A stretch of DNA of 64,000 nucleotides. It comes from a virus. The position numbers were made by a program, and so were the translations under genes. The stretch covers positions 1-64,000 of IMG/VR virus record IMGVR_UViG_3300019889_000166. One strand, 5' to 3'. Below the pieces are notes generated by a model. That model was not told the DNA's origin, searched no databases, and saw only the letters and a list, made by a program, of their open reading frames with translations. Each line of letters opens with the position of its first letter. Position 1 is the stretch's first letter. Below, piece by piece: positions 1 through 64,000 of this stretch.

Positions 1-277
1 TGGAGAGTACCCGGACGGCAGGGGGTTCGGCGACGGTGGTGGGGTTGCCGTGGGATCTGTTGATGAGGCCTTCGTCGGCGAGGAGGGAGAGCGCGAACCG
101 GACGGTGGATCGGTTGATGCCGGTGAGGTTGGCGATCTTGGGTTCGCTGGGGAGCCGCTCGCCTGGTTGGAGGTCGCCGGTGGCGATGGCTTGCCGGATG
201 TGTGCGGCGAGCTGGTCGCGAAGGGGTGGCCTGGGCGGTACGTGGTTGAGGACGCCGGGGGTCAAGGTGAGGGGCAT
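1..277 (-). CDS. GntR-family transcriptional regulator, C-terminus cut by window edge
   Basis: The 92 visible codons start at an ATG at 277 and run off the left edge. Residues about 15-75 form a GntR winged helix with the signature LPSEPKIANLTGINRSTVR followed by FALSLLADEGLI. The effector domain lies outside the window, so the subfamily is unproven; the sequence resembles the N-terminus of the HutC/UTRA-type regulator at 4859-5677. Such regulators commonly repress transfer genes of actinomycete integrative elements (KorSA/TraR type). An operator-like palindrome lies 57 bp upstream of its start, which suggests autoregulation and control of the divergent rightward gene chain. Family call is firm; targets are inferred. 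Confidence 0.8.
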   Translation of the reverse strand, partial: MPLTLTPGVLNHVPPRPPLRDQLAAHIRQAIATGDLQPGERLPSEPKIANLTGINRSTVRFALSLLADEGLINRSHGNPTTVAEPPAVRVLS

Positions 278-292
278 GGGTCTGATGGTAGC

Positions 293-349
293 CACTTGTT
301 GGCTTTTTTGGACAGGTTTGGGCTGACTTGTTGACTTGTTGCAACAAGT
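293..349. promoter_or_regulatory. Operator-like repeats between divergent GntR gene and rightward genes
   Basis: Positions 334-349 are a perfect 16-bp palindrome, ACTTGTTGCAACAAGT. The same half-site, ACTTGTTG, occurs directly before it at 326-333, and a CACTTGTTGG copy lies at 293-302. Symmetric short sites between a GntR gene and a divergent operon are the usual layout for GntR-family operators. The motif TTGACTTGTTG (331-341) closely matches TTGACATGTTG at 6113-6123 in front of the transfer operon. No convincing -35/-10 pair could be assigned here. Confidence 0.6.
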
Positions 350-432
350 GGGTCCAAGGTGGGGGACATCAGAACTTGGCGTCACCGATCTGGGGAGCCG
401 TAGTGGACCCGGCGGACGAAGGGGAAGAAGAG

Positions 433-666
433 ATGAGCGAGCAGGTACTCGAGCGGGTCGGACGGCGCCACGTGAAGCTGTGGTTCGGTGCTCACGTCAT
501 CGGCGAGTTCGTCGGCGACACGGAGCACGCCGAGCAGTACGCGAAGGCGATGGACCGGAAGTTCGGCGGGCTGAAGATCACCGTCGACCCGGTCGCGCCC
601 GGCGAGACTCCGGTGCGTGCGTTGCCGCTGCCGGCGAAGCGCCTCTGGGATAACACCCCTCACTAG
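433..666 (+). CDS. Small hypothetical protein (77 aa)
   Basis: The ATG at 433 follows a GAAGAAGAG purine-rich tract. The product (MSEQVLERVGRRHVKLWFGAH...) is a compact soluble protein with alternating hydrophobic strands and a run resembling a small alpha/beta domain; I recognise no family. It is the first gene rightward from the operator palindrome and is followed by a strong hairpin at 741-774, so it may be transcribed alone. A longer in-frame start at 328 would begin inside the operator and is less likely. Confidence 0.5.
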   Translation: MSEQVLERVGRRHVKLWFGAHVIGEFVGDTEHAEQYAKAMDRKFGGLKITVDPVAPGETPVRALPLPAKRLWDNTPH

Positions 667-740
667 ACAGGTCAGGGTGCCGGTGTCGCGTCTCCCCTCG
701 ACGCACCCCATGGCCCGGCGCCCTGGCCGCTCCACTGCCT

Positions 741-774
741 CCAGTTCCCTCACTGATCGGGGGGAGGGAACTGG
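741..774 (+). terminator. Intrinsic-type hairpin after the first small gene
   Basis: Perfect 11-bp inverted repeat CCAGTTCCCTC (741-751) / GAGGGAACTGG (764-774) with a 12-nt loop, lying in the 157-bp gap between 666 and 824. There is no U-tract, as is usual in actinomycetes. Confidence 0.55.
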
Positions 775-823
775 GGGCGCTTCACGGCACAATCCACCGC
801 AACGACTGATGAAGGAGAAGAGA

Positions 824-1258
824 GTGCAGATCACCGACATGGAGCTGGAGCCCGCGGCCCGCGCGCTCTACGAGCATGCCTCCCCGGAGGTCGGCCCGTA
901 CGGGCCCCGCAAGGACTGGGGTGACAACAACTGGAACCCCGAGGTGCGTCAGTCCTGGTTCGACGGTGCGCGGGCAGTCCTAGAAGCCGCACCCCAGCCG
1001 GTGGTCGACCGGGAGGCAGTGAAGCGGGTCATCAACGAGGCGCGCGCGCTACCAGCAACCCATTCGAGCGAGCCGAGCGTCGAGGCCGTAATGGAGCTTG
1101 CCCGGCCGATGCCGACGCGGGAGCAGATCGCCGAGGCGCTGATGAAGGTGCGGGTCTCGACTGGCGAGTTCGCCGTCGGCGGCAAGGCGGTTTTCCACGG
1201 CGTGCACAACGAACTCGCCGACGCCGTGCTGGCGCTCATCAACGGGAGTGCGAAGTGA
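824..1258 (+). CDS. Hypothetical protein (144 aa)
   Basis: A GTG start at 824 is chosen because AAGGAG (812-817) sits 6 nt upstream; an ATG at 809 would overlap that ribosome binding site. The protein starts VQITDMELEPAARALYEH and carries a PEVRQSWFDGARAVL segment and a second helix set near MPTREQIAEALMKVR, typical of small actinophage and plasmid proteins of unknown role. Its stop overlaps the next GTG (GTGA at 1255-1258), so the two are translationally coupled. No function can be assigned. Confidence 0.6.
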   Translation: MQITDMELEPAARALYEHASPEVGPYGPRKDWGDNNWNPEVRQSWFDGARAVLEAAPQPVVDREAVKRVINEARALPATHSSEPSVEAVMELARPMPTREQIAEALMKVRVSTGEFAVGGKAVFHGVHNELADAVLALINGSAK

Positions 1259-1659
1259 TCCGCGAGGAGAAGTTCCTCATCTCGCACGCGCCCTACGCGG
1301 TGGACCTCGACAGCCTGAAGGTCGAGGGATTCCAGCGGGGCGATGGTGCCGAGCGCTTCCGGTGCGAGATCACTGCCACCTGGTTCCGTCGGAAGGATGG
1401 CGTGGTGCGCAGCCACCTCGGGTTGCTCTGGAACTACCAGAGCGTTCGGCCGGCGGATGCGGAGGCGTTCCTGCGCGCGCATGCCGATGGTCGATACGGC
1501 GGCGACTGTCTTGGCCGCTGGGACGGCGAGTCGTTCTGGGGGAACGTCAGCCTGCTTGAGCAGATGAAGCAGATGGACATCCTCATCCCAATGCTGGAGG
1601 ACTACCCGGACGCGCCGCGTGGCTTCGACGGCTGGTGGACCTTCAAGGGCAATGCCTAA
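1255..1659 (+). CDS. Hypothetical protein (134 aa)
   Basis: The GTG start overlaps the preceding stop by four bases. The protein is rich in Trp and aromatic residues (ATWFRRKDGVV, RWDGESFWG, GFDGWWTF) and looks like a small globular protein; no family recognised. It ends at an AT-rich 65-bp gap before the next gene. Confidence 0.6.
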   Translation: MIREEKFLISHAPYAVDLDSLKVEGFQRGDGAERFRCEITATWFRRKDGVVRSHLGLLWNYQSVRPADAEAFLRAHADGRYGGDCLGRWDGESFWGNVSLLEQMKQMDILIPMLEDYPDAPRGFDGWWTFKGNA

Positions 1660-1724
1660 CCGGTTAATCAACTTGTAGTCATAATTCTTCTTATATGCGG
1701 TTTGCCGCAGAATCGGAGTCGGAA

Positions 1725-2027
1725 GTGAGCAAGTATGAGATCGATGACGAGGTGATTCGCGGCCTGGTCGACAACCGCGATCTACTGCCGCCCCGCCTGC
1801 TGACGGCGGTGGCCGCGCTGGAGGAGCAGATCCCGCTCCCGACGCCGGTGAACGTCGGCGCGGTGGTGCGTACTGAGGGCGGCTTCCGTGGCGGCGTTTA
1901 CCTGCGCTGGGCGCACGACAACGCCACCCACTCGCCGTGGATCGCGGTCGGCGATCATGAGGAGCCGCACCGGACCGACGAGATCGGCCGCATCGTCGAA
2001 GTCTTGGCCGAAGGCGTGGATCTGTGA
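1725..2027 (+). CDS. Hypothetical acidic protein (100 aa)
   Basis: GTG at 1725 preceded by GGAG at 1715-1718 is preferred over an ATG at 1695, which has no ribosome binding site. The product (VSKYEIDDEVIRGLVDNRD...) is acidic and soluble. Its stop overlaps the next start (GTGA, 2024-2027), making it the first gene of a tightly coupled chain that runs to the integrase. No family recognised. Confidence 0.55.
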   Translation: MSKYEIDDEVIRGLVDNRDLLPPRLLTAVAALEEQIPLPTPVNVGAVVRTEGGFRGGVYLRWAHDNATHSPWIAVGDHEEPHRTDEIGRIVEVLAEGVDL

Positions 2028-2476
2028 GCGGCCTCCTGAACTACACGACCACGATCCCGGCTGCCAAGACCATCAGCGAGATGCAGGCCCTGCTGGCGAA
2101 GGCGGGCGCGGACTCGATCGCGGTGCACTACACCGAGGGGTCCGCGTCCGGGCTGACGTTCAGCCTGCGCACGAAGTACGGGCCGCAGCTGTTCACGCTC
2201 CCGGTGGACGTGCCCGCGGTGCAGAAGGTGCTGGCCGATCAGGGGCCGGCGAGCATGGCGCGGGCGAAGTTCTACAGCCCGGAGCATGCCGAGCGGGTCG
2301 CGTGGCGGATCTCGAAGACGTGGCTTGAGTCGCAGCTCGCGCTGGTCTCGGTGCAGATGGCGACAATGGATCAGGTGATGTTGCCGTACCTGCACGTCCG
2401 ACCCAACTTGACGATGTACGCGGCCTACCAGGAGCAGCAGGACGTGCTGGCGCTGACGGATGGGCAGGAGTCGTGA
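2024..2476 (+). CDS. Conserved actinomycete mobile-element protein (150 aa)
   Basis: The protein begins MSGLLNYTTTIPAAKTISEM and contains AERVAWRISKTWLESQLALV and a QMATMDQVMLPYL segment. I recognise this layout from small proteins common in actinophages and integrative plasmids, where it precedes DNA-processing genes; its biochemical role is not known to me. It overlaps its neighbours on both sides by four bases. Family recognition is from memory and not verified by search. Confidence 0.6.
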   Translation: MSGLLNYTTTIPAAKTISEMQALLAKAGADSIAVHYTEGSASGLTFSLRTKYGPQLFTLPVDVPAVQKVLADQGPASMARAKFYSPEHAERVAWRISKTWLESQLALVSVQMATMDQVMLPYLHVRPNLTMYAAYQEQQDVLALTDGQES

Positions 2477-2964
2477 GCGGCTGGGAGAAGTACGTCGAGC
2501 AGGCGGCGGTGTCGCTTGACCCGGCCGCGTTCGATCGGACCATCGAGAACCACGGCGGGTACATCCGCCAGTTCCGGCGAGACCGCGCCACCGAGTTGGC
2601 CCGGGGCGTCCTCGCCGCTGTCGGCCCGCTGATCGCGGAGGACGCCCGGGAGCGCATGGTCGCGGCGGCGGCGAGGGTGTTGAAGCGGGAGGGCTGTGAG
2701 GATGCGGCGGACAGGGCGCGCCGCGAGTACGCCGCGATGGACGACCGGCACCTGAACTCCTGCATCTGGATCGACCCGGGCCGCCAGGTCGGCGTGGCTT
2801 GCTTCGGCGGTACGCGCGTCCCAGTCGATCCGTTCATGGCGATCGTCGAGGAGGCGGGCGAGGATGCCGCGCGGGCCCTTTGGCCGTCGGTCACGGAGGC
2901 GCACGTTGCCGCTGGCAAGCTGTGGCGCGCCCGGTACCACGAGTGGCTGCGAGGCGCGCGATGA
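2473..2964 (+). CDS. Hypothetical protein with C-terminal DUF433-like segment (163 aa)
   Basis: Residues 1-95 are a helical, charged region with no match I know. Residues about 98-152 resemble DUF433, a small HTH-like domain found in VapB45-type antitoxins: a GGTRVPVDPFMAIVEEAG core followed by ALWPSVTEAHVAAGKLW, matching the family's G-x-P-x-I-x-GTRIPV then YPxLTxxDVxAAL pattern. It immediately precedes and overlaps the integrase gene by four bases, so a DNA-binding accessory role at the integrase operon is conceivable. No toxin partner is visible next to it. Confidence 0.5.
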   Translation: MSGWEKYVEQAAVSLDPAAFDRTIENHGGYIRQFRRDRATELARGVLAAVGPLIAEDARERMVAAAARVLKREGCEDAADRARREYAAMDDRHLNSCIWIDPGRQVGVACFGGTRVPVDPFMAIVEEAGEDAARALWPSVTEAHVAAGKLWRARYHEWLRGAR

Positions 2965-3917
2965 CCGATCTAGTCCCGATCACGAGCCTGTCCGACGAGG
3001 TCTCGCAGTACGGCCCAACCCGCCGCGTGCAGGTGCTGGTCGCGGCCTGGCTCGCCTCCTTCAACGCGGTCAACACGCAGAAGGCGTACGCGCGGGACAT
3101 GAAGATGTGGCTGCGGTTCTGCGAGGAGGCCGACGTCGACCCGCTGGCGGTGCTCAGGGTGCATGTCGATGCGTGGAAGCAGCGCGGTGCCGGGTTCGAC
3201 GCGCCCAAGCCACACCCGCCGTCCGTCGCCCGCCGCCTGTCCGCCGTGTCCAGTTGGTACGAGTACCTGGTGCAGGAGGAGGTGCTGGACCGGTCGCCCG
3301 CGGCGCACGTGAAGCGCCCGAAGGTCGACAACCGGCACTCGACGACGTTCGGGCTCGACGAGCACGAGGCGCGGGCCGTGATCAAGGCAGCCGGCGAGTG
3401 CGGGCTGCGGGAGTTGGCGGTGGTGTCGGTGCTGTTGTTGACGGGGATCCGGAACAGCGAGCTGGTGGAGTCGGACGTCGAGGACCTCGGCCATGAGCGC
3501 GGCCACTTCACGTTGGATGTGACGCGGAAGGGCGGCGCGAAGCAGCGGATCGTGTTGACGCTGGCTGCGGTCGCTGCCCTGGAGGTGTACCTCGCGGATC
3601 GGAAGTCGGGCCCGTTGATCGTGACGCGGACGGGTGCGCGGATTTCGCGGGAGCAGGTGGCGCGGATCGTGCGGAAGGTCGCGATCGCGGCGAAGGTGCC
3701 GCACGCCGACAAGGTGTCGCCTCACTCGTTGCGGCATGCGTTCGTCACGCTGTCGATGGATGCTGGGGCGATGGTTGAGGATGTGCAGGACGCGGTGGGG
3801 CATCAGTCGTTGGATACGACGATGCGGTACAAGCGGAACCGGGGCCGACTGGAGAGGTTCCCGGGCGACAAGCTGGCACGGTTCGTGCTCGGCGGCGATG
3901 AGGAGACGGCATCGTGA
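2961..3917 (+). CDS. int: Tyrosine recombinase / integrase of the left module (318 aa)
   Basis: This site-specific recombinase would integrate and excise the left element. ATG at 2961 overlaps the previous stop (ATGA); a longer in-frame start at 2799 would lie inside that gene. Residues about 23-105 form a SAM-like core-binding domain (QKAYARDMKMWLRFCEE). The catalytic domain shows R164 (TGIRNSEL), K190 (RKGGAK), H255-x-x-R258 (HSLRH), H281 (GHQS) and nucleophile Y290 (TTMRYKR), so the full catalytic set is present. It is embedded in a chain of small genes rather than at a visible attachment site. An excisionase-like gene lies 8 kb away at 11972-12190. Confidence 0.93.
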   Translation: MTDLVPITSLSDEVSQYGPTRRVQVLVAAWLASFNAVNTQKAYARDMKMWLRFCEEADVDPLAVLRVHVDAWKQRGAGFDAPKPHPPSVARRLSAVSSWYEYLVQEEVLDRSPAAHVKRPKVDNRHSTTFGLDEHEARAVIKAAGECGLRELAVVSVLLLTGIRNSELVESDVEDLGHERGHFTLDVTRKGGAKQRIVLTLAAVAALEVYLADRKSGPLIVTRTGARISREQVARIVRKVAIAAKVPHADKVSPHSLRHAFVTLSMDAGAMVEDVQDAVGHQSLDTTMRYKRNRGRLERFPGDKLARFVLGGDEETAS

Positions 3918-4180
3918 GTGAGCAACTGGACGCCCTCGCGGGCTACTTCGACGCCATGGCGCAACAGCGCCTCGAAGACTCCGCGCGCCTGGCCAGCACC
4001 TTCACCGAGCGCGAACTGCTGCTGATCAAGGAGGCCGCAGTCATGGGCTATGTGCAGGGCGGGATGGGAGGCGGTCATCACGGCAACATCCCGCACGACA
4101 GAGACATCCTCCAAGAGGTCCTACTCGCCTGCAAGCAGCACCCGGACCTGTACCCGACCATCACCGGGGAGCCATCGTGA
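3914..4180 (+). CDS. Hypothetical protein (88 aa)
   Basis: Overlaps the integrase stop by four bases (GTGA). The N-terminal half is helical (LDALAGYFDAMAQQRLEDSARL) and residues around 55-63 contain a Gly/His-rich turn, GGMGGGHHGN. No known family. Confidence 0.55.
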   Translation: MSEQLDALAGYFDAMAQQRLEDSARLASTFTERELLLIKEAAVMGYVQGGMGGGHHGNIPHDRDILQEVLLACKQHPDLYPTITGEPS

Positions 4181-4458
4181 GCGAACCAGCGATCAACATC
4201 ATCGCCAACGACATCCCGTACTTCAGCGGCGAGACCAACCCGCTGAAGGCGCTCGAGTCCTCGGTGACGTTCTCCAGCATGGACTGGGGCGAGGCCCGCG
4301 ACACGGCGTGGATCTACGGCATCGTGTGTGGCTGGGATGAGGATGACCCGGAGGAGGAGGGGGCGATGCCGGAGGTGGCTGCCAAGTTCGGCTGGACCGA
4401 TGAGCAGGTGGCGCGCCTGCGGGGACTCCACGCCGAGTTCATCAGGATGGCCGAGTGA
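4177..4458 (+). CDS. Hypothetical acidic protein (93 aa)
   Basis: GTG start overlapping the preceding stop. A small acidic protein with a DWGEARDTAWIYGIVCGWDE segment and an acidic DDPEEEG stretch, ending in a helical EQVARLRGLHAEFIRMAE. Coupled to the next gene by a four-base overlap. No family recognised. Confidence 0.55.
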   Translation: MSEPAINIIANDIPYFSGETNPLKALESSVTFSSMDWGEARDTAWIYGIVCGWDEDDPEEEGAMPEVAAKFGWTDEQVARLRGLHAEFIRMAE

Positions 4459-4862
4459 CGATGCGTCTACTCCCCAGCAGGAACGACCTGCCCCTGCTGT
4501 GGGATGGGCGGGTCGTAGAGTGGCGCGGCTGGTCGGACGGTACGACGACCATGGCGCTGCACAATCCGAAGGAGCGCTGCACCGGGTGCGGATCCAGCGC
4601 TGAGCCAGCGATCAACGCCGGGATCATGGACGCCAAGCAAGGCGAGATGGTCGAGCACGAGCCGCTGAAGAAGACCAAGTCCGGCCGCACGTACCGAGGT
4701 CGGACCATCCTCGTTCCCGCCAATCGCTGGGCGAGGCTGTTCGCCTTCCGATGCCCGGACTGCCAGCAGGACGAGGTGTGGGACAAGGATGCCGACGAGT
4801 GGTGGACGCTGGACGAGTCCGACTACGGCAGCGATGGATCGACCGACCCGCGCCTGTTCTAG
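4455..4862 (+). CDS. Zinc-ribbon-like hypothetical protein (135 aa)
   Basis: Two CxxC knuckles, RCTGCGSS near residue 42 and FRCPDCQQDEVW near residue 99, suggest one structural zinc site formed across the protein. Small zinc-ribbon proteins of this sort are frequent in actinophages and actinomycete integrative elements; their roles are mostly unknown. This is the last gene of the rightward chain, and its stop overlaps by three bases the stop of the convergent GntR gene. Confidence 0.6.
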   Translation: MTMRLLPSRNDLPLLWDGRVVEWRGWSDGTTTMALHNPKERCTGCGSSAEPAINAGIMDAKQGEMVEHEPLKKTKSGRTYRGRTILVPANRWARLFAFRCPDCQQDEVWDKDADEWWTLDESDYGSDGSTDPRLF

Positions 4863-5677
4863 CCCTCGCTGAGGTCGAGCTCCACCTCGTAGTGCAGCAC
4901 GGCGCGATCCCCCGGCGAGATGACCCGTGACGCTTCGACGGGCCGCTCCCCCACCCAGAACACCCGGACCATCGAGATCACCGGTCCGGGTGTTTCCATG
5001 CGCAGCGCCTTGCGTTCGTCGTCGCGGGGCATCCGGGCTTCCGCGTCGTGCGTCACCCGGGTGACTTCGAGCCCGAGGGAGAACAGTTCGGCGATGGTGC
5101 CGCCGGGCCAGGGCTGCTGGCCGGGGTCGATGAGCGGGGTTCCGCCGGCGAGCTTCCACGGGATCGCGGAGCGTTGCAGCTCCATGGGCTGGCCTTTGGC
5201 GTACTTCACGAACCGGCGGCGGAGGAGGTCGGAGCCTTCTGGGAGGAGGAGGCGGCGGGCGTCTTCGGCGGTGGCGGGTTCTTTGGTGACGTGGGCGTCG
5301 ACGGTGTACTGCGGCCAGCTGATGCCGTGGTCTTCGGTGAACGCGGAGGTGAGCGGGTGGGGCTCGCCTGACTTGAGGAGGCGGAGGGTGCGGCCGTAGC
5401 GCTCAGCGTCGATGGGGCGTTGAGGGGGCGTATCCCGGACGCGGGTTGCCGCGCCGCTGCGCTTGACGATCAGGGCTTCGCTTTCGAGGATGCCGAGCGC
5501 GTCGCGGATCGAGCCTCGGGACAGCCCGGTGCCTTCCATCATCTCGGCCTCGCTGGGGAGTTCCTCACCGGGGGTGAGCCTGCCGTCGTCGATCGCTTCG
5601 CGCAGGGACGCGGCTAGCTGACGGTACTTGGGCAGCTGCGCGTGGTGGTCGATCAGCGCGGTGAGGTCGATCGGCAT
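4859..5677 (-). CDS. GntR/HutC-family regulator with UTRA domain (272 aa)
   Basis: Residues about 14-80 are a GntR winged helix (LPSEAEMMEGTGLSRGSIR then DALGILESEALI). Residues about 100-265 fit a UTRA effector-binding domain (LLRRRFVKYAKGQPMELQ, then PVISMVRVFWVGERPVEAS). Length is normal for the HutC subfamily. In actinomycete conjugative elements regulators of this type (KorSA, TraR, Pra-linked) repress transfer and replication promoters. It sits immediately before the transfer-region promoter at 6110-6149 and probably represses it. Its N-terminal domain resembles the truncated regulator at 1-277. Confidence 0.9.
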   Translation of the reverse strand: MPIDLTALIDHHAQLPKYRQLAASLREAIDDGRLTPGEELPSEAEMMEGTGLSRGSIRDALGILESEALIVKRSGAATRVRDTPPQRPIDAERYGRTLRLLKSGEPHPLTSAFTEDHGISWPQYTVDAHVTKEPATAEDARRLLLPEGSDLLRRRFVKYAKGQPMELQRSAIPWKLAGGTPLIDPGQQPWPGGTIAELFSLGLEVTRVTHDAEARMPRDDERKALRMETPGPVISMVRVFWVGERPVEASRVISPGDRAVLHYEVELDLSEG

Positions 5678-5707
5678 GTGCTCAGCGTAACGGTCGGGGG
5701 CGGCGTG

Positions 5708-6079
5708 TCATTGCCACGCCTCACGCCAGTTCGGTCTGTCCCGGTGGACGGATGCGAGTTGCCGTACCACCGCCCAGGCCAGAATGCGCTCACCGAGGCG
5801 CTCGGGGTCCTTGTTCTCCAGGACGATGCTGCATTCAGCCAAGATCGCCCGGTCGGCTGCGATCCGGGCCAGATCCTCAGTGGGCGTAGGCGGGCCAGGC
5901 ATGTCCCAACCAGCCTGGAACTCGCCGCCGCGTCGGAGTTGCAGCATCCAACGAAGTTCGAGGTCTCCGCTGGCCGCTGTCGCGCTGCATGCGTCGATCG
6001 CTGTTTGCGCCTCCACGCATGCCCGCTGCCGCTCGTCCCAGATCGCGGTGAGCCACGCGGCGATGTCATCGGTCTGCAT
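5708..6079 (-). CDS. DUF6221-like hypothetical protein (123 aa)
   Basis: The pattern fits DUF6221, a family found almost only in actinomycetes and their phages: an N-terminal helix (MQTDDIAAWLTAIWDERQRAC), a middle ARIAADRAILAEC helix and a C-terminal VVRQLASVHRDRPNWREAW. Function of the family is unknown. It is divergent from the transfer operon, and a TAAGGT hexamer (complement of 6086-6091) 6 nt before its ATG may be a -10 box for a near-leaderless message. Family match is from pattern memory. Confidence 0.55.
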   Translation of the reverse strand: MQTDDIAAWLTAIWDERQRACVEAQTAIDACSATAASGDLELRWMLQLRRGGEFQAGWDMPGPPTPTEDLARIAADRAILAECSIVLENKDPERLGERILAWAVVRQLASVHRDRPNWREAWQ

Positions 6080-6109
6080 GCCTAGACCTTACCCGCGAAA
6101 CGCCGTGGA

Positions 6110-6149
6110 ATGTTGACATGTTGACCTGTCTGTATAGGTGGCTTACCGT
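6110..6149 (+). promoter_or_regulatory. Candidate promoter and operator of the transfer operon
   Basis: A -35 TTGACC (6121-6126) and an actinomycete-style -10 TACCGT (6144-6149) are separated by 17 bp. The -35 is part of a direct repeat, ATGTTGAC at 6110-6117 and 6118-6125. This repeat shares TTGACATGTTG with the GntR-side sequence at 331-341, so it is a good candidate site for one of the two GntR regulators. Confidence 0.5.
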
Positions 6150-6156
6150 AGGGGAC

Positions 6157-6177
6157 TACGCGCGCGCAGTGCGCGTA
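6157..6177. promoter_or_regulatory. GC inverted repeat downstream of the transfer promoter
   Basis: TACGCGCGCGCAGTGCGCGTA has arms TACGCGC / GCGCGTA around a short centre, 8 bp after the proposed -10. A closely similar palindrome lies downstream of the TTGACA box at 9206, in front of the translocase gene, so both could be one regulator's operator. Confidence 0.4.
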
Positions 6178-6202
6178 TGTGCGCGGGAGAGAGAGGCTCG
6201 GG

Positions 6203-6457
6203 ATGGCTCACCAGCAGCGGCTCAAACTGACGCTCCGCAACGTCGTGAACGACCGCACCTGGACCGGAAAGACCTACACCCGCGAGATCACCGCCGACCC
6301 CGACGACCACGCCGTCATCCGCGACTACCTCGAGCAGATGGCCCGCAGTCTCGACCACCGCACCGGTGAGCCGTGGTGGCGCGTCCAGTACGAGGTCCGC
6401 GTCGAAGGTCTCGACGAGACGTGGCGCGAGCTCACCGTCCCGGGCGCGGCGCTCTGA
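6203..6457 (+). CDS. Hypothetical protein, first gene of transfer operon (84 aa)
   Basis: ATG at 6203 follows GAGAGAGG. The protein (MAHQQRLKLTLRNVVNDRTW) appears to be an all-beta small protein: alternating polar and aromatic residues and a repeated RVQYEVRVEG strand pattern. Stop and next start share one base (TGATG at 6455-6459). No family recognised; position suggests a role in transfer or its control. Confidence 0.6.
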   Translation: MAHQQRLKLTLRNVVNDRTWTGKTYTREITADPDDHAVIRDYLEQMARSLDHRTGEPWWRVQYEVRVEGLDETWRELTVPGAAL

Positions 6458-6732
6458 TGGCCGCCGAGGTGGTCCAGTTCGAGCGGCCGGAGCCGAAGCC
6501 GACGCGCGCGGAGAACGCGCACAAGAAGCGGCGGCTGGAGATCATCGGCAAGCGCATGGCGACGGCGTCCAGCCCCCGCGAAAAACTCGACGTCGCGCTC
6601 GACTACTTCCGGGCGACGGCCGCCGACCACCACGTGAACCAGGCCAAGGCCGGGATTGCCACCGAACACCTCGCCGACCGGCTGATCGCCTCGGCCGACC
6701 AACTCGCGAACACGATCCGGAGGAACCGATGA
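6457..6732 (+). CDS. Hypothetical basic helical protein (91 aa)
   Basis: Start overlaps the previous stop by one base. The protein is basic and helical (KPTRAENAHKKRRLEIIGKR; ADRLIASADQLANTIRRNR), like small accessory proteins in actinomycete plasmid transfer operons. Four-base overlap with the next gene. Function unknown. Confidence 0.6.
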   Translation: MAAEVVQFERPEPKPTRAENAHKKRRLEIIGKRMATASSPREKLDVALDYFRATAADHHVNQAKAGIATEHLADRLIASADQLANTIRRNR

Positions 6733-7100
6733 GCGCCATCGAAACCACTGACGGCCGCGCGCAGGACGTTGTCCGGCCGGTCGCCACCATCACCACGCTC
6801 CCCCGCGCCACGCCTGATCTCGCGCCGCTGCCGATCCCGACCCTGGCGCAGGTGGGTGACCTGATCTGCCCGCCTGACCTGTGGTCCGACGACCGGCCCA
6901 GCCTGCGGAAGGTGTGGCTGTACGGCGTCTACGGACGCTGGACAGCTGCCGACGGGTTCTGGCGTTACGCCGGCGCCACCTTCGCGACCGTGATGCTCGT
7001 GCCCATCGGCGTTCTCTACCTCCTGGCGTGGATCCTCGAACGACCCTCCCGCGTCGCCGTAGTCGCTGTCCTGTACGGCCTGTACCGACTCGCCTTCTAA
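6729..7100 (+). CDS. Membrane protein of the transfer operon, Spd-like (123 aa)
   Basis: A soluble N-terminal half ends in PSLRKVWLYGVYGRWTA, followed by two transmembrane helices near residues 84-105 (FATVMLVPIGVLYLLAWIL) and 107-122. Small membrane proteins of this kind precede the DUF2637 and TraB genes in actinomycete integrative plasmids and are grouped as spread (Spd) proteins, needed for intramycelial movement of the element. The assignment rests on context and topology. Confidence 0.6.
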   Translation: MSAIETTDGRAQDVVRPVATITTLPRATPDLAPLPIPTLAQVGDLICPPDLWSDDRPSLRKVWLYGVYGRWTAADGFWRYAGATFATVMLVPIGVLYLLAWILERPSRVAVVAVLYGLYRLAF

Positions 7101-7117
7101 CGGAAAGGAATCTGACC

Positions 7118-7561
7118 ATGACGCTCACGCTGGGCGGCATCGCAGCAGTCGCCCTTGCCATCGCGCTCACCTTCATGTTCAAGAAGATGGCTAAGCGCGC
7201 CACCGTCTACCTGATGCTGATCGCCGGGGTCGCCGGGATCGGCGGGATCCTCGGCTCGATCGTGGACCGGATCGTCAACAGTGCTGTCGGTGGTGCGGCC
7301 TCCGCGACTGAGCGGCTGTCCGGGCAGGCGATCGGTGGCTTCATCATCATCGCTGTCATGTCGATCGCGCTGTGGCCGCACGTCAAGCCGAAGGGCCAGC
7401 CGCCGACGAGGCTCACGCCGTGGATCGCGTTCGTCTACGGCGCTGTCCTGTACGCGGTCGGTGGGGTCTTCTCCGAGCTGGCCGGGCTGTCAACGAACAT
7501 CGTCGCGCAGGGCGCGAACTTCCTGCTCTCCGGCGCTACGGCGTTCATCCAGGGGTTCTGA
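7118..7561 (+). CDS. Multi-pass membrane protein of the transfer operon (147 aa)
   Basis: A GGAAAGGA ribosome binding site precedes the ATG at 7118. Four hydrophobic segments can be seen: residues 5-22, 30-52, 72-86 and 100-122. The protein is Gly/Ala/Ile rich with no catalytic motif. It lies directly before the DUF2637 gene, so it is probably part of the same Spd membrane assembly. Confidence 0.65.
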   Translation: MTLTLGGIAAVALAIALTFMFKKMAKRATVYLMLIAGVAGIGGILGSIVDRIVNSAVGGAASATERLSGQAIGGFIIIAVMSIALWPHVKPKGQPPTRLTPWIAFVYGAVLYAVGGVFSELAGLSTNIVAQGANFLLSGATAFIQGF

Positions 7562-7564
7562 CTG

Positions 7565-8254
7565 ATGCGCCGCTTCCTGCTCTGGCTCGGGCTCACCGTG
7601 GTGACGGTTGCCGCCGTGGCCGCGTCGTTCTCGACGTTGGCGGGGCTGGCGGCGTTCACCGGGTGGGGTGAGCGGCTGTCGTGGCTGCTCCCGGCGTCGC
7701 TGGATGCGTTGGGCATGACGGCGTGCCTCGTGTGGCTCGACAGTGCGGCTGCGGAGAAGACCCGGACCTATGCCCGCTGGATGACGTGGGGTGCGGCGGG
7801 GCTGAGCATCGTCGGCAACGGTGTCGGGCATCTCGCCTCGACCGGGCATCTGACCCAGGGCCTGCTGCTCGTCGTCCTCGTCGGTGCCGTCCCGCCGGCT
7901 GCTCTGGCTACGACGGTCCACCTGATCGTCCTCGTCTCGTCCTCCGAGCCCGTCCCGGACGCAGCTCCCGTCCCGGCCGAGGAGTCTGTCCCCCTCCCCG
8001 TCCCGACCAAGGTGGTCGCCAAGCCGTCCCCGAAGAAGCCGCCAGCGAAGAGGGCGGCCCCGAAGCCGTCCCCGTCCCCGGACGAGACCGTCAACGATGT
8101 CGAGCTCCAAGGGGCGCGGCATGCGGACCGGGCGTACCGGGCCGCGAACGACAACAAGCCGATCACCCGTGACGCCCTGAAGGCCGCGCTCGCTCCGTGC
8201 GGGACGACGAAGGCGACGGCACTGCTGGCGGCATTGAAGAGGGAGGCAGCCTGA
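7565..8254 (+). CDS. DUF2637 / SpdB-type membrane protein (229 aa)
   Basis: The N-terminal 125 residues hold four transmembrane helices with the family-typical pattern SFSTLAGLAAFTGW, then WLLPASLDALGMTACLVWL, matching DUF2637 proteins of actinomycete plasmids. The middle is a Pro/Lys/Ser linker (residues about 130-180). A small C-terminal helical domain (NKPITRDALKAALAPCGTTK) looks like a winged-helix DNA-binding segment of the kind seen in replication or spread proteins. Role inferred: inner-membrane partner for hyphal spread of the element. Confidence 0.75.
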   Translation: MRRFLLWLGLTVVTVAAVAASFSTLAGLAAFTGWGERLSWLLPASLDALGMTACLVWLDSAAAEKTRTYARWMTWGAAGLSIVGNGVGHLASTGHLTQGLLLVVLVGAVPPAALATTVHLIVLVSSSEPVPDAAPVPAEESVPLPVPTKVVAKPSPKKPPAKRAAPKPSPSPDETVNDVELQGARHADRAYRAANDNKPITRDALKAALAPCGTTKATALLAALKREAA

Positions 8255-9159
8255 TGGAGATCCTGATCGTGGCGATGATCATGACCGTGGTCGTGAAGCG
8301 GGGCGTCGAGGACGTCTGGCACACGGCTCGGGGCGGCACTCCGCCGCGGTATGCGGCAGCGTCGGCCCGGCGCAAGTCCGGTGCGGCTGGCCGGTACTGG
8401 GGCCAGCTGTGGGACGACACGTGGTCGGACTTGCTGACGAGGCACAACGACCGCCGCTCCCCCACTGCCTCGTCTCGTCCTCGCGGCGCGGCCACCGTCT
8501 TCCTGTCGAACCTGTGGCGGGACGGCTGGGTCGCGGCCGAGCGGAGTCGGTCCTCGAAGGCGACCCGTCCTCGTCCCGGGCAGCAGACCGTCCCGGGGAC
8601 CGTCGTCCCCAATGCCGGGGACCGTCCTGAGGACGGGGACGGGGACGGGACGGGGACGGTCCCGCAGGACGAAGCGGTCTCCGTCCCGGACGAGGACGAG
8701 GACGGACCCCAGGACGGTCCCGAGGACGAGGACCGGCAGCAGGACGAGGACGAGCAGGACGACAAGCAGGACGACCCCGACTCCGGACCGGACTCCGGGC
8801 CGGACCAAGACATCACTCCCCCCGCCACACCCACCACGGAAGGACCCACCACCATGAGCATCACCATCCCCAGCGCCGACACCGAAGGATTCGAGCCCAC
8901 CATCAACTGGGGCGAGACCTCCGCCCAGGGGTACCGCGCCATGATCGGCCAGGTCGAACTCGCCATCTCCAAGCTGAGGAACGCCGAGGTGACCGACGAG
9001 GGCATCTACGCCGACCTCACCGACGTGATGGACATGACGTCTGGGGCGGCCCGGGCAATGGACAACGCCATGACCAAACTCGCAGCGCACCGCATCGTGG
9101 CCGAGGCGCTCCACGCCGCCCCGGGTGCAGGCAAGAAGGAGTTCATGCTGCAGGGCTGA
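8254..9159 (+). CDS. Membrane-anchored acidic-linker protein of the transfer operon (301 aa)
   Basis: The stop of the preceding gene overlaps this ATG by one base. An N-terminal hydrophobic helix (MEILIVAMIMTVVVKRGVED) is followed by a basic Arg-rich region (residues about 30-110), a strikingly acidic low-complexity linker of D, E, G, Q and P (about 118-195), and a helical C-terminal domain (SAQGYRAMIGQVELAISKLR). The linker is encoded by iterated GGGAC/GACGAG units. The gene immediately precedes a terminator and the traB promoter. I recognise the layout from actinomycete integrative elements but no function is established to my knowledge. Confidence 0.65.
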   Translation: MEILIVAMIMTVVVKRGVEDVWHTARGGTPPRYAAASARRKSGAAGRYWGQLWDDTWSDLLTRHNDRRSPTASSRPRGAATVFLSNLWRDGWVAAERSRSSKATRPRPGQQTVPGTVVPNAGDRPEDGDGDGTGTVPQDEAVSVPDEDEDGPQDGPEDEDRQQDEDEQDDKQDDPDSGPDSGPDQDITPPATPTTEGPTTMSITIPSADTEGFEPTINWGETSAQGYRAMIGQVELAISKLRNAEVTDEGIYADLTDVMDMTSGAARAMDNAMTKLAAHRIVAEALHAAPGAGKKEFMLQG

Positions 9160-9173
9160 CCAACGACCAAGGG

Positions 9174-9204
9174 CGCCCCGGGCCGGTCAGTCCGGTCCGG
9201 GGCG
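9174..9204 (+). terminator. Intrinsic-type terminator before the translocase gene
   Basis: Arms CGCCCCGG (9174-9181) and CCGGGGCG (9197-9204) pair perfectly over a 15-nt loop that has further internal CCGG pairing. The second arm runs straight into TTTGACA, which may be the -35 of the next unit. Confidence 0.6.
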
Positions 9205-9205
9205 T

Positions 9206-9247
9206 TTGACATGCCGGGAGGGGTCGCGTACGCGCGCACGTGCGCGC
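9206..9247 (+). promoter_or_regulatory. TTGACA box and 16-bp palindrome before traB
   Basis: TTGACA at 9206-9211 is followed by a perfect 16-bp palindrome GCGCGCACGTGCGCGC (9232-9247). The stretch TACGCGCGC at 9229 repeats the one at 6157. No clear -10 is seen; TACGCG at 9229-9234 has the right 17-bp spacing but poor sequence. Confidence 0.4.
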
Positions 9248-9282
9248 AGCCGCACCTTGGGCGGCATTCGGATGACTCGCAG

Positions 9283-9309
9283 GAACCGGACTCCGGACCG
9301 GACCGGACT
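9283..9309 (+). repeat. Tandem CCGGAC repeats in front of traB (clt-like)
   Basis: Four closely packed copies of CCGGAC occur 20-46 bp before the traB start. TraB proteins recognise a short transfer locus (clt) made of 8-bp repeats, GACCCGGA in pSVH1, close to traB. These units resemble that site but are not identical. A second cluster of the same hexamer lies inside the preceding gene near 8779-8806. Confidence 0.4.
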
Positions 9310-9328
9310 ATCAGGAAGGGGCACGTGA

Positions 9329-11332
9329 ATGAGTAGGAAGACGAGGGAAGGAGAGCGTCTGGCTCAGGACTTGGCCAGGGTGATCGCGAGTGGCAGCTCG
9401 ACGCCCGACCGGCGGCTGACGAAGGCGCAGGCGCTGAAGATCAAGCAGGAGGACGCGCGGCTACTGGAGGAGCGGCGGGCGAACAGCATGCGGCGCCTGT
9501 TGCTGAAGCAGTACGCGCCGTGGATCGTCGCGGCCTCGGTGTTCGTCGTCGGCGCGATCTGCTGGCTACTCCGCTGGATCTACTCCCCGTTGACCGCGGT
9601 GTCGCTCGCGGTCCTGGTGGCGGCGGCTGGCTGCTGGGCGGCGTGGATGATCGGGCGCCGCGCGAAGAAGTGGCGGACCCGGGTCCACTGGGCTGCCGGG
9701 GTCGGGTCGTCCTGGCTGATCTGGACCGCGGGGACAGGACCGTCCTGGCGGGCCGCCCTCGTCCTCGTCCTCGGGACCGTCCTCGTTGCGGGACGGTGGT
9801 GGCAGGCGAACCGGATCCCGATTCCGAAGAAGCCGAACCGGGGGACCGTCCCCGTCCCGGAGGACCAAAGCATCCCCGTCCTATGGGAGCTCAACCTCGG
9901 GGGGCAAGGGTGCGTCCTCGCCGGGGCCGCCCTCACCGCCTACGACGATGAGCCGAAGTCGGGCTGCGACACGCACCGCATCAACCTCAAGCCCGGCAAG
10001 CAAACGATCACGTGGGCACTGTCGCAACTGGAGATCATCGCGGGCGGACTGCTGACCCCGGTCGAGCGGGTCCTCCTCGAACCGGACCCGGACCGCAACC
10101 CGATCCACGTCAAGCTGACCATCGTCGAGCACTCCCCGATCGAGGAGACGGTCCCCTACCGCGGCGCTCGGCTCGTCGGGGACCATCGGAACCTGATCGA
10201 GGTCGGCCCGTACGGCGACGGCGACGGGTACGCGAACTGGCGGATGTGGGCGCCGGGCGCGAAGCCGATGACCGGCAGTTGGCTGTCGGGGCTGATCATC
10301 GCCGGGACTGGGATCGGGAAGTCGCGGCTGATGGAGTTGCTGGCCGCCGGCTACATGGCGTCGGGCAACGCGGTCGTGTGGTTCATCGACCCGCAGCTCG
10401 GGGCGTCGTCGCCGGACCTGCAGGAGTACGCCGACTGGTACGTGAGCGGTGAGGGTACGGCGAAGATGTTGACGGCGCTGGAGTTGATCGCGGCCGCGCG
10501 GGAGAAGGAGAACAGTGCCAAGAGGTGGACGCGGTTCGATCCGTCTCCGGAGCGTCCGGGGATCGTGGTGTTCATGGACGAGTTCCACCGGACGGTTGAG
10601 CGGTATGCGAACCGGCTGGAGGATCTGGCGCGGACGACGCAGAAGACCGGGATCTCGATCGTCGGGCTGACGCAGGATGCTTCGCTGGAGTCGCTCGGGA
10701 AGAACACGCTGCGGGCGTCCATGCTGGCGAATCTGATCGTGATGAAGACCGGGATGAACACGACGAAGAACCTCATCCCGGGCTTGACGGTGGATCCGGA
10801 GTTGTTGCCGAAGATCCCTGGCTACCTCTACACGATCGGGGAGCGGACGGCTCCGGGTCGGGCGGAGTACGTCGAGGACCCGGCGCTCTGGTTCAAGCAG
10901 TACCCGATGCCGAAGCTGGATGCGTTGTCGGCGAATGCGGCGGGTGACCTGTACGGGATGCGCCGCGAGGAGACTGCGGCCGAGTTGGAGGCGAACCGTC
11001 AGTGGGTTGAGCAGATGAGCAGCGAGGGCTTCCAGCCTGAGCTGCCCGAGCCTGACCTGGATGACTGGAAGCCTGAGCCGGCGGAGCCGCGCGCGTTCGA
11101 GGTGGTGCAGTTCCCGTCGGCAGTGGCACCTCCGGAGAAGCCTGCCCGTGAGCGGGTGCTGGTGGCGGTGGCGCAGGGGACGACGCGGACGAGGGAGATC
11201 GGGATCGCGGTCGGGCTGGAGAAGACGCAGCTGCACGACGTGCTGAAGGAGTTGCTGGAGGCGGGCGAGCTGGAGCGGCCGACGGCTGGGGTGTATCAGA
11301 TCGCGGGGGTTGTGTCGCAGCCGGAGAGGTAG
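9329..11332 (+). CDS. traB: TraB/FtsK-SpoIIIE-type dsDNA translocase (667 aa)
   Basis: This is the motor that in actinomycetes moves double-stranded plasmid DNA between mycelial cells. An N-terminal region with hydrophobic segments (about 64-82, 88-108, 142-155) is followed by the RecA-like motor with Walker A GTGIGKS at 326-332 and Walker B GIVVFMDE at 411-418. A C-terminal winged helix (RVLVAVAQGTTRTREIGIA onward, about 607-660) would read the clt repeats. Length and layout fit conjugative TraB rather than chromosomal FtsK: it lacks the long linker and shows no FtsK gamma signature. It is preceded by its own terminator, TTGACA box and repeats. Confidence 0.85.
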   Translation: MSRKTREGERLAQDLARVIASGSSTPDRRLTKAQALKIKQEDARLLEERRANSMRRLLLKQYAPWIVAASVFVVGAICWLLRWIYSPLTAVSLAVLVAAAGCWAAWMIGRRAKKWRTRVHWAAGVGSSWLIWTAGTGPSWRAALVLVLGTVLVAGRWWQANRIPIPKKPNRGTVPVPEDQSIPVLWELNLGGQGCVLAGAALTAYDDEPKSGCDTHRINLKPGKQTITWALSQLEIIAGGLLTPVERVLLEPDPDRNPIHVKLTIVEHSPIEETVPYRGARLVGDHRNLIEVGPYGDGDGYANWRMWAPGAKPMTGSWLSGLIIAGTGIGKSRLMELLAAGYMASGNAVVWFIDPQLGASSPDLQEYADWYVSGEGTAKMLTALELIAAAREKENSAKRWTRFDPSPERPGIVVFMDEFHRTVERYANRLEDLARTTQKTGISIVGLTQDASLESLGKNTLRASMLANLIVMKTGMNTTKNLIPGLTVDPELLPKIPGYLYTIGERTAPGRAEYVEDPALWFKQYPMPKLDALSANAAGDLYGMRREETAAELEANRQWVEQMSSEGFQPELPEPDLDDWKPEPAEPRAFEVVQFPSAVAPPEKPARERVLVAVAQGTTRTREIGIAVGLEKTQLHDVLKELLEAGELERPTAGVYQIAGVVSQPER

Positions 11333-11370
11333 GGAAAACGGTTGCCGGGATTGCCTGAGATTGGGGCTTG

Positions 11371-11405
11371 ACTATAGTCACATCGGCCCGATACTATAGT
11401 CACAT
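11371..11405 (+). promoter_or_regulatory. Direct repeat ACTATAGTCACAT overlapping a promoter
   Basis: The 13-mer ACTATAGTCACAT occurs at 11371-11383 and again at 11393-11405, exactly 22 bp (two helical turns) apart. Each contains the palindrome ACTATAGT. The second copy includes the first two bases of the next ATG. TTGCCT (11351-11356) with TATAGT (11373-11378) at 16 bp makes a plausible promoter, so a protein bound to these sites would control the gene at 11404. Confidence 0.5.
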
Positions 11406-11667
11406 GACGACGCGGACGGTAGCCAAGTGCGAGACCTGCAAAGGCCGGGGGTTCGACACCCAGCACGACGAGTTCGAGACCCCGGTCCGGGTCGAGTGCG
11501 ACGACTGCGACGGACGCGGCGAGAGCGAGATCCCCACCGCCGAGGAGCTGGCCCAGCAGGTCACCGACCACGAGGCCCGGATCGCGATCCGCAACGAGGA
11601 GCACTTCAGCAAGGGCTGGCACGACAAGCTCTGCAGCACCACCTACTGCCGGCTCGGGCTGGCCTGA
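11404..11667 (+). CDS. DnaJ-like CxxCxGxG zinc-finger protein (87 aa)
   Basis: Two CxxCxGxG knuckles, CETCKGRG near residue 9 and CDDCDGRG near residue 31, form one DnaJ-type zinc centre. The rest is helical and acidic, with a third Cys pair late (CSTTYC). Short proteins with a single DnaJ-like finger are common in actinophages and integrative plasmids. The repeat-flanked promoter lies immediately upstream. Zinc binding is a firm inference; the role is not known. Confidence 0.65.
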   Translation: MTTRTVAKCETCKGRGFDTQHDEFETPVRVECDDCDGRGESEIPTAEELAQQVTDHEARIAIRNEEHFSKGWHDKLCSTTYCRLGLA

Positions 11668-11687
11668 GAGAAGGGAAGGGCTTTCCC

Positions 11688-11975
11688 ATGAGCATCATCG
11701 GATTCGTACTCTCGGCGCTCCTCCTCGTGGTGGCCTGGCTCGCGTGGGCAGGCACCCGCGACCTGAAGAGAGCGCTGGCGAACAAGCGGGCTCGGCAGAT
11801 TGCGTCCTGCTGGGTCACCGTCAGGCCGCACGCTCGCTGCGAGGCCAGAGGGCACTGGCCGCGCGAGGTGGTTCGGCTGGCGGACGGTACGACAGTCGCC
11901 CACATCTGCCGTCGCTGCGACCACGACTGGGCGGACGAGCACTGGGTGAAGACGGGCCACGAGGTGAAGCCGTGA
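11688..11975 (+). CDS. Small membrane-anchored Cys-rich protein (95 aa)
   Basis: ATG at 11688 follows GAAGGGAAGGG. One N-terminal transmembrane helix (residues 3-22) is followed by a basic stretch and a possible zinc site (CWVTVRPHARCEARGH; ICRRCDHDW). Stop overlaps the next GTG by four bases, so it is coupled to the excisionase-like gene. Function unknown. Confidence 0.6.
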   Translation: MSIIGFVLSALLLVVAWLAWAGTRDLKRALANKRARQIASCWVTVRPHARCEARGHWPREVVRLADGTTVAHICRRCDHDWADEHWVKTGHEVKP

Positions 11976-12190
11976 GCGACATGATGAGCACCAGCGAGGT
12001 CGCCGCGCTGTACGGCGTCACGAAGATGACCGTGATCCGGTGGGTCGAGGCCGGGCGGTTCGACCCTGCGCCTGAGAGGATGCACACGGGGACCGGTCAG
12101 CGTCGCCCCTACCTGTTCGACCGGGCGGCGGTGCTGGCCCAGCGGGAGCGGGAGGTCGGGGAAGGGCTTTCCCGGCCGTCTGGCAAGTAG
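11972..12190 (+). CDS. xis: Excisionase-like MerR/BldC-type HTH protein (72 aa)
   Basis: The whole protein is one winged helix: STSEVAALYGVTKMTVIRWV is the recognition helix segment, then the AGRFDPAPERMHTGTGQRRP wing and LFDRAAVLAQRE. Size and fold fit excisionases of actinomycete integrative elements, which bend attachment-site DNA to direct the integrase toward excision. It lies just before a tRNA-T-arm-like sequence at 12201-12229, consistent with an attachment-site role, but it is far from the integrase at 2961. A BldC-like transcription factor is the alternative. Confidence 0.65.
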   Translation: MSDMMSTSEVAALYGVTKMTVIRWVEAGRFDPAPERMHTGTGQRRPYLFDRAAVLAQREREVGEGLSRPSGK

Positions 12191-12200
12191 CACCACAGCG

Positions 12201-12229
12201 GCGAGCAGGTTCGATTCCTGCTGTCGCAC
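12201..12229 (+). other. tRNA 3'-end-like sequence (T-arm plus acceptor strand)
   Basis: GCAGG (12205-12209), the seven-base loop TTCGATT (12210-12216) and CCTGC (12217-12221) make a perfect tRNA T-arm, followed by an eight-base acceptor-like TGTCGCAC. I find no D-arm, anticodon arm or matching 5' acceptor strand upstream, so it is not a complete tRNA gene. Integrases commonly use the 3' end of tRNA genes, leaving just such a fragment at one end of the element. It may be a left-over or active att core; chance similarity to a terminator hairpin is the alternative. Confidence 0.4.
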
Positions 12230-12272
12230 GATCCCGCTCACTCAGGGCGGGCCAGGGGAGGAACCCAAACGC

Positions 12273-13016
12273 ATGAAGTTCAACACCAAGCTCGGTCGCA
12301 CCGTGGCCGTCGTCGCAGCTGCAGGCTTCGCGGTCGTCGGCGGCATCACGACCAGCGAGGCGGCCGTTCCGCAGCCCGAGCGTCAGGCGGCCCTGCCGGC
12401 GAACTCGGTCTACCACGCGCAGATCAACGACACGGTCGAGGCTGACCTGATGAAGACCCCGGCGCTGTCGGTCTGGACCACGTCGATCAACAAGTGGGCC
12501 ATCACCGAGGACAAGCTGACCCCGTCCGTCGCGGAGAAGCTGAACAGCAAGGTCGGCGAGGGCTGGGCGGTCGACATCCCAGCGAAGGCGATCAACAAGA
12601 TCGGCGGCGGGTTCGTCGCCAACGCCACCGTGCTGGGCACGTTCGAGCTCCCCCCGGTGGGGCTGTACTCGATCAACACGCAGGCAGTGTTCGACCGGGT
12701 GAACGCTGATCACGCCGACTACCTGGCCCCGACCACGGAGACGATGCCGACGCTGGCGCTGCGGTTCACCACCAGCGAGGGTGGCGTCGGTGACGCGGGC
12801 ACGATCATGGGCGCGCAGATCTCCAAGGCCGGGTTCGTCGAGCTGACTGGTTCGAGTGTCGCGTCGGTGCGGCCGGGGGCATCCCCGCTGACGGTCACGG
12901 TCTACGGGTTCGGCTACAACGAGGATCGCTCCGCGTTCGGCTCGGTCGATGCGACTCCGGGCGCCAAGGCACAGTTCACCGCGGCCGCGAAGATCCTGAT
13001 CGACCAGATCGGCTGA
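12273..13016 (+). CDS. Secreted protein with Sec signal peptide (247 aa)
   Basis: The N-terminus MKFNTKLGRTVAVVAAAGF followed by AVVGGITTSEAAVPQ is a classical Sec signal peptide with cleavage likely after SEA or AAV near residue 32. The mature part has an ITEDKLTPSVAEKLNSKVGE segment of the type seen in repeat regions of phage structural and actinomycete secreted proteins, then a beta-rich C-terminal domain. A GGGAGGAAC ribosome binding site precedes the ATG. It is the last large gene of the transfer operon, so it may act at the cell surface during transfer. Function not established. Confidence 0.6.
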   Translation: MKFNTKLGRTVAVVAAAGFAVVGGITTSEAAVPQPERQAALPANSVYHAQINDTVEADLMKTPALSVWTTSINKWAITEDKLTPSVAEKLNSKVGEGWAVDIPAKAINKIGGGFVANATVLGTFELPPVGLYSINTQAVFDRVNADHADYLAPTTETMPTLALRFTTSEGGVGDAGTIMGAQISKAGFVELTGSSVASVRPGASPLTVTVYGFGYNEDRSAFGSVDATPGAKAQFTAAAKILIDQIG

Positions 13017-13040
13017 CCGGGATCGGATAGGAGGAGACCT

Positions 13041-13139
13041 GTGAACACTGTCCTGCGGATCCTCGCTGGGCTCCTGGCCGTGGCCGTAATGGCAGGCCTC
13101 CTTCTTGGCGGCGCGGCGTTCGGCTGGCTAGGGCCGTAG
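13041..13139 (+). CDS. 32-residue membrane peptide
   Basis: GTG at 13041 has a strong AGGAGGA 7-8 nt upstream. The peptide (VNTVLRILAGLLAVAVMAGL then LLGGAAFGWLGP) is one transmembrane helix with a short charged start. It is the last gene before the shared terminator. A peptide of equal length is encoded on the other strand at 13210-13308. Confidence 0.5.
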   Translation: MNTVLRILAGLLAVAVMAGLLLGGAAFGWLGP

Positions 13140-13154
13140 CTGGAACGCAGAAGA

Positions 13155-13188
13155 CGTGCCCACCTCCCGGACGGGGGAGGTGGGCACG
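13155..13188. terminator. Bidirectional terminator between the two modules
   Basis: A perfect 14-bp stem, CGTGCCCACCTCCC (13155-13168) with GGGAGGTGGGCACG (13175-13188), closes a six-base loop. It lies exactly between the last rightward transfer-side gene and the last leftward phage gene, so it can stop transcription from both. Confidence 0.85.
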
Positions 13189-13209
13189 CTGCTGTTTGCG
13201 GGGGTCTGG

Positions 13210-13308
13210 CTACCCGACTGCGAGGTCGAACCTGACGCCGAGCAGGAGAAGGATGGCCAGTACGACGAGCAGGCCGATGAGGAACCAGAGCCAGCCGGGG
13301 ACCGTCAT
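13210..13308 (-). CDS. 32-residue membrane peptide at end of lysis cassette
   Basis: ATG at 13308 lies one base past the holin stop. The peptide MTVPGWLWFLIGLLVVLAIL continues LLLGVRFDLAVG, one transmembrane helix with an Arg-Asp end. Position directly after the holin gene suggests a holin accessory, antiholin or pinholin, but there is no direct evidence. Confidence 0.5.
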   Translation of the reverse strand: MTVPGWLWFLIGLLVVLAILLLLGVRFDLAVG

Positions 13309-13309
13309 G

Positions 13310-13543
13310 TCAGGCCTCCAGCTTCTCGCCGCCACCCATCGACGGCGTGCCGTTGGCGAAGCCGGCGGCCAGGGACTTCAGCAGCGACAGCAGCGCACCG
13401 CCGATGGCGACGCCGCCGAGGGCCTGGTAGTCGAGCATGAACGCGTTGCTGACGGCATCGACGCCGATGACCGCGATCGCCGACTGGGCGGCGGTGGAGA
13501 CGGCGCGCTCAGCGGCGCCCTTCCAGAAAGCCTTGGTCCACAT
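13310..13543 (-). CDS. r1t-type holin (77 aa)
   Basis: The MWTKAFWKGAAERAVSTAAQ start is the hallmark of r1t-like holins of actinophages, followed by two transmembrane segments (about 18-38 and 42-62) and a short hydrophilic tail. Holins form membrane lesions that let the endolysin reach the wall and set lysis timing. It lies 21 bp downstream of the amidase gene in the same leftward operon. Confidence 0.8.
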   Translation of the reverse strand: MWTKAFWKGAAERAVSTAAQSAIAVIGVDAVSNAFMLDYQALGGVAIGGALLSLLKSLAAGFANGTPSMGGGEKLEA

Positions 13544-13564
13544 GTCTGTTGCTCCGGTCTCCGC

Positions 13565-14521
13565 TTACGCGGTCTGGACGTCGGTCGCGGTGACCGGCGA
13601 GTCGGGGTCGTCCACGAGGCCCTGCACGAGGGCCTTGATGTCGGCGAGCGCCTCGTCCTGCTCGACGTCGCGGAGGCGGTCGGCCTCGGAGCGGATCGCG
13701 TTGCGGTCGTCGGAGTTGCGCTGCTCCTCGATGCCCTGCGCCCAGCGGTCGCCGGTGGACTTGATGAACGCGGCGAGGGTCGTTTCGATGCGGTTCTGCT
13801 GGGCCTTGAGGTCGCTGTACTGGGACACGGTGAGCTCCTCCGTGGGGGGCTTCGGGGTTGTGCCGGGTGGGGTGGTGGGCTTGCCGGGGCCGAAGAGGAT
13901 CGCCTTGGCCTTCGTCTCGATGTAGGACCAGTTGATGTTGCCGGGGTCACCGTGGCTGTTCTCGGGAACGTGCTGGTGGCCGCACCAGCCCTTGAAGTTG
14001 CGCCACTGGTCGAAGCTGAACCGCTGGCTGGCGGACTTCCCGTACGAGGCCGGGTAGGCGCGGAACGACTCCCCGATCTGCTCGGGGCCTTCGACGCGGA
14101 TCTTGTTGACCCGGTACTGGTAGGCGACGAACTCGGCTACCTCGTCGAGCGCCCACTGTGGTGCGGCGGGCCAGTAGATGTGGGCCCGGCCTGCCTTCTT
14201 CCAGCTGTCCGAGGTGGCCTTGTCGCAGGTCCCGACCAGTTCGATCTGGATGCAGTCCTGGGTGTTGGTCTGCACTCCGCCGGACTCGTTGCGCAGAGCC
14301 CGAGCCGACATGGTGTCGGGGAAGTGCTGCGTCCAGACGAGCCGCTTTTGGGTGAAGTCGGGAAGCCCGGTGGCTGTCGGGGCGGTCGCCCCTCCGCCGT
14401 ACCACGGCAGGGATGTGCCCTCGGTGGTGTGGATGACGCCGATGTCAGGGTCGATCGTCGAGCCCTTGTAGTCGTCGGCGAACCAGTACTTGGCTGGCTT
14501 CTGGATGATGGGTGCTGCCAT
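13565..14521 (-). CDS. Endolysin, N-acetylmuramoyl-L-alanine amidase (318 aa)
   Basis: Residues about 20-200 form an Amidase_2/PGRP-type zinc hydrolase that cleaves the MurNAc-L-Ala bond. Probable zinc ligands are H31 (VIHTTEG), a His in the GHQHVPENSHGDPG motif (H182 or H184) and D192. A Pro/Thr linker (about 212-226) leads to a helical coiled C-terminal region (about 230-300) that may bind wall or form oligomers. No signal peptide, so release depends on the downstream holin. Confidence 0.88.
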   Translation of the reverse strand: MAAPIIQKPAKYWFADDYKGSTIDPDIGVIHTTEGTSLPWYGGGATAPTATGLPDFTQKRLVWTQHFPDTMSARALRNESGGVQTNTQDCIQIELVGTCDKATSDSWKKAGRAHIYWPAAPQWALDEVAEFVAYQYRVNKIRVEGPEQIGESFRAYPASYGKSASQRFSFDQWRNFKGWCGHQHVPENSHGDPGNINWSYIETKAKAILFGPGKPTTPPGTTPKPPTEELTVSQYSDLKAQQNRIETTLAAFIKSTGDRWAQGIEEQRNSDDRNAIRSEADRLRDVEQDEALADIKALVQGLVDDPDSPVTATDVQTA

Positions 14522-14542
14522 GAGTGGGCTCCCTCGGTTGGG

Positions 14543-15355
14543 CTACTTGAGGACGCAGACGAGGATCTTGACCTGCGTCAGCGGGTCGGTCGTGGTGACG
14601 GTGAGCTCTTGCAGTTCGCCGGTCATCGCGGCGCACTTCGCCGCCGACGAGTCCGGGCCAGCGGGCCCCTGGTCGCCGGTGGCGCCTTGCGGTCCGGTGG
14701 GTCCAGTGGGGCCGGGCACGGTGCTGTCCGCCCCGTCGGCGCCTTTGCAGTCGTTGCGTTGCGCGCAGTACGACGTGAGGGCCTGGTCGATCATCGTGGA
14801 CAGCCGCTCGTCGCTGACCGGGGGCGCGTCCTTGCCAGCGGCACCGGTCTTCCCGACGCACCTGTCCTCGGTGCAGTACGACGCGACGGAACTCTTGACC
14901 AGGGGTTGGAGCTCGGCCGCAGTCGGGGTGCGCCCATCCTTCGGGCGGACCACCTTCGGTGCGGCGACCCGGGCGATCTGCTCGACCTGGCTCGCGGTGA
15001 GGGTCGGCTGGTAGGTGCGAATCGCGGAGGCGACGATCGTGTGAACGGCGAGTTCTTCGTCTGGAGTGAACTCGTCGGTCTGCGGTGGCGGCGGGGTGGT
15101 GAGGGTCGGCACCGGGACGGGCGCCTTGCCTGCCGCGATGAGCCGCCGGTTCGCTTCCTTCGCCGCGTCGACCGCGCCCTGGGCTTGGAGTTGCGCCTGC
15201 GATGCGGCGGTGAGCGCCTGGTCGGCGGTGGCGCCGTTGGTTTCGACGTCGCCGGACAGGTTGAACACCTGCGCGAAGAGGTAGCCGAAGGTGAGCACGA
15301 AGACGGCAAGGGCCCCCAGCCCGTAGCGGCGCGCGCTGCGGATCTTCCTGTTCAC
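14543..15355 (-). CDS. Membrane-anchored collagen-like phage protein (270 aa)
   Basis: GTG at 15355 overlaps the previous stop (GTGA). A basic start and transmembrane helix (about 12-32) are followed by a coiled region (AASQAQLQAQGAVDAAKEAN), a Pro/Thr linker, two Cys-containing repeats (SVASYCTEDRCVGKTGAAGK and TSYCAQRNDCKGADGADS) and collagen-like Gly-x-y triplets (GPTGPTGPQGATGDQGPAGP). Such proteins are found in the tail-fibre/lysis region of actinophages. It could be virion-associated or a spanin-like envelope protein; I cannot tell. Confidence 0.65.
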   Translation of the reverse strand: MNRKIRSARRYGLGALAVFVLTFGYLFAQVFNLSGDVETNGATADQALTAASQAQLQAQGAVDAAKEANRRLIAAGKAPVPVPTLTTPPPPQTDEFTPDEELAVHTIVASAIRTYQPTLTASQVEQIARVAAPKVVRPKDGRTPTAAELQPLVKSSVASYCTEDRCVGKTGAAGKDAPPVSDERLSTMIDQALTSYCAQRNDCKGADGADSTVPGPTGPTGPQGATGDQGPAGPDSSAAKCAAMTGELQELTVTTTDPLTQVKILVCVLK

Positions 15356-15807
15356 GGGTCAACGCCCTCCGGCAATGGGATGTTGTGGTCGGCGAGCGAC
15401 ATCCTCAGCAGGTAGGTGCGCCGACGTTCTTGGTCGAGGAGCCGTTCGAGGCTCTTGATCTCGCTCGAGTGGCCTTGCCGCATCTCTCGCACTTCGGCTG
15501 CGTGCCGGGCCTGCTCTGCACGGAACTCTTCGTCGCGGGCCTGGGCTGCTTCGCGCAGCTCCTTGCGTAGCTCCTCGACCTGCAGTTTGAGGTCTTGGAC
15601 GTCGCGGCGTAGTTCGCCCTCGGTGTCTTGCTCGCGGGCCTCGGCTGCGTCGGCGCGTTTCTTGTGGCCCTCGACGTCTTGCTGGCGGCCTTCTTTGTAC
15701 TGCTTGGCGGCGTAGGCGAGGAGGGTGGCGACGAGTCCGATTCCACCGACGGGGGCGGCGATGGTGGAGGTCGTGACTTCCAGAGCCGCGATCAGCGAGG
15801 TGATCAC
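15352..15807 (-). CDS. Membrane-anchored coiled-coil protein (151 aa)
   Basis: GTG at 15807 overlaps the stop of the upstream gene by four bases. One transmembrane helix (about 18-38) is followed by a long charged coiled coil (about 42-130, for example VQDLKLQVEELRKELREAAQ). This topology is typical of small proteins in phage lysis cassettes that bridge membrane and wall. Partner unknown. Confidence 0.6.
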   Translation of the reverse strand: MITSLIAALEVTTSTIAAPVGGIGLVATLLAYAAKQYKEGRQQDVEGHKKRADAAEAREQDTEGELRRDVQDLKLQVEELRKELREAAQARDEEFRAEQARHAAEVREMRQGHSSEIKSLERLLDQERRRTYLLRMSLADHNIPLPEGVDP

Positions 15808-16268
15808 TGTTCGTCGCCCTTCCGGGGCACGGGTCCCCTGACGTAGCAGAGGATGGCGTGCAGGGCGGTGATGACGAGGGCTTGTGTGACGCCGCGCCAG
15901 ATGCTGCCCTGTTGGTCGGCGACGTCGGTGCGGGAGTATTCCCAGACTGCTTGTGCGGTGGCGATGGAGAACATGCAGTACATCGCGGCGCAGAGGAGGT
16001 GACCGAGCCAGACTGCGGCGTGGCGCCTGACGATGAGCCCGAGGATGAGGGTTGCGCCGCCGGCGAGGAACGCGGCGCCCCAGGTGTGGAGGTCGGCGAG
16101 CTCGATCACGATTTTGAGCGACTTCGCGGCGACTGCCGACTCGGGGGTGTGGAGGTAGTCCCATCCGGTGACGAGTGCGTGGACGGCGAGGATCCACGAC
16201 AGGAGCCGGGCCATGTGCCACGGGATGCTGGTTGTGGCTAGCCGGGCGGTGAAGTCGTCAAGGCTCAC
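15804..16268 (-). CDS. Four-helix membrane protein (154 aa)
   Basis: GTG at 16268 overlaps the upstream stop. Hydrophobic segments lie near residues 20-38, 60-82, 85-105 and 125-142, with little between them. It sits between tail-fibre and lysis genes, where phages often encode a second holin or an exclusion protein. No family recognised. Confidence 0.55.
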   Translation of the reverse strand: MSLDDFTARLATTSIPWHMARLLSWILAVHALVTGWDYLHTPESAVAAKSLKIVIELADLHTWGAAFLAGGATLILGLIVRRHAAVWLGHLLCAAMYCMFSIATAQAVWEYSRTDVADQQGSIWRGVTQALVITALHAILCYVRGPVPRKGDEQ

Positions 16269-16408
16269 TTTGTCCCGTCCCCAGTTGGTAGTGATGCGCG
16301 GTGGACCACGTTGAATGCGCGGATGGCGGCTTCGATCGCGGCGATGCGTTCTTCGTGGTCTGCGAGTTGGGCGGGTATCTCTTCGGGCTCGGGTCTGGTT
16401 CCCGGCAA
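16265..16408 (-). CDS. Small coiled-coil protein (47 aa), TTG start
   Basis: The open frame between the fibre gene and 16265 has no ATG or GTG. A TTG at 16408 preceded by GGGGG gives 47 residues: a Pro-rich start, then a coil IPAQLADHEERIAAIEAAIR. Stop overlaps the next GTG, which supports real translation. Start is uncertain. Confidence 0.4.
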   Translation of the reverse strand: MPGTRPEPEEIPAQLADHEERIAAIEAAIRAFNVVHRASLPTGDGTK

Positions 16409-16434
16409 CGCTGCCCCCAGCAGGTTGTTGTGGC

Positions 16435-18972
16435 TTAGATGGGTCCGACGTAATCGATGGAGACGACGGTGTAGGTGCCGTCGGAGGCGCCCAGCACGTT
16501 GAGCGAGGCGGTCGAGTTCTGAAAGGCTGCGACGGCGAGGGTGCCACCGGCTGCGAGGACGTAGGTGTCGTCGGCCGACACTGGGGTAGCGAGCACTCCG
16601 CCCGCTATGGCCGGTACGAGTTTTGCGAGCCTCTGCGTGCCGCCCTCGACCAGCCGACAGCCCCGCACTCCCGTCCCGTTCGTCTGGTACGACAGGGTGG
16701 CGGAGATCCTGTAGCGGCCTGCGATGGAGACGGTGAAGACGCCTGCCGAGTAGGTGATGCCGCTGGAGGAGAGGACCGTCCAGTTCGTGACGGTCAGGTA
16801 GGTTCCGACGCTTGAGGCGAGAGGCGCCCCGGCATTGAAGCGGGCGTATGCATACGGCTGCGGCAGTGTCTGCGTGACCCGGGTGGCCAGGATCGACCCG
16901 TCGCCGGATGCGACCAGGGTCCCCGCGCTGTTCTTGAAGAGCGCGGGGGTCGCGGACACCGGGTAGTTGGTGGCCGCTGGCGGGTTCGTTCCTGCGGTGG
17001 TCAGCGTGGTGAACGTCTGCGCCTGTGGGCCGTAGCCGGCGCCGAACGGAATTGACTGCAGCCACATCGACGTCCGCGCCGGAAGCGTGGCTCCCCTGCC
17101 GACGAAGACCCGGACCGCGTTCGGGTCGTCCGCCCCACCGACCGGGATAGCGGGTGTGGTGACGGTGTAGCGGGCGCGTTTCTTCATCGTGAAGTTCGCG
17201 GCCGGACCCGCCGCCGACTCGTGGTTACCGCCGGTCGCGTTGGAGTCGTACCAGGTGTACGGCACCCACCAGTTCCCGTCGGCGGTGGCGGTCCACGTCA
17301 TGGCGGTGTGCTTGTAGATGGTGGAGACGCCGGGGAAGATCTTCGACACGAAGAAGTTGCTGCCGTCCCAGGCGAGGCCGGTGGTCATCCCGGACGCGGC
17401 AGGGAATGACTCGGTGCCCTGGTACGAGTAGGACGTTGCGGGGTTGAAGATCCAGACGTTGCCGTTGTTCCGCGACGTGAGCGCCATGCGCTCGGAGCCG
17501 TAGTCGAAGCTGCCGAACGCAAGCCCGCCGACCGGACCCGTGAAGCCTGAAACGCTGGCCGTGAAGTTAGTCGAGGTGACCGCGCAGGTCGTCGGGTCTC
17601 GGTGCTGAATCCGGAACTGCGGGGTCGAGGTCGTGTCGAACTCCGCGATGACGATGGCGCCCGTCGATGCGCGGTAGCCGATCCCCATCTTGGAGATGTT
17701 GTACTGCGCGTAGTACCAGCCGTCCGCAGTGCCGTCGATCGGGGTGTACTGCGACCCGTTCTGGAGGATGCCGCTCGTGTCGTAGCGGAGCAGGTACCAG
17801 TTGAAGTCGATCTGCGACTGGCCGAGCACGTACCAGTTGGTGCCGTTCCAGGCGAGGCCGCCGCCGGGGATGTACCCGTCGCCGCCGGTGAGGAGGATCC
17901 TGTCCACCTCTGCGCCCGTGGTCGAGTGGTACGACACGAGGCACGCGGCGCCGATGCCGCCCCACTCGGCGGTCCACCACTTCGAGTCCTTCCACACCAG
18001 GCCCATGCCGTGCTGCGCGTCCGGGAGTGCGAGGCTCTCCCAGTCGATCACCACCGACGGGGCCTGCTGCGGATCCGTGACACCGGACGCGAGGGTGAAG
18101 ACCCCGCCACGCTCGACCGTGCTCACCGATCCCGGCGCGAAACTCACGCCGCCCGTGAAGGTCGCGGCCTGCGCCTCGATCATGCCCTTGAACTGGTCAG
18201 GGAGCGCCGGGTCCGTCGGCAGTACCGTGCGGGGCATGCCGTTCGGGGCGTAGGTCGCGAGCCCGAACGGCCCGAGGTCGACGCCCGAGCCGACCCCGCC
18301 GGTCCGGGTGCTGATGATCGACGACAGGGTCATGTTGGCGGTCAGGTTGCCGGTGGTGAGCTTCCCGACGTCGAGGTTCCCGATCTTCGCGTTGTCGACT
18401 GCGAGGTCTGCGATCTTCGCGTTGCTGATCGCGAGGTCGAGGATCGCGCTGGTCCCGAGCTCGGATGGGACCCAGTCGGCTCCGTCGTGGACGTAGATCT
18501 TGTTGTCGTCGTCGGAGTCGAACCAGGTGTCACCCGATGCCCCGACAGAGGGCTCGGTGGCCTGGCGGTAGATCACGTTCTTGCCGTCGGCCGAGGTCTG
18601 GGCTGCTTCGGCTGCGGCCTGAGCTGCGGCAGCGACCACCTCAGCCAGGGCGGCTGCATCGGCAGCAGCGGCGGCATCCAGTGCGGCCTGCGCGGCGGCG
18701 GCGTCAGCAGCAGCAGCGTCGGTCGCGGCCTGGTCAGCGGTCCCCTGCGCGGTGGCGATCGTCTCGTCGCGGATCGGAACCCACGACGTGCCGTTGAAGT
18801 AGTGCGGCGCGTTCCCGTCAGCAGGGTTGATCCACGTCGAGTTCCGTACCGCCTCGGTGGGTTCGGTCGAGGTGAGGAACGTCGCCGCCTGCAACTGGAG
18901 CCGTAGCCGCTTGACCTGCTTCTCGATCTCCTTGCGCCACGCGGCGAGCGACGACTCACGGGGTACCGACAT
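16435..18972 (-). CDS. Tail fibre / receptor-binding protein (845 aa)
   Basis: ATG at 18972 overlaps the previous stop. The N-terminus (about 10-30) is a short coil. Residues about 75-130 are an Ala-rich heptad coil, followed by IYRQATEPSVGASGDTWFD-type WD-like fibre motifs and repeated NAKI/DLAV trimer-fibre units. The central 350 residues are beta-rich with W-x-G-x-NW repeats reminiscent of a propeller or sugar-binding fold. The last 120 residues (GRYRISATLSYQ ... YTVVSIDYVGP) look like a C1q/TNF-type jelly roll. This is the likely host-recognition module. Domain calls are by pattern only. Confidence 0.75.
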   Translation of the reverse strand: MSVPRESSLAAWRKEIEKQVKRLRLQLQAATFLTSTEPTEAVRNSTWINPADGNAPHYFNGTSWVPIRDETIATAQGTADQAATDAAAADAAAAQAALDAAAAADAAALAEVVAAAAQAAAEAAQTSADGKNVIYRQATEPSVGASGDTWFDSDDDNKIYVHDGADWVPSELGTSAILDLAISNAKIADLAVDNAKIGNLDVGKLTTGNLTANMTLSSIISTRTGGVGSGVDLGPFGLATYAPNGMPRTVLPTDPALPDQFKGMIEAQAATFTGGVSFAPGSVSTVERGGVFTLASGVTDPQQAPSVVIDWESLALPDAQHGMGLVWKDSKWWTAEWGGIGAACLVSYHSTTGAEVDRILLTGGDGYIPGGGLAWNGTNWYVLGQSQIDFNWYLLRYDTSGILQNGSQYTPIDGTADGWYYAQYNISKMGIGYRASTGAIVIAEFDTTSTPQFRIQHRDPTTCAVTSTNFTASVSGFTGPVGGLAFGSFDYGSERMALTSRNNGNVWIFNPATSYSYQGTESFPAASGMTTGLAWDGSNFFVSKIFPGVSTIYKHTAMTWTATADGNWWVPYTWYDSNATGGNHESAAGPAANFTMKKRARYTVTTPAIPVGGADDPNAVRVFVGRGATLPARTSMWLQSIPFGAGYGPQAQTFTTLTTAGTNPPAATNYPVSATPALFKNSAGTLVASGDGSILATRVTQTLPQPYAYARFNAGAPLASSVGTYLTVTNWTVLSSSGITYSAGVFTVSIAGRYRISATLSYQTNGTGVRGCRLVEGGTQRLAKLVPAIAGGVLATPVSADDTYVLAAGGTLAVAAFQNSTASLNVLGASDGTYTVVSIDYVGPI

Positions 18973-20108
18973 CAGCTCGCCTCCTCGTACGGGTTCCACA
19001 GGACAGGGGTGTACGTGTCGGCGCCGGGGTCGAGCGCCCCGCCGATGACGCGGATCGTTTCCTGGTGGCCGGCGGGGTGCCTGAACGAGGGCGGGGTGTC
19101 GCCGGGGTTCTTGGGGCCATAGACGAAGAACGTGATGTTGTCGCCGAGGTTGAAGTCGCGGAGGTACTGCGGGCCGAGGGTGAGGTCGACGGCCATGTCG
19201 ACGGTGGACTGGCCGCGCGCGCGTCGCTGGAGGGCGGTGCGGGCGATGCCGGTGAGTCCGGTGGGGCCGAGTTCGCCGGTCTTCTCGACGGTGTCTTCCC
19301 ACCGTGGCCAGCCCTGCGCCAACGCTTCCTCATCCCGGACAGGGGCGGACGAGGCTTCACCTTCGACGCCGATGATGTGGTTGCCCCCGTGGCCTTCGGT
19401 GTAGTCGTCGTGCACCGTGTACTCCCGGATGCTGCCGGGGAAGTCGAAGCGGGCGTTCGGGACACCGGCCCAGCCGAGGCGGATGCGGGCGTAGAACACG
19501 AACTCGATCGACAGCCGGTCCGCGTCGGTCCACCTGGTGATGACGGTGAACTCGGGGCCGTTCTCCATGTCGGAGAGGTCTTTCAGGCAGTCGAGGACCG
19601 GCTTGTGCTCGGGCGCGAGGTACCGGATCGTGCGGGGAGTGGGGCAGTCGACGTCGAGGATCAGGCCGATGCCTTCGGGTGCGGCGTCGGCGAGGAGGTC
19701 GGCGATGATCAGCTCGTCGGTGTCGCCCGGGACTTCTTCGCTGTACGTGTGGGTGCCTGCGTGGCGGCGGCCGTAGTACGCCATGGGGGTGGCGCAGTTG
19801 AGCGTCGCCTCGGGCTTGGTGCCTGCGTCGCGGTTGGTGATGATCCCTGACCACAGGATGTCGCTGGTGTTGTCGCCGTCGTACTCGCGTTCGCAGATGA
19901 TGACGGTCTTGCCGGGAGTGGTGAACCCGATGAAGTCCCCGCCCGCCTGGGGTGCGGCCTGGTCGCAGGTAAACACGACTGTCGAGACATCGCTGATCCG
20001 TTCCGGCAGCGCGCCCTGCGGCTTGAGCGGCAGCTCGCAGAGCTTGACGCCGGTCCGCAGGTCGCACGCCCAGTACCGGTAGGTGACGCCCGGCCGTGGC
20101 GGCAGCAT
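18972..20108 (-). CDS. Minor tail protein, Gp37-like tail-tip protein (378 aa)
   Basis: The N-terminus MLPPRPGVTYRYWACDLRTG and the middle domain DILWSGIITNRDAGTKPEA fit the baseplate-hub or tail-associated proteins of actinophages (ReqiPepy6 Gp37-like). It is beta-rich with no catalytic motif. It overlaps both neighbours by three to four bases, between the fibre and upper-baseplate genes, where the tail-associated protein is expected. Confidence 0.65.
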   Translation of the reverse strand: MLPPRPGVTYRYWACDLRTGVKLCELPLKPQGALPERISDVSTVVFTCDQAAPQAGGDFIGFTTPGKTVIICEREYDGDNTSDILWSGIITNRDAGTKPEATLNCATPMAYYGRRHAGTHTYSEEVPGDTDELIIADLLADAAPEGIGLILDVDCPTPRTIRYLAPEHKPVLDCLKDLSDMENGPEFTVITRWTDADRLSIEFVFYARIRLGWAGVPNARFDFPGSIREYTVHDDYTEGHGGNHIIGVEGEASSAPVRDEEALAQGWPRWEDTVEKTGELGPTGLTGIARTALQRRARGQSTVDMAVDLTLGPQYLRDFNLGDNITFFVYGPKNPGDTPPSFRHPAGHQETIRVIGGALDPGADTYTPVLWNPYEEAS

Positions 20109-21151
20109 CAGGTCTGCGTCTTCTGGTAGGAGCCGTCGAGGATGATCACGTCACCCGCAGCCCACACCACCGTGTCGAATCCGAGGCGCGCGGAGTCGAG
20201 GGCCCGCCACGCGCCGATGGCCTGCGTGTTGATCGTGGACCAGACGAGAGCCACACGGGCTGCGGACGCCGCGGCCCGGTAGTAGTAGCCGGTGCCGGAG
20301 TCGGAGTCGAACGTGGAGGCGTCCATGCCTGCGGGCAGCGACCACGTGTAGGCGCCGTCACCGACGGAGGTGCCGGAGGTGCCACGCTTGATGCGGATCT
20401 TGAAGTCGACCATGTCACCGTGGTCCCGGTACAGCGCGGTCTTCTCCGCGCCGCCGCCGGTGCCGTGGGCAACGGACCCGCCGGGTGCGCGCCAGTCGGT
20501 GGTCCACGCGATCCACGGCGCGCCGAGCAGGTTCCGCCACGAGCCTTGGTCGTAGATCTCGCGGACCCCGGTGGACCGGTTGTAGATCTCCAGCCCGGGG
20601 CCCGGGTTCGACGGGCGCGACGCGACGGACAGGACCCCGCCCGCTCCGGCGTACCCGATGTTGGTGCTGGCCATGGTCCAGACGGGGTTGCCGCCGCCGG
20701 ATGCGGGGACGGCGAAGGTGCCGAGCCGGATCCCGACGCCGGTGAAGGTCGGCGCGACCGGTGAGGCATTGGCGGTGCCTGCGGTGTAGACGATGTCCAT
20801 GCCGCGCAGCCCGGACGCGTCGGCCTCGTGGTCATAGACCTTGATGTCGATCGCGTCGACCCGGGGCAGGGTGGCGTGCGCGGCCGAGATCGTCTTGGAC
20901 AGTTCGGCCGAGCCGGCTGGGAAGACGCCACGGTAGGCGCCGAGCCCGGCGGTGGTCTGCACGACCGCTGTCACGGGGGTGATGGTGGCGGCGAAGCTGA
21001 CGTTGGAGACGACGCCGCCCCTGACGCCCGGGTAGACGAGGCCGGTGGAGTCGCGGGTGTACAGCCCGCCGTCGATCTGGCGCCACTCGGCCGCGGTGAG
21101 CTCGGGAGCCCCGGAACCGGCGTCGTACGTGATCGCGATGATGTCGCGCAT
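20108..21151 (-). CDS. Minor tail / baseplate protein (347 aa)
   Basis: Starts MRDIIAITYDAGSGAPELTA. An N-terminal segment of about 150 residues (DAIDIKVYDHEADASGL) resembles upper-baseplate modules that hold receptor-binding proteins. The C-terminal half is a beta-sandwich ending in a distinct strand-rich domain (FKIRIKRGTSGTSVGDGAYT). No enzyme motif. Operon position supports a structural tail-tip role. Confidence 0.65.
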   Translation of the reverse strand: MRDIIAITYDAGSGAPELTAAEWRQIDGGLYTRDSTGLVYPGVRGGVVSNVSFAATITPVTAVVQTTAGLGAYRGVFPAGSAELSKTISAAHATLPRVDAIDIKVYDHEADASGLRGMDIVYTAGTANASPVAPTFTGVGIRLGTFAVPASGGGNPVWTMASTNIGYAGAGGVLSVASRPSNPGPGLEIYNRSTGVREIYDQGSWRNLLGAPWIAWTTDWRAPGGSVAHGTGGGAEKTALYRDHGDMVDFKIRIKRGTSGTSVGDGAYTWSLPAGMDASTFDSDSGTGYYYRAAASAARVALVWSTINTQAIGAWRALDSARLGFDTVVWAAGDVIILDGSYQKTQT

Positions 21152-21161
21152 CGGTTCTCCC

Positions 21162-22010
21162 CTACTGGTACGAGTCGCTCCACGCGAGGAGCGCGGTGCC
21201 GGTGCCTGAGGCGGCGCGGAAGGCGATGGTGTTGCTGCCGGGCTCGATGCCCCACGGGCCGCCGCCGCCGGTGGAGACCTTCCCGGCCCGCAGCGCCGTG
21301 CCCTGCAGCAGAGCGAGCAGCGGAGCGGCGAGGTAGATGTCGACGAACTCGCCGGTGAGCAGGGTGTCGTTGTAGGTGACCCACTGCCCGGTGCGGGTGT
21401 TCAGGACGGTCGGGTTGACCAGCGGCCCGGTCAGCGTCACCACGGTCGGAGCGGTCTCGTTGCCCGCGTTGTACGCGTCCCCGTCGCCGGTGACGGTGGA
21501 GCCGGTGAAGCGGACCGGGAAGCGGACCGGGAACCGGAGGCCGCCTGTCACCGAGGGCAGCGCCAGCGGCAGGGTCCTCGCGACGCCGTACCGCAACGGG
21601 TCCGGGCAGGTCAGTTCGGCCTGCCAGGTGACCTTGTTGTCGATGTCGTCGGCCCGGTCGACCTTCCCCGAGCGTTGCGCCGTGACCCGCAGAGGGATGC
21701 CGTCGACCACGGTCAGCGAGAACAGGTCCAGCCCCAGCGCGGCCTGCAACCGGTGCTCGGCCTGCTGACGGAGCAGGATCGTCGGAGCCTCGATCCGGCC
21801 CGTCATCGTCAGCGTCCGGGCGAGGAGCTTCGGGTTCGGCGCCGGCGACTCGCCGTGCGCGCCGACCCGCTGCTGCCCGCCGCCTGTCGACCCGGGCGAC
21901 CCCCAGCCGTCGAGGGTCGCCAGGGTGATCAGGACCCCGTCACTGTCCCGGGGTCCGTTGAGGGTGATGCCGCCGGGCAGGATGATCTCGGTCTCCTCGG
22001 GGAACGGCAT
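21162..22010 (-). CDS. Distal tail (Dit-like) protein (282 aa)
   Basis: It follows directly after the tape-measure gene, the canonical place for the distal tail protein. Residues about 50-140 (LLARTLTMTGRIEAPT; LDLFSLTVVDGIPLRV) fit the split-barrel N-terminal domain of siphovirus tail components. The C-terminal galectin-like half ends in FRAASGTGTALLAWSDSYQ. Dit forms the hexameric hub joining tail tube to tip. Confidence 0.75.
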   Translation of the reverse strand: MPFPEETEIILPGGITLNGPRDSDGVLITLATLDGWGSPGSTGGGQQRVGAHGESPAPNPKLLARTLTMTGRIEAPTILLRQQAEHRLQAALGLDLFSLTVVDGIPLRVTAQRSGKVDRADDIDNKVTWQAELTCPDPLRYGVARTLPLALPSVTGGLRFPVRFPVRFTGSTVTGDGDAYNAGNETAPTVVTLTGPLVNPTVLNTRTGQWVTYNDTLLTGEFVDIYLAAPLLALLQGTALRAGKVSTGGGGPWGIEPGSNTIAFRAASGTGTALLAWSDSYQ

Positions 22011-25000
22011 CAGTACCCCTTCGCCATCAGTTCGGCCTTCGCGTTGGCACGCTGGGCGATGAGGTCGGCCTCGGCCATCGAGACCCCGTAGAACTTGTTC
22101 TCCTGGTAGTGGCGGTGCTCGTGGATGACGGTGGTCATGCCGCCTGCACCGCGACCGCCGCCGCCGACGTACTGGTTCGGCTGGACCCAGCCGCCCTGCT
22201 GGCCCATGCGGAGGATCTCGGGGCCGTTCTCGCCGACGAGGTACGCCTTCTCGGGTGCGGTCGGGCCGCCCTTGCCGCGTGCCCCTGCGATCGCCTGCCC
22301 GTACTGGGCGTTCGCGGACCCGGCGCCGATCTTGTTGGCCTGGTCGTCGAGCGCCTTCTGCGCCTTGTTCAACGCCGCGACAAGCCCAGCGCCGCCGTTC
22401 AGGATCGCCGTGGCGAGGTCCCCGCCCTGGTCCGCGCCCTTCCCGACGATCTGCGAGATGAGTTCCTCGGACAGGCCGAGCTTGCGGAGCTTGTCGACCT
22501 GCGCCGCGAACGCCTTCATCGCGGCACCTTGGGCCTGCAGATCCTGCAGCAGGCCCTTGCCGGTGAGGGACTTGGCGAACAGGTCACCGATGTTCGCGCT
22601 CGACGTGAGAGCGGTCGCGATCTGGTTGGCCATCTCGACAGCGGCCTTCTGCTGCTCGATGAGCTTCTGGATCGCCTCGGCGTGAGCCTCGGTCGCCTTC
22701 TTCGCCGCGTCGGCCTTCAGGTTGTATGCCGCGTCGGCCTTGTTGGAGGCGTTCGTTGCGGCGGTCAGCTTCTTCTTCCCGACGTACAGCTTGTCCTGCA
22801 GCTTGATCAGTTCCTGCTGCTCTTTCCGGATCTTGGCGTCCTGCGCGGCGTTCTCCTTGGCGCGGACCTTCGGGTCTTTCGCCTTGGAGTCCTGGCCGCG
22901 CAGCAGGGTTATGTAGCGCTGCTGGAGGGTGATCTCCCGCGCGATCTTGTCGTTCGCGGCCTTCTGCGCGGTCTCTGCCCGGGATGCGATGTTGGCGGCG
23001 TTCTTCGCGGGCGCGACCGCGGCCTGTGCCTTCTTCTGAGCGGCGAGCGTTGACCCGTAGTTCACCCCGGCAGACGGGTTGAACGGGATCAGGAGCTGCT
23101 TCAGGATGAGCGCGATGTCGGTGAGCCGGCCACCGGGTAGGTTCAGCCCGCCGTCGGCGAACGACTTCACCAGGCCGAGGCCGAACGACCCCGCGACCTG
23201 GCCGAGGATCTTCTCCGACCGATCCCGCTTGCTGGGTGCGAGCGGGATGAACGCCTCTCCCCCGGTCTCCTTCTCGGCCCACTGGACGAGGCCGCCGCCC
23301 TTGCCAGGCTGGACCATCGCCTGCTTGGGGAGCTTCCCGTCCGCGTAGGAGGGGATGCCGTGCGGGTAGTAGCCACCGTTGGCGTTCGGGGTGACGGCGT
23401 GCCCGCCCTGGTCGGTGGTCTGGTTCCGGGTGATCCGCTCGGTGATGAACCGGGAGGTGATCGTGACCGTCTTGGAGGTCGGCACGCTCGCCAGTGCAGC
23501 CTTGGCGGCGGCGATACCGGCCTCGAGCTTCTTGATGTCGGCCTCGAGCTTGGCGCGCCGCGACTTGGTCAGGTTCGGGTCAGCGAGTTCCCTCTTGGCC
23601 GCGGCGAGCTTGGTTTCGAGATCCTTCTTGTTCGCGGTCAGCTTCGCCTCACGCGACACGTTCGGGATGTTGATCATCGCCGCGGCCATAGCCTTGGCTT
23701 CCGGGACCGTGTAACCCATCTGCGTTGCGAGCTTGATGAACTGGGCCCGCGACTTCTCGGCGGTTACCGCAACGGAGACGTTCGACTTCCCGGCGTCATC
23801 CATTGCGATGGTCTGCTTGTTGGCGGCCTCGGCGACCTGCAGTAGCGCCGTCTTGTTGTTGCGGCCCTTCTCGGTGTTGATGTCGTGGGTGCGCCCGTTG
23901 TCCTTGATCGACGCGGACACGTTGTCAATGGCAGCCTGGTAGGCGATCGCCGCGTTGGCATTGCCGAGGGCAGCGGTGGTCCACTGCCCCATCGCTTCGA
24001 TCGCCGCGGAGAACTGGTTCTTCTGCCGCGACAGGGCGTCGGTGACCATCTGCAGCGGCGGCGCTGCATGCTGGGCGGCCGCGGCCAGTCCGCCGTTGGC
24101 CTGCGCCAACTCGACGGTCTTGTTCGCCGCGTCACTCATCGACTTGCCTGCGGTGTCGGAATCCTTACCGGTGATCCCGAAGAGTGCGTTGACGCCAGCG
24201 AGCGCGGCACTGAGGAACGTGAACGGTGCCTCGAGGGTGTAGATGATCGACTCGATGCCCTTCAACGCGACCGTGACGAGCGACACGCCGCCGGTCAGGT
24301 CAGAGAAGGACGAGTTGACGTTGCTCAGCGTGGTGATGAGACCGAGCGTCGTCGCGGTGATCGAGCCAAGCCCGGTGATCAGGTCCGCCATCGCGGTCGG
24401 GTTCGCCGAGATGGACTGCGACAGGGTGATCAGCGCCTCGGAGATCGAGCCGATCGCGGTCTGCAACGCCGGGCCCATCCCGGCGAGGACGGCGTTGAAC
24501 GCGTCAGTGATCGGGCCGATCGCGGGGATCAGCTTCTCCAGCGCCTGCATCGCCTGGTTCACGAACGTGTCGATCGGGCCAGCCATGCTCATGAACGCCG
24601 CCGACAATGCCGGGCTGAACCGGTTGACGGTCCGCTCGAAGTACCCGGCGATGTTGTTCAGCGTGCCCTCGAACGGTGCGCTGAGGAGCAGCATGTCGCC
24701 GCCGAGATTGGTCATCGTCTTGGACCACACGTGGCTGACGCGCCGACTCTGCGCCGCGAACATGATCCCCAGCCCAGCGAGCCCCGCGCCGATACCGGCG
24801 ACCAGCGCGCCGCCAGCGACAGCGCCCGCAGCCGGGGCCGCCACAGCGACAGCACTGAGGAGAGTGGTGAGCAGGATCGGGCCGAGGACCGGGGTCTTCA
24901 GCGCACCCATCAGCGCACCCAGGATCCCGCGGCCGCCGCTCCTGCCGGACTCCTGGAAGATAGCCTCGCCGGATCCGGTGAGCCACTTCTTGAACCCGGC

Positions 25001-25543
25001 ACCGAACGACTTGCCGGAATCGTTGCCCACCTTCTCGAACTTGTTCACGGCGCGCTGCGCCGACGCGACAGACTCCTCCGCGCCGGCGAGCCCGGAAGCC
25101 GACGGCTTGGAGCTGGCCTGGACCTCGGCCAGTCGCAGTTGGGCAGTCCTCAGCCGACCGACAGCGTTCGCGTGAGCGTCGATGTCCTTCGCTGCGATCT
25201 TCGCCGTCTTGGACATGTCCGCAGTGGACTTGTCGGCCTTGCTGGTCGAGGTGGCAACCTCGTCGATGCTCCTGCTGGCCTTCGATGCCGACGTGCCAAC
25301 CTTGCTGTTGGCCGCTTGCGCGACGGCCCCGAACTTCGTGATCTTGGCGCTGGCCGAGGCAGCCTTCGAACCGATCATCTCGACATTGCTGCCGACATCT
25401 GCGGTGGTCTGCTTCAGGCGGTAGTTCGCCTTCGACGCCGCGACCTCGAGCCGCTTGACGGCAGCCGGGGCCTTCACCCCGATGTCGGTGACGAAGTCGG
25501 AGATGTCGGCTTCGAGCCTGACCTTGACGGTGCGATCGGTCAT
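22010..25543 (-). CDS. Tape measure protein (1177 aa)
   Basis: The longest gene in the tail block. Helical throughout with a hydrophobic centre near residues 225-275 (LLTTLLSAVAVAAPAAGA onward) that inserts in the membrane during DNA ejection. Coiled-coil stretches follow, then a C-terminal segment with a GPEILRMGQQGG motif common in tape measures. About 1.5 Angstrom per residue would predict a tail near 170-180 nm. It ends overlapping the Dit gene by one base. Confidence 0.92.
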   Translation of the reverse strand: MTDRTVKVRLEADISDFVTDIGVKAPAAVKRLEVAASKANYRLKQTTADVGSNVEMIGSKAASASAKITKFGAVAQAANSKVGTSASKASRSIDEVATSTSKADKSTADMSKTAKIAAKDIDAHANAVGRLRTAQLRLAEVQASSKPSASGLAGAEESVASAQRAVNKFEKVGNDSGKSFGAGFKKWLTGSGEAIFQESGRSGGRGILGALMGALKTPVLGPILLTTLLSAVAVAAPAAGAVAGGALVAGIGAGLAGLGIMFAAQSRRVSHVWSKTMTNLGGDMLLLSAPFEGTLNNIAGYFERTVNRFSPALSAAFMSMAGPIDTFVNQAMQALEKLIPAIGPITDAFNAVLAGMGPALQTAIGSISEALITLSQSISANPTAMADLITGLGSITATTLGLITTLSNVNSSFSDLTGGVSLVTVALKGIESIIYTLEAPFTFLSAALAGVNALFGITGKDSDTAGKSMSDAANKTVELAQANGGLAAAAQHAAPPLQMVTDALSRQKNQFSAAIEAMGQWTTAALGNANAAIAYQAAIDNVSASIKDNGRTHDINTEKGRNNKTALLQVAEAANKQTIAMDDAGKSNVSVAVTAEKSRAQFIKLATQMGYTVPEAKAMAAAMINIPNVSREAKLTANKKDLETKLAAAKRELADPNLTKSRRAKLEADIKKLEAGIAAAKAALASVPTSKTVTITSRFITERITRNQTTDQGGHAVTPNANGGYYPHGIPSYADGKLPKQAMVQPGKGGGLVQWAEKETGGEAFIPLAPSKRDRSEKILGQVAGSFGLGLVKSFADGGLNLPGGRLTDIALILKQLLIPFNPSAGVNYGSTLAAQKKAQAAVAPAKNAANIASRAETAQKAANDKIAREITLQQRYITLLRGQDSKAKDPKVRAKENAAQDAKIRKEQQELIKLQDKLYVGKKKLTAATNASNKADAAYNLKADAAKKATEAHAEAIQKLIEQQKAAVEMANQIATALTSSANIGDLFAKSLTGKGLLQDLQAQGAAMKAFAAQVDKLRKLGLSEELISQIVGKGADQGGDLATAILNGGAGLVAALNKAQKALDDQANKIGAGSANAQYGQAIAGARGKGGPTAPEKAYLVGENGPEILRMGQQGGWVQPNQYVGGGGRGAGGMTTVIHEHRHYQENKFYGVSMAEADLIAQRANAKAELMAKGY

Positions 25544-25562
25544 GGGTCACCGCCTTCCGGGC

Positions 25563-26075
25563 TCAGGGGTTTAGTACTGCGGTGGCGCGCCACAACTTGC
25601 CCGCGGGCGCTGCCCGCTTCTCTGCCTCGGCCTTCGACAGGCCGTCGTTCTTCATCGCCTGGGTGTACGCGAGGGTTTCGCAGCGGTTGCATTCGTCGAA
25701 GGTGACGTGCCATGACACGTGCTCGGTGTCGGTCGTCTGGTCCAGCGGGCCGCCGCAACCGGGGCACTCGTTCGCTTTCACCTGCGCCAGAGCGGTCACG
25801 TGATCCCGGTCCCGGTCAGTGAACTCGGGTTCGCGGGTGACGATCGTCCAGCCGGTCAGTTCCCCATCGGCATCGAAGTGGTCGTGCCGTTCGGCGGGGA
25901 CTCGGCCCAGGTAGCGGGAGAGGGGTACGCCGTGGGTTATCGCCGCTTCGAGCTGCTGCCGCTTCGCTGGCGATTCTGCGATTTGGCGTCGGAGAAAGAC
26001 GAGCTGCGGTTGTTCACCTCGAACGAGACCTTGCAGGCGACGTTCCGCTCCCCACTTGACATGGTGGCGATGACG
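25563..26075 (-). CDS. Tail assembly chaperone, -1 frameshift extension with zinc motif
   Basis: The -1 frame relative to the chaperone gene is open from 26075 to a stop at 25563 and overlaps the chaperone by 139 bp. A -1 slip in the overlap would give a fused product of about 328 residues, like lambda gpG-T and most siphoviruses. The extension encodes SRYLGRVPAERHDHFDADGE and then a zinc ribbon (ECPGCGGP ... CNRCETLAY). No textbook slippery heptamer is obvious; runs TGGGGA and GTCTTTC in the overlap are candidates. The GTG at 25799 could also start a free 78-residue protein. Confidence 0.65.
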   Translation of the reverse strand, partial: RHRHHVKWGAERRLQGLVRGEQPQLVFLRRQIAESPAKRQQLEAAITHGVPLSRYLGRVPAERHDHFDADGELTGWTIVTREPEFTDRDRDHVTALAQVKANECPGCGGPLDQTTDTEHVSWHVTFDECNRCETLAYTQAMKNDGLSKAEAEKRAAPAGKLWRATAVLNP

Positions 26076-26548
26076 TCACTGACATTCATGTCGACGATGT
26101 TGCCGTCGGCATCCTTGACCCTCCCTGACGCCGACTTGGCCATCAGTGCGTCGGGGAAGGTGTCGCGGTTGTAGTCACTCAGCGCGTCCATCTCGTTGCC
26201 TTCGCGCGGCGGGTGCTCCGTCAGCAGCTCGTCGTACTCGTCTGCCTTCATCGCGGCGAAGGTGATGATCACCGAAGCGGCGTCGACCAGCGCCTCGGCG
26301 TCAGCGACTGCCTTCTCGGCTGCCTTGACGCGCTTGTCCATCTCGGGGTCGGTGCTGACCTTGCCGCCGGCTCGCGTCTCGGTGGTGGCTGCTGCGGTCT
26401 CTTTGGCGACGGCGAGTTCGGCTGCGGCGTCTTCGAGGTCCATCGACAGTTCGGTGTCGAGACAGATCGCCATGGGGCGGAACGCGCGGCCCTTGGTGGA
26501 GGTCTTGCGGTCCTGCAGCAAAGCCTGCAGTGCACTGTGATCGGGCAT
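25937..26548 (-). CDS. Tail assembly chaperone, short form (203 aa)
   Basis: Lies between major tail and tape measure genes, as expected for the chaperone that coats the tape measure. It is helical and charged, with a coil region (RVKAAEKAVADAEALVDAAS) and a low-complexity end (SFSDAKSQNRQRSGSSSKRR) typical of the shift region. A second frame continues beyond its stop (25563-26075). Confidence 0.75.
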   Translation of the reverse strand: MPDHSALQALLQDRKTSTKGRAFRPMAICLDTELSMDLEDAAAELAVAKETAAATTETRAGGKVSTDPEMDKRVKAAEKAVADAEALVDAASVIITFAAMKADEYDELLTEHPPREGNEMDALSDYNRDTFPDALMAKSASGRVKDADGNIVDMNVSDVIATMSSGERNVACKVSFEVNNRSSSFSDAKSQNRQRSGSSSKRR

Positions 26549-26595
26549 GGGGGTACTCCTGGGCTCGGGTAGAACGGGGCTCGGGGTGGGGCAGG

Positions 26596-26940
26596 TCAGG
26601 CGATCGCGGCGCGCAACTCGTCCGGCATCGGCACCGTGATGAGGGTCCGGGCGGGTCGGACCGCCTTGGCGTACTCGTCGTCAGAGGACCACTCCTCGCC
26701 GTCCTGAAGGACGTAGGAGCGGCGACTCATCCCGATCGGGGACTCAGCGTCGGGGTTCTCATCAGGGCCCGGTACGACTACCCAGTAGTCCGCGACATCG
26801 CCAGTGATGACGAACGGACGGTCGGCGGGTACGGCGTTCGGATTGACGCCGTTGCTGCGCAGCCAGGCGAGCGTCGCCTCGAAGGTGGTCTGATCGAGGC
26901 GTTCATGGATGTCGCCGGGGATGGAGATGGGCTCGGACAC
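26596..26940 (-). CDS. Hypothetical protein in tail block, paralogous to 43026-43421 (114 aa)
   Basis: GTG at 26940 preceded by AGGAG at suitable spacing. Residues about 17-60 carry LAWLRSNGVNPNAVPADRPF and then ITGDVADYW, which matches the pattern in the early protein at 43026-43421 (LDWFRRNGIDPADIPIDQQV, IARGTIDYW). The remainder differs. It lies between the tail tube and chaperone genes, but its repeat domain also occurs outside the structural block, so it need not be structural. Confidence 0.6.
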   Translation of the reverse strand: MSEPISIPGDIHERLDQTTFEATLAWLRSNGVNPNAVPADRPFVITGDVADYWVVVPGPDENPDAESPIGMSRRSYVLQDGEEWSSDDEYAKAVRPARTLITVPMPDELRAAIA

Positions 26941-27037
26941 GGTGGCGCTCCTGGGGCTCGGTGGGCTCGGGGGTGGCGCAAGGAAAGAGGGCGGGCGACC
27001 CGAGCCCGGTATCGCCCGCCCTCGCATGTGGGGCGGA

Positions 27038-27565
27038 TCAGGTCAGCGCGAGCTGCTTGCGCACGATCCCGGTCACCGCGACAGCCTGGGTGAGCGTGAT
27101 CTTGTCGAACTCTCCATCCGCCGCGAGCTGCGTCTTGATCTGCGCGCCGAAGATGATCGGCCACACGTCGACCTTCTGCGCCGCCGCGAAGTCGACCGTC
27201 AGCGCGTCCAGCCCGTACCGGACCACGAAGTAGCCGGTCACGTCAGGCTGGAACAGCTCCATCGCCTTGTTGCTGGCGGCCAGCGCGGCGGCCTGCGGGT
27301 CAGCGATGTAGACGATGTCGTCGATCGTGTTCTTCTCGCGGCCGAGGGTCTCGAACGTCTGCCTCGAACCGACGCGCCGGTCGTCGCCGCGGGCCTGCTC
27401 GCCTCCCGGCTTGAAGTTCCCGGCGGTGAAGAAGAATGACACGTCGAGCGAGCCGGCGGCGTTGACCTCGACTGCGGTGATGACGGGCAGGGCGGCGACG
27501 GCCGGGACGAACGAGACCTTGAGGTTGCCCTCGGCCTTCACGCCTGCGGGGACGGTGACAACCAT
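27038..27565 (-). CDS. Major tail tube protein (175 aa)
   Basis: The sequence VSFVPAVAALPVITAVEVNA, a loop GNFKPGGEQARGDDRRVG and then QTFETLGREKNTIDDIVYIA are typical of actinophage major tail proteins. It sits after the tail terminator and a small linker gene and before the chaperone. Polymerised hexamers form the tail tube. Confidence 0.8.
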   Translation of the reverse strand: MVVTVPAGVKAEGNLKVSFVPAVAALPVITAVEVNAAGSLDVSFFFTAGNFKPGGEQARGDDRRVGSRQTFETLGREKNTIDDIVYIADPQAAALAASNKAMELFQPDVTGYFVVRYGLDALTVDFAAAQKVDVWPIIFGAQIKTQLAADGEFDKITLTQAVAVTGIVRKQLALT

Positions 27566-27566
27566 T

Positions 27567-27791
27567 TCAGGACTCCTTCGGGGTGGCCTTGGGGCCGGGG
27601 GTGGCCTGCGGCTTCGGTGCCGAGGTCGTCTCGGCGACCGGGTACTTCGGGGGCAGCAGGGCGCCAAGCGCATCGACCGCAGGCTCGTCGAGGACCGTCA
27701 GGCCCTCGTAGCTCTTGCCGTCGGCATCGACCGCGTAGGTCGAGTACTCGTGCCTGGTGATGTCGTCCCTGACGCGGACTGGTTCGGGCAT
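27567..27791 (-). CDS. Small head-tail region protein (74 aa)
   Basis: Starts MPEPVRVRDDITRHEYSTYA and ends in a Pro/Ala/Lys-rich tail (TTSAPKPQATPGPKATPKES). Small proteins of this form stand before the tail tube gene in many actinophages; role not established. One base separates its stop from the tail tube start. Confidence 0.6.
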   Translation of the reverse strand: MPEPVRVRDDITRHEYSTYAVDADGKSYEGLTVLDEPAVDALGALLPPKYPVAETTSAPKPQATPGPKATPKES

Positions 27792-27802
27792 GGTGATGCT
27801 CC

Positions 27803-28216
27803 TCAGATGTGGAGGCGGTAGATGATCAGCCCGGAGGTCCGGGAGGGAACGACGTTCGTTTCAGTGCGGAAGATGACGTCGTCGAGTGCTTCCTTCAGCC
27901 GCGCGCCGCCTGTAGGTCGCGCGCTAGTGAGCGCCGCGCGGATCCGGTCCAGCGCCCACAGGGCCCGGGTCTTGTCACCGCCGACGATCAGGATTCGGCA
28001 GGTCCACTCGAGGTCCGTCGCGGTGTCTTTGTTGAGGCGGTCCCCGAATGCGTGCCCGCCACCGGGGAAGAACACGGCGTAGGGGTGGACGCGGCCGTCC
28101 TCGTCCTTCGGCGGGTCGGACGGCAGTTCGGTGTCGAACACGTTGAGGTTGGGGATCGCCTGCAGTAGAGCGAGAGTGGCGTCGGCAACCGGGGTGATCG
28201 CAGGCAGCGTCGTCAC
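27803..28216 (-). CDS. Tail terminator-like protein (137 aa)
   Basis: A small alpha/beta protein with the pattern of siphovirus tail-completion proteins: NVFDTELPSDPPKDEDGRVH, AVFFPGGGHAFGD and DLEWTCRILIVGGDKTRALW. Position between the HK97-gp10-like protein and the tail tube gene matches the conserved order in siphoviruses. The terminator caps the tail and joins it to the head. Confidence 0.7.
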   Translation of the reverse strand: MTTLPAITPVADATLALLQAIPNLNVFDTELPSDPPKDEDGRVHPYAVFFPGGGHAFGDRLNKDTATDLEWTCRILIVGGDKTRALWALDRIRAALTSARPTGGARLKEALDDVIFRTETNVVPSRTSGLIIYRLHI

Positions 28217-28575
28217 AGGATCTTCTCCCCGACCTTGCCCATGGCTGTCCCGAACGACGGCTCGTGGGTGTCGACCGCTGGGCCCATGTACGGCTGGGCC
28301 TCCATCCGGACGGACCCGTCGTCGTTGTGGGTCCCCGCCTCGACGTACTTGCCGTACTCGGCGGTGGGACCGATCTCCGCAGTGAGCCCATCAACGTCGG
28401 GGTCTGCGATCGAGCCCATCAGGTGGCCCGTGTCGACCGGGGCGAAGATCATCGCGGTGGCCGCGATGTCATGGGCGGTCTTGCTGACCACCAGATGCGC
28501 CTTCGGCTCCACTCCCGCCGCGCCCTTTTTCAGGTCGCGGTCCAGCTTCCGCAACTCGGAGACGTCGAAGTGCAT
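28213..28575 (-). CDS. HK97 gp10-like head-tail connector protein (120 aa)
   Basis: Contains FAPVDTGHLMGSI and EIGPTAEYGKYVEAGT, the core of the HK97 gp10 family (VDTGxLRxSI then YAxYVExGT). It links the neck to the tail. Four-base overlap with the tail terminator and one-base overlap with the gene before it. Confidence 0.8.
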   Translation of the reverse strand: MHFDVSELRKLDRDLKKGAAGVEPKAHLVVSKTAHDIAATAMIFAPVDTGHLMGSIADPDVDGLTAEIGPTAEYGKYVEAGTHNDDGSVRMEAQPYMGPAVDTHEPSFGTAMGKVGEKIL

Positions 28576-28994
28576 CAGGCCTCCAGATTGTCGCTGCAGA
28601 TGTAGTCGCGCTGGAACAGAAGCGAGCCGCGCTGAATGTCGCGGACAGTCAGTTCGCGGCCGACGAAGGTCGGGTCCTCGCAGGCGGCGACGGTGCCGAA
28701 GTCATCGAGCACGAGGTCCATCGAGACGGGGCCGGACACCTGGTAGTCGTGGCTGGTGATCTTCTCGGCCCCGGCGACAACGGATCCTGCGCTGGTGGTC
28801 TCGTGGTGCTGGATGCGCACCTCGCCGGCGAAGATGACGACTTTCTCCCGGCTGGTCGAGCCGGTGTCCGGGTCGTGCACGGACTCGCCCGTGAACCGCT
28901 CGAACGTGATCGTCGCGGTCCATGTCGTCGTGAGAACGGGCCGGTGGTGAGCGGTCCAGCCAGCCGGAATTACCCGGGATCCTGGGAACGGCAT
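28575..28994 (-). CDS. DUF6093-like head-tail connector (139 aa)
   Basis: ATG at 28994 overlaps the previous stop (ATGA); a longer start at 29018 would run into that gene. The protein is beta-rich (DLVLDDFGTVAACEDPTFVG) and resembles DUF6093/stopper-type neck proteins of actinophages. Position between the adaptor and gp10-like protein is consistent with the head-closure role. Confidence 0.65.
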   Translation of the reverse strand: MPFPGSRVIPAGWTAHHRPVLTTTWTATITFERFTGESVHDPDTGSTSREKVVIFAGEVRIQHHETTSAGSVVAGAEKITSHDYQVSGPVSMDLVLDDFGTVAACEDPTFVGRELTVRDIQRGSLLFQRDYICSDNLEA

Positions 28995-29599
28995 CAGTAC
29001 GGCCAGCCGGAGCGGCACGCGTAAGGCTCGAACTCGGCGATCTCGAAGCCGGACGACTCGGCGTCGCCCTCACCCTGGTCCTCTTGCCTGCGCAGTTCGG
29101 TAGCCTGCGCCCGGAGCGCCGCGGCGACAGCGGGCCCGTCGGTCTGGAGATCCTGGGTGCGGATCTTCTTCGACACCATCGCCTCGTTGCCCGCGATCGC
29201 GTCCAACGCCTGCGCGGCCGCCCGTTTCACGGAGTCGCCATTCATGGCGAGGAAGCGGGCGATCTGCTGCGTCGAGAAGATCCGGTTCGCGGGGTCGGTG
29301 TCGGCGATCAACAGCCGCACGTCCCCCTGCTCCTCGGACGGAGGCGGTGCAGGGTCAGCGTCGGCCGTGTCCCACTGCGTGCCCGCGCCGGTCCCGGTGA
29401 CGATCCACCCGATGTACCAGGTGCCTGCCGCGTCGAGCGGGACCTGCACGGTCCACGACGCGCCGCCACCTGACGGGGTCGGGGTCGCGGGGGTCTCGGT
29501 GCCGTCGGGCGCCCGGACGGTCACGGTCGCGTCTGTCGTCCCATCGAACGGGTCTACGCCGAGGGTGAAGACGGCGATGTCGCCGACGTCATACGCCAT
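28994..29599 (-). CDS. Head-tail adaptor with N-terminal Ig-like domain (201 aa)
   Basis: Residues 1-85 look like a beta-sandwich of the immunoglobulin type (DATVTVRAPDGTETPATPTP; WTVQVPLDAAGTWYIGWIVT). Residues about 90-170 match the helical adaptor fold (DVRLLIADTDPANRIFSTQQ; FLAMNGDSVKRAAAQALDAI). Adaptors form the ring under the portal. An Ig-like domain fused to the adaptor is unusual, but such domains decorate many phage structural proteins. Confidence 0.65.
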   Translation of the reverse strand: MAYDVGDIAVFTLGVDPFDGTTDATVTVRAPDGTETPATPTPSGGGASWTVQVPLDAAGTWYIGWIVTGTGAGTQWDTADADPAPPPSEEQGDVRLLIADTDPANRIFSTQQIARFLAMNGDSVKRAAAQALDAIAGNEAMVSKKIRTQDLQTDGPAVAAALRAQATELRRQEDQGEGDAESSGFEIAEFEPYACRSGWPY

Positions 29600-32297
29600 G
29601 GCTCACCTCCAGTTGGCTCGATGGTTGGTTCCACGCGGTCAGGTCGGACGAGTGCGAGTTGGTCGCGGTCAGCGTGGGTTCGACGGGCGGCACGACTGCC
29701 CCGAACACCAGCTGATAGGCGGCGTCGATCTCGGCGGCGACCCCGAGGGTCCGGGCCTTGGCCGCGGTCAGCGCGGCGGCAGCGTCCGTCTCGGTTGCGA
29801 CGCTGAGGATCACGGTCTTGAACAGGACCAGCGGCCGGGCGAGATCGGTCTCGCTCGCCTGCCCGAGGGTGGTCGCCTTGCTGGCAGCCAACGGCCGCGC
29901 CGTGTCGGTCTCGGTGGCCACTCCGAAGATGGCGCCGGGGCCGGCGCCGGTCGTGATCTCGTGCGCCGCATCGGTTTCGGCGGCGCTGCCGAGCGTGACC
30001 TGCTTGACCCGGAGCAACGCGAACACCGCATCCGCCTCGGAGGCGACACCCAGCACGACGGTCTTGGTCGCGACAACCGCATGGGCAGTGTCGGCCTCCG
30101 ACGCCTGGCCGATGGTGACGGTCCGGGCGTAGGTCGCCGACAGGGCTGCCGCCGCGTCGGTCTCCGTCGCTACGCCGAGCGTGACCTGCTTGCTGGCGAC
30201 AGCGGCCAGCGCTGCGTCGGTCTCACTCGCGGCACTGAGGGTGCGGGCCTTGCTGGCGGTGATCCCGAGCGCGGCGTCCGTCTCGGTAGGCCGGTTGAGC
30301 GTCGCAGCCTTGGAGCGCACCAGCGCCAACGCGGCATCGGTCTCCGTCGCCAGCGCCAGGTCGACGCCGACCGGCGCGACCACGAACTGGCCCGGGTTCG
30401 CGTACAGCCACGCGACGTTGCTCGCACTGAAGGGCGTGTCGAACAAGGTGAGGCTGTCGACATCGGCAACCGCGGCATCACCGCCGGGGTCTCCACCGAC
30501 GTTCAGTTCGGTCGGGACCAGTAACGCCCCCATGGTGTACGCCGCCGACGCTACCCAGACACCGTTGAGGAAGAACTGGATGCTGTTGCCGTTGCAGGAA
30601 GCCGCGACGTGCGTCCAGGTCTCGGCGGTGATCGGCGCCACGGACGGGTTGATGATTCCCGTCGTGCCTCCGGCCCCGTAGAGACGCACCCAGAACAGGC
30701 CACTCAGGCGGCCAGCGTGAGCCACCTCGGTGCCGCCAGCCCGCATCGTCAGGAAGCGTGCGCCTGAGGTGCTGGTGCGGCACTTGACCCACCCGGAGAA
30801 CGCCCACCCCTTGGGGGCCGCCGACCAGTTCACCCCGGATGCCCTACGAGCACCAGCGCCCGCTGCCCCGTTGGAGCCGAGAGCGGACCCCTGCACACCA
30901 GTGACCCAGGAGCCGGCGGCAGTGAGCGTCAGGTTGTTCCCCGCAGGGGAGCGGTCCGCAGCCGCGGTGCCGGTGTTCTCGTTGAACTCGTAGACGCCCC
31001 GGGCAACGTTCGCGGGCTTCAGTGCTGTCTGTGCGACCGGAGCACCAGCCCAGTAGAGATCGGTCGGCGAGTTCACGAAGTTCTTCGTGAACGTCAGGTA
31101 GTCGAAGGTGACCTGGCCGCCCACGGACGCGTCGCCGCCGACGTACAGCACATCGAGGTCCGTGACCGTTGGAGACAGGACCGGCGTCGCGTTCGACGTG
31201 TTCGTGGTCTGCTGCGTCGACGAGTCGAGCCGGATATTGACGTAGGTCGGGTTCATCGCGACCTGGAAGCGGCTCCAGGCGCCGACTGTCAGCACCGACG
31301 CGCTCGTGACCGAGTAGGTGCCGTAGACAGTCACCCAGGTGATCGTGACGGACCTGTCGGTGTTCACCACGACCCGGAGCCGCGAGGACCCGCCTGAGGA
31401 GTCGATCGCCAGGATCGGCGCCGCACTGCCTACGGGCGCCGTGTCGAGCCGGAGCCAGCCGGTGATCGCGAGCCGGTCACAGTCGGGCAGGTTGATCGCC
31501 GCACTGGCCCCGGGGCCAGCGGCGCTGGTCGACAGGGCCCGGCCGTAGAGCCCTGCCGTGTAGCTGCCAGCGGCGGTCTTGGTCAGGTCCCGGTTGTAGA
31601 TGCTGAAGTCGTCCGTTGTGTCGTCATCGAACGGGTAGATCGCCAGCTGGAAGTCAGTCTGCTCGGCCGCCACGATCGCCGCGATGGAGGCTGCCTCGAC
31701 GGGGTCGTTCCACCAGCGGATATCGTCGATGATCCCGTCCAGCGGCTGCGCGCCACTTAACGCGTTCCGTCCGGCGTCCATGGTGACGGCGCCGTTGTAG
31801 GTCAGGGCTGTTGCGGTGGTGGTCGAGAGCACTTGGGTGCCGTCGACGTAGATCTTGACGGTGTCCGTTGCGACAGTTGCGTCCAGAACGACCATCACGT
31901 GGTGGAAGGCGCTGTCACGGATGCTGGTCGACGTCGAGAACGTCACCCCGGCGATCACCGCTTCGACGTTCCCGGAGGCGTTGCTGGCGTACAGCGCCCA
32001 CTTCAACGCTGACGCTGCCGAGGCGGAGGCGATGCACCGCGCTGCCGAGGTGGTGGTGTTCAGCTTCACCCACGCGGCCACGGTCAGGCCGCCGTCGGTA
32101 TTCACCGGGTAGTCGAACTCGCCGATCGGGCCGACGCGCATCGCGCCACCGGTGCAGTTCAGGCCGTTGCCGTACTTGCCGGTCGCTGTCGCAGCCGAGC
32201 CGACGATCGTCCCGGTCAGGAAGTAGCCGGAGAGATCCCGGACCTTGCTCCCGCTGACGGTGTCCGAGTTGAAGGAATACCCCGCCCCTTGGGCCAT
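29589..32297 (-). CDS. LamG-like lectin repeat protein in head gene block (902 aa)
   Basis: Three LamG/concanavalin-like beta-sandwich domains fill residues 1 to about 640, each marked by hallmark pieces such as GLTVAAWVKLNT, HHVMVVLDATVATDTVKIYV, LAITGWLRLDT and ETWTHVAASCNGNSIQFFLN. Then come 11 imperfect repeats of about 20 residues beginning (S/T)ETDAA and ending TLG(V/Q)A (about 645-870), and a short C-terminal tail. LamG domains bind sugars. Location between capsid and adaptor genes, not tail, suggests a large virion-surface decoration or neck fibre. No enzyme motif seen. Confidence 0.7.
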   Translation of the reverse strand: MAQGAGYSFNSDTVSGSKVRDLSGYFLTGTIVGSAATATGKYGNGLNCTGGAMRVGPIGEFDYPVNTDGGLTVAAWVKLNTTTSAARCIASASAASALKWALYASNASGNVEAVIAGVTFSTSTSIRDSAFHHVMVVLDATVATDTVKIYVDGTQVLSTTTATALTYNGAVTMDAGRNALSGAQPLDGIIDDIRWWNDPVEAASIAAIVAAEQTDFQLAIYPFDDDTTDDFSIYNRDLTKTAAGSYTAGLYGRALSTSAAGPGASAAINLPDCDRLAITGWLRLDTAPVGSAAPILAIDSSGGSSRLRVVVNTDRSVTITWVTVYGTYSVTSASVLTVGAWSRFQVAMNPTYVNIRLDSSTQQTTNTSNATPVLSPTVTDLDVLYVGGDASVGGQVTFDYLTFTKNFVNSPTDLYWAGAPVAQTALKPANVARGVYEFNENTGTAAADRSPAGNNLTLTAAGSWVTGVQGSALGSNGAAGAGARRASGVNWSAAPKGWAFSGWVKCRTSTSGARFLTMRAGGTEVAHAGRLSGLFWVRLYGAGGTTGIINPSVAPITAETWTHVAASCNGNSIQFFLNGVWVASAAYTMGALLVPTELNVGGDPGGDAAVADVDSLTLFDTPFSASNVAWLYANPGQFVVAPVGVDLALATETDAALALVRSKAATLNRPTETDAALGITASKARTLSAASETDAALAAVASKQVTLGVATETDAAAALSATYARTVTIGQASEADTAHAVVATKTVVLGVASEADAVFALLRVKQVTLGSAAETDAAHEITTGAGPGAIFGVATETDTARPLAASKATTLGQASETDLARPLVLFKTVILSVATETDAAAALTAAKARTLGVAAEIDAAYQLVFGAVVPPVEPTLTATNSHSSDLTAWNQPSSQLEVSHGV

Positions 32298-32300
32298 GGG

Positions 32301-32765
32301 TCAGCTCGCGGTGAAGAAGCCAGCCGCATTGAAGGCGGCCGTGGTGGCGACGTCGGTGTCGAACGTCAGGGTGCCGACCAGCAGCTGGCACAGCGGGACG
32401 ATGTCAGCGTCGGTGCCACCGGAGGCGTTGTCCCAGCAGACGATCGCGGCGCCCGCGATCTGCGTCGCGCCGGTGTTGGTGTAGCTGGCCGGGTCAGCGG
32501 CGTCGACCGCCATGACGTCGGTGCCGTCGTTCACGGCAGCCACGACGGAGGCGAGGGTGCGGCGGGTGTAGCCGGTGAAGTCGCACTCGTCGTTCGCGGC
32601 AGCCAGGATCAGCGACAGGTTGTCGTAGTCCTTGAGCGTCGCGTCGGACTCGAGCCCGGTCGACTTCAGCCACACCAGGATCAGTGAGTCCGAGGCGTCA
32701 GGCAGGTCCGCGTACCGGGCGACCTTGCCCTTGGCGATGTTGAACGTGAATGCGGCGGTTGCCAT
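32301..32765 (-). CDS. Virion-associated hypothetical protein (154 aa)
   Basis: Sequence MATAAFTFNIAKGKVARYAD onward with LILVWLKSTGLESDATLKDY is a compact domain that I recall from actinophage structural blocks, of unproven role. It comes before the LamG protein gene in transcription, with three bases between. A decoration or neck-whisker protein is possible. Confidence 0.6.
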   Translation of the reverse strand: MATAAFTFNIAKGKVARYADLPDASDSLILVWLKSTGLESDATLKDYDNLSLILAAANDECDFTGYTRRTLASVVAAVNDGTDVMAVDAADPASYTNTGATQIAGAAIVCWDNASGGTDADIVPLCQLLVGTLTFDTDVATTAAFNAAGFFTAS

Positions 32766-32953
32766 GGCGGTACTCCTCGAGCAGGGGGGTGTGGTGTCGG
32801 GGCGCAGGACGCGCCATGGCAGGGAGAAAGGAGGACGCTCGATGCAGCGCAGCCGTTAGCCTGGCCAGGGACTCCCCGGTGCGCCTTCCCGCGGTTGTCT
32901 GAGAGCAGTCGCATCGATTCCGCGGGTTGACGCCCCGACACCCAGCTACTGGG

Positions 32954-33172
32954 CTAGCGGCCCGTGACCGTCTTGCGAGTGGTCTTCGAGGCCGCCTTCT
33001 TCGCCGGAGCCATCGCCGCAGGCTTCTCGGCCTGGACCTCAGCCGGCTCATCCCGCGGCAGTTCCGCCGGTTCCGGCGACGGCTCCAGCAGACTCTTGAT
33101 CTGCTGGAGCTCGTCGAGGATCGCGACCTGGATCGCCTCCCCGGTCGTGACCGGCTTGAAGGAGTGGGTCAC
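32954..33172 (-). CDS. Small Lys/Pro-rich protein after the capsid gene (72 aa)
   Basis: Overlaps the capsid stop by four bases. An N-terminal helix (TGEAIQVAILDELQQIKSLL) is followed by a Glu/Pro linker and a basic Lys/Ala/Thr-rich end. The gap from its stop to 32765 (188 bp) shows no gene or clear hairpin. Function unknown. Confidence 0.55.
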   Translation of the reverse strand: MTHSFKPVTTGEAIQVAILDELQQIKSLLEPSPEPAELPRDEPAEVQAEKPAAMAPAKKAASKTTRKTVTGR

Positions 33173-34341
33173 GCGCCCGCGCCGGTGGAGACCGCGGTCG
33201 CGATCATGTCGGTGCCAGCGCCACCCACAACGTGGCGCGCCCGGTACGAGATGTCGTCCGCCTCGAACGAGCCCTCCTCCGGAGCGACCGGACCGCCGCC
33301 GACACGGTTGCCCGCGTCGGCCTTGACGCGCAGGTCCGGGGCCTCGTGTCCACGCAGGAACGCCAGGAACAGCGCCGGTCGCGCGGACGTCGGGGCAGGC
33401 AGCAGGTACCAGGTGGTGTTCACGTTGGCGCCCTTGTCGATCACCGGCAGCCAGGGGTCCACGACCAGCTGAACCCGGCCGGCAACCGAGTTCTTCATGA
33501 TCGTGGTGGTGCTGCCGTTCGTGACCCGGATCTCGATCGCGTCGAGGATCTTCCGGGCCGTGGTCTCGAGCGCCGGCGGCACCACGAGCTTGTAAGCCGC
33601 CACGGCGATCGGCAGTCCCTCGGGGTCGAGCCGCTGCGAGATCGCGTCCAGTGCGGCCTCGAGGCTCAGGTCGGTGAGCACCGGGTTCCCGGCGATCAGG
33701 TTCGACGATCCACCCGAGAACGTGTCAGCGTCGGGGTCGTAGGTGCGGCCCCATGCCGTCGCGTTGAAGATGGCGCTGTTCGGGCCACTGCCGTCGGTCA
33801 ACAGTTTGACCGCTGCGGTGGTCTCAGTGTTCCGGGCCGCGATCGCGAGGTTGCCCGGCAGGTCTTCCAGTTCACCGAGCTCGTCGTTGATGATCGACTC
33901 CCAGGTGATCTGGAAGACGCCACCGTACTTGGAGACGCTGATCCGGTACGGCGCCTTCGAAACCGTCCGGTGCGGGTACTCGGTCCGCTCCGGCACCAGG
34001 TCCAGCGCAGCCCGGCCGCCCATCAGGTCGACGAGCGTCTTCGGCTTGAAGTCGCGCACCGTGGTCCGCTTCGCGTACTGGTCCCACACGGGCGGCAGGT
34101 CCTGGTACCGGGCCATCATCTCCCGGTCGAGAACCTCGAACGCGGCACCGCGGAAGTCGTCGGAGGTCAGCGCCTCCTGGAGGTCCAGCGCGGAGCGCTT
34201 GTTGCCGTGGAACGCCTTGCCCATCAGTCGGGCTGCGGCGACCACTTGGGCTTCGTTGATGCGGCGCGGCCGGGCGAACAACTGGTCGTCGGCCGTGGCC
34301 TCCTCGACGCTCGCGCCGGTGAAGGTCTGGATGGGGCTCAT
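33169..34341 (-). CDS. Major capsid protein, HK97 fold (390 aa)
   Basis: Found directly after the decoration-like protein gene and downstream of the protease/scaffold gene. A helical N-terminal arm (about 1-90) is followed by YPHRTVSKAPYRISVSKYGG and ITWESIINDELGELEDLP, segments typical of the E-loop and P-domain. The central KLVVPPALETTARKIL and end RVKADAGNRVGGGPVAPEEG are hallmarks of large actinophage capsid proteins. No separate delta domain is obvious beyond the N-terminal arm. Confidence 0.85.
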   Translation of the reverse strand: MSPIQTFTGASVEEATADDQLFARPRRINEAQVVAAARLMGKAFHGNKRSALDLQEALTSDDFRGAAFEVLDREMMARYQDLPPVWDQYAKRTTVRDFKPKTLVDLMGGRAALDLVPERTEYPHRTVSKAPYRISVSKYGGVFQITWESIINDELGELEDLPGNLAIAARNTETTAAVKLLTDGSGPNSAIFNATAWGRTYDPDADTFSGGSSNLIAGNPVLTDLSLEAALDAISQRLDPEGLPIAVAAYKLVVPPALETTARKILDAIEIRVTNGSTTTIMKNSVAGRVQLVVDPWLPVIDKGANVNTTWYLLPAPTSARPALFLAFLRGHEAPDLRVKADAGNRVGGGPVAPEEGSFEADDISYRARHVVGGAGTDMIATAVSTGAGA

Positions 34342-34360
34342 AGTGGTTCCTCTCCGGCCT

Positions 34361-34720
34361 TCAGTAGCCGAGCTTGACGCGGATGGTGGCGGTCGCGCCG
34401 GACGTGACGGCCGCGAGCGCGTAGCCGAACCGGACGCCGTTGGTGCCGTCCTTGTTGAGCTTCACGGTGTTCGCGGTGTCGTAGTACAAGATGTCGCCGG
34501 CGGCGACAGCGATGTTCGCGTTCGCGGCGTCCTTGCCCTCGACAGCGAGCAGCCACACGCCTTCGGTGTCGACCGACGTGGTTCCGTCGGTGCGCTCGTC
34601 GGTGACGGCGACCGCCGGGATCTGGCCGATCAGGACCGGGTCACCCGACTTCGGAGTGGCTGGCAGGGAGCAGACGACCGAGAGCTTCGTGCCGTCCGCG
34701 AAAACCATGTTCTTCGCCAT
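34361..34720 (-). CDS. DUF2190-type capsid decoration protein (119 aa)
   Basis: Small all-beta protein with the family-typical opening MAKNMVFADGTKLSV, PKSGDPVLIGQIPAVAVTDE and GDILYYDTANTVKLN. DUF2190 proteins stabilise the head or act as head decoration in siphoviruses. It lies between protease/scaffold and capsid genes with short gaps, in the usual place. Confidence 0.8.
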   Translation of the reverse strand: MAKNMVFADGTKLSVVCSLPATPKSGDPVLIGQIPAVAVTDERTDGTTSVDTEGVWLLAVEGKDAANANIAVAAGDILYYDTANTVKLNKDGTNGVRFGYALAAVTSGATATIRVKLGY

Positions 34721-34723
34721 GGG

Positions 34724-35188
34724 TCAGGCCTCCTGGGTCTGGGGCTTGCGGCCGAAGGCCTCGTCGATCGCCCGCTGCGAGTCCGTGCGGGTGGCTTCCT
34801 TCTTCTCGCCGATCGGGCCCAGGCCGCGGACGGTGCCGGCGCTGTTCTCGATGACGGTGGCCAGGTACAGCTCCTGCTCCTTGCGGGCCTCGTCGACCTG
34901 CTTGGAGAAGGTGTCGGTGTCGAGCCGGTTGTCGGACTCGTTCAGCGGGATCTCCCGCATGGCCTCGGCGACGATCTTCTCGACGACCGGGTGGCCGAGT
35001 TCGCTGTTGGCCTCGCGGACCCGCTTCGAACCGAACTCGCGGGCGTACTCGCGGGCCTGCTCGACGGCCAGGTCGTGCTCGGCCTTCTCGCGGCCCGACT
35101 TCTCGGCGGCGAGCTCGGCTTCGAGCACCGGTACCCGGCCGACGGCCTCTTCGAAGGTGCGCAGCTGCGCTTCCTCGATTTGGGGCAT
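34724..35188 (-). CDS. Nested scaffolding protein from internal start (154 aa)
   Basis: The internal ATG at 35188 (TMPQIEEAQL) is preceded by GAGGAGGACACC, a near-perfect ribosome binding site six to seven bases upstream. Translation here yields the C-terminal coil of the protease fusion as a free scaffold, as with lambda C/Nu3. It shares the frame and stop of the longer gene. Confidence 0.65.
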   Translation of the reverse strand: MPQIEEAQLRTFEEAVGRVPVLEAELAAEKSGREKAEHDLAVEQAREYAREFGSKRVREANSELGHPVVEKIVAEAMREIPLNESDNRLDTDTFSKQVDEARKEQELYLATVIENSAGTVRGLGPIGEKKEATRTDSQRAIDEAFGRKPQTQEA

Positions 35189-36352
35189 GGTGTCCTCCTC
35201 GGACTCCGTGGTGGTGGACCCGGCCGGGTTGACCGGGACGTTCTTGGGGGTGGTGGCTTCCTCGGCTGCCATGACGCGGGCGTCAGGGTCGGCCCACAGG
35301 TCGCGCTCGAATAGCTGCGGCGCGGAGGACTGGAGGTTCGTGGTGAACGCGTCGAGGGCGTCGCCGACAGCGGACGAGAGTGAGATCCGCTCATCGCGGG
35401 TGAGCTTCCCGTTGCCGTACATGTCGTCGGCGAGCTGCGTCAGGCAGAGGTGCAGCCGGGACTCGATCCACTGGCCGACATTGCGGGCCTCGCGGACCTG
35501 TAAGAGCGCGGCCTCGCGGGTCAGTTCGACGGTGCGCGCGGCTTCATCGACCGGGACGTAGGTGCGCTTGACGCGGACCTGGACCGGGTCGCCAGTCAGT
35601 TCGACGGCGTCATCGGTCTCCTTGTAAGTCTGCGAGAACGTGCCCGGGTCGTCGCCGCCCCAGCGGTCCCAATAGACGACGCTGTCGTCGTAGTCCTCGA
35701 CCCAGACATCGACACCGTCAGAGGCGTGCGCATCACGGACCGCGTTGCGGAACTTGTCGCGGCGGTCCGAGTCGAGCTCACCGGCCTCCTGCGCCTTCCG
35801 AGCGGACTCCAAGATGAGACCACCACGTCCGGCGTGCGTCACGATGTCGACCGAGTTGAAGGTGCCGGGGTGGATCTTCTCGATGATCCAACCGGAGCGG
35901 CCTTCGGCTTCTCCGATCTCCATCTCCGCAGACGCGCGGACTGAGACGCCGACCGCCTTGCGGAATGCCTCGTCCGCAAGGACCGTCTTGCCGAGACCTA
36001 CCGGCGTGGCGCGAGCGACGAGTCGATTGCCGTCCCAGTAGGCATCCTCGGCCAGGGTTGCAGCGAGATCCTTGACCGACCGCTCCGGCCTGTCGTCGCC
36101 TTCGGATGCAGATGGGTGGTTGAGGTACGAATGGGTTCCCGCCCCCCACACCTTGGCCTTCGCCGCCTCCTGGAGTACCTCGGCGCTGTAGTAGCCGCTC
36201 GACCCCCAGCCAGGCGTGATGATCTGTAGCAGGATCGTTCCGTCGCTGCTTCGCCCGCGCGCTTCGAGGAGCGTGCCTGACTCTTCGAGGTCCTGGCGAA
36301 CGGGGTTCCCCGCCTCACTGAGCGGGGGGGTCTCGGTGGGGCTGGGGGACAT
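34724..36352 (-). CDS. Capsid maturation protease fused to scaffold (542 aa)
   Basis: Residues about 25-185 form a serine protease domain of the prohead type: LLQIITPGWGSSGYYSAEVL, TLAEDAYWDGNRLVARATPV, VGVSVRASAEMEIG and TFNSVDIVTHAGRGG; the S in GVSV is a likely nucleophile. A middle region (about 190-380) is less clear. The last 154 residues are a charged coil (VGRVPVLEAELAAEKSGREK) typical of scaffold. An internal start at 35188 gives the scaffold alone. The longer ORF start at 36565 is rejected because it overlaps the endonuclease gene. Confidence 0.8.
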   Translation of the reverse strand: MSPSPTETPPLSEAGNPVRQDLEESGTLLEARGRSSDGTILLQIITPGWGSSGYYSAEVLQEAAKAKVWGAGTHSYLNHPSASEGDDRPERSVKDLAATLAEDAYWDGNRLVARATPVGLGKTVLADEAFRKAVGVSVRASAEMEIGEAEGRSGWIIEKIHPGTFNSVDIVTHAGRGGLILESARKAQEAGELDSDRRDKFRNAVRDAHASDGVDVWVEDYDDSVVYWDRWGGDDPGTFSQTYKETDDAVELTGDPVQVRVKRTYVPVDEAARTVELTREAALLQVREARNVGQWIESRLHLCLTQLADDMYGNGKLTRDERISLSSAVGDALDAFTTNLQSSAPQLFERDLWADPDARVMAAEEATTPKNVPVNPAGSTTTESEEDTMPQIEEAQLRTFEEAVGRVPVLEAELAAEKSGREKAEHDLAVEQAREYAREFGSKRVREANSELGHPVVEKIVAEAMREIPLNESDNRLDTDTFSKQVDEARKEQELYLATVIENSAGTVRGLGPIGEKKEATRTDSQRAIDEAFGRKPQTQEA

Positions 36353-36366
36353 GTCGCCTCCTGCTG

Positions 36367-37065
36367 CTAGATCAGCAGTGGTTGGTGGGTAGGTGCGGCT
36401 CGGTTGTTCTTCTTGCTGTTGCAGGGGCCGCAGGCCGGGACGATGTTTGCGGCGGTGTGGTGCCCGCCCTTGGAGATGGGCACGACGTGATCCATGGTCA
36501 AGGTGCGCGGCTTGCAGTTGCAGTACGCGCAGCGATGCTTGAACAGCGCCTTCATTTCGGTCCACTGCGCGGCAGTGAAGTCGTTGACTTCGACTGCGCG
36601 GAGGCGAGCCCGCCGGCTGCCGTTCAATGCGCGGATCTTGTCTCGATTCGCGGCGCGGTACCGGCGCCTGTATTCGAGCACCCGATCAGCGTTCTCTGCG
36701 TACCAGCGGCGGGAGTTCTCCAGCGTCAGTTCGTAGTTCGCGGCGCGGTACGCAGCAGTGCGGGCGTTGGCTGCTTCCCGATTCTCTGCGCGGTAGACCG
36801 CCTGAGTGGCCTGCGCCCGTTCCTTGTTCTCCGCGTACCAGTGGCGTGTGTAGTGGCGCCCGCAGTAGCCCTTACCCTGGTGCTTCCGGTCGCACCCGTC
36901 GACCTTGCATCCGATGGTGCGGGGTGAGTTCTGCGGCGGCAGTCGCCGGGGCGGGAGGACTAGTGGGTCGCCACTGTTCTTCCAGCGTCGGTAGTGCTTG
37001 TCGCACCACCCGCGGGCGACACGCTTGCTATCGCATCCGTCGATCGAGCACGTACGATCAGTCAT
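36367..37065 (-). CDS. HNH homing endonuclease (232 aa)
   Basis: ATG at 37065 follows AGAGGTGA; the upstream GTG at 37074 is less well placed. Two N-terminal Cys/His modules (CSIDGCDSKRVARGWCDKHY and CKVDGCDRKHQGKGYCGRHY) are DNA-binding zinc knuckles. A repeated YRAENRE/YRAANRD helical linker follows, then the HNH motif HRCAYCNCKPRTLTMDHVVP and CGPCNSKKNN. It is inserted between MuF and protease genes, a common landing site of free-standing homing endonucleases. Confidence 0.88.
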   Translation of the reverse strand: MTDRTCSIDGCDSKRVARGWCDKHYRRWKNSGDPLVLPPRRLPPQNSPRTIGCKVDGCDRKHQGKGYCGRHYTRHWYAENKERAQATQAVYRAENREAANARTAAYRAANYELTLENSRRWYAENADRVLEYRRRYRAANRDKIRALNGSRRARLRAVEVNDFTAAQWTEMKALFKHRCAYCNCKPRTLTMDHVVPISKGGHHTAANIVPACGPCNSKKNNRAAPTHQPLLI

Positions 37066-37146
37066 GCCGTTCACCTCTTACCAGGTGGTCGGTAAGGGCC
37101 TCAGTCGTTTGCGCGACTGGGGCCCACTGTCTTGTATCCCCTTATT

Positions 37147-38187
37147 CTACAGGGCTTTGGGGACAGGACTGGGCACATAGGAGTCCCGCCACCCGTCATT
37201 GCTGCGCTTCACGGCCCACTTGGACATGGGGAACTCGCCGCGCTGGTAGGCGGCGAGCTTCGCCGGGCCGAGGATGTCCCTCTGGACTGCGACAGACTGC
37301 GAGTCGAACCACTCCTGTGAGCCGGTTACGGCCGAGGCGGGCTCGTCGAGGTCGATGCCCAGGTCTTTCCACGTCTTCGCTACCGGCGCACGAGAGCATC
37401 TGCAGTTCTGATGCCCGAGTGGTCCGGGCTCCGACAGCGGGTGCTCGGTGCCGTTCATGCCGAGACAGGCGGAACAGGTGCGGGTCGAGGTGGCGCTGAG
37501 CCACATCCATCCGCGCAGCACGTCTGCGTTCTCGTCGTGAGACAGCCTCGCTGCTTCTCGATGCGCCGAGATGGTCTCGGTCCGCGCGATCGTCAGCGCC
37601 CGACCCAGGCCGCCATTGAACTCACCTTCAGTGCGGGCCAGGATCGCGGCCGCTGTCTTGCGCGGCCCCTCCCCCACCAGCAGTCCACGCACGAGCTCGC
37701 GACGGACAGCAGCATCAGCCTCAGCCGACAGCGGCCACATCTGCGACGTGATCCGCTCCGTCGACCGCTGCACGATCGCATCGACCTGCCGCCCGTCGAC
37801 CCGATCCCAGCCGACAAGCTTGTCCCGTTCGGCCTTCGGGAGTTGCGAGCCGATAATCTCGGCCTGCGCCTCCCCCGCTGCCCGCACGATCTGCGGCAAG
37901 TCGGCAGCGACCCGCCGGCCTGCGTCGTCGGTGAGCCGGGTGAGGCGCCGCGCGACCAGATCGAGCGCCTGCTGCAGCCGCTGCGACCGGAGAACTGTGG
38001 CCTGCGACAACATGCCCGTCTGCCCGGTGGTGATCAACTCGACGAGCGCCTTCTCCAGATCGCCAGCGATGTCATCCCACGCATCCACCCAGGCCTTGGT
38101 GAGTTCCCGGGTGTGCGTGTCGCCGATCCTGAGGAGGTCGCGCCGGACTCGCTGCGCGAGGCGCAGCGCCTTCGGGGTGACCGGCAT
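37147..38187 (-). CDS. MuF-like minor head protein (346 aa)
   Basis: The C-terminal third has ARTETISAHREAARLSHDEN, CSACLGMNGTEHPLSE and HQNCRCSRAPV, the Cys/His core of the phage head morphogenesis MuF domain (PF04233). It starts exactly at the portal stop (one-base overlap), as in many phages with portal-MuF pairs. Usually a few copies lie inside the head near the portal; it may bind DNA. Confidence 0.85.
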   Translation of the reverse strand: MPVTPKALRLAQRVRRDLLRIGDTHTRELTKAWVDAWDDIAGDLEKALVELITTGQTGMLSQATVLRSQRLQQALDLVARRLTRLTDDAGRRVAADLPQIVRAAGEAQAEIIGSQLPKAERDKLVGWDRVDGRQVDAIVQRSTERITSQMWPLSAEADAAVRRELVRGLLVGEGPRKTAAAILARTEGEFNGGLGRALTIARTETISAHREAARLSHDENADVLRGWMWLSATSTRTCSACLGMNGTEHPLSEPGPLGHQNCRCSRAPVAKTWKDLGIDLDEPASAVTGSQEWFDSQSVAVQRDILGPAKLAAYQRGEFPMSKWAVKRSNDGWRDSYVPSPVPKAL

Positions 38188-39848
38188 CAGTCTTGCGGGT
38201 CATCGTCGGTCGCCGGGTCGTCTTCCTCGTCGTCGCCGGTACCGATGGCGGCCGCGGGGTCACGCCCGTCACGGTGGGCCTTCGCTGCGACTTGCCCAGC
38301 TGTGACCATCGGATCGAGGAAGTTGCCCTCGTCATCGGTCATCTCGTCCAGCACTTCGTCGATGTCCCGCACCCGGAGCGCTTGCAGCAGGAGCCTGAGC
38401 GTGACGAGCGGCGGGAGCTTCATCGTGCCGTCGGCCTCGACGATCGCCTTCACGAGCACGTCGATCGGGGTCGAGTCGAAGTCTGGCCAGTCGATGTCGA
38501 CCGTTCGGTCGTCGTTGTCCGGCAGTAGAACCAGCACCCGGTTGCTGCCCGGGTCGCGGGTGATCCGGCCGGTCAGAGCACCCTGTGGTGCGCGGACGGC
38601 CCAGTCCACGACGTGGTTGACGATGTCCCGCATGAACCCGGCCCACAGTTCGCGGCGCAGGTTCATCGCCAGCTCCATCGGCTGGTCCAGCGTGTCCGCG
38701 ACCGCACGGGCGCCGGTCACGCCGGGATCGCCGAGCAGCATCGTCACCGGTACGTCCAGAGCGGCAGCAACCATCGCGGCGAGCGGCCTGCCAGAGTCTG
38801 CGTCGATCGTGGCGCCCGTCTTCGGAATCGCCTCGAGGATCGTGTTCGGGTCGGACACGGCGTGCGCGCCGACGCCGTTCGGGTTACCGCCGCGAGCCTC
38901 CGTGACCGGCGCGGCACCGACCTTCGCTGCGACCTGCTTGGTGCGGTCGCCGCGGGTCTTCGTCTGCCACGCGAACCGACTGAGTGCCTTCATCAGCACG
39001 GACCAGTTCTCGAGGAACTCCTTGTAGCTCCTGGCCCACGCGATCGACGCGAACGAGTCCGGGATGCCCCGGTTCGACCCGGTGTTGCTGGGCCGGTTCA
39101 CCGACACCATCCGGACGGGCGCGTTCCACATCACTTCGGCGCCGTTGATGTAGCGGGGCTTCGAGCCACCCAGCGGCTCGTAGCCGAGCGCCGGGTAGTA
39201 CACGGTCCGCTGCCGCTCGATCAACTGGCCGTCGATCAGGGCGCGCTCGCTGTAGTCGCGGCGGTAGTACCAGTCCTCGGCGGCATCGTCGGGGTTGGTG
39301 ATGATGTCGTTGATTTGCTCGACCGGGATCCACCGCAGCGACACCTTGCCGGTCAGCCCGTTCGTGAACAGTGCGGCAGCGGCCTCGCCGTCTGTGTAGA
39401 GCGCCTGCTCCATCTCCTCGTGCGCCTGGGAACCGGCGAACGTCTTGATGTTGCCCGGGTCGTCCATGAACGCCTGCACGACGCTGTTGACGTCCTGGCC
39501 GTCGTCGGACTGGTCCCGGACCGTGATCGCGACACCCTGGCCCCAGATGTAGGCCTTCCGCAGCGACAGGCCGCGCTTCGACAGCGGGTTGACCACGGCC
39601 ATCACGCGGCACAGGTTGCGGATCTGCTCACGGCCAGCCGACGACAGGTCGAGTTGCGCCTGCATCGACAGCCGCATCCAGCCGCGGTCCTCGTAGGCGA
39701 GCTCGACGTCAGCGAGGGACTCGCGGAGGATCTCCAGCTCGTTCATCGACGCGCCGAGCTGCTCCTCGAGGTGCGTCACTCGGAGCATGCTTTTCTCGCG
39801 GTCCACCTCGAACAGGTCAGGCTGGGTCCACGGGTCAGTCTTGGCCAT
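38187..39848 (-). CDS. Portal protein (553 aa)
   Basis: Size, position after the large terminase and motifs (RGLSLRKAYIWGQGVAITVR; WGAPVR-type middle domain; AALDVPVTMLLGDPGVTGAR) fit the siphovirus portal family of actinophages. The C-terminus is acidic (DDEEDDPATDDDPQD). The dodecameric portal is the DNA entry channel and terminase docking site. The MuF gene overlaps its stop. Confidence 0.88.
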   Translation of the reverse strand: MAKTDPWTQPDLFEVDREKSMLRVTHLEEQLGASMNELEILRESLADVELAYEDRGWMRLSMQAQLDLSSAGREQIRNLCRVMAVVNPLSKRGLSLRKAYIWGQGVAITVRDQSDDGQDVNSVVQAFMDDPGNIKTFAGSQAHEEMEQALYTDGEAAAALFTNGLTGKVSLRWIPVEQINDIITNPDDAAEDWYYRRDYSERALIDGQLIERQRTVYYPALGYEPLGGSKPRYINGAEVMWNAPVRMVSVNRPSNTGSNRGIPDSFASIAWARSYKEFLENWSVLMKALSRFAWQTKTRGDRTKQVAAKVGAAPVTEARGGNPNGVGAHAVSDPNTILEAIPKTGATIDADSGRPLAAMVAAALDVPVTMLLGDPGVTGARAVADTLDQPMELAMNLRRELWAGFMRDIVNHVVDWAVRAPQGALTGRITRDPGSNRVLVLLPDNDDRTVDIDWPDFDSTPIDVLVKAIVEADGTMKLPPLVTLRLLLQALRVRDIDEVLDEMTDDEGNFLDPMVTAGQVAAKAHRDGRDPAAAIGTGDDEEDDPATDDDPQD

Positions 39849-39868
39849 GGCGCTCCTCCTGTCCGGTG

Positions 39869-41326
39869 CTAGTACGGGCTGATGGCGTAGCCGGCGGCGT
39901 CGAGTTCGTCGAACTCCTCGCCTTGCACGACCTGGCCGACGTCAGGAACGTGGGCGGTGGCGAGCATCACGGCGTCCGCCCGGTCGGGGCTGGGCAGGCC
40001 GCGCTTGCGGATGTCATCCTTCGACTCGATCTGGATCTGGCCGCGCGACGTGAACTTGTAGCGCAACGCACCGAGCTGGGCGGCGAGTTCGTCGTCGTCC
40101 GGGTCGATGTCGATGTCGCCGTCCTCGAACCGTTGCCGCAGCCCCCAGAACCATTCGGCGCGCGCGTTCAGGAAGTGCTCCCGGTCGCCGGCGCCTGCCC
40201 CTGCCTGCATGTCGAGCACGGTGTAACCCTGCTCGGTGAGCTGGTCGACGACACCGCCACCGACACCGACACCGTCCACGCGGACCTCGTACCCGCCGAG
40301 CATCTCGCGGGTAGCTGCGATGACGTGGCCTGTGGTCTCCGTGGTGGAGAGCTTGGCGTGCGACCCGACACAGCGGATGACGGGGCCTTGGGCGCGCATG
40401 ATGATCGTGCGGTCAGTCCCGAACCGGGCCACGTCCACGCCGAGGGACTGCTGCACGGTCGGCGCGAGGGTCCGCTGCTGGGCCGCCTCGATCAGCGACG
40501 GGGCGATGAGCGTGTCCTCGCCGATGTCGGGGAAGTCGCCCAGCACCTTCGCGGTGTAGCGGGGTGACTCGTCGCCCCACCTGATGCGCTTGTCCTCGAC
40601 CCACTCGGGCGACAGGAGCAGCGGCCGCAGTGAGTCGGGGACTACCTCGTCGGTGAAGTTCGGGGTGTCGAACGCTGAGATGCCGATGACGTTCCAGCCG
40701 GAGCCGGGCTTGCAGACCCGCCCGAACTCGGTGTTCGGGTCGTCCGGGTTGCCGATCGCGAGGATGCGGCAGTCAGCGTTCGTGGTGATCGTCTCGACCG
40801 CGGTCCACAGCTGGTCCGGTACGCCGCAGGCTTCGTCGATGATGACGAGGACGTAGCGGCGGTGGATGCCCTGGAAGCCGTGCTCGTCGGTGTCGGCAGG
40901 TTTGCGGCCGAAGCCGACCAGGGTGCCGTCGTCGAGCTTCCACTCGTCGGACTGGAGGACGCGACCCGGGAGCTTGCTGCCGCGCCTCTCGGCTGACTTG
41001 GCGGCCTTCCGGATCTCTTCCCAGAGGATCGCGTGGACCTGCTTGTACGTCGGGGCGGTGGATACGACGAACGCTTCACCGGGCGGGTGGACGTCGATCC
41101 ACCAGTCAGCGAGCCGGGAAGCGATGAACGACTTGCCGGAGTCGTGGCACGACTTGACCGCGGTACGGCGGTTCGCGACGACGGCGTTGCAGATGTCGCG
41201 CTGCTTGGACCAGGGGTGCTCGCCGAGGCGGTTCACGATCCAGCCGGCGGGGTCCTCGATGTACGGGTCGAGCTTGGGCGGCTCGAAAGCCCGGGCCGCA
41301 TATTCAAACGGGGAGATGACAGCCAT
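39869..41326 (-). CDS. Terminase large subunit (485 aa)
   Basis: Packaging ATPase and nuclease. Walker A SCHDSGKS at 59-66 and Walker B VLVIIDEA at 159-166 are followed by a coupling motif near 185-195 (RILAIGNPDD). The RNase-H-like nuclease contains D298 (GVDVARFGTDRT), a second Asp in VRVDGVGVGG and a third in SPDRADAVMLA. A GGAGGTGAACGC ribosome site lies before the ATG. The 22-bp gap to portal and 4-bp gap to the small gene before it indicate one operon. Confidence 0.92.
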   Translation of the reverse strand: MAVISPFEYAARAFEPPKLDPYIEDPAGWIVNRLGEHPWSKQRDICNAVVANRRTAVKSCHDSGKSFIASRLADWWIDVHPPGEAFVVSTAPTYKQVHAILWEEIRKAAKSAERRGSKLPGRVLQSDEWKLDDGTLVGFGRKPADTDEHGFQGIHRRYVLVIIDEACGVPDQLWTAVETITTNADCRILAIGNPDDPNTEFGRVCKPGSGWNVIGISAFDTPNFTDEVVPDSLRPLLLSPEWVEDKRIRWGDESPRYTAKVLGDFPDIGEDTLIAPSLIEAAQQRTLAPTVQQSLGVDVARFGTDRTIIMRAQGPVIRCVGSHAKLSTTETTGHVIAATREMLGGYEVRVDGVGVGGGVVDQLTEQGYTVLDMQAGAGAGDREHFLNARAEWFWGLRQRFEDGDIDIDPDDDELAAQLGALRYKFTSRGQIQIESKDDIRKRGLPSPDRADAVMLATAHVPDVGQVVQGEEFDELDAAGYAISPY

Positions 41327-41330
41327 GCGT

Positions 41331-41441
41331 TCACCTCCGGGTGCGGCAGCTCTCCCATGTCTCGACGAGCGGGTAGAGCCGGGGTGGTTTTGGCTGTCGC
41401 TGCCACCATCTGCGGCGGCCGAGCATGTGCCGGGCGCTCAC
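41331..41441 (-). CDS. Small basic protein before terminase (36 aa)
   Basis: GTG at 41441 overlaps the stop of the preceding gene (GTGA). Sequence VSARHMLGRRRWWQRQPKPP continues RLYPLVETWESCRTRR, strongly basic. Its stop lies four bases before the terminase start, inside the terminase ribosome-binding region, so coupling is likely. Short but well packed in the operon. Confidence 0.5.
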   Translation of the reverse strand: MSARHMLGRRRWWQRQPKPPRLYPLVETWESCRTRR

Positions 41442-41656
41442 TCGACCTCTGCCTCAGGCGGGGGGCTGGTCCGGTAGATCGCGAGGCTGATCGTGGCGGC
41501 AGGATCGCGCTCCACCTGGGCGTAGTAGACCCGCAGCAACTGCTCGACCGCCTCGAACCATGCGGGGTAGAGGTTCTTGTTCTCGCGACACTCGGCGGTG
41601 ATGTGCTGGGTCTCCAGCGGCGTCGCTGCCTTCACATCAGGGCGATGCTCGCTCAT
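41438..41656 (-). CDS. Hypothetical protein upstream of terminase (72 aa)
   Basis: ATG at 41656 with AAGGTGG just upstream; longer ORF starts would run through the terminator at 41741-41773. The protein (MSEHRPDVKAATPLETQHIT, LYPAWFEAVEQLLRVYYAQV) is helical. By position it could be a small terminase partner, but it is shorter than most and has no HTH. Unassigned. Confidence 0.5.
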   Translation of the reverse strand: MSEHRPDVKAATPLETQHITAECRENKNLYPAWFEAVEQLLRVYYAQVERDPAATISLAIYRTSPPPEAEVE

Positions 41657-41740
41657 GGCGGCCACCTTGGGCTCGGTGTGCTTGCTCCCGGCCCCTTCCG
41701 CGCTAGGCGTGTCGGGTCCGGGGCGTCGGGGGGAATGCGA

Positions 41741-41773
41741 AGGCCCCGGCTCACAGGTGGGGAGCCGGGGCCT
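41741..41773 (-). terminator. Hairpin between early and late leftward operons
   Basis: Perfect 12-bp stem AGGCCCCGGCTC (41741-41752) / GAGCCGGGGCCT (41762-41773) with a nine-base loop. It separates the early operon from the terminase-led late operon and could be the point where late expression is held until needed. Confidence 0.7.
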
Positions 41774-41865
41774 CGCGGGGGGCTCCACGGGGTCGAATCG
41801 TGGGGCCGCGCGCTCCTGGTGAGGTGCGCGACATTCGGGTGGCAGAGAGACCTCCGCCCTGAGGG

Positions 41866-41897
41866 AGATTAGTGCAGGTCGGGCCCGCATCTGTCAA
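41866..41897 (-). promoter_or_regulatory. Candidate late-operon promoter
   Basis: On the complement strand TTGACA (41897-41892) and TAATCT (41871-41866) are separated by 20 bp, longer than ideal. It points leftward to the late operon but lies upstream of the 41741-41773 hairpin. Treat as tentative. Confidence 0.3.
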
Positions 41898-41938
41898 GCG
41901 ACACGCGACATAACGTCACGAAGCACTGGACAGTTTGG

Positions 41939-42208
41939 TCACGCAACGTCAGCGCGGATGGTGCGGCCGAGCGCCCTGCCTGCCCTCTCGACCCACCTCT
42001 GCTCGGTCGTGATTGCCAGCGTGGCCGCACAGCAGATGCACACCCTCACCCGCCCGTACCCACTCCCCGTGGAGGGCAGTTTGCCGCTCTTGCGCCACGA
42101 GTCGACCGTGTTGAACGGCCGCCCGATGAGCGGCGCTACCTGCTGGGGGCGGAGCATCCGGTGGAGGTGCTCGTTCAGGTTCGTGGTGCAGTTGCAGGAC
42201 TCGGTCAC
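41939..42208 (-). CDS. HTH protein, excisionase/terminase-small-like (89 aa)
   Basis: GTG at 42208. Residues about 16-50 form a helix-turn-helix (RMLRPQQVAPLIGRPFNTVD then SWRKSGKLPS) with a following CICC pair. Such short HTH proteins near the terminase can be small terminase DNA-binding subunits or regulators of late genes. It is the last gene before the late-operon control region, favouring one of those roles. Confidence 0.55.
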   Translation of the reverse strand: MTESCNCTTNLNEHLHRMLRPQQVAPLIGRPFNTVDSWRKSGKLPSTGSGYGRVRVCICCAATLAITTEQRWVERAGRALGRTIRADVA

Positions 42209-42278
42209 AGCGTGCCCCCGGTTGCTGGTGTCATGATGGATGCGGTTCGACACCCTGCATGTCACCTGTTGCGAGCGC

Positions 42279-42725
42279 CTAGCTGGCAGGCTGGGCGCTC
42301 GCTGCGTTACAGGGGCCGCAGGGTTCGAACTCCCAGCGCCGGACGATCAGGCCAAAGGGGACCTCATCACTGAGGGTCGCAGTCATCTTGAAGCGGATGG
42401 TGTCGCCGTCGCTGTGCGAGCGGTGCACGACCTCGACGCCTCGCTGGTCGCCCGTCTCCTCGGCTCGGGCGCGCAGGGCCATGACCGCCTGCTCCTCGTC
42501 GTCTATCAGCTTCCTCGTTAGCCTGGCCAACGCACCCTGCATCGGCGCGAACGCATCATCTAAGGCCTTCTGATCCATCAACTCGGCTATGGGCACGATG
42601 GACTTCACGGGGCCAGGGACGCGGTCGATGTGCATGGGGTTGTAGGCCACGACCGGCATCTTGCTCGTAAGTGCGGAAGTGTCGATTGCCCCCCAAGTCG
42701 GGGGTGGCACATCGGTGTCACTCAT
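42279..42725 (-). CDS. Hypothetical protein (148 aa)
   Basis: Contains LARLTRKLIDDEEQAVMALR (helical) and a beta-rich end with a CGPCN motif (TIRFKMTATLSDEVPFGLIV). Overlaps the previous gene's stop by four bases. No family known. Confidence 0.6.
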   Translation of the reverse strand: MSDTDVPPPTWGAIDTSALTSKMPVVAYNPMHIDRVPGPVKSIVPIAELMDQKALDDAFAPMQGALARLTRKLIDDEEQAVMALRARAEETGDQRGVEVVHRSHSDGDTIRFKMTATLSDEVPFGLIVRRWEFEPCGPCNAASAQPAS

Positions 42726-42880
42726 GACCGCTCCCCCTCCTTGACCTCAGCCAGCCGCGCGCCCTCGCACGGCCAGTCCACCCTGCATGTCCGGCACAGC
42801 CTGCGCGGCTCGTCGGGTGCACCTGTGGCGATCGGGTGGTGGATGGGATGGGGTGAGGCAGTGTGGAGCGTGGGGGTCAT
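42722..42880 (-). CDS. Small Cys/His protein (52 aa)
   Basis: ATG at 42880 overlaps the previous stop. Ends CRTCRVDWPCEGARLAEVKE, resembling the short CxxCxxxWPC motif found in many small actinophage proteins. Likely zinc binding. Function unknown. Confidence 0.5.
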   Translation of the reverse strand: MTPTLHTASPHPIHHPIATGAPDEPRRLCRTCRVDWPCEGARLAEVKEGERS

Positions 42881-43026
42881 CAGATCCCCGCCCCGTAGAC
42901 GCGGCCAGGCTTGCAGTCGCCTGCGTGGTTCGGCTCGAACCGGCAGCCGCCACGCATCGTGGACCAGCGGTATGACCGCTCGCACCAGCGTCGGAATGGG
43001 CCCCTGATGCTCCACCAGGTCGGCAT
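42880..43026 (-). CDS. Small Cys-containing protein (48 aa)
   Basis: ATG at 43026 overlaps the preceding stop. The sequence MPTWWSIRGPFRRWCERSYR is followed by GCRFEPNHAGDCKPGRVYG, a Cys/His pattern common in small actinophage proteins with a probable zinc site. Function unknown. Confidence 0.5.
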   Translation of the reverse strand: MPTWWSIRGPFRRWCERSYRWSTMRGGCRFEPNHAGDCKPGRVYGAGI

Positions 43027-43421
43027 CAGAGCCCCGCCTTGTCCCGGTACTCGGCCGCCGCATGCGCTCCGGCGACCTTGGCGGCGATCTGAGCGTTCCC
43101 CTCGACCCTCGCGACCCACAGGGCGTGAACCCGTTCGGCGAGTCCCTCATCCATCTCCTCGACCACCGGGGACACGAGATGCTGGAGGAACCTGTCGTCG
43201 AATTCCGACCTCAGTTCGAGGACCGTCGTCCCGCCTGGCCGCTTGTCGCCGATCGACCAGTAGTCGATCGTCCCGCGGGCGATGCGGACTTGCTGGTCGA
43301 TCGGGATGTCGGCAGGGTCGATGCCGTTGCGGCGGAACCAGTCGAGCAGGGCGTCGAAGTCTGGCTGGGTGAGCGTCTCCCACAGTTGCTCGTTCACGCC
43401 GATGGTCACGGTGGTGGTCAC
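43026..43421 (-). CDS. Hypothetical protein, paralog of 26596-26940 (131 aa)
   Basis: GTG at 43421. Residues about 22-58 (LLDWFRRNGIDPADIPIDQQ, IARGTIDYWSI) share their pattern with the tail-block protein at 26596-26940. The C-terminal part is helical (LAERVHALWVARVEGNAQIA). The repeat suggests a duplicated phage domain of unknown role. Confidence 0.6.
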   Translation of the reverse strand: MTTTVTIGVNEQLWETLTQPDFDALLDWFRRNGIDPADIPIDQQVRIARGTIDYWSIGDKRPGGTTVLELRSEFDDRFLQHLVSPVVEEMDEGLAERVHALWVARVEGNAQIAAKVAGAHAAAEYRDKAGL

Positions 43422-43582
43422 GATGCATCCTCATCCTTGGTGATCTCACGGAGCCCGTCAGCCACCACGTTCAGGCCGTCCGTGATCGGGTCGGTGGCCA
43501 GCTTCGTCATCTCGGCCACCACGTCAACGACCGCCTCGATCGGTGCCGTGACCGCCTTGATCAGGTTAAAGAATCCACTCAT
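43418..43582 (-). CDS. Small amphipathic helical protein (54 aa)
   Basis: ATG at 43582 overlaps the previous stop. The sequence MSGFFNLIKAVTAPIEAVVD continues VVAEMTKLATDPITDGLNVV: a near-continuous amphipathic helix with a weak hydrophobic face. Likely membrane-associated or oligomeric. Function unknown. Confidence 0.5.
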   Translation of the reverse strand: MSGFFNLIKAVTAPIEAVVDVVAEMTKLATDPITDGLNVVADGLREITKDEDAS

Positions 43583-44445
43583 GCGCTTGCCTCCAGTTGT
43601 GTACCAGTGTCGCCGAACATCTGCCCAACGATCAGCCCCAACGCGCGCAGCCCCTCGTCGGCCCTGATCTCGGTTCCGCACTTCACGCACTGCACCCCGT
43701 GCCCTTCGCGGTCCATGACGAGCGCCCCTCCGCACGGCGCCTTCACGGTCGCGGTGTCGGCCCCGTCGCCGATCCGCAGGTCCACAAGCGCCGCACACCG
43801 CCCGACAGGCCTCGCCCGGTAGTCGCCGATCGTGTCCGTCAACGTCCGGTTCAGCTGCCGGATCTCCTCGTACAGCTCGCCGGCGAACTCCTGCCCGGTC
43901 GCCCAGGGCAGGTTCGCTGCGAGGAGGTGGCATTCCTCGGTGACGGACGGCGGGTGGGGCGTGTAGCCGTGGCAGGCGCACTTCTTCGCGGTGCAGCGGA
44001 CGGCCCCGGTGGGTTGGTGGCCGAGCGCCATGTGCCCGCAGGTGCAGCGCCTCGGGAGGCGGCGCTGGTCGGACGAGTTCGGCCCAGGGGAGTGGACGAC
44101 GCCGAGGACGCCGCGCCCGTCTCGGGTGTCGAGGAGGTCGGTGACTTCGAGGCGCATGGGCGCGGGCGGGTCGGGGCGCTTCGTGTGCTTCGTGCCGGGG
44201 TCGGCGGGGACGGTGCCGTGGGCGAGGACCGAGGGCAGCAGGGCGTAGGTGTCGGGCATGGCGCGGAGCCACTTGCCGAGCTGGGAGGCACACCTCGGGC
44301 AGAGCAACTGGCCGGGTTCGCACTGGACCATGCTCGCTGGCGAGCTTTGCCGGGTCTCGCAGCCGTTCAGGCACTCCTGCGGGGGTTGGGCCGTGTAGCC
44401 CTCCTGTGCCCGCAGATCGGCTTCTGTGACGTGTGCGGCGGTCAT
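43579..44445 (-). CDS. Multi-zinc-ribbon protein (288 aa)
   Basis: ATG at 44445. Several Cys/His pairs are visible: CLNGC, LLCPRCASQL, CTCGHMALGHQ, CTAKKCACHGY and GVQCVKCGTEI. They imply three or more zinc sites; the middle CTCGHMALGH..CACHGY resembles a motif often seen in actinophage and Streptomyces proteins. A long helical section (EFAGELYEEIRQLNRTLTDT) links them. Likely nucleic-acid or protein binding; role unknown. Confidence 0.65.
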   Translation of the reverse strand: MTAAHVTEADLRAQEGYTAQPPQECLNGCETRQSSPASMVQCEPGQLLCPRCASQLGKWLRAMPDTYALLPSVLAHGTVPADPGTKHTKRPDPPAPMRLEVTDLLDTRDGRGVLGVVHSPGPNSSDQRRLPRRCTCGHMALGHQPTGAVRCTAKKCACHGYTPHPPSVTEECHLLAANLPWATGQEFAGELYEEIRQLNRTLTDTIGDYRARPVGRCAALVDLRIGDGADTATVKAPCGGALVMDREGHGVQCVKCGTEIRADEGLRALGLIVGQMFGDTGTQLEASA

Positions 44446-44759
44446 ACGGACTCCTTCGGCATCCAGTCGGCGCGGAACCACGGCGGCAGGCCGCGCTGAC
44501 CGCTGGCCGCTAGGTTGCGGATCCTCGCCATGAGCGGCTCGTTCACAACGTCCTCACCCAGCCATTCGAGGACGTCAGCGAGGCCCCGGCGAACGTGGAG
44601 GCGACCATCCCGGCCAGCCTGCTTGATCGGGTCAGGCGGCATGGTGCCGACGATGATGGCCGCCCAAGCGCCTCCCGTCTGGGCTGGATCGCTGGTCAGG
44701 AACATCTGGTCATCGGGGAACCAGGGGTTCTCGATGACGGACATGCCGGGCATGCTCAT
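44442..44759 (-). CDS. Hypothetical protein (105 aa)
   Basis: Starts MSMPGMSVIENPWFPDDQMF and includes HVRRGLADVLEWLGEDVVNE. Overlaps neighbours by four bases on both sides. No family recognised. Confidence 0.55.
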   Translation of the reverse strand: MSMPGMSVIENPWFPDDQMFLTSDPAQTGGAWAAIIVGTMPPDPIKQAGRDGRLHVRRGLADVLEWLGEDVVNEPLMARIRNLAASGQRGLPPWFRADWMPKESV

Positions 44760-45001
44760 GTGGTCCTCCGGTTCAGGGGTTCGAGGTGCCTCTGGCAGAC
44801 GAGGTTGTCGTCGCTGTCATAGCCCGCTTGCTGGCCGGGCAGGATGTCGCCGCCGCAGAGGTCGCACTTCGACCGGTACTGCGCCTCGAACGTCGCGCCA
44901 GTGCGGACCCTCTCCGCTGGTGGCGTCTTCAGGTCAGGACGGCAGCAGGCCCCAGCGCACTGGGCGACGAGCAGGCCAGTGTCCTCGCAGCGCTCGTTCA
45001 T
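44756..45001 (-). CDS. Zinc-binding small protein (81 aa)
   Basis: The C-terminal half has KCDLCGGDILPGQQAGYDSD and CQRHLEP, a CxxC...C..H zinc ribbon of a type frequent in early actinophage operons. The N-terminal part has a second Cys cluster, CEDTGLLVAQCAGACC. Overlaps neighbours. Function unknown. Confidence 0.6.
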   Translation of the reverse strand: MNERCEDTGLLVAQCAGACCRPDLKTPPAERVRTGATFEAQYRSKCDLCGGDILPGQQAGYDSDDNLVCQRHLEPLNRRTT

Positions 45002-45246
45002 GAGTCACTCCAGGTGGTGCCAGTCAATGTCCGGTGGTCATCCGCGTCATGCGGTGGCCGGTTGCAGTCCGCGACTGCGGAGCCGCTCCAGATCCCGATT
45101 GCCCCACACTCGACAGGCACGTCGTCCTCATGGCTGGCCTCGACGTGGTACGCCCGACACGCCTCGCAGTAGTTGTCCTGGGCGTCGAAGTCCACACCGG
45201 CGATCGCGGCAGCCGTGCGCGCTTGTCCCGCGTCCTCGATCATCAC
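44998..45246 (-). CDS. Hypothetical Cys/His protein (82 aa)
   Basis: Starts with MMIEDAGQARTAAAIAGVDF and has NYCEACRAYHVEASH and a later CNRPPHDADDH, consistent with a zinc site. Overlaps neighbours by four bases. Function unknown. Confidence 0.55.
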   Translation of the reverse strand: MMIEDAGQARTAAAIAGVDFDAQDNYCEACRAYHVEASHEDDVPVECGAIGIWSGSAVADCNRPPHDADDHRTLTGTTWSDS

Positions 45247-45884
45247 GCCGTCGCCCCCTGCTCAAGCTCGACAGCCGCCCGCAACGGGGCCAGATGCCGC
45301 AGGATCACCGACGCCGCAGCCGACCCAGGCGACACGTCATGCCCCAGCTCACCCAGTACCGCCACCAGGACACCCTGAACCAGCATCCCCTGCTGCTCCG
45401 CCAACCGGACCCGCCGCTCGTCCACGCCAGCCTTCAACGCCGCCGTGGAGTACTTCTCCAGCCGGTTCGACGCATCCACCAGCATCACGTACGCGACGTT
45501 CGGCTTCGCCTCCTCCGTCGTCCCCCTGTCATCCCCGCCCTCCTTGACGCGCGTCACACCCCACGTCAGATCCTGCTCCTCCAGCACCCGGACCCGCTGC
45601 CGCCAGTAATCCACCTCGCCGGCCGTCCACTGCACCAACTCCAGCAGCGCGTCAGCCGGGTGGATGTCGATGCGGGCGCCGAACAGGGTCACGTCACGGC
45701 GAGCCTGAGTCGCGATGGCCGCGGTCTTGTGGTTCTGCATCGAGCCGCCGTGCAGCTTGCAGGAGCCGATCCCGACATGGTCCGTGCCCCAGCCAGATGG
45801 CTGCGTGCAGGTCCCCTCGCCCTGCCGCTTCCGGGCGCCGCAGAACCGCTCGTCACGGCTCTCCTCGGGGGCGTCTGTGGTCAT
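45243..45884 (-). CDS. Terminase small subunit-like protein (213 aa)
   Basis: The N-terminus RFCGARKRQGEGTCTQPSGW and GTDHVGIGSCKLHGGSMQNH match a Cys/His-HGG domain seen in small terminase-type proteins of many actinophages. It is followed by HPADALLELVQWTAGEVDYW and a long helical region (YSTAALKAGVDERRVRLAEQ). It is about 4 kb upstream of the large terminase rather than adjacent, so the name is tentative. Confidence 0.5.
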   Translation of the reverse strand: MTTDAPEESRDERFCGARKRQGEGTCTQPSGWGTDHVGIGSCKLHGGSMQNHKTAAIATQARRDVTLFGARIDIHPADALLELVQWTAGEVDYWRQRVRVLEEQDLTWGVTRVKEGGDDRGTTEEAKPNVAYVMLVDASNRLEKYSTAALKAGVDERRVRLAEQQGMLVQGVLVAVLGELGHDVSPGSAAASVILRHLAPLRAAVELEQGATA

Positions 45885-46168
45885 GACTTGGGCTCACTGA
45901 GCGGCTCGGTCCAGATCTCGCCTTCGGTGAGCCATGCGATGTACCGGCCGGGCTCCTGCGTGTCCCAGAGGTGGCTGAGCTGGTCCTGCTCCTGTCCGAG
46001 GTGGCAGTCGAAGAGGTTGCCGGTGACGCGTTCGATGACGGGGTGCTGGAGGGTCCAGCCGGTGTCGTCGATCTGGAGGATGTGGTCGTTGCGGTGAGGG
46101 TCGGCGAGTAGCGCGCGGACGAGGTCTGCGTCGGGTCCGGTGACCGTGATGGGCTCGGTGTCGCTCAC
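45881..46168 (-). CDS. DUF6085-like hypothetical protein (95 aa)
   Basis: Contains DDTGWTLQHPVIERVTGNLF and DCHLGQ, recalling DUF6085 proteins (GWTxxHPxxCRxNLFDC). The family is actinomycete- and phage-specific with unknown function. Overlaps the previous gene. Confidence 0.5.
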   Translation of the reverse strand: MSDTEPITVTGPDADLVRALLADPHRNDHILQIDDTGWTLQHPVIERVTGNLFDCHLGQEQDQLSHLWDTQEPGRYIAWLTEGEIWTEPLSEPKS

Positions 46169-46500
46169 AGGGACTCCCCTCGCCCGAGCTTGCGGGTGAT
46201 CTCGGCTGCGATGTCGCCTGCTGGCTTGCCCAGGAACTCGGCGAGCACCGGAGCGATCTCCTCGGCGACCTGCTGCCGGATGGCGGGGTAGGCGGCTTCC
46301 AGGGCGGCATTGACCAGGTGCCAGCGCCGGTCGATGTCATCGCCGATCCCGGCGCCGCATGCGCACCCGAAGGGCCTCGGCTCGTGCTCTCTGATGACTC
46401 GTTCAGCGAGGATGGCACGGCGGTGCTCAGGCGCGTTCCCCTCCCCTGTGAGGTCGAGGCTCCCGGTGTGATGCTCGCCGGCGGGCTGGGTGTCGGTCAT
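46165..46500 (-). CDS. Hypothetical protein (111 aa)
   Basis: ATG at 46500. Contains PRPFGCACGAGIGDDIDRRW then HLVNAALEAAYP, a pattern I recall from early actinophage proteins. The C-terminal helix (EIAPVLAEFLGKPAGDIAAE) is well formed. Function unknown. Confidence 0.55.
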   Translation of the reverse strand: MTDTQPAGEHHTGSLDLTGEGNAPEHRRAILAERVIREHEPRPFGCACGAGIGDDIDRRWHLVNAALEAAYPAIRQQVAEEIAPVLAEFLGKPAGDIAAEITRKLGRGESL

Positions 46501-46823
46501 GCGTGGTCCTGCGCGAACAGCGAGCGGCGATTGGACTCGACTGCAGCCCTCGACCGAGCGAGCGCCTCGGGGTCGTCGACTCGCTTGTCGCTGACCAGCT
46601 TTCCGGTCCGAGTGTCGTAGGTCTGCAGGGCAAGGCGACCGACGCCACCGAGAAGACCAGGACCGGCCCCGGTGTAGCCGATGAGGATCTGCTCGGTCCC
46701 AGCCGAGATGGTGATGATCTGGTCGGGCTGGAGCCCGGTGACTCTGGCAACCGCATCGGTCAGCGCGTCCGCAATTTCGGACCTCGGCTGGGTCATGGTC
46801 TTCGGTCGGTTTTCGTTGCCCAT
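46497..46823 (-). CDS. Hypothetical protein (108 aa)
   Basis: Start chosen at 46823 because GAGGAG sits seven bases upstream; an in-frame ATG at 46874 lacks a good site but overlaps the end of the -1 extension of the replication gene (ATGA at 46871-46874). The protein is mostly beta (IGYTGAGPGLLGGVGRLALQ). Function unknown. Confidence 0.55.
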   Translation of the reverse strand: MGNENRPKTMTQPRSEIADALTDAVARVTGLQPDQIITISAGTEQILIGYTGAGPGLLGGVGRLALQTYDTRTGKLVSDKRVDDPEALARSRAAVESNRRSLFAQDHA

Positions 46824-46944
46824 TTTCTGCTCCTCGCGTGCGTAGCGTTCCTGGAGTTTGAAGTCTTCGATCATTCGTTCCGGGCCCCCAATTCCCCAAC
46901 AAAAAGACCACGATCACAGGGGGGGTTTTCCCTTATAGGTCTGG

Positions 46945-47038
46945 TCGGTGTGACTGACGGTGTACAAACACCGTGACTAACGGTGTGAGTCACGGTGGTT
47001 GTCACGGGGTGTGTCACGGTGTGACAAACGGCGTGACA
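46945..47038 (-). repeat. Iteron-like array of 12-bp units, candidate replication origin
   Basis: On the complement strand about seven tandem 12-bp units fit the consensus CACACCGTGACT, with variants such as CACCCCGTGACA and CACACCGTTAGT. Each contains the partial palindrome GTGAC/GTCAC. The array lies directly after the stop of the replication-like gene at 47044. In the -1 frame it encodes a repeating H-T-V-T peptide. Iteron arrays next to a replication gene are typical origins. Confidence 0.55.
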
Positions 47039-47043
47039 CGGGT

Positions 47044-47469
47044 CTAGTCGTAGGGCTCCGGCTCGGTGTCCGGGTCGCCGTACCGGGCCTGGTGCTCCCG
47101 CTCCTCGGCCGCGATCCGGTCGGCTTCCAGCCGCGCCTGCTCGCGGTTCGCCCGGGACTTCCTCTGCCGCTCCATGCCATCCTTCTTCTCCTTCTCCCAC
47201 CAGGCGCGGGACTTGTTCCAGTCGAGGTAGTCGTGGATCCGCTGCCCGTCGTCGTGCTGGACCCACAGCCCGGCCTTGATCAGCTCGGCGACGTAGGCCT
47301 GCTTGAAGCGCGGCATGAGTCGCGGGATGCGCTCGGGCGGGATCGCCCCGTCGGTCCGGTGCTTCGCGGCGTAACACATGGCGGAGACGTGCAGCCGGAA
47401 GGCACCGTCGGACAGTCCGTCGACCTTGGGGTGGTCGGCGAAGTTGTCGTCCATGTTCAGGTAGGGCAT
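47044..47469 (-). CDS. Replication-initiator-like DNA-binding protein (141 aa), possibly frameshifted
   Basis: ATG at 47469 (MPYLNMDDNFADHPKVDGLS). The first 90 residues (GAFRLHVSAMCYAAKHRTDG; PRLMPRFKQAYVAELIKAGL; IHDYLDWNKSRAWWEKEKKD) have a DnaD/winged-helix look common to phage replication proteins. After a basic helical stretch the frame ends at EPEPYD. The -1 frame continues without stop to 46871 through the VT repeats and TPTRP segment, giving about 199 residues if a shift occurs. Either a programmed slip or a one-base indel explains this. Confidence 0.55.
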   Translation of the reverse strand: MPYLNMDDNFADHPKVDGLSDGAFRLHVSAMCYAAKHRTDGAIPPERIPRLMPRFKQAYVAELIKAGLWVQHDDGQRIHDYLDWNKSRAWWEKEKKDGMERQRKSRANREQARLEADRIAAEEREHQARYGDPDTEPEPYD

Positions 47470-47521
47470 CAGGCGCTCCCCGCGTCTTGGGTGGTGCGTT
47501 GTCAGGGGTGGTCGGGTGTGG

Positions 47522-47842
47522 TCAGCGGTCGCGGCACATCGTGCAGAGCAGGACCCCGTCGGGCTGGCGCTGGAGGTCACTCAGCCGCACCTCGGCTGCC
47601 TCTGCGCTGCCGGCGGGGATGTGCATCGCGTTGTCGTTCTCGTCGCCCTCGGGGTGCTGGCAGGCCGGGTTGTCGCAGTACGCCGTCCAGCACGGGACCT
47701 GCGCCTCTTCGATGGCGTGGACCCGGATGCCCACGTCGAGCTTCCCGATCCACTCCTCGGCCTGCCGGGTGTCGGGGAAGTGGGCCTCGGAGTCGGCGAG
47801 GTGGACGACGATGCAGGTGCCGGTGGTGCGGTTGATGGTCAT
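47522..47842 (-). CDS. Hypothetical Cys-rich protein (106 aa)
   Basis: Begins MTINRTTGTCIVVHLADSEA and ends LLCTMCRDR. A middle CWTAYCDNPACQHPEGDEND cluster adds a likely zinc site. Overlaps the upstream gene by four bases. Function unknown. Confidence 0.55.
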   Translation of the reverse strand: MTINRTTGTCIVVHLADSEAHFPDTRQAEEWIGKLDVGIRVHAIEEAQVPCWTAYCDNPACQHPEGDENDNAMHIPAGSAEAAEVRLSDLQRQPDGVLLCTMCRDR

Positions 47843-48330
47843 GCGGACCGCCGCGCCGTCTTCACGGCGGCCCGCAGCATCGCGGCCATCATCGACTTCG
47901 GCATCGACTCAGGATGGAGTCGCTTCGCCGGTCTGATCGTGCGAAGGGAGCCGCCACCCGAGACCGGAGCCATGAGCCCCCAGCCCTCAGGCAGCTCCCC
48001 CTCACGCACGATCGCGGCGTCACAGACGACGAGCCACCAGTAGTCCATGAACGGGCGGAACGCCTCGGCTTTGTCGGGGTCCTTGAGTTCGGTGAGCCAG
48101 TCGGAGCGCGACACCTTGACCTCGTGGCCATGGAGGGCAAGACCGTTGCTTGGCCAGAGGTCCATAGCGATGAAGTCGGCAGTGCGCTTCGAGTCGAACC
48201 CGGCTCCGGACCGGACGTGCTCAGCGGCGGCGAACCGGTCACCGTTGCCGAACTGCCTGCCGTACCTGATGCCGAGTAGGTCGAGCATCTGCCGCTCCGT
48301 CCACTTCACCAGGACTGGCTGAGTGCTCAT
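47839..48330 (-). CDS. PD-(D/E)xK nuclease-like protein (163 aa)
   Basis: Residues about 50-100 (RTADFIAMDLWPSNGLALHG; HEVKVSRSDWLTELKDPDKA) give the D...E-V-K core (D52 or D57, E70, K72) of the restriction-endonuclease fold. The following FMDYWWLVVCD strand supports this. Known relatives include MmcB-like and Holliday-type nucleases. It is probably a phage recombination or DNA-degradation nuclease; substrate unknown. Confidence 0.7.
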   Translation of the reverse strand: MSTQPVLVKWTERQMLDLLGIRYGRQFGNGDRFAAAEHVRSGAGFDSKRTADFIAMDLWPSNGLALHGHEVKVSRSDWLTELKDPDKAEAFRPFMDYWWLVVCDAAIVREGELPEGWGLMAPVSGGGSLRTIRPAKRLHPESMPKSMMAAMLRAAVKTARRSA

Positions 48331-48857
48331 GCGGATTCCTTCTCTGGGTCGGTCGGGATGTGGACGTTCTTGACGTCGCGCGGCAGCTCGAACAGGCCGC
48401 TGGTGGCGCGTTCGAGGGCTTCGGCGCGGGCGTTCGCCTTGGCCGCCTCGATGCGTCCGTCGGCGTGCATCTGGTCGCGGTCTTCGTTGCGTTCGGCGGC
48501 GGAGACGAAGGCGTGATCGGCGCCGTTCTGGTTGCCCGCGGCGGTCTGGCAGGCGGACTGGACCTTGCCGCACCAGTCGCACTTGTACTGGTCGGGCAGC
48601 TTCGCGGTGGCCGAGCGCGCCTTGCCTTTGCTCTCGTGCTTGCGGCGGATCACCTCCGCGCCTTTCATGGACAGCATCACGGGGAGCTGCATGGTGTGGT
48701 CGAGGGCGATCGCGGTGCACGCCTCGGTGATGTCCTGGGTCGAGTACTTCTCGGCGGACAGCTTCTCGAGCGCGGCCAGGATCGGCGGCGTCTGCCATTC
48801 CTCACGGATGGACCGGAGGAACGTGGCCAGGCCTCGCATCTCGCCGACAGTCATCAC
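48327..48857 (-). CDS. Hypothetical protein with zinc motif (176 aa)
   Basis: GTG at 48857 overlaps the upstream stop. An N-terminal helical part (AALEKLSAEKYSTQDITEAC) is followed by YKCDWCGKVQSACQTAAGNQ, a CxxC zinc knuckle, and a long helical end. No family recognised. Confidence 0.55.
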   Translation of the reverse strand: MMTVGEMRGLATFLRSIREEWQTPPILAALEKLSAEKYSTQDITEACTAIALDHTMQLPVMLSMKGAEVIRRKHESKGKARSATAKLPDQYKCDWCGKVQSACQTAAGNQNGADHAFVSAAERNEDRDQMHADGRIEAAKANARAEALERATSGLFELPRDVKNVHIPTDPEKESA

Positions 48858-49114
48858 GCGGCGGCCCTCCCTTTCGTCTGGCGCTGGCGGGTGATCTCGA
48901 CTGCGAGCGCGGCGGTCAACGATTCGGCGGTGTACTCGTCGCCTGCCTTGTGGGCTTCGGTCGCGTCGGTGAGGTCTTGCATGGCCCGGTCGCGGAGCCC
49001 TCCGCTGGTGCGGACGCCGACGACGTGCAGGGTCTGCTCGAGTGGCTGGACGCCCATGTAGACGAGGCGCAGCTGGTCGTAGCGCCAGCCGCCGATGGTC
49101 GCGTGGTCGCTCAT
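48854..49114 (-). CDS. Hypothetical protein (86 aa)
   Basis: Starts MSDHATIGGWRYDQLRLVYM. Helical C-terminal half with ATEAHKAGDEYTAESLTAAL. Overlaps neighbours by four bases. Function unknown. Confidence 0.55.
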   Translation of the reverse strand: MSDHATIGGWRYDQLRLVYMGVQPLEQTLHVVGVRTSGGLRDRAMQDLTDATEAHKAGDEYTAESLTAALAVEITRQRQTKGRAAA

Positions 49115-49344
49115 GCGGCGGCCTCCGCGACGTAGATGAGGCCCTTCTTGACGAGCTTCGGCGTGGCCGCGCGGCGCTTCTTGTTGCGCTGGTCGACTTC
49201 GAAGGACTCGACGGCGGTCATGAGTTCGACTCGGCGGGCGTACTGCATCTTCGGGTCTTCGTAGATCTCCCCGGCCTTCGGTACGGGCGGCAGCGGGAGG
49301 TGGCGTTCCACGGCGAGCAGTTCGACGAGTTGGGCGCGGTTCAT
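49111..49344 (-). CDS. Hypothetical basic protein (77 aa)
   Basis: Helical protein with a basic C-terminal half (VDQRNKKRRAATPKLVKKGL), overlapping neighbours by four bases. Possibly nucleic-acid binding; no family recognised. Confidence 0.55.
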   Translation of the reverse strand: MNRAQLVELLAVERHLPLPPVPKAGEIYEDPKMQYARRVELMTAVESFEVDQRNKKRRAATPKLVKKGLIYVAEAAA

Positions 49345-49928
49345 GCTGCGATCTCCTGACGGGTCTCGGTAGCGGGAGCTTCGTCGTCGAGCGGCGGGTC
49401 GAAGAGGACGATGCCTCGGCGGATCCCGGCCGGCCCCTTGCGCCATTCGATGACGGGCGGCGGCCCGGTCCACTCTTCGACCGGCAGTGGCTCCGGCTCG
49501 TAGGTGCCGGTCTGCTGGGCGCCGGTGTGCTCCGGGGCGTTGCGGCAAGGGATGCAGAGCGGATGCCCGAACTCGCGGTGACGCGCGGCACCCTCCGCCG
49601 TACCGCACTTGGCCCACACCCGCCCGGCGGCGAGGATCACCTTGCAGGCGCGGCAGTAGGGGCTGTAGCCGCGGGACATGTTGACGACGCGTTCGATGCC
49701 GCAGGAGGCGCACGCCACCCGGTCGACTGCGGTGTTCCGGTCGGCGTACCCGACGGAGTTCGGCTGGATGTCGCGCGCCCGGATCAGTCGGCTGACCGTG
49801 CTCGCGCTGCAGCCGATCTGGACAGCGACCTTGTCCATGTTGCCGAGTTGCAGGTACAGGGCGGCGGCCCGCTCGCCGATGGTCGGGTCTGTGGCGGCGA
49901 TGCTCGGCCGTCCCGGGCGCCGGTTCAC
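49341..49928 (-). CDS. HTH plus zinc-finger protein (195 aa)
   Basis: GTG at 49928. An N-terminal HTH (ERAAALYLQLGNMDKVAVQI then GCSASTVSRLIRARDI) is followed by a zinc-ribbon-like CASCGIERVVNMSRGYSPYC and a GHPLCIPCRNAPEH cluster. This mix suggests a DNA-binding regulator of early or late phage genes. Family unknown. Confidence 0.6.
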   Translation of the reverse strand: MNRRPGRPSIAATDPTIGERAAALYLQLGNMDKVAVQIGCSASTVSRLIRARDIQPNSVGYADRNTAVDRVACASCGIERVVNMSRGYSPYCRACKVILAAGRVWAKCGTAEGAARHREFGHPLCIPCRNAPEHTGAQQTGTYEPEPLPVEEWTGPPPVIEWRKGPAGIRRGIVLFDPPLDDEAPATETRQEIAA

Positions 49929-50395
49929 GACTCCCTCCCCGCACGTACCCGCTGCGCTTCGGCGCGGGTCCTGATCGGTTCTCCGGCGTGCCTGAGTGCG
50001 GTCTGGATCGCAGACAGGGAGACGCCGAGCGAGTCGGCGAGGCCGCGCTTGGATTCGCCCTTGCGGTACCTGAGGGCGACCTTCCGCTGATCGGCTTCGG
50101 ACAGCAGCGGGCGGCCGAGCGGCCTCTTGGGCGTCCCCTGCGCCAGCGTGTTGTCCCGGTCGCCCTCGCCTTCGACGAACGTGTGGATGCCGTGGCGCAG
50201 GGCGCGGTTCCCGACTACCTGGACCTTGCCGCCGTGCTTGGGCCACACTCCGGCGTCCACCTGGCCGCCGGAGGCGACGTAGGCCTCGTTGATGCGGTCC
50301 CACGGGAGGCCTTCGGGTTTCCGGGCGCTACGGTGCGGGATCGGGGTCGTGGGGAGGTCGAGCCAGTCGCCTCCGCCGGCGTTGATGGCAGTCAT
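49925..50395 (-). CDS. Helix-turn-helix protein (156 aa)
   Basis: The C-terminal part RPLLSEADQRKVALRYRKGE then SKRGLADSLGVSLSAIQTAL is a resolvase/Hin-type HTH (residues about 95-140). The first 90 residues are variable. Overlaps the next gene by four bases. Together with the neighbouring HTH gene it may control the early operon. Confidence 0.65.
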   Translation of the reverse strand: MTAINAGGGDWLDLPTTPIPHRSARKPEGLPWDRINEAYVASGGQVDAGVWPKHGGKVQVVGNRALRHGIHTFVEGEGDRDNTLAQGTPKRPLGRPLLSEADQRKVALRYRKGESKRGLADSLGVSLSAIQTALRHAGEPIRTRAEAQRVRAGRES

Positions 50396-51363
50396 GCGGA
50401 GATCTCCTCTACCGGGTAGCCGTCGTGGGTGCGCCCGTCGAGCTCGCGCCCGGCGGACTTCTTGCCGACACGACTCATGAAGCAGGCGCCCATGCGTCGC
50501 TCGGCCCGGCCAGTGACGATCTCGCTGTCCTGGTATTGCGATGCGAGAACGTGCTCCCCGTTGCGGTGCACGATGTGGTCGACGCCGCGTTGCGTGCGAC
50601 GGTCAGCGCTGCCGTCCTGCCACTCGCCCCACTGCTTGAACAGATAGGGCACCTCGGCGGCGGCGCACTGATCCCGCAGAGCCCGAGCCCAGTCCGGGTG
50701 CATCGGTCGAGCTCCGTGGCCCGACTCGCCGCCGACGATCACCCAGTGCAGGTGACGGTTGATTCGGATATCGAGGCCGCTGGCCCACTGCTTCAGCGCG
50801 GGGATGAGATCGACCGGGCCTAGCAGAGGTTCGCAGCTGAGGAACCGGACGGCGGCCGGGGTGTCTAGCAGCGCGGGGATGCGGATGTCGGCCCACTTCT
50901 GGTCCTCGACGGAGACGCCGAGCCAGACGTTGGGGAGTGCGAACCGGGCGGCCTCATCGTATGGAAGCGGGTCCTTTCCGCGCACCCGTAGAGCCCGGTC
51001 GACGAGGACCCGGAAGTAAGGGCTGGATAGCAGCGACCGCATCCGGGCATGCCGCTTGGTCAGGATCTGGAAGGTGTGGCGAGGGTTGAGCGCCATGACG
51101 GCGAACACCTCGGCGATGAAGAAGTCGGTGACGTCCTGGTGGAACAGGTCGCTCATCGAGTTGACGAACACCTTCCGCGGCTTGCGCCAGTGGAACGGGA
51201 TCGCGAGCCGCTGCGAGTGCATCTTGACGGTCGCGAACGAGCCCTTCCCGTTGAACCGCTCGTACATCACCTCGGCGTAGCAGTTGTCACAGCCGGGCGA
51301 CACCTTGGTGTAGCCGGTGGTCGGGTTCCACGTCTCGTCGGTCCATTCGATGCCCGTGCTCAC
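50392..51363 (-). CDS. Phage Gp37/Gp68 family protein, DUF5131 (323 aa)
   Basis: The start MSTGIEWTDETWNPTTGYTK and VSPGCDNCYAEVMYERF hold the C25-x-x-C28 pair of the family. Later landmarks are FVNSMSDLFHQDV, FQILTKRHARM, NVWLGVSVEDQKWAD and LHWVIVGGESGHGARPMHPD. The Cys motif and TIM-barrel-like layout have led to a suggested radical-SAM-like enzyme, but no reaction is established. It is widespread in actinophages; length is normal. Confidence 0.9.
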   Translation of the reverse strand: MSTGIEWTDETWNPTTGYTKVSPGCDNCYAEVMYERFNGKGSFATVKMHSQRLAIPFHWRKPRKVFVNSMSDLFHQDVTDFFIAEVFAVMALNPRHTFQILTKRHARMRSLLSSPYFRVLVDRALRVRGKDPLPYDEAARFALPNVWLGVSVEDQKWADIRIPALLDTPAAVRFLSCEPLLGPVDLIPALKQWASGLDIRINRHLHWVIVGGESGHGARPMHPDWARALRDQCAAAEVPYLFKQWGEWQDGSADRRTQRGVDHIVHRNGEHVLASQYQDSEIVTGRAERRMGACFMSRVGKKSAGRELDGRTHDGYPVEEISA

Positions 51364-51635
51364 GCGGCCACCCCGATCTGCTGCCGGGTCCTGCGATAAA
51401 TTCGGACGACCGAGCGCTTGGCGCTGTCACCGAGCGACGCCTCATACCGGAGCGGCGTCAGGTACCCCTGGTTCGCGGCCTGGGAGAACAGGCCGCCGCG
51501 GGAACGCTCGGGGATGTCGGCCGCGGCCAAAAGGTCGCGGAGGTGGTTGCTGGAGGCCTCGCGGCCAGCCTCGACGGTGTCAAGGATGGCGAGGAACGCG
51601 GCCCAATGCTTCGGGTTCATCTCGTTGCGTGGCAT
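51360..51635 (-). CDS. Hypothetical protein (91 aa)
   Basis: Contains WAAFLAILDTVEAGREASSN and GGLFSQAANQGYLTPLRYEA, a winged-helix-like layout common in small phage regulators. Overlaps the DUF5131 gene by four bases. Function unknown. Confidence 0.6.
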   Translation of the reverse strand: MPRNEMNPKHWAAFLAILDTVEAGREASSNHLRDLLAAADIPERSRGGLFSQAANQGYLTPLRYEASLGDSAKRSVVRIYRRTRQQIGVAA

Positions 51636-51638
51636 GGG

Positions 51639-52313
51639 TCAGTCACCTTTCTTGCAGCCGGCGGCCGTGTGCTTGATGGAGTCGGCGTCGTCCCGCGTGA
51701 TGGGCAGCTCCCAGTGCCGGGCAACGTCGAGGAACGCGGCCACGTAGGCGCACCGGTAGCTCTCGTTGACGGGCAGCCATTCCCCCGGCCCGCTGTCGCC
51801 TTTGGCCTGGTTGGCGGCCCCGTCAACGGCGAGCAGGTTGCGTTCCTGATCGTTGGCGAAGTCGACGCGCTTCTGCTGGGTCCACTCGTTGGCGCCCATG
51901 TCCCAGGCGAGCGAGAGCGGAAGCACGTGGTCGATCTGGACGGCGAGCGGGTTGGTCTTCCGGAACGCGATCGTCCGCCCGGTGTAGGGATCCTGCAGCG
52001 ACCCGGTGAGGACGACGCAGTTGTCGGTGCGCACCTTGTAGCTGACCCCAGTCATCTGCTTGCCGAGCACGTCGTTGCGGCTATCGCAACCGTTGCGCCC
52101 ACCCTTGCCTGCATGCTTGTCGGTCCAGGCGGCCCCGAAGCTGCAGGCGTGCTGCTTGCCGCAGTCGCGGTCGTAGCCGGCGGGGTTGGGGCGCGCAGGG
52201 ATGATGCGGACCTCAGCGAGCAGGTCGGTGATGCCGGTGTCGGTGGTGGCTTGGGTGGCGGTGCAGCCTGTGGCGAGGAGCGCGGTGGCGATGAGTACGG
52301 CGAGGCGGGTCAT
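51639..52313 (-). CDS. Secreted HNH nuclease-like lipoprotein, DUF1524 (224 aa)
   Basis: A lipobox LLATGC with C17 follows a short N-terminal hydrophobic segment (MTRLAVLIATAL), so it should be exported and lipid-anchored. The rest is the actinomycete HNH/DUF1524 domain: CDSRNDVLGKQM, DPYTGRTIAFRKTNPLAV, catalytic DH at 128-129 (IDHVLPLSLAWDMG) and N168/K171 in NQAKGD. Such nucleases are normally host secreted enzymes. In an early phage operon it might degrade DNA outside the cell or block superinfection; that is inference. Confidence 0.8.
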   Translation of the reverse strand: MTRLAVLIATALLATGCTATQATTDTGITDLLAEVRIIPARPNPAGYDRDCGKQHACSFGAAWTDKHAGKGGRNGCDSRNDVLGKQMTGVSYKVRTDNCVVLTGSLQDPYTGRTIAFRKTNPLAVQIDHVLPLSLAWDMGANEWTQQKRVDFANDQERNLLAVDGAANQAKGDSGPGEWLPVNESYRCAYVAAFLDVARHWELPITRDDADSIKHTAAGCKKGD

Positions 52314-52834
52314 GCGGCGATCCCCTCGGGCAGGCTGAGCTTGTCGAGGGCAACGGTGTGCGTCTTGGGGAGCTGGATCTCGGGCTGGCCGATGAGGGCG
52401 AGTCCGAGGAACCTGAGCCACGCGGCGTCCACCTGGTTGTCGTCGCGGAGATCCACCCCCGTCCGCTGGAAGAGTTCCATCCGCATGTCTGGCTTGGTGG
52501 CGTTCCCCTTGCCGGTGGCGAACTTCTTGAGGGTCGCGGCGGGGACTGTGACGTACCGGATTCCGTCGAGGCGGAGTTGCAGCCGGATGACGCCTTGGAC
52601 CATGCCGGTGATCCCTGCGCCGTGCGCGTGGGTGGGCAGGTCTTCGATGACGGCGAGTTCGACCGTCTGCCCGCACCTCGGCAGGTTGGTCAGGTTCTCG
52701 ATGGCTTCGGAGATGACGACGAGACGCTGGTCGCCGGTGACATCCTTGGGGTACTTGATGGTGGTGGTGACGCCGTCACCCCAGGCGAGGCCGGTGGCGG
52801 TGAGGCTCGGGTCGATGCCGACGACGATGGTCAT
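52310..52834 (-). CDS. RuvC-like Holliday junction resolvase (174 aa)
   Basis: Starts MTIVVGIDPSLTATGLAWGD with D8 of the RNase-H fold, VIEDLPTHAHG (E64/D65), the ATLKKFATGKGNATKPDM segment and RDDNQVDAAWL (D131/D132, D136). This matches phage RuvC-type junction resolvases. Role: cutting branched DNA during recombination and packaging. It overlaps the lipoprotein gene by four bases. Confidence 0.8.
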   Translation of the reverse strand: MTIVVGIDPSLTATGLAWGDGVTTTIKYPKDVTGDQRLVVISEAIENLTNLPRCGQTVELAVIEDLPTHAHGAGITGMVQGVIRLQLRLDGIRYVTVPAATLKKFATGKGNATKPDMRMELFQRTGVDLRDDNQVDAAWLRFLGLALIGQPEIQLPKTHTVALDKLSLPEGIAA

Positions 52835-52837
52835 GTC

Positions 52838-53572
52838 TCAGGCGACCTTCGCGGCGGCGCGCTTGCGGGCAGGTGCTGGCTTCTTGGCGGCTGGCTTCTT
52901 CGCCGGGGTCGCCTTCGCAGTGGCGGGCTTGCTGATCGCCTTGACCCACTCGCCCAGCTCGGGGAACGCTGCGCCATCGAGGCGGACGGGCATGATCGCG
53001 CCGAGGAAGTAGTCGCCCGCCTGGATGATGGTGGGCCGGAGTCCGCCGCCGGAGACCTTGATCGGCTCGTTGCGGCTGGTGACGTGGGCGAACTTGGCGA
53101 GGTAGCTGGGGTTGTAGCCGGTGCCGCTGAACTCGGTCGGGGCGGTCCACTCGCTGAAGACCTTGCTGACGTCGGGGTACTGGCCGTCGGACAGGCCGTA
53201 CCGGGCGGTGAGGTCGTCGGCGTCGGCGAACAGTCCGTCGGCGAGTGCGACGGTGAGGCTGGCGTTTCCGGCTTCTCCGCTGGTGGTCAGGGTGATCTTG
53301 GTGTTGATGTCCTTGCGGCTCTTGAAGGTGGACAGGATGTGCTTGACGTCCTGGATCTTGACGAGCGCCTCGAAGTCGGCGGCGTTCTCGACCTTGGTGC
53401 GGGCGATGCCGACGATGTAGCGGTCGGTGGCGGTGGCGACGAGGTAGTCGCCTTTGCCGGTGAGCTGGATGGTTTCGAGGACGGGCAGTCCGTACTTGGC
53501 CTGATTGGCGAAGGGGATCACGCGGCTGAGCAGGGTGCGGAGTTCGTTGAGGTCGATGGTGATGGTGCTCAT
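52838..53572 (-). CDS. DnaN-like sliding clamp with basic tail (244 aa)
   Basis: ATG at 53572. Residues 1-205 resemble DNA polymerase III beta-clamp domains (TIDLNELRTLLSRVIPFANQ; YLVATATDRYIVGIARTKVE; FAHVTSRNEPIKVSGGGLRP) as found in phages; at 244 residues it is shorter than the three-domain host clamp (about 370). The end is a K/A/P-rich tail (KPATAKATPAKKPAAKKPAP) unlike host DnaN, reminiscent of histone-H1-like tails. It lies beside recombination genes. Confidence 0.75.
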   Translation of the reverse strand: MSTITIDLNELRTLLSRVIPFANQAKYGLPVLETIQLTGKGDYLVATATDRYIVGIARTKVENAADFEALVKIQDVKHILSTFKSRKDINTKITLTTSGEAGNASLTVALADGLFADADDLTARYGLSDGQYPDVSKVFSEWTAPTEFSGTGYNPSYLAKFAHVTSRNEPIKVSGGGLRPTIIQAGDYFLGAIMPVRLDGAAFPELGEWVKAISKPATAKATPAKKPAAKKPAPARKRAAAKVA

Positions 53573-53757
53573 GAGCGTGTCCTTTTCGCGGTGAGGTCGG
53601 TGAGGGTTTCGGTGACGACCGCCGCCTGGTCGTACGCCTTGGCGGCGGTGATGTTGTGGCGGCGGCGCGGGATGAGCTGGGTGTGTGCGAGCCAGAGCCC
53701 GGCTGCGGCGGCGGCTCCGAGCGCGAGGCCGGCGGCGGTGAGGGCGCGGTCGGTCAT
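53569..53757 (-). CDS. Small membrane protein (62 aa)
   Basis: ATG at 53757. One transmembrane helix (TAAGLALGAAAAAGLWLA) then a basic stretch RRRHNITAAKAYD. Overlaps neighbours by four bases. Function unknown. Confidence 0.55.
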   Translation of the reverse strand: MTDRALTAAGLALGAAAAAGLWLAHTQLIPRRRHNITAAKAYDQAAVVTETLTDLTAKRTRS

Positions 53758-54131
53758 GCGGCACCGTCCGGGCTGTCGAGATATCGCCACTGGATCCGGG
53801 TCACTTCGTCCCAGACGTCGATGCCTTGCGCCTCGGTGAAGTAGGTGAGGATGAAGTCGTCGACCGGCATGCGAGGGAATCCCTCGAGGACCATCTCGTC
53901 GCGTCCGTATTGCACGTTCTTCAGGGTCGACAGCGGCTCGCGCCTGACCGACACGACCTCGACCTCGGCGAGGCGCACCAGCGGCTCGCCCTTCTTCCTG
54001 CCCATGACCTTGCGGCAGAGGGTGAGGCGGTCGCCGGGCTTGAGCATCAGCCAGCCCTTGCGGCGGGTGACGGTCTTGGTGCGGGCGACGACTGCGGCCT
54101 CTGTGAAAGCGACGCTCATGAGGCGGCTCAT
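53754..54131 (-). CDS. ASCH-domain-like protein (125 aa)
   Basis: Begins MSRLMSVAFTEAAVVARTKT and continues VTRRKGWLMLKPGDRLTLCR, matching ASCH/PUA-like RNA-binding or DNA-modification reader domains, and ends in DDFILTYFTEAQGIDVWDEV plus TRIQWRYL. Small ASCH proteins are common in phages; role may be in nucleic acid modification or translation control. Overlaps neighbours by three to four bases. Confidence 0.7.
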   Translation of the reverse strand: MSRLMSVAFTEAAVVARTKTVTRRKGWLMLKPGDRLTLCRKVMGRKKGEPLVRLAEVEVVSVRREPLSTLKNVQYGRDEMVLEGFPRMPVDDFILTYFTEAQGIDVWDEVTRIQWRYLDSPDGAA

Positions 54132-54625
54132 GACGCCACCGTCTTGGCGTACTCGTCGAGCCAGTCGGCGAGGCCTTCGCTTTCGCAGCGGCCGTTGTTG
54201 GTGCGGCTGTCGGCGGCTTCCTGGCGGGCGGCTGCGGCGGCCTCGGTCAGCGCTTCGGCCTTCACCTCGGCCTCCGAGCGGAACACACCAGCAGCAAGCA
54301 GACGATCCGCCCCCTGGTAGGCCATGTGCTGACGGGCGGCCCACTGGACGACCGCGGCGTGGTGCTTCGATCGGGGCTTGCTCTCGTCGAATGCGTCGGG
54401 ATCCAGCACCTCGGCCAGGCGCTGGCGGTCGGCTACTGGGGCAGGCTCGGCAGCGGTCAGGTCCACCCCGTCACGTTCGAGCGACTCGCCCAGCACGCGG
54501 CGAGCCTCGGCATTACCCTGCCAGCGCCAGTAGTCCGCCTTGTCGCTGGTGCAGTTGTTGATCGCGGTGATGAAGCCTTCGCGCTCAGCCAGGAAGTAGG
54601 CGACCCGCTCTCGTAGCCCGCTCAC
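54128..54625 (-). CDS. Hypothetical helical protein (165 aa)
   Basis: Helical throughout, with repeated Ala/Glu-rich coils (SEAEVKAEALTEAAAAARQE). No domain recognised. Position between the ASCH-like gene and a 363-aa hypothetical gene gives no further hint. Confidence 0.55.
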   Translation of the reverse strand: MSGLRERVAYFLAEREGFITAINNCTSDKADYWRWQGNAEARRVLGESLERDGVDLTAAEPAPVADRQRLAEVLDPDAFDESKPRSKHHAAVVQWAARQHMAYQGADRLLAAGVFRSEAEVKAEALTEAAAAARQEAADSRTNNGRCESEGLADWLDEYAKTVAS

Positions 54626-55713
54626 GAGGTCGGCTCCTCAGGGAGGAGGCTGGCGACGTGGTCGGCGGCTTCCTTGAAGGTGGCCCGCATCACCTTGTTG
54701 GATTCCGGGCGGACGTACCGATCCGGGGCGCCCATGCGCAGGAACTCCGCGAGCGCCCGCACCTTCTCCACCGGTACGCCGGGCTGTTGCCCACCCACCT
54801 CAAGGACGCGGGCTGCGACGTGGCTCAGTTGCGCGGTCTCCCAGGATCCGGAGTCGTCTGGTTCGTCGAACACGGTGCCGCATCGGCAACCGTAGATCTC
54901 GGCGCCCGGCCCGCCCCACACCATCGGCTCGTGACCGCGCATCGCCTGCACCAGCGCCTCGATCGGGTCGTCTTCAGCGGGAGTTGACTGCTCACGCTCG
55001 ATGAGCTGCTGTGACTCCAAGCTGGCTGCGTTCCAGTTGTGCGTGATGTCGAGCAGGCAGCCCAGCCCAAGGTGATCGCCGGGCACGCGGGAACCAACCT
55101 CGCCGCCACACCAGCAGAACTCGTTGGGCACGACGCGCGGTGCAGGCATCGTGCTGCCGTCCAGCCGAGTGGCGTACTCCAGATCCGAGACCGGCTCGGC
55201 CTCTACCTGCACAGGAGAGGGCTCGGGCTTGCCTGGGCAGTCGTACCAAGCAGGCACCACCAGGTCCACGTCAGTGCCGTCCAACCAGCGATGCGGAGCG
55301 TGGGGAGATGCGTCAGCAAAACCGATACACGGCACCTTGTCGGCCTCTACCTGCACGGGAGGGGGCTCGGGGTACGGCACGCGGCGGTAGAGCATGACGT
55401 CCGTCGCCTTGGCGTCCCCGACCAACTGCTCCCATGGCAGGGAGGACCCGCTACCGTCTTCCCACTTCCCGTCGTCGGCAGCCCAGCCGACCCCTTGGTG
55501 CGGGTGGTTCAGGCTGAAGAACACCACGCAGTCCCCGGCGGGTTCTTCGACAGGCACCTTCGGCAACTGCTTGGCGATCTGGTCCGCGATGTAGCGAAGG
55601 GCTGTCGGCAGGCCGAGAGGCATGTCAGTGTCGCCAGACGCCAGCGCGCGCAACTCTTCGGGCAGTAAGGCCCAGCCGATCTCAGCGTCGGCATCCAGCT
55701 TGAACTCAGGCAT
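54622..55713 (-). CDS. Multi-segment hypothetical protein (363 aa)
   Basis: ATG at 55713. It is assembled from several segments: an N-terminal part (WALLPEELRALASGDTDMPL), a region with two similar Pro/Val linkers (PPPVQVEADKVP and EPSPVQVEAEPV), a cysteine-bearing FCWCGGEVGS and YGCRCGTVFD, and a helical C-terminus (VRALAEFLRMGAPDRYVRPE). Such modular proteins occur in actinophages without known role. The repeats suggest recombination-derived growth. Confidence 0.55.
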   Translation of the reverse strand: MPEFKLDADAEIGWALLPEELRALASGDTDMPLGLPTALRYIADQIAKQLPKVPVEEPAGDCVVFFSLNHPHQGVGWAADDGKWEDGSGSSLPWEQLVGDAKATDVMLYRRVPYPEPPPVQVEADKVPCIGFADASPHAPHRWLDGTDVDLVVPAWYDCPGKPEPSPVQVEAEPVSDLEYATRLDGSTMPAPRVVPNEFCWCGGEVGSRVPGDHLGLGCLLDITHNWNAASLESQQLIEREQSTPAEDDPIEALVQAMRGHEPMVWGGPGAEIYGCRCGTVFDEPDDSGSWETAQLSHVAARVLEVGGQQPGVPVEKVRALAEFLRMGAPDRYVRPESNKVMRATFKEAADHVASLLPEEPTS

Positions 55714-56126
55714 CAGTTCCCCGCTGCCCGGCACGCGGCCTTGTTCGTGTTGTACGTGGGGGCGAGGTTGTTGAGCTTCGTGCCCATCGACTTCATGACG
55801 GGGAGCTGTTCGAGCAGCTTGTCGACGTCGCCCACGGAGACGGCGTCGAAACCCTCACCGGCAGCACCCATCGCACCGGCCGCGTACCCGAAGCCTTCGT
55901 CGGCGTTGTCGAGCGCGTCGAGGCAAGCCTGCGGCACGGACTGCGAGTCGGCCTTGGCGGTGACGGTGACGGTCGGGGCAGGCGGCGCGGGCGGGGCCGG
56001 CGCGGTCACGGTGACGGTCGGCTGCGGCGCGTTGGCGACGGCTTCCGATGCCTTGTCGGTACCACAACTTGACAGCGCCAGGACGGCGCCGACGGTGGCG
56101 GCGAGGATGGTGATGGTCTTCTTCAT
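55713..56126 (-). CDS. Lipoprotein (137 aa)
   Basis: N-terminal MKKTITILAATVGAVLALSS and lipobox ALSSC give a lipid-anchored Cys near residue 21. The mature part is a T/V/P-rich linker (PTVTVTAPAPPAPPAPTVTV) and a helical C-terminal domain with two Cys. Exported lipoproteins in early phage operons often prevent superinfection; that is the main guess here. Confidence 0.7.
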   Translation of the reverse strand: MKKTITILAATVGAVLALSSCGTDKASEAVANAPQPTVTVTAPAPPAPPAPTVTVTAKADSQSVPQACLDALDNADEGFGYAAGAMGAAGEGFDAVSVGDVDKLLEQLPVMKSMGTKLNNLAPTYNTNKAACRAAGN

Positions 56127-56141
56127 GGGCTCGGTTCCTTG

Positions 56142-56276
56142 TCAGTTGATGGAGTGTTTGCGTGGGTCGGCGGTCCAGCCGCAGCAGAGGCGGCAGGGCT
56201 TCCGGGTGGTGCTGGGTTTCGGGTGGCAGGCGCGAGGGCAGTACCACTTCGCCTTCGACGCCTGCCCGAAGGTCAC
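56142..56276 (-). CDS. Small Cys-rich zinc protein (44 aa)
   Basis: GTG at 56276 overlaps the preceding stop (GTGA). The sequence VTFGQASKAKWYCPRACHPK is followed by TTRKPCRLCCGWTADPRK, a CxxxC and CxxCC pattern fit for one zinc. Too short to appear in many gene lists but well packed between its neighbours. Confidence 0.55.
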   Translation of the reverse strand: MTFGQASKAKWYCPRACHPKPSTTRKPCRLCCGWTADPRKHSIN

Positions 56277-56458
56277 GCCGTGGCCTGCGCTGCGGGCAGA
56301 GAGCGAAGCTGCGAGGCGGCCAGGGCGAGAGTCGCGTGGACCTGGGCGGTAGCCGCCGTGATCTCAGCGATCCGCATGTCGCCCGGGTCCTCGGTGGTGT
56401 GCCGCTCGGCGTGCGCGACCAGTTCCTCGGCCTTGGCGAAGTGCTCGGCGGCGTTCAT
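56273..56458 (-). CDS. Small helical protein (61 aa)
   Basis: ATG at 56458 overlaps the stop of the exonuclease gene (ATGA). The protein MNAAEHFAKAEELVAHAERH has the look of the small helical proteins that accompany early phage enzymes. Role unknown. Confidence 0.6.
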   Translation of the reverse strand: MNAAEHFAKAEELVAHAERHTTEDPGDMRIAEITAATAQVHATLALAASQLRSLPAAQATA

Positions 56459-57183
56459 GCCGCACGCTCGGCACTCACTCGGCGCAGCGGCCACGACTGG
56501 TCGACCTCCTGCGGCTTGCCAGACTTCTTGAAGTACGCCTCCAGCGATGCGGCCTGCTCAGCGCGCCACCCGATCTGCTCCTCGTGGATCTCGTACAGCG
56601 AGGGGAACTTGGCGGGCAGGTTGTACTTGTCGGCGAGCCGGAACAGCAGGCGGCAGGCGGCGATCGCGTCCGCGTCGGCGGCGTGAGCGTTGTCCATGAC
56701 CAGCCCGTGCGCCTCGACCGTCGCGGTCAGGGTCCGCTTCCCCTTGCGGTACGTGTCGACCTTCTTGTCGATGACGTGCGGATCGAGGATCGGGGAGACT
56801 GCGTCGTAGGAGCCGAGCCTTTCCTCCAGGCCGCCGAGCTTGTAGCGCAGCAACTCCTGGTCGAGCATCGTCAGGTCAAAACTGGCATTGAAGGCGACGA
56901 TCGGCGTGCCGGATGCGAGTGCGACGGTGAGCTCGAGCGCGATCTCCTCCAGCGCGGTGGAGGGGTGGGCGCCTTCCGCTCTGGCTTGCTCCGTGCTGAT
57001 CCCATGGACCTTCGTCGCCTCCTCGGGAATGGCGATTCCGGGGTTGAGCATGAAGGTCCGCGTCCGCGTCGGCTTGCCCGGCTGAATGTCGACGATCGCC
57101 GCGGTGACGATCCGATCGTTCTCGACCGAGACGCCAGTGGATTCCACGTCAAACCCGCAGAGCGATCCCTTGTGCCAGCTCAT
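56455..57183 (-). CDS. DnaQ-like 3'-5' exonuclease (242 aa)
   Basis: The DEDDh exonuclease motifs are clear: D12/E14 (GFDVESTG), D103 (FNASFDLTML), H167 and D172 in DNAHAADADAIA. This is the epsilon-like proofreading fold used in many phages for replication or recombination. It overlaps the HNH gene (57180-57629) by four bases and lies just downstream of the RecT/YqaJ pair in transcription. Confidence 0.88.
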   Translation of the reverse strand: MSWHKGSLCGFDVESTGVSVENDRIVTAAIVDIQPGKPTRTRTFMLNPGIAIPEEATKVHGISTEQARAEGAHPSTALEEIALELTVALASGTPIVAFNASFDLTMLDQELLRYKLGGLEERLGSYDAVSPILDPHVIDKKVDTYRKGKRTLTATVEAHGLVMDNAHAADADAIAACRLLFRLADKYNLPAKFPSLYEIHEEQIGWRAEQAASLEAYFKKSGKPQEVDQSWPLRRVSAERAA

Positions 57184-57629
57184 GCTGCTCTCCTCGCCCG
57201 GGCGTCGCGCGCCCACTGGTTTACGCAGGTCTTGCAGCGACGCTTCCCGTCGGTCGTCATCGAGGTGTTCTCCGGCGTGAACTCGTGGCCGCTCTTGCAT
57301 TCCGCCTTGGGGCGTTGCCGTCGCCGGTTCGCTCGCTGCTCCTGAGCGGTTGCCCAGCGACAGTTCTCCGGCGAGTAGCCACGGTCGTTGTCGGTGCGGT
57401 CGAGGGACCGGCCGGCCGGCCGTTCGCCCATGTCTGCAACGAAGTTCCAGAAGTCCTCACGCCACCGATCGCAGACGGTGATCCCCCGCCCGCCGTAGTC
57501 GGCAAAGCGGGCATGATTCGGGCTCGAGCAGCGCCGGACCATGTCGTTGTACGTGTGGTAGAGCGGGTGCTCCGTCTTGCCGCCGCGCCAGTTGGGGTTC
57601 GTCGCTCCGTGGTGGCTCTTGTTGCTCAC
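57180..57629 (-). CDS. HNH-like endonuclease / DNA-binding protein (149 aa)
   Basis: Contains LYHTYNDMVRRCSSPNHARF, ADYGGRGITVCDRW, SLDRTDNDRGYSPENCRWAT and EQRANRR, the pattern of phage HNH-3-type or AP2-linked homing endonucleases. A C-terminal C-x-x-C finger (AECKSGHEFTPENTS; RRCKTCVNQWARD) is added. It lies between RecT and the exonuclease, a common homing position. Confidence 0.75.
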   Translation of the reverse strand: MSNKSHHGATNPNWRGGKTEHPLYHTYNDMVRRCSSPNHARFADYGGRGITVCDRWREDFWNFVADMGERPAGRSLDRTDNDRGYSPENCRWATAQEQRANRRRQRPKAECKSGHEFTPENTSMTTDGKRRCKTCVNQWARDARARRAA

Positions 57630-58492
57630 GACTGGCCGCCGCCGTTCTGCCAGGCGTCGTCTGCAGCGATCGCGTCGTCGTCCACGAGTTCGGCCTGCAG
57701 CACCTCACCCGTCGGGGTAGTCAGGGTGCCTTCGGCTTGCGGGACCTGCCGGGCCGCAGCGGGCGCCACCTGCGGCCGCTCGGCTGCCACGTCCCGCACC
57801 GCACGCAACTGCTCACGGATGTACTCGGCGGACGTCGGGACCCACTTGGCGAGCTGGCGGGCGGCCGACTTCAGCCACATCGCCTCTTCGCTCGTGGTCC
57901 ACGGCGAGTAGTCCGACCGGGCGGAAGCGGACTTCGACTTGATCTCGTTGATCCGCGACCGGTTGAGGACGACGACCTTGGAGGTCGCGCCGCCCTTCAT
58001 GATCGCGTAGGCATAGACCAGCTTCAGCTTGCCGCGGTCGTCGGCATCCCAGTCGATCTCGTGGATCGGGCGCTCGTCGCGGCCGGGCACGTAGGTGAAC
58101 TTGTCGTGCTCCCGCACCGCCTCGACGATCACCGAGGCGACCGCGCCGGCCCGGTACATCAGTTCGACGAGTCCCTGGTAGCCGGTGATCCCCATGATCT
58201 CTTTCGGGGCACCCTTCCGGGGCGACTGCGGCACCAGGTAGAACTGCTCGGTGCCGGGCTCCAGGCCGAGGCGGGCAGCGGTGAGCAGCGCGGCCATGAA
58301 CGCGCCGGTGTTGTTCGCGGCGGCCTCGGCGACCTTCGAGTCGCGGCGCAGTGCACCGACAGCGAGGCGGACCCACGTCTCGGGCTTGACGTGCGACGGG
58401 AGTACGTCGGCGAAGTCCTGGTGGTAGTGCTGGACGAGCGCGCCCGGGGAGTTGTCGCGGGTCGCGATTGCGTTGCTGACTGTCTCGGTCAT
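57626..58492 (-). CDS. recT: RecT-type single-strand annealing protein (288 aa)
   Basis: Matches the RecT/Redbeta family: LARTAARLGLEPGTEQFYLV-like core seen here as LTAARLGLEPGTEQFYLVPQ, then EIMGITGYQGLVELMYRAGA, KFTYVPGRDERPIHEIDWDA and SDYSPWTTSEEAMWLKSAAR. It anneals complementary single strands for recombination. It pairs with the YqaJ-type exonuclease gene immediately before it in transcription (four-base overlap). Confidence 0.92.
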   Translation of the reverse strand: MTETVSNAIATRDNSPGALVQHYHQDFADVLPSHVKPETWVRLAVGALRRDSKVAEAAANNTGAFMAALLTAARLGLEPGTEQFYLVPQSPRKGAPKEIMGITGYQGLVELMYRAGAVASVIVEAVREHDKFTYVPGRDERPIHEIDWDADDRGKLKLVYAYAIMKGGATSKVVVLNRSRINEIKSKSASARSDYSPWTTSEEAMWLKSAARQLAKWVPTSAEYIREQLRAVRDVAAERPQVAPAAARQVPQAEGTLTTPTGEVLQAELVDDDAIAADDAWQNGGGQS

Positions 58493-59421
58493 GCTGCTGC
58501 TTCCTTGTCTGCGTTGAGGTCTGGGAGGTTCTTGGCGGTGACGAGGTATGGGTGGCCGTCGCCGCGGGCTTGGCGGGTCGCGATCTTGTAGCCCTGCCAG
58601 AAGGCGGCCTGGGCGTTGCCCATCTCGTCGGCGACCGCGGACCTGGCTTTCTGCTCGACCGTCTTCGCTTCGGCCAGTTCGGCGCGGGCGATGAGGAAGT
58701 CGCGGGCGATCGCGTCGCTGAGGTCGATCGACTCGGGGTCGATGTCCGGGTGCATCTCGCGGACTGCCTTGTAGGTGGCGTCGTGTCCGTCGATCGACGG
58801 TGCCGTACCGGCATCGAGAGTTGCGAGGAACTCGACTGCGGCATCGCGGAGGATCTGCGCCTCGGCCGGGTCGTAGTCCACGCGGTACTCGCGGTAGTCC
58901 AATCCGGAGATGAGGACGGCGACGCTTGCCCACGGCAGCCCGAATGTGTCGAGGTACCAGAGCACCTGGGCGCGGACGTGGACGGGGATGCTGTCGGTGT
59001 CCTCGTCGCCCCACTTGTCGCCGAACGGTGAAGTCTTGACCTCGAGCAGCCCGATCGGCTCCTCACTGACGCCGAAGTCGACGTGCCAGATGAGGCCATC
59101 CGGGTTGGCGATCTGCCAGGGCCGCTCGAGGTTCCGGTAGGTGCCGGTCTTCAAGACGTGCAGGTCTTTGTGGCTGTCGCGGAACTTGTCAGCGACCGGC
59201 TCCTCCAGCCGTGTCCCCCACTCCATCTCCGGGGACTCCGCGACCGCTCCGATGAGGCCGGCCTTGCGGTGCCACAGGGAGTAGCGCGACTCGAACGGCG
59301 AGAGGCCCAGTACTGCCGGGATCTCACTGCCACCGAGACCGTGCGCCCGGGCGGCGTGCCAGTCCGGGGAGCCGGGCAGGAAGGTGCCGACGAGTTCGGC
59401 ATTTCCGATGCGCTCGGTCAT
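58489..59421 (-). CDS. YqaJ-type viral recombinase exonuclease (310 aa)
   Basis: The PD-(D/E)xK exonuclease core is visible: GLGGSEIPAVLGLSPFES, E73/E74 (GTRLEEPVADKF), D108 (ANPDGLIW), E127-x-K129 (LLEVKTS) and VRAQVLWYLDTFGLPWASVA. This family (lambda exonuclease-like) resects dsDNA to feed RecT. The C-terminal helical region (ELAEAKTVEQKARSAVADEM) is typical. It forms a classic recombination pair with the next gene. Confidence 0.9.
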   Translation of the reverse strand: MTERIGNAELVGTFLPGSPDWHAARAHGLGGSEIPAVLGLSPFESRYSLWHRKAGLIGAVAESPEMEWGTRLEEPVADKFRDSHKDLHVLKTGTYRNLERPWQIANPDGLIWHVDFGVSEEPIGLLEVKTSPFGDKWGDEDTDSIPVHVRAQVLWYLDTFGLPWASVAVLISGLDYREYRVDYDPAEAQILRDAAVEFLATLDAGTAPSIDGHDATYKAVREMHPDIDPESIDLSDAIARDFLIARAELAEAKTVEQKARSAVADEMGNAQAAFWQGYKIATRQARGDGHPYLVTAKNLPDLNADKEAAA

Positions 59422-59711
59422 GCGTCGTCACCCGGCTCAAGCGCCCAGCATTCGCGGCAGACGGGCTGCGGGCGGCCGTCGACCAGCATCAGGTCGGGTT
59501 GCCGGTCCTTGGCGGGGAACGGGTCGCCGCACAGCGTGCAGTCCTCGACGGGCGTGCAGTAAGGGCAGTCGATCCAGCCGTCGTGACCACGGACCTCCTG
59601 GCCACCCTCACCGCCACACTCGCCGCAGTTGACGGTGTAGACGACCCATTGGCCGATCGGGATGGTGGTCTGGTTGGCGACCTCGACGGTCGGCTCGGTG
59701 ACGATGCTCAT
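59418..59711 (-). CDS. Zinc-ribbon protein (97 aa)
   Basis: ATG at 59711. Four CxxC sets (NCGECGGEGG, DCPYCTP, DCTLCGDPF, VCRECWALE) give two likely zinc sites. Such short multi-ribbon proteins are abundant in this operon. Function unknown. Confidence 0.65.
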   Translation of the reverse strand: MSIVTEPTVEVANQTTIPIGQWVVYTVNCGECGGEGGQEVRGHDGWIDCPYCTPVEDCTLCGDPFPAKDRQPDLMLVDGRPQPVCRECWALEPGDDA

Positions 59712-60055
59712 GCGGCTGCCCCTCTCAGGCATTCGGTTTCGGCCCAGCGGAGGCTCATGGCGATGACGTGCTGGCCTTGGTCGTTGAAGGGCAGGTCCCA
59801 GCGGACGAGCGCGATGTCTTGGTCGCGTTCGATGCCGACGACTTCGCCGTGGCCGTACTCGGTGGCGTTGAGGTGGTCGTTGACCCTGAGCGGGGCGACG
59901 GCGGGGACGGTGATGCGGGCGAGGGCGTCGGCGACGACCTGCTTGATGTCTGCCGTGTCGTCGAGGCGGGCGACCTGCTCCATGGCGGCCTGGGCGATGC
60001 CGAGCAGCCGGAACGGGTGGTACTCCTCGGCGTGCGGGCGGGTGAGGGAGGTCAT
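59708..60055 (-). CDS. Hypothetical protein (115 aa)
   Basis: Helical first half (LLGIAQAAMEQVARLDDTAD) and a beta-rich end (VNDHLNATEYGHGEVVGIER; IALVRWDLPFNDQGQHVIAM) resembling a small SH3-like fold. Overlaps neighbours by four bases. Function unknown. Confidence 0.6.
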   Translation of the reverse strand: MTSLTRPHAEEYHPFRLLGIAQAAMEQVARLDDTADIKQVVADALARITVPAVAPLRVNDHLNATEYGHGEVVGIERDQDIALVRWDLPFNDQGQHVIAMSLRWAETECLRGAAA

Positions 60056-60393
60056 CGCGTGCCGCCCGTCTTGCGCTGCTTGCCTGCGGGGTGGCGGGCG
60101 ATGCAGGCTTCGAGCGCGCCCCGCTCGATCGGCTCGGCCGGGTACCGGTCGACGATCGGGGCGCACACCGCGCACCACACCTTCTCTGGGAGGGCCGGGT
60201 TCTCTTCGCAGCGGAGACAGGTGAAGCCGTCCGGGATGAACTCGACGGGCAGGTCAGCCAGCGCCTGCTCGTGCCAGCGCTCGTCGGAGGTGAGGTCGAA
60301 CGTGTCCCGGACCGCCTTATAGCGGAGGACGAACGCGACCACCGCGGCGGCGATCAGGAAGACGACGGCGAGGGCAATCGCTGCGGGGCTCAT
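60052..60393 (-). CDS. Membrane-anchored zinc-ribbon protein (113 aa)
   Basis: ATG at 60393. An N-terminal transmembrane helix (AIALAVVFLIAAAVVAFVL) is followed by FTCLRCEENPALPEKVWCAV and CAP, a CxxC...CxxC ribbon. The combination suggests a membrane-tethered sensor or scaffold; role unknown. Confidence 0.6.
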   Translation of the reverse strand: MSPAAIALAVVFLIAAAVVAFVLRYKAVRDTFDLTSDERWHEQALADLPVEFIPDGFTCLRCEENPALPEKVWCAVCAPIVDRYPAEPIERGALEACIARHPAGKQRKTGGTR

Positions 60394-60578
60394 CGGCCAG
60401 CCTCTTCCTGACGGACGATGCCGAGCAGGTCGCGAGTCCATGACCCGTCGGGCTGCTTCACATAGCCACGGATCTCGGCGTCCATCTGGGCGAGGTCGCG
60501 GAGCGCCAGGCCGATGCGGCGAGCCTTGGCTTTCGCGGCGCGGCGACGCTGACGAGCGGCGCGGATGCGGGCGATCAC
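60390..60578 (-). CDS. Small basic protein (62 aa)
   Basis: GTG at 60578 overlaps the preceding stop. Very basic start (RIRAARQRRRAAKAKARRIG) then a helical acidic end. Possibly nucleic-acid binding. Function unknown. Confidence 0.5.
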   Translation of the reverse strand: MIARIRAARQRRRAAKAKARRIGLALRDLAQMDAEIRGYVKQPDGSWTRDLLGIVRQEEAGR

Positions 60579-60679
60579 GGGCGCAGGGTCAGGTAGATGG
60601 CGGCGCCGAGGATGGCGGCGACGAGGATCGCTCCGAGCACTGACGGGATCGCGGCCTTCGCCTGGGTGGTGAACTTCAT
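60575..60679 (-). CDS. 34-residue membrane peptide
   Basis: ATG at 60679 preceded by AGGAGCAGCATCTC. Peptide MKFTTQAKAAIPSVLGAILV continues AAILGAAIYLTLRP: one transmembrane helix. Its stop overlaps the next GTG. Role unknown. Confidence 0.5.
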   Translation of the reverse strand: MKFTTQAKAAIPSVLGAILVAAILGAAIYLTLRP

Positions 60680-60701
60680 GAGATGCTGCTCCTGTCTGAT
60701 T

Positions 60702-60733
60702 CCCCCGGTTCTTGCTTGGCGGCGAGCCGGGGG
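60702..60733 (-). terminator. Weak hairpin inside the early operon
   Basis: A seven-base stem CCCCCGG (60702-60708) / CCGGGGG (60727-60733) with an 18-base loop lies after the gene at 60750. It could attenuate transcription entering the rest of the early operon. Confidence 0.3.
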
Positions 60734-60749
60734 TTCGGTCTGTCTGGGG

Positions 60750-60986
60750 TCAGGACGCCTTGGCGGCGCGAGCCTTGGCTGACTTCTGCTGGAGCCGGAG
60801 GTAGTACGCCTTGCGGTACGCCGCGACGGCCTTCGCTCGGGTCTCCGGATCCATCAGCCCGTCCGGGTCGACTGCCTGCTCGAACTTCCGCTCGAGCCCT
60901 TCGCGGGCCGCGCGGGTGCGGGCGGAGCGATTCGTCTCCTGCGCCCATCCCTCAAGCGCTGCGATCTGGTGCGGGACGCTGGTCAT
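60750..60986 (-). CDS. Hypothetical helical protein (78 aa)
   Basis: Highly helical basic protein (LEGWAQETNRSARTRAAREG; AYRKAYYLRLQQKSAKARAA) of a type frequent in actinophage early regions. Overlaps the Cro-like gene by four bases. Probably nucleic-acid associated; unproven. Confidence 0.6.
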   Translation of the reverse strand: MTSVPHQIAALEGWAQETNRSARTRAAREGLERKFEQAVDPDGLMDPETRAKAVAAYRKAYYLRLQQKSAKARAAKAS

Positions 60987-61276
60987 GCTGCCTTCTGTCG
61001 CTTGCTGCTGTGCGCAGTATCGCTTGACAGTCGGGTCACGAAAAGATCATTGAGGGGGACCTTGAAGTACTCCGCGATGCGGAGAGCAGGGTCGGGCTGG
61101 ATGCTTTTGATCTCACCCCGCAGGATGCGACCGAGGTACGAGTGCGAGCTCCAGCCGGCGATTGCGGCGAGGTCGCGCTGGTTAATGCCTCGGATGACCA
61201 TCAACGTCACGATCTTCTTCGGATCGAGCACTTTCATGTACAGCTCCGGAAGCTTGGTGCGAGTGGGTCGGCTCAC
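60983..61276 (-). CDS. Cro-like HTH regulator (97 aa)
   Basis: GTG at 61276 with an AAGGAGATACA ribosome site. Residues about 20-75 are an XRE HTH (KIVTLMVIRGINQRDLAAIA; GWSSHSYLGRILRGEIKSIQ). It is the first gene of the early leftward operon, divergent from the repressor at 61522, exactly the Cro position. It likely binds the GGGCAC operators upstream. Confidence 0.8.
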   Translation of the reverse strand: MSRPTRTKLPELYMKVLDPKKIVTLMVIRGINQRDLAAIAGWSSHSYLGRILRGEIKSIQPDPALRIAEYFKVPLNDLFVTRLSSDTAHSSKRQKAA

Positions 61277-61290
61277 TGTATCTCCTTGGT

Positions 61291-61348
61291 GGGCACTGTG
61301 TCCAGTGACACTCCTCAGAGTGTGCGGGCACGGTGCCCAAAATGTCAA
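61291..61348. promoter_or_regulatory. Lysogeny switch operators and leftward early promoter
   Basis: The leftward promoter has TTGACA (complement of 61343-61348) and a weak CACACT -10 (complement of 61319-61324) at 18 bp. A perfect palindrome GGGCACGGTGCCC (61326-61338) lies between them and a related GGGCACTGTGTCC (61291-61303) just downstream. Extra GTGCCC half-sites occur at 61422-61427 and 61447-61452 on the repressor side. This is the layout of a repressor/Cro switch. Confidence 0.6.
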
Positions 61349-61521
61349 CAAGTTCTCTTCCGGAAACCGCAAGCAGGCAGCGGGGCAGGTGGTTTCGGCG
61401 CGTCGAGTGGTCGATACAGTGGTGCCCATGGATGTGCTCAGTGCCGGTGCCCAGCCTGTTAGGCGAAGCGCGGCAGTAGAGGGAGCATGTTGTCCAACGG
61501 GGTCACAGAAGGGTCGAGCCT

Positions 61522-61959
61522 ATGGGGTTGTTGTGGGACCTCATCCAGAAGCACATCGACAATGCGCCGTATCCGCCGTCGGAGCGGCAGGTGGCGCACA
61601 AGCTGGGGGTATCGCCGAACGCGTTGCGGTTCTGGCGGGATCCGAAGAAGCTCCCTTCGCGGGAGAACCTGCAGGCGATCGCGGACCTGGTCGGGGTGCG
61701 GTACTCGGTGGTGCTGGACGCTGCGCTGCACGACACCGGCTACCACGAGGAGAGTCGGGTCATTCACCTGCGCCCGCGGCCGGCTAGCACAATCGAGGCC
61801 GACCTGCGAGCCGAGGAACTGAGCCTGGCCGAGTTGCCCGACGTGCCAGGTGCGGAGCGTAAGCGCGCCGAGCTTCAGGCCCGCGTAGACCTCCTGCGGG
61901 CAGAGTTGAGTTCGTCACGTCGAGCTACTGGCGAGTCTGATTCTGTTGCCAAGTTGTGA
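61522..61959 (+). CDS. Immunity repressor-like HTH protein (145 aa)
   Basis: Residues about 20-62 form an XRE HTH (SERQVAHKLGVSPNALRFWR; SRENLQAIADLVGVRYSVVL). The C-terminal part is helical (ELPDVPGAERKRAELQARVD) and has no LexA-type peptidase, so induction is not by self-cleavage. It is divergent from the Cro-like gene, with operators between, which fits the phage repressor. The leader from 61421 carries GTGCCC half-sites. Confidence 0.75.
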   Translation: MGLLWDLIQKHIDNAPYPPSERQVAHKLGVSPNALRFWRDPKKLPSRENLQAIADLVGVRYSVVLDAALHDTGYHEESRVIHLRPRPASTIEADLRAEELSLAELPDVPGAERKRAELQARVDLLRAELSSSRRATGESDSVAKL

Positions 61960-62111
61960 CGTGGCGAGCTGTAGCGGATGCCCCCGTATGAACGATCAAC
62001 TAGCGACCAGACACCGGTCGTCCGACCTCAAGCGGATGACACCACAGAAACCGTCCGACCAGTGCCTGGCGCAACTATCTAACGGGCGACATGGGGAAAG
62101 GTGACGGAACT

Positions 62112-62447
62112 GTGGCAAGAAGAATCAAGCTGGGGAGCAAGATCGTGTTGCCGCTGGACGCCCTGGGGGGGTACGTCCTGTCAGTGTGTCTGCTGGCTGT
62201 CGGTGGCGCGCAGCCATGGGGTACCGCTCTACGTGCACCGCTGATGCTGGTCGGGGTCGTAGTGTTCCTGGCCGGCGCGGTTGCACACATCTTGGACAAG
62301 CAGGACAGGATGAACGACGCGCTGGCCGAGAAGATCGATCACTCGGTGGGCGACGTGTGGGATGCGGGGGAGCGAGCTGGTGTGCGGCATGCGGCGCTGG
62401 AGGTGCCGGCGTTGTCGGTGGTGCCTGATGTGGTACCGCGGCGATGA
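62112..62447 (+). CDS. Two-helix membrane protein near repressor (111 aa)
   Basis: GTG at 62112 is preferred because AAAGGTGA lies seven bases upstream; the ATG at 62091 has a poor site. Two transmembrane helices (about 13-32 and 40-60) precede a soluble tail (RMNDALAEKIDHSVGDVWDA). Four-base overlap with the next gene. Membrane proteins here often serve immunity or exclusion; unproven. Confidence 0.6.
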   Translation: MARRIKLGSKIVLPLDALGGYVLSVCLLAVGGAQPWGTALRAPLMLVGVVVFLAGAVAHILDKQDRMNDALAEKIDHSVGDVWDAGERAGVRHAALEVPALSVVPDVVPRR

Positions 62448-62905
62448 GTGACTGGGCGGGGTTCCCGGATGGGCGTAACACCCGGGAACCCCTGCACTGG
62501 AGGCGGGGGCGTTGGTTGCTGACGCTAACAGGAACGCTGGCTTTTCTGTTGATTGTTGCCGGTTGCAACGGTGACGGTTCTGCGTCGGTTTCCGGTCCAC
62601 CTCAGGTGACGTTCTTCGCGGAGGGATCGGGTACGGCGGCGGGCGCGGTGACGATGCAGACGGAGAAGGGCGGCGTGATCCAGAAGGACGTGGCGCTGCC
62701 GATGACGAACACCTCCACCGGCCAGCCCGGCATCGGGTCGGACAAGTTCAAGCGGGGCGATCAGCTGTCGATCGTGCTGGTGAACAAGGAGGGCGGCGGT
62801 TCGGTGACGTGCCGGATCGAGGTCGACGGCAAGGTGATCGACGAGGCCACCTCGAGCGGCGCCTACAAGGTAGTGACGTGTCGGGGGAAGGTCCCGGCCA
62901 GCTAG
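62444..62905 (+). CDS. MmpS-like lipoprotein in immunity region (153 aa)
   Basis: A transmembrane/lipobox segment (LLTLTGTLAFLLIVAGCNGD) gives a lipid-anchored Cys near residue 41. The rest resembles the MmpS-type beta domain (VTFFAEGSGTAAGAVTMQTE; VALPMTNTSTG; GSVTCRIEVDGKVIDEAT). Prophages of actinomycetes often express such lipoproteins from the immunity region to exclude related phages. Function here inferred from position. Confidence 0.65.
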   Translation: MSDWAGFPDGRNTREPLHWRRGRWLLTLTGTLAFLLIVAGCNGDGSASVSGPPQVTFFAEGSGTAAGAVTMQTEKGGVIQKDVALPMTNTSTGQPGIGSDKFKRGDQLSIVLVNKEGGGSVTCRIEVDGKVIDEATSSGAYKVVTCRGKVPAS

Positions 62906-62910
62906 TACAG

Positions 62911-62955
62911 ATTCAAGCCGCGCGGCCCCGGACCCCGGTCGCGCAAGGCTTGGAT
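62911..62955. terminator. Hairpin between convergent lipoprotein and integrase genes
   Basis: Outer arms ATTCAAGCC (62911-62919) and GGCTTGGAT (62947-62955) pair with one G-T, and inner arms GCGCG (62920-62924) and CGCGC (62940-62944) extend the stem. It lies exactly between two converging genes. Confidence 0.6.
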
Positions 62956-62962
62956 CCGGGCG

Positions 62963-63850
62963 TCAGAGATCTCCGAGGTTGAGCCGCTTGGCTTCCTCGG
63001 CCGCCCGGGCGGATGCCGTAGCCCTGGTGTAGCGATCCAGCATCGAGCGCTGAGTCCAGCCCGCTTGGGCCATGAGACCGCCCTCGGAGCCACCCGCAGA
63101 CAGCCACCTGGTGGCCGACGTGTGCCTGAGTAGGTGCGGGTGGAATCGGTCGATGCCTGCGTGCCGAGCTCGGCGACCCAGTGCGTCCCAGAGGCCGGAG
63201 TAGCGCAGTGGCGCGCCGCGTTCCCCGAGCCACAGGTCGGGCAGCTCTGCGAGCTTGTGGGTGCGGCGGATGCGGAGGTACCGGTCGATGGCCTGGGAGG
63301 TCTTGGGGCCGATGCTGGCGATCCGGCCGCGGCCGCTCTTGGTTTTGCGGAGGGTGACGATCCCGCTGGGGAGGTCAATGTCGATGGGGTGGTGCATGCC
63401 GACGACCTCGCCGGCGCGGGCGCTGGTCTCGACCATCATCCGCATGATGGCCATGTCTCGCCGGTCGATGAACGCGCGGCCGTCGCAGGCTTTGAACAGG
63501 GCGAGCAGTTCGTCGTCAGTGAGTGGCTCGAGCACCTTCTCTGACAGCTTGGGGGGCTTGACGCCGAGGAGCGGGTCAGTGGCCTGTTCTTCCTCGTCGA
63601 GGAGCCAGGCGCTGAAGCGTTTGAGGGCGAGCTGTCGGCTCATGGCGGTGGAGGCCTCGGCGCCGCTGTCGAGCATGGCAGCGATCCAGGCAGCGGCTTG
63701 GCGGCGGTCGATGATCGCGGGTCGGTCTTGCTGGTGGCACCAGGCGAGGTATGCGGTGACTCCGGCGCGGTAGCTCTTGAGGGTTGCGGGCGCCTTCTTC
63801 TCTGCCGTGAGCGTGACCATCCATGACTCGAGCAGGTCCGTGAGGTTCAT
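62963..63850 (-). CDS. int: Tyrosine recombinase / prophage integrase (295 aa)
   Basis: ATG at 63850 is chosen; the frame stays open upstream but overlaps another small gene. N-terminal SAM-like domain (APATLKSYRAGVTAYLAWCH). Catalytic residues R145 (TSARAGEVV), K169 or K171 (RKTKSGRGR), H239-x-x-R242 (HLLRHTSA), W265 (AGWTQRS in place of the usual His) and Y274 (MLDRYTRA). It is the last phage-side gene in the window, beside the immunity region, so it is most likely the prophage integrase. Confidence 0.93.
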   Translation of the reverse strand: MNLTDLLESWMVTLTAEKKAPATLKSYRAGVTAYLAWCHQQDRPAIIDRRQAAAWIAAMLDSGAEASTAMSRQLALKRFSAWLLDEEEQATDPLLGVKPPKLSEKVLEPLTDDELLALFKACDGRAFIDRRDMAIMRMMVETSARAGEVVGMHHPIDIDLPSGIVTLRKTKSGRGRIASIGPKTSQAIDRYLRIRRTHKLAELPDLWLGERGAPLRYSGLWDALGRRARHAGIDRFHPHLLRHTSATRWLSAGGSEGGLMAQAGWTQRSMLDRYTRATASARAAEEAKRLNLGDL

Positions 63851-63855
63851 CGCGG

Positions 63856-63990
63856 TCACGAGAGGGTCGCCCGAAGCTCGTCTGCCTTGCGCTGCGATTC
63901 GATCTGCTGTGGCGTCGGCCTGTCCCAACCAAGCAGATGTCTGACCACTAAAGCCACATGGTCGGACATCGCAAACCATTCTCCGTGCAT
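63856..63990 (-). CDS. Small protein before integrase (44 aa or longer)
   Basis: The frame from an ATG at 63990 ends at 63856, five bases before the integrase start. Peptide MHGEWFAMSDHVALVVRHLL then GWDRPTPQQIESQRKADELR. The frame is still open toward the window edge, so the true start may lie outside. It could be an excisionase fragment or other accessory; no HTH is certain. Confidence 0.45.
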   Translation of the reverse strand: MHGEWFAMSDHVALVVRHLLGWDRPTPQQIESQRKADELRATLS

Positions 63991-64000
63991 GCGATCGCGG

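Follow-up and report, generated by a model that had tools for sequence, protein, structure and literature searches.

Described systems and the locus compared

The NPS proteins of lactococcal 936 and P335 phages are optional and modular, with variable carbohydrate-binding modules, and their layout, as given in excerpts of the report, consists of a constant N-terminal BppU-like anchor, a coiled coil and a C-terminal binding module (PMC6669499). The same excerpts note that the TP901-1 NPS was reported as non-essential and expressed with the capsid, and that weak binding to host cells was seen for the NPS-CBM of PhiA.16 (PMC6669499). In the Anabaena myophage A-1(L), according to passages of its description, neck fibres formed by gp82, gp81 and gp80 are held by an N-terminal anchor on a ring below the portal and carry a distal carbohydrate-binding module, which failed to bind the tested host (PMC10966104). 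In the mycobacteriophage Douge, Ig-like domains on the capsid and tail tube proteins bound mycobacterial surface glycans, and the passages available from that report make no mention of an Ig-like domain on an adaptor or of a slot adhesin (PMC13033339).

The locus considered here lies in a 64,000-nucleotide stretch of viral DNA, taken to be from a phage of a soil bacterium (the window; positions 1 to 64,000 of IMG/VR virus record IMGVR_UViG_3300019889_000166), in which a 902-residue protein with three LamG domains and a C-terminal repeat array is encoded in the slot between the capsid and adaptor genes. Our reading, to which we assign a probability of roughly 0.55, is that this protein is a modular virion adhesin with an N-terminal glycan-binding head and a C-terminal stalk, held at the neck. 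The putative adhesin would work like the lactococcal NPS while being built differently, in that its variable head is N-terminal, its stalk is a C-terminal repeat array and an Ig-bearing adaptor adjoins it; the BppU-like N-terminal anchor and coiled coil of the NPS are replaced by a LamG N terminus followed by the array. As far as the A-1(L) passages go, that fibre resembles the proposed arrangement in being ring-anchored with a distal binding module, but differs in comprising three proteins and in its N-terminal anchor. Douge, an actinophage, resembles the window in having Ig-like domains on virion proteins, those of Douge being placed by its passages on the capsid and tail tube, and that predicted in the window being on the adaptor.

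A genomic comparator is Streptomyces phage Hiyaa (L067), in which gp12, gp13 (phrog_14065) and gp14 (phrog_17896) repeat the window's three-gene order of small protein, lectin-repeat protein and Ig-adaptor just upstream of the connector genes, an order also found in Streptomyces phage Galactica. The small partner, the repeat region and the adaptor Ig-like domain are all homologous between Hiyaa and the window, but the Hiyaa repeats are more degenerate, the adaptor helical domain is divergent, the C-terminal tail is different, and the capsid and other tested Hiyaa proteins have no detectable match to those of the window. The gp13 head is likewise unlike the window's, having no Pfam hit and a lectin-like appearance by eye, and the window's LamG head found no match in Hiyaa, its best phrog_14065 stretch lying in the repeats.

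The LamG-repeat gene and its neighbours

The genes of the locus all lie on the minus strand and run, upstream to downstream, from a cement/decoration protein (34361..34720; PF09956) through the major capsid protein (33169..34341; PF25209), a 72-residue ORF with no Pfam or PHROG family (32954..33172), a 154-residue ORF (32301..32765) and the LamG gene (29589..32297) to the adaptor (28994-29599), a DUF6093 neck protein (28575..29018; profile match) and an HK97 gp10-like neck/tail completion protein (28213..28575; profile matches). The 154-residue protein has homologues in gp12 of Hiyaa and gp10 of Galactica (tblastn E 5e-17; phrog_26662; alignment) and may be a partner of the adhesin, as a base, collar or assembly factor; PHROG and Pfam searches of the partner proteins yielded nothing but unknown families and a generic match to a head protein, the latter being phrog_240 'head protein' for the small partner in L074 and L076. 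In Pam4, the tail region has a homologue of the partner next to a polysaccharide lyase. An integrase gene is also present in the window.

The re-checked coordinates, strand and length of the LamG gene define an ATG-initiated ORF with a coding-type GC distribution by codon position (0.61/0.56/0.88). PF13385 (Laminin_G_3) matches the product in three stretches (E 1.6e-35, 122.9 bits against a curated cut-off of 27.6), and by position we divide the head approximately into domain 1 (residues ~1-212, 31662..32297; best Pfam stretch 67-206, predicted strands of moderate confidence), domain 2 (residues ~213-425, 31023..31661; Laminin_G_2 at 302-388, predicted strands) and domain 3 (residues ~426-640, 30378..31022; the three PF13385 stretches, predicted strands). 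The 902-residue ORF with three sugar-binding-type domains described in the first-pass annotation is thus borne out, as is its siting between capsid and adaptor genes and apart from the tail-fibre-type genes, which are placed separately at ~13.5-15.4 kb of the window. No signal peptide is apparent by eye. An AF2 model of the whole protein, built with seven sequences, has a mean pLDDT of 42 and of ~22 in the repeats, so that the array is not modelled. Against phage records, tblastn gave no match for the whole protein, only weak matches for the LamG head part alone (E at least 0.2) and none for the repeat part, for which the low-complexity filter may mask repeats; a megablast with 22 kb also gave no match.

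Repeat array and C-terminal tail

The array occupies residues 650-873 (29679..30350), with 11 units of ~20 residues at spacings of 20, 20, 20, 22, 20, 20, 22, 20, 20 and 20, and its lag-20 identity is 0.372 against a shuffle maximum of 0.218 (0 of 2000 shuffles reach the observed value). Residues 727-880 match phrog_14065, the family of Hiyaa gp13 (E 7.9e-13). These spacings and identities agree with the 11 copies reported at first pass, but the (S/T)ETDAA motif given there for all of them is exact in some units only, the core common to all 11 being E-[T/A/I]-D. The expectation that repeat number varies also holds, relatives having 8, 10 and 11 units (with one degenerate unit counted in each of L071 and L073), but slippage as its cause is unsupported, because the window's units average only 55% identity in DNA (maximum 73%, longest common word 19 nt) and the region has no entry in the Tandem Repeats Finder list.

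Beyond the array, a short C-terminal tail ending in PSSQLEVSHGV (29589..29678) is similar across all six loci L071-L076, irrespective of which head or repeat type they carry, and in another member of the window-type group (L002) it is reduced to its last few residues, LEVSHGI. The LEVSHGV part of this conserved C terminus overlaps the adaptor's Shine-Dalgarno-like motif (GGAGG, 29606..29610, inside the 3' end of the LamG gene) and start, the two genes sharing 11 nt (29589..29599), and it may be conserved because of that overlap. A single tail motif for the window-type and Hiyaa-type groups was rejected by a tail-profile HMM: a profile of five Hiyaa-type tails had no hit in seven of eight window-type proteins and scored 2.2 bits in the other, below the 5.5 bits of the best shuffled decoy, and there is therefore no single docking motif across the Ig-bearing groups.

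The adaptor and its predicted Ig-like domain

The adaptor consists of an N-terminal domain (residues 1-88, 29336..29599; phrog_17896) and a head-tail adaptor domain (28994..29335; phrog_18316, E 6.2e-26), and its identity is supported both by homology and by its position after the capsid gene and before stopper-type genes. The relatives of its N-terminal part in Hiyaa and Galactica carry the annotation adaptor, and one relative of the head-tail adaptor domain is annotated 'Putative adaptor protein Ad1'. This N-terminal domain is predicted to be an Ig-like beta-sandwich, its AF2 model over residues 1-85 having pLDDT values mostly of 84-94 and superposing on filamin B repeat 1 with a VIA Z of 9.7 (rmsd 1.9, 77 aligned). 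The first-pass annotation had no mention of this domain, of the 154-residue partner gene or of cassette exchange.

Among the examined loci, an adhesin-like gene lies immediately upstream of the adaptor in 16/16 with an Ig-like adaptor domain compared with 1/24 with non-Ig adaptors (Fisher 3e-10, a value uncorrected for relatedness that overstates independence because the loci are related). LamG-type or ConA-like heads are frequent among the occupants, and the Ig-like domains beside occupied slots are found on three adaptor types. The tally does not count L087 and L091 as Ig-positive; in both, the slot is filled and the adaptor is extended at its N terminus, but hhalign, with two sequences, did not confirm an Ig domain in the extension (probability 0.3). 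A set that played no part in forming the idea, made up of eight actinobacterial genomes in which an adaptor was matched, had the slot filled in all four with the Ig-like domain and in none of the four that lack it. The domain is not required to keep such a gene, since Nonagon has a 1008-residue adhesin in the slot beside an adaptor that lacks it and the phage of L005 combines a LamG protein with an SU10-type adaptor. No Ig-adaptor prophage was found in 38 Kribbella genomes, a count that is uninformative as a clue to host. In the parts of the open literature available to us we found no account in which an adhesin slot adjoins an Ig-bearing adaptor, and earlier work may exist.

Exchange of slot contents

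The LamG gene is not private to this phage, as a recent insertion in a single phage would be, and relatives or analogues fill the slot in Hiyaa and Galactica, in the four Ig-positive actinobacterial genomes and in further IMG/VR contigs. Where adaptors are 69-92% identical to that of the window, heads and repeat types vary, and in L074 the capsid and cement proteins are 91% identical to the window's and the slot holds an unrelated adhesin. Conversely, L003, L004 and L009 (L005 contig) have a LamG head 66-75% identical to the window's, with a repeat stalk and C terminus unlike it and other tested proteins without detectable homology; the head alone is shared, and therefore the C-terminal half, unlike the head, follows phage type. 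The triple-LamG head also occurs by itself, without a repeat array, in 5/38 Kribbella genomes, in apparently non-phage surroundings for L006-L008. By these sequence comparisons, the slot between capsid and adaptor is an exchange hotspot, and swapping at the same spot in related phages suggests a replaceable host-gripping component close to the neck, not at the tail tip.

Discussion

In the arrangement that we favour, residues 1-640 would form an exposed ligand-binding head of three LamG/ConA-like jelly rolls, whose ligand is most likely a cell-wall or extracellular glycan of an actinobacterial host, and the repeat array with its short tail would be the stalk and virion anchor. The adhesin would sit at the head-tail junction, with a ring of adaptor Ig-like domains as the most likely means of attachment, the Ig-bearing adaptor being encoded directly downstream with an overlapping start. 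The slot would then be a cassette site where recombination swaps heads, repeat types and partners while the capsid and neck genes stay. The surface or neck fibre proposed at first pass, suggested there to bind mycelium or extracellular polymer, survives in part, as the best reading, and is strengthened by the comparative slot evidence.

The gene's position 3' of capsid and cement would also be expected if the protein decorated capsomers or vertices as a capsid-surface fibre, in the manner of Hoc or the phi29 head fibre, and the phrog_240 match of the L074 and L076 partners points the same way; we consider this rather unlikely, as the LamG head in L005 accompanies an unrelated capsid, and occupancy tracks the adaptor Ig-like domain, with relatives of the same capsid family lacking a slot gene. 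Still less likely, in our view, is that a distal-tail component, minor tail or receptor-binding, is simply encoded out of place here: the counterparts in Hiyaa, Galactica and Nonagon are annotated 'minor tail protein' and the Pam4 partner homologue lies beside a tail-region lyase, but a name given in annotation tests nothing, tail-fibre-type genes are present elsewhere in the window, and both the constant adjacency to the adaptor and the association with its Ig-like domain speak against this reading.

Conservation of the adaptor start and the preceding DNA among L071-L076 provides a plausible recombination anchor, so that the slot might be a neutral hotspot in which the Ig-like domain hitch-hikes within one exchanged block, a doubtful account given that occupied slots accompany Ig-like domains on three adaptor types and that their contents are repeatedly adhesin-like. 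Least probable to us is a non-virion product, a moron-like adhesin or secreted factor of the lysogen, for which the integrase and the lone Kribbella genes could be cited; against it, no signal peptide is apparent by eye, the gene is on the same strand as, and overlaps, a neck gene of essential type, and the repeat stalk is missing exactly where no other phage gene is seen.

We raise more tentatively the possibility that neck adhesins of this kind are plug-in parts of actinobacterial phages in general, docked on adaptor Ig-like domains by a C-terminal stalk, with lectin, esterase-like or other jelly-roll heads swapped as a cassette even from siphophages to unrelated phage types while the tail tip is unchanged, and with heads also standing alone in Kribbella genomes. 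Searches for host-range determinants usually focus on the tail tip, and if the slot holds adhesins, tools restricted to tail-fibre loci would miss them and adaptor-adjacent genes named 'minor tail protein' or 'hypothetical' would need re-reading. The link to the Ig-like adaptor domain offers a testable docking mechanism of reversed polarity, with the binding head N-terminal and the anchor C-terminal, and the association itself is a simple genomic marker for phages with such adhesins.

The LamG protein and its genomic setting

The window belongs to an IMG/VR virus record of 65,532 bases, its G+C content is mostly 66-70%, and since it carries an integrase at 62963-63979, the phage is probably a temperate actinophage. 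A GntR/UTRA regulator gene (4859-5677) is located on the strand opposite to its neighbors, and a collagen-like gene of tail-fiber type with an N-terminal hydrophobic stretch (14543-15355) is found near an endolysin-like gene (13565-14521).

The first-pass annotation had described a 902-residue protein with three sugar-binding-type domains and an 11-copy repeat, and each of these features was borne out. The ORF at 29589-32297 on the minus strand is real, with an ATG start, 902 aa, and codon-position GC of 0.61/0.56/0.88; it contains three Laminin_G_3 stretches (E 1.6e-35), followed by 11 repeat units with the core E-[TAI]-D at residues 650-873. At a lag of 20 residues, the repeat region has an identity of 0.372, against at most 0.218 across 2000 shuffles. 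DNA identity among the units has a mean of 0.55 and a maximum of 0.73, Tandem Repeats Finder detected no array at their position, and the units are old at the DNA level. Elsewhere in the window there is a 12-base tandem array of approximately eight copies with 69% matches (46946-47037).

In transcription order, a head maturation protease-like gene (34724-36565) comes first among the neighbors, followed by the cement and major capsid genes, two small ORFs of 72 and 154 aa, and then the LamG and head-tail adaptor genes, 3' of which are DUF6093, a gp10-like gene, a further small gene, tail tube, and tape measure. A GGAGG is present inside the 3' end of the LamG gene, and the last 11 nt of that gene are shared with the start of the adaptor gene. 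Residues 1-88 of the adaptor are predicted to form a beta-sandwich (pLDDT mostly 84-94) for which Ig-type filamin repeats are the best structural matches (Z 9.7), and comparison with other beta-sandwich domain families gave only weak E-values.

Different adhesin-like proteins occupy the same position

A scan with the adaptor returned 10 loci and a scan with the adaptor alignment 17, mostly overlapping contigs, and every locus was inspected. The adaptors of loci L071-L076 are 69-92% identical to that of the window, Ig domain included. In L071, the slot between capsid and adaptor encodes a 152-aa partner (the small protein upstream of the adhesin) and a 479-aa protein having a head without a Pfam match and 11 ETD-type units, and in L073 a 152-aa partner and a 443-aa protein with one LamG and 10 units, both unit counts including one degenerate unit; together with the 8 units of viral contig L002, these counts show that repeat number varies among relatives. 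The L072 slot contains a 180-aa partner of a different family and a 745-aa protein with 14-residue TTW repeats, and L074-L076 contain a third partner type and 357- to 449-aa proteins whose repeats, of a third type, have a period of 20 residues, with one LamG in L075 and an additional 331-aa ORF in L074. A similar C-terminal tail is common to the window and L071-L076 slot proteins, with "...SS.LE[VA][ST]H.." in most. Capsid and cement of L074 are 91% identical to those of the window, yet its slot content is unrelated, which argues that slot content is exchanged in place. The 20-residue period recurs in several repeat sequence types, namely the ETD type of the window, the LSGxG type of L074, and the L095 type, and this hints at a common rung-like structure.

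In the Streptomyces phage Hiyaa, gp12 corresponds to the window partner (44%, E 5e-17), gp13 to the repeats (phrog_14065), and gp14 to the Ig domain (E 3e-10), the three being adjacent and in the same order as their window counterparts. The window capsid and remaining tested proteins had no match in Hiyaa, so the partner, repeat, and Ig module has probably crossed between phage lineages.

Members of the 180-aa partner family (L004 396-941, L072 5228-5770, L070 4995-5543; phrog_13135 in L072 and L005) are found in siphophage-type and SU10-type slots alike, and a homologue, KVP40.0353, is located between the gp15 and terminase genes of Vibrio phage KVP40.

The LamG head is shared with other phages and Kribbella

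A viral scan matched four contigs, L002-L005. L002 has the head module of the window, and L003-L005 have the triple LamG at 66-75% identity. Their C-terminal half consists of an (R)xTTW repeat, spaced at 14 or 17 in L004 and L005, plus a different C-terminus, matching phrog_8987 in L005. The capsid of the L005 phage belongs to phrog_1357, and its adaptor is of the SU10 type. When 13 other window proteins, from terminase to tape measure, were compared by tblastn with the contigs L003 and L004, both short (8.7 and 7.2 kb), and with L009, a 21.9-kb stretch of the L005 contig, none matched, and the head alone did. The L003 LamG gene has an in-frame stop at approximately 3033, inside the third LamG domain, reflecting either a real pseudogene or a sequencing error.

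A genome scan located the head in three Kribbella genomes; among 38 Kribbella genomes, five encode it at full length (L006, L007, L008, L021, L022) and one has a partial copy (L023), and 391 genomes drawn from the order yielded the identical six. The full-length copies are triple-LamG proteins of 654-655 aa (open frames 655-658 aa) without the repeat array. The gene ahead of each, ~130-150 aa long, has a phage-type domain (phrog_27064 in L008), and no phage genes were apparent by eye in the L006-L008 flanks. They are possibly phage heads domesticated by the host.

The best explanation of the LamG locus is a modular neck adhesin cassette, to which we give a probability of roughly 0.55. The repeats and C-terminus follow phage type and so would probably contact the virion, and the head, common to different phage types and Kribbella, would probably contact something host-related. 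This polarity would be the reverse of that in the lactococcal neck passage structure (PMC6669499) and the A-1(L) neck fibers (PMC10966104), both of which have an N-terminal anchor.

An Ig-bearing adaptor accompanies an occupied slot

An adhesin-like gene, called on protein size, the presence of repeats, and resemblance to lectin, esterase, or jelly-roll sequences, partly by eye, is immediately upstream of the adaptor in 16/16 Ig-positive loci (the window, L002, L071-L076, L094, L095, Hiyaa, the Streptomyces phage Galactica, L118, L119, L120, and L122), that of L094 being esterase-like (phrog_8480). The Ig domain is homologous to the Hiyaa type (hhalign 99.6%) and to those of L094/L095/L122 (98.4%). 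In contrast, only 1 of 24 loci with adaptors lacking Ig has an adhesin in the slot, small ORFs of 46-130 aa being excluded; these comprise L077-L080, L092, L093, L115, L116, L117, and L121, and the cultured phages TripleJ, LuckyBarnes, Montesquieu, MinS1, Yappy, Jojan60, CN1A, L4768, D_HF5_3, Molivia, Amigo, BIM BV-113, JustBecause (18 intervening reverse-strand genes), and Nonagon. An adaptor search of phage records returned 43 records, and 14 of the phages among them were inspected. Ignoring kinship among loci, the Fisher value is 2.7e-10, or 8.6e-7 for the window-type group alone (8/8 versus 1/24) and 2.9e-6 with near-duplicates merged (8/8 versus 1/20). Spocter and Keanu, outside the tally, have both genes, and the slot is occupied in L087 and L091, which were excluded as ambiguous for Ig.

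Phage Douge has a dodecameric adaptor, and its capsid and tail tube carry Ig-like domains that bind mycobacterial glycans (PMC13033339); on that basis, a ring of Ig domains borne by the adaptor could serve to dock the adhesin or could itself bind glycans. Docking is the bolder, testable part of the proposal, and we hold it only tentatively.

The exception, gp38 of Curtobacterium phage Nonagon (L104 923-3949), is a 1008-aa protein with knob and SGNH-like regions, annotated as "minor tail protein; pyocin knob" and encoded between capsid and Ig-less adaptor; here an adhesin-type gene has come to occupy the slot independently. In eight genomes, from 394, searched after the idea had been formed, the slot was occupied in 4/4 Ig-positive and 0/4 Ig-negative cases (Fisher 0.029).
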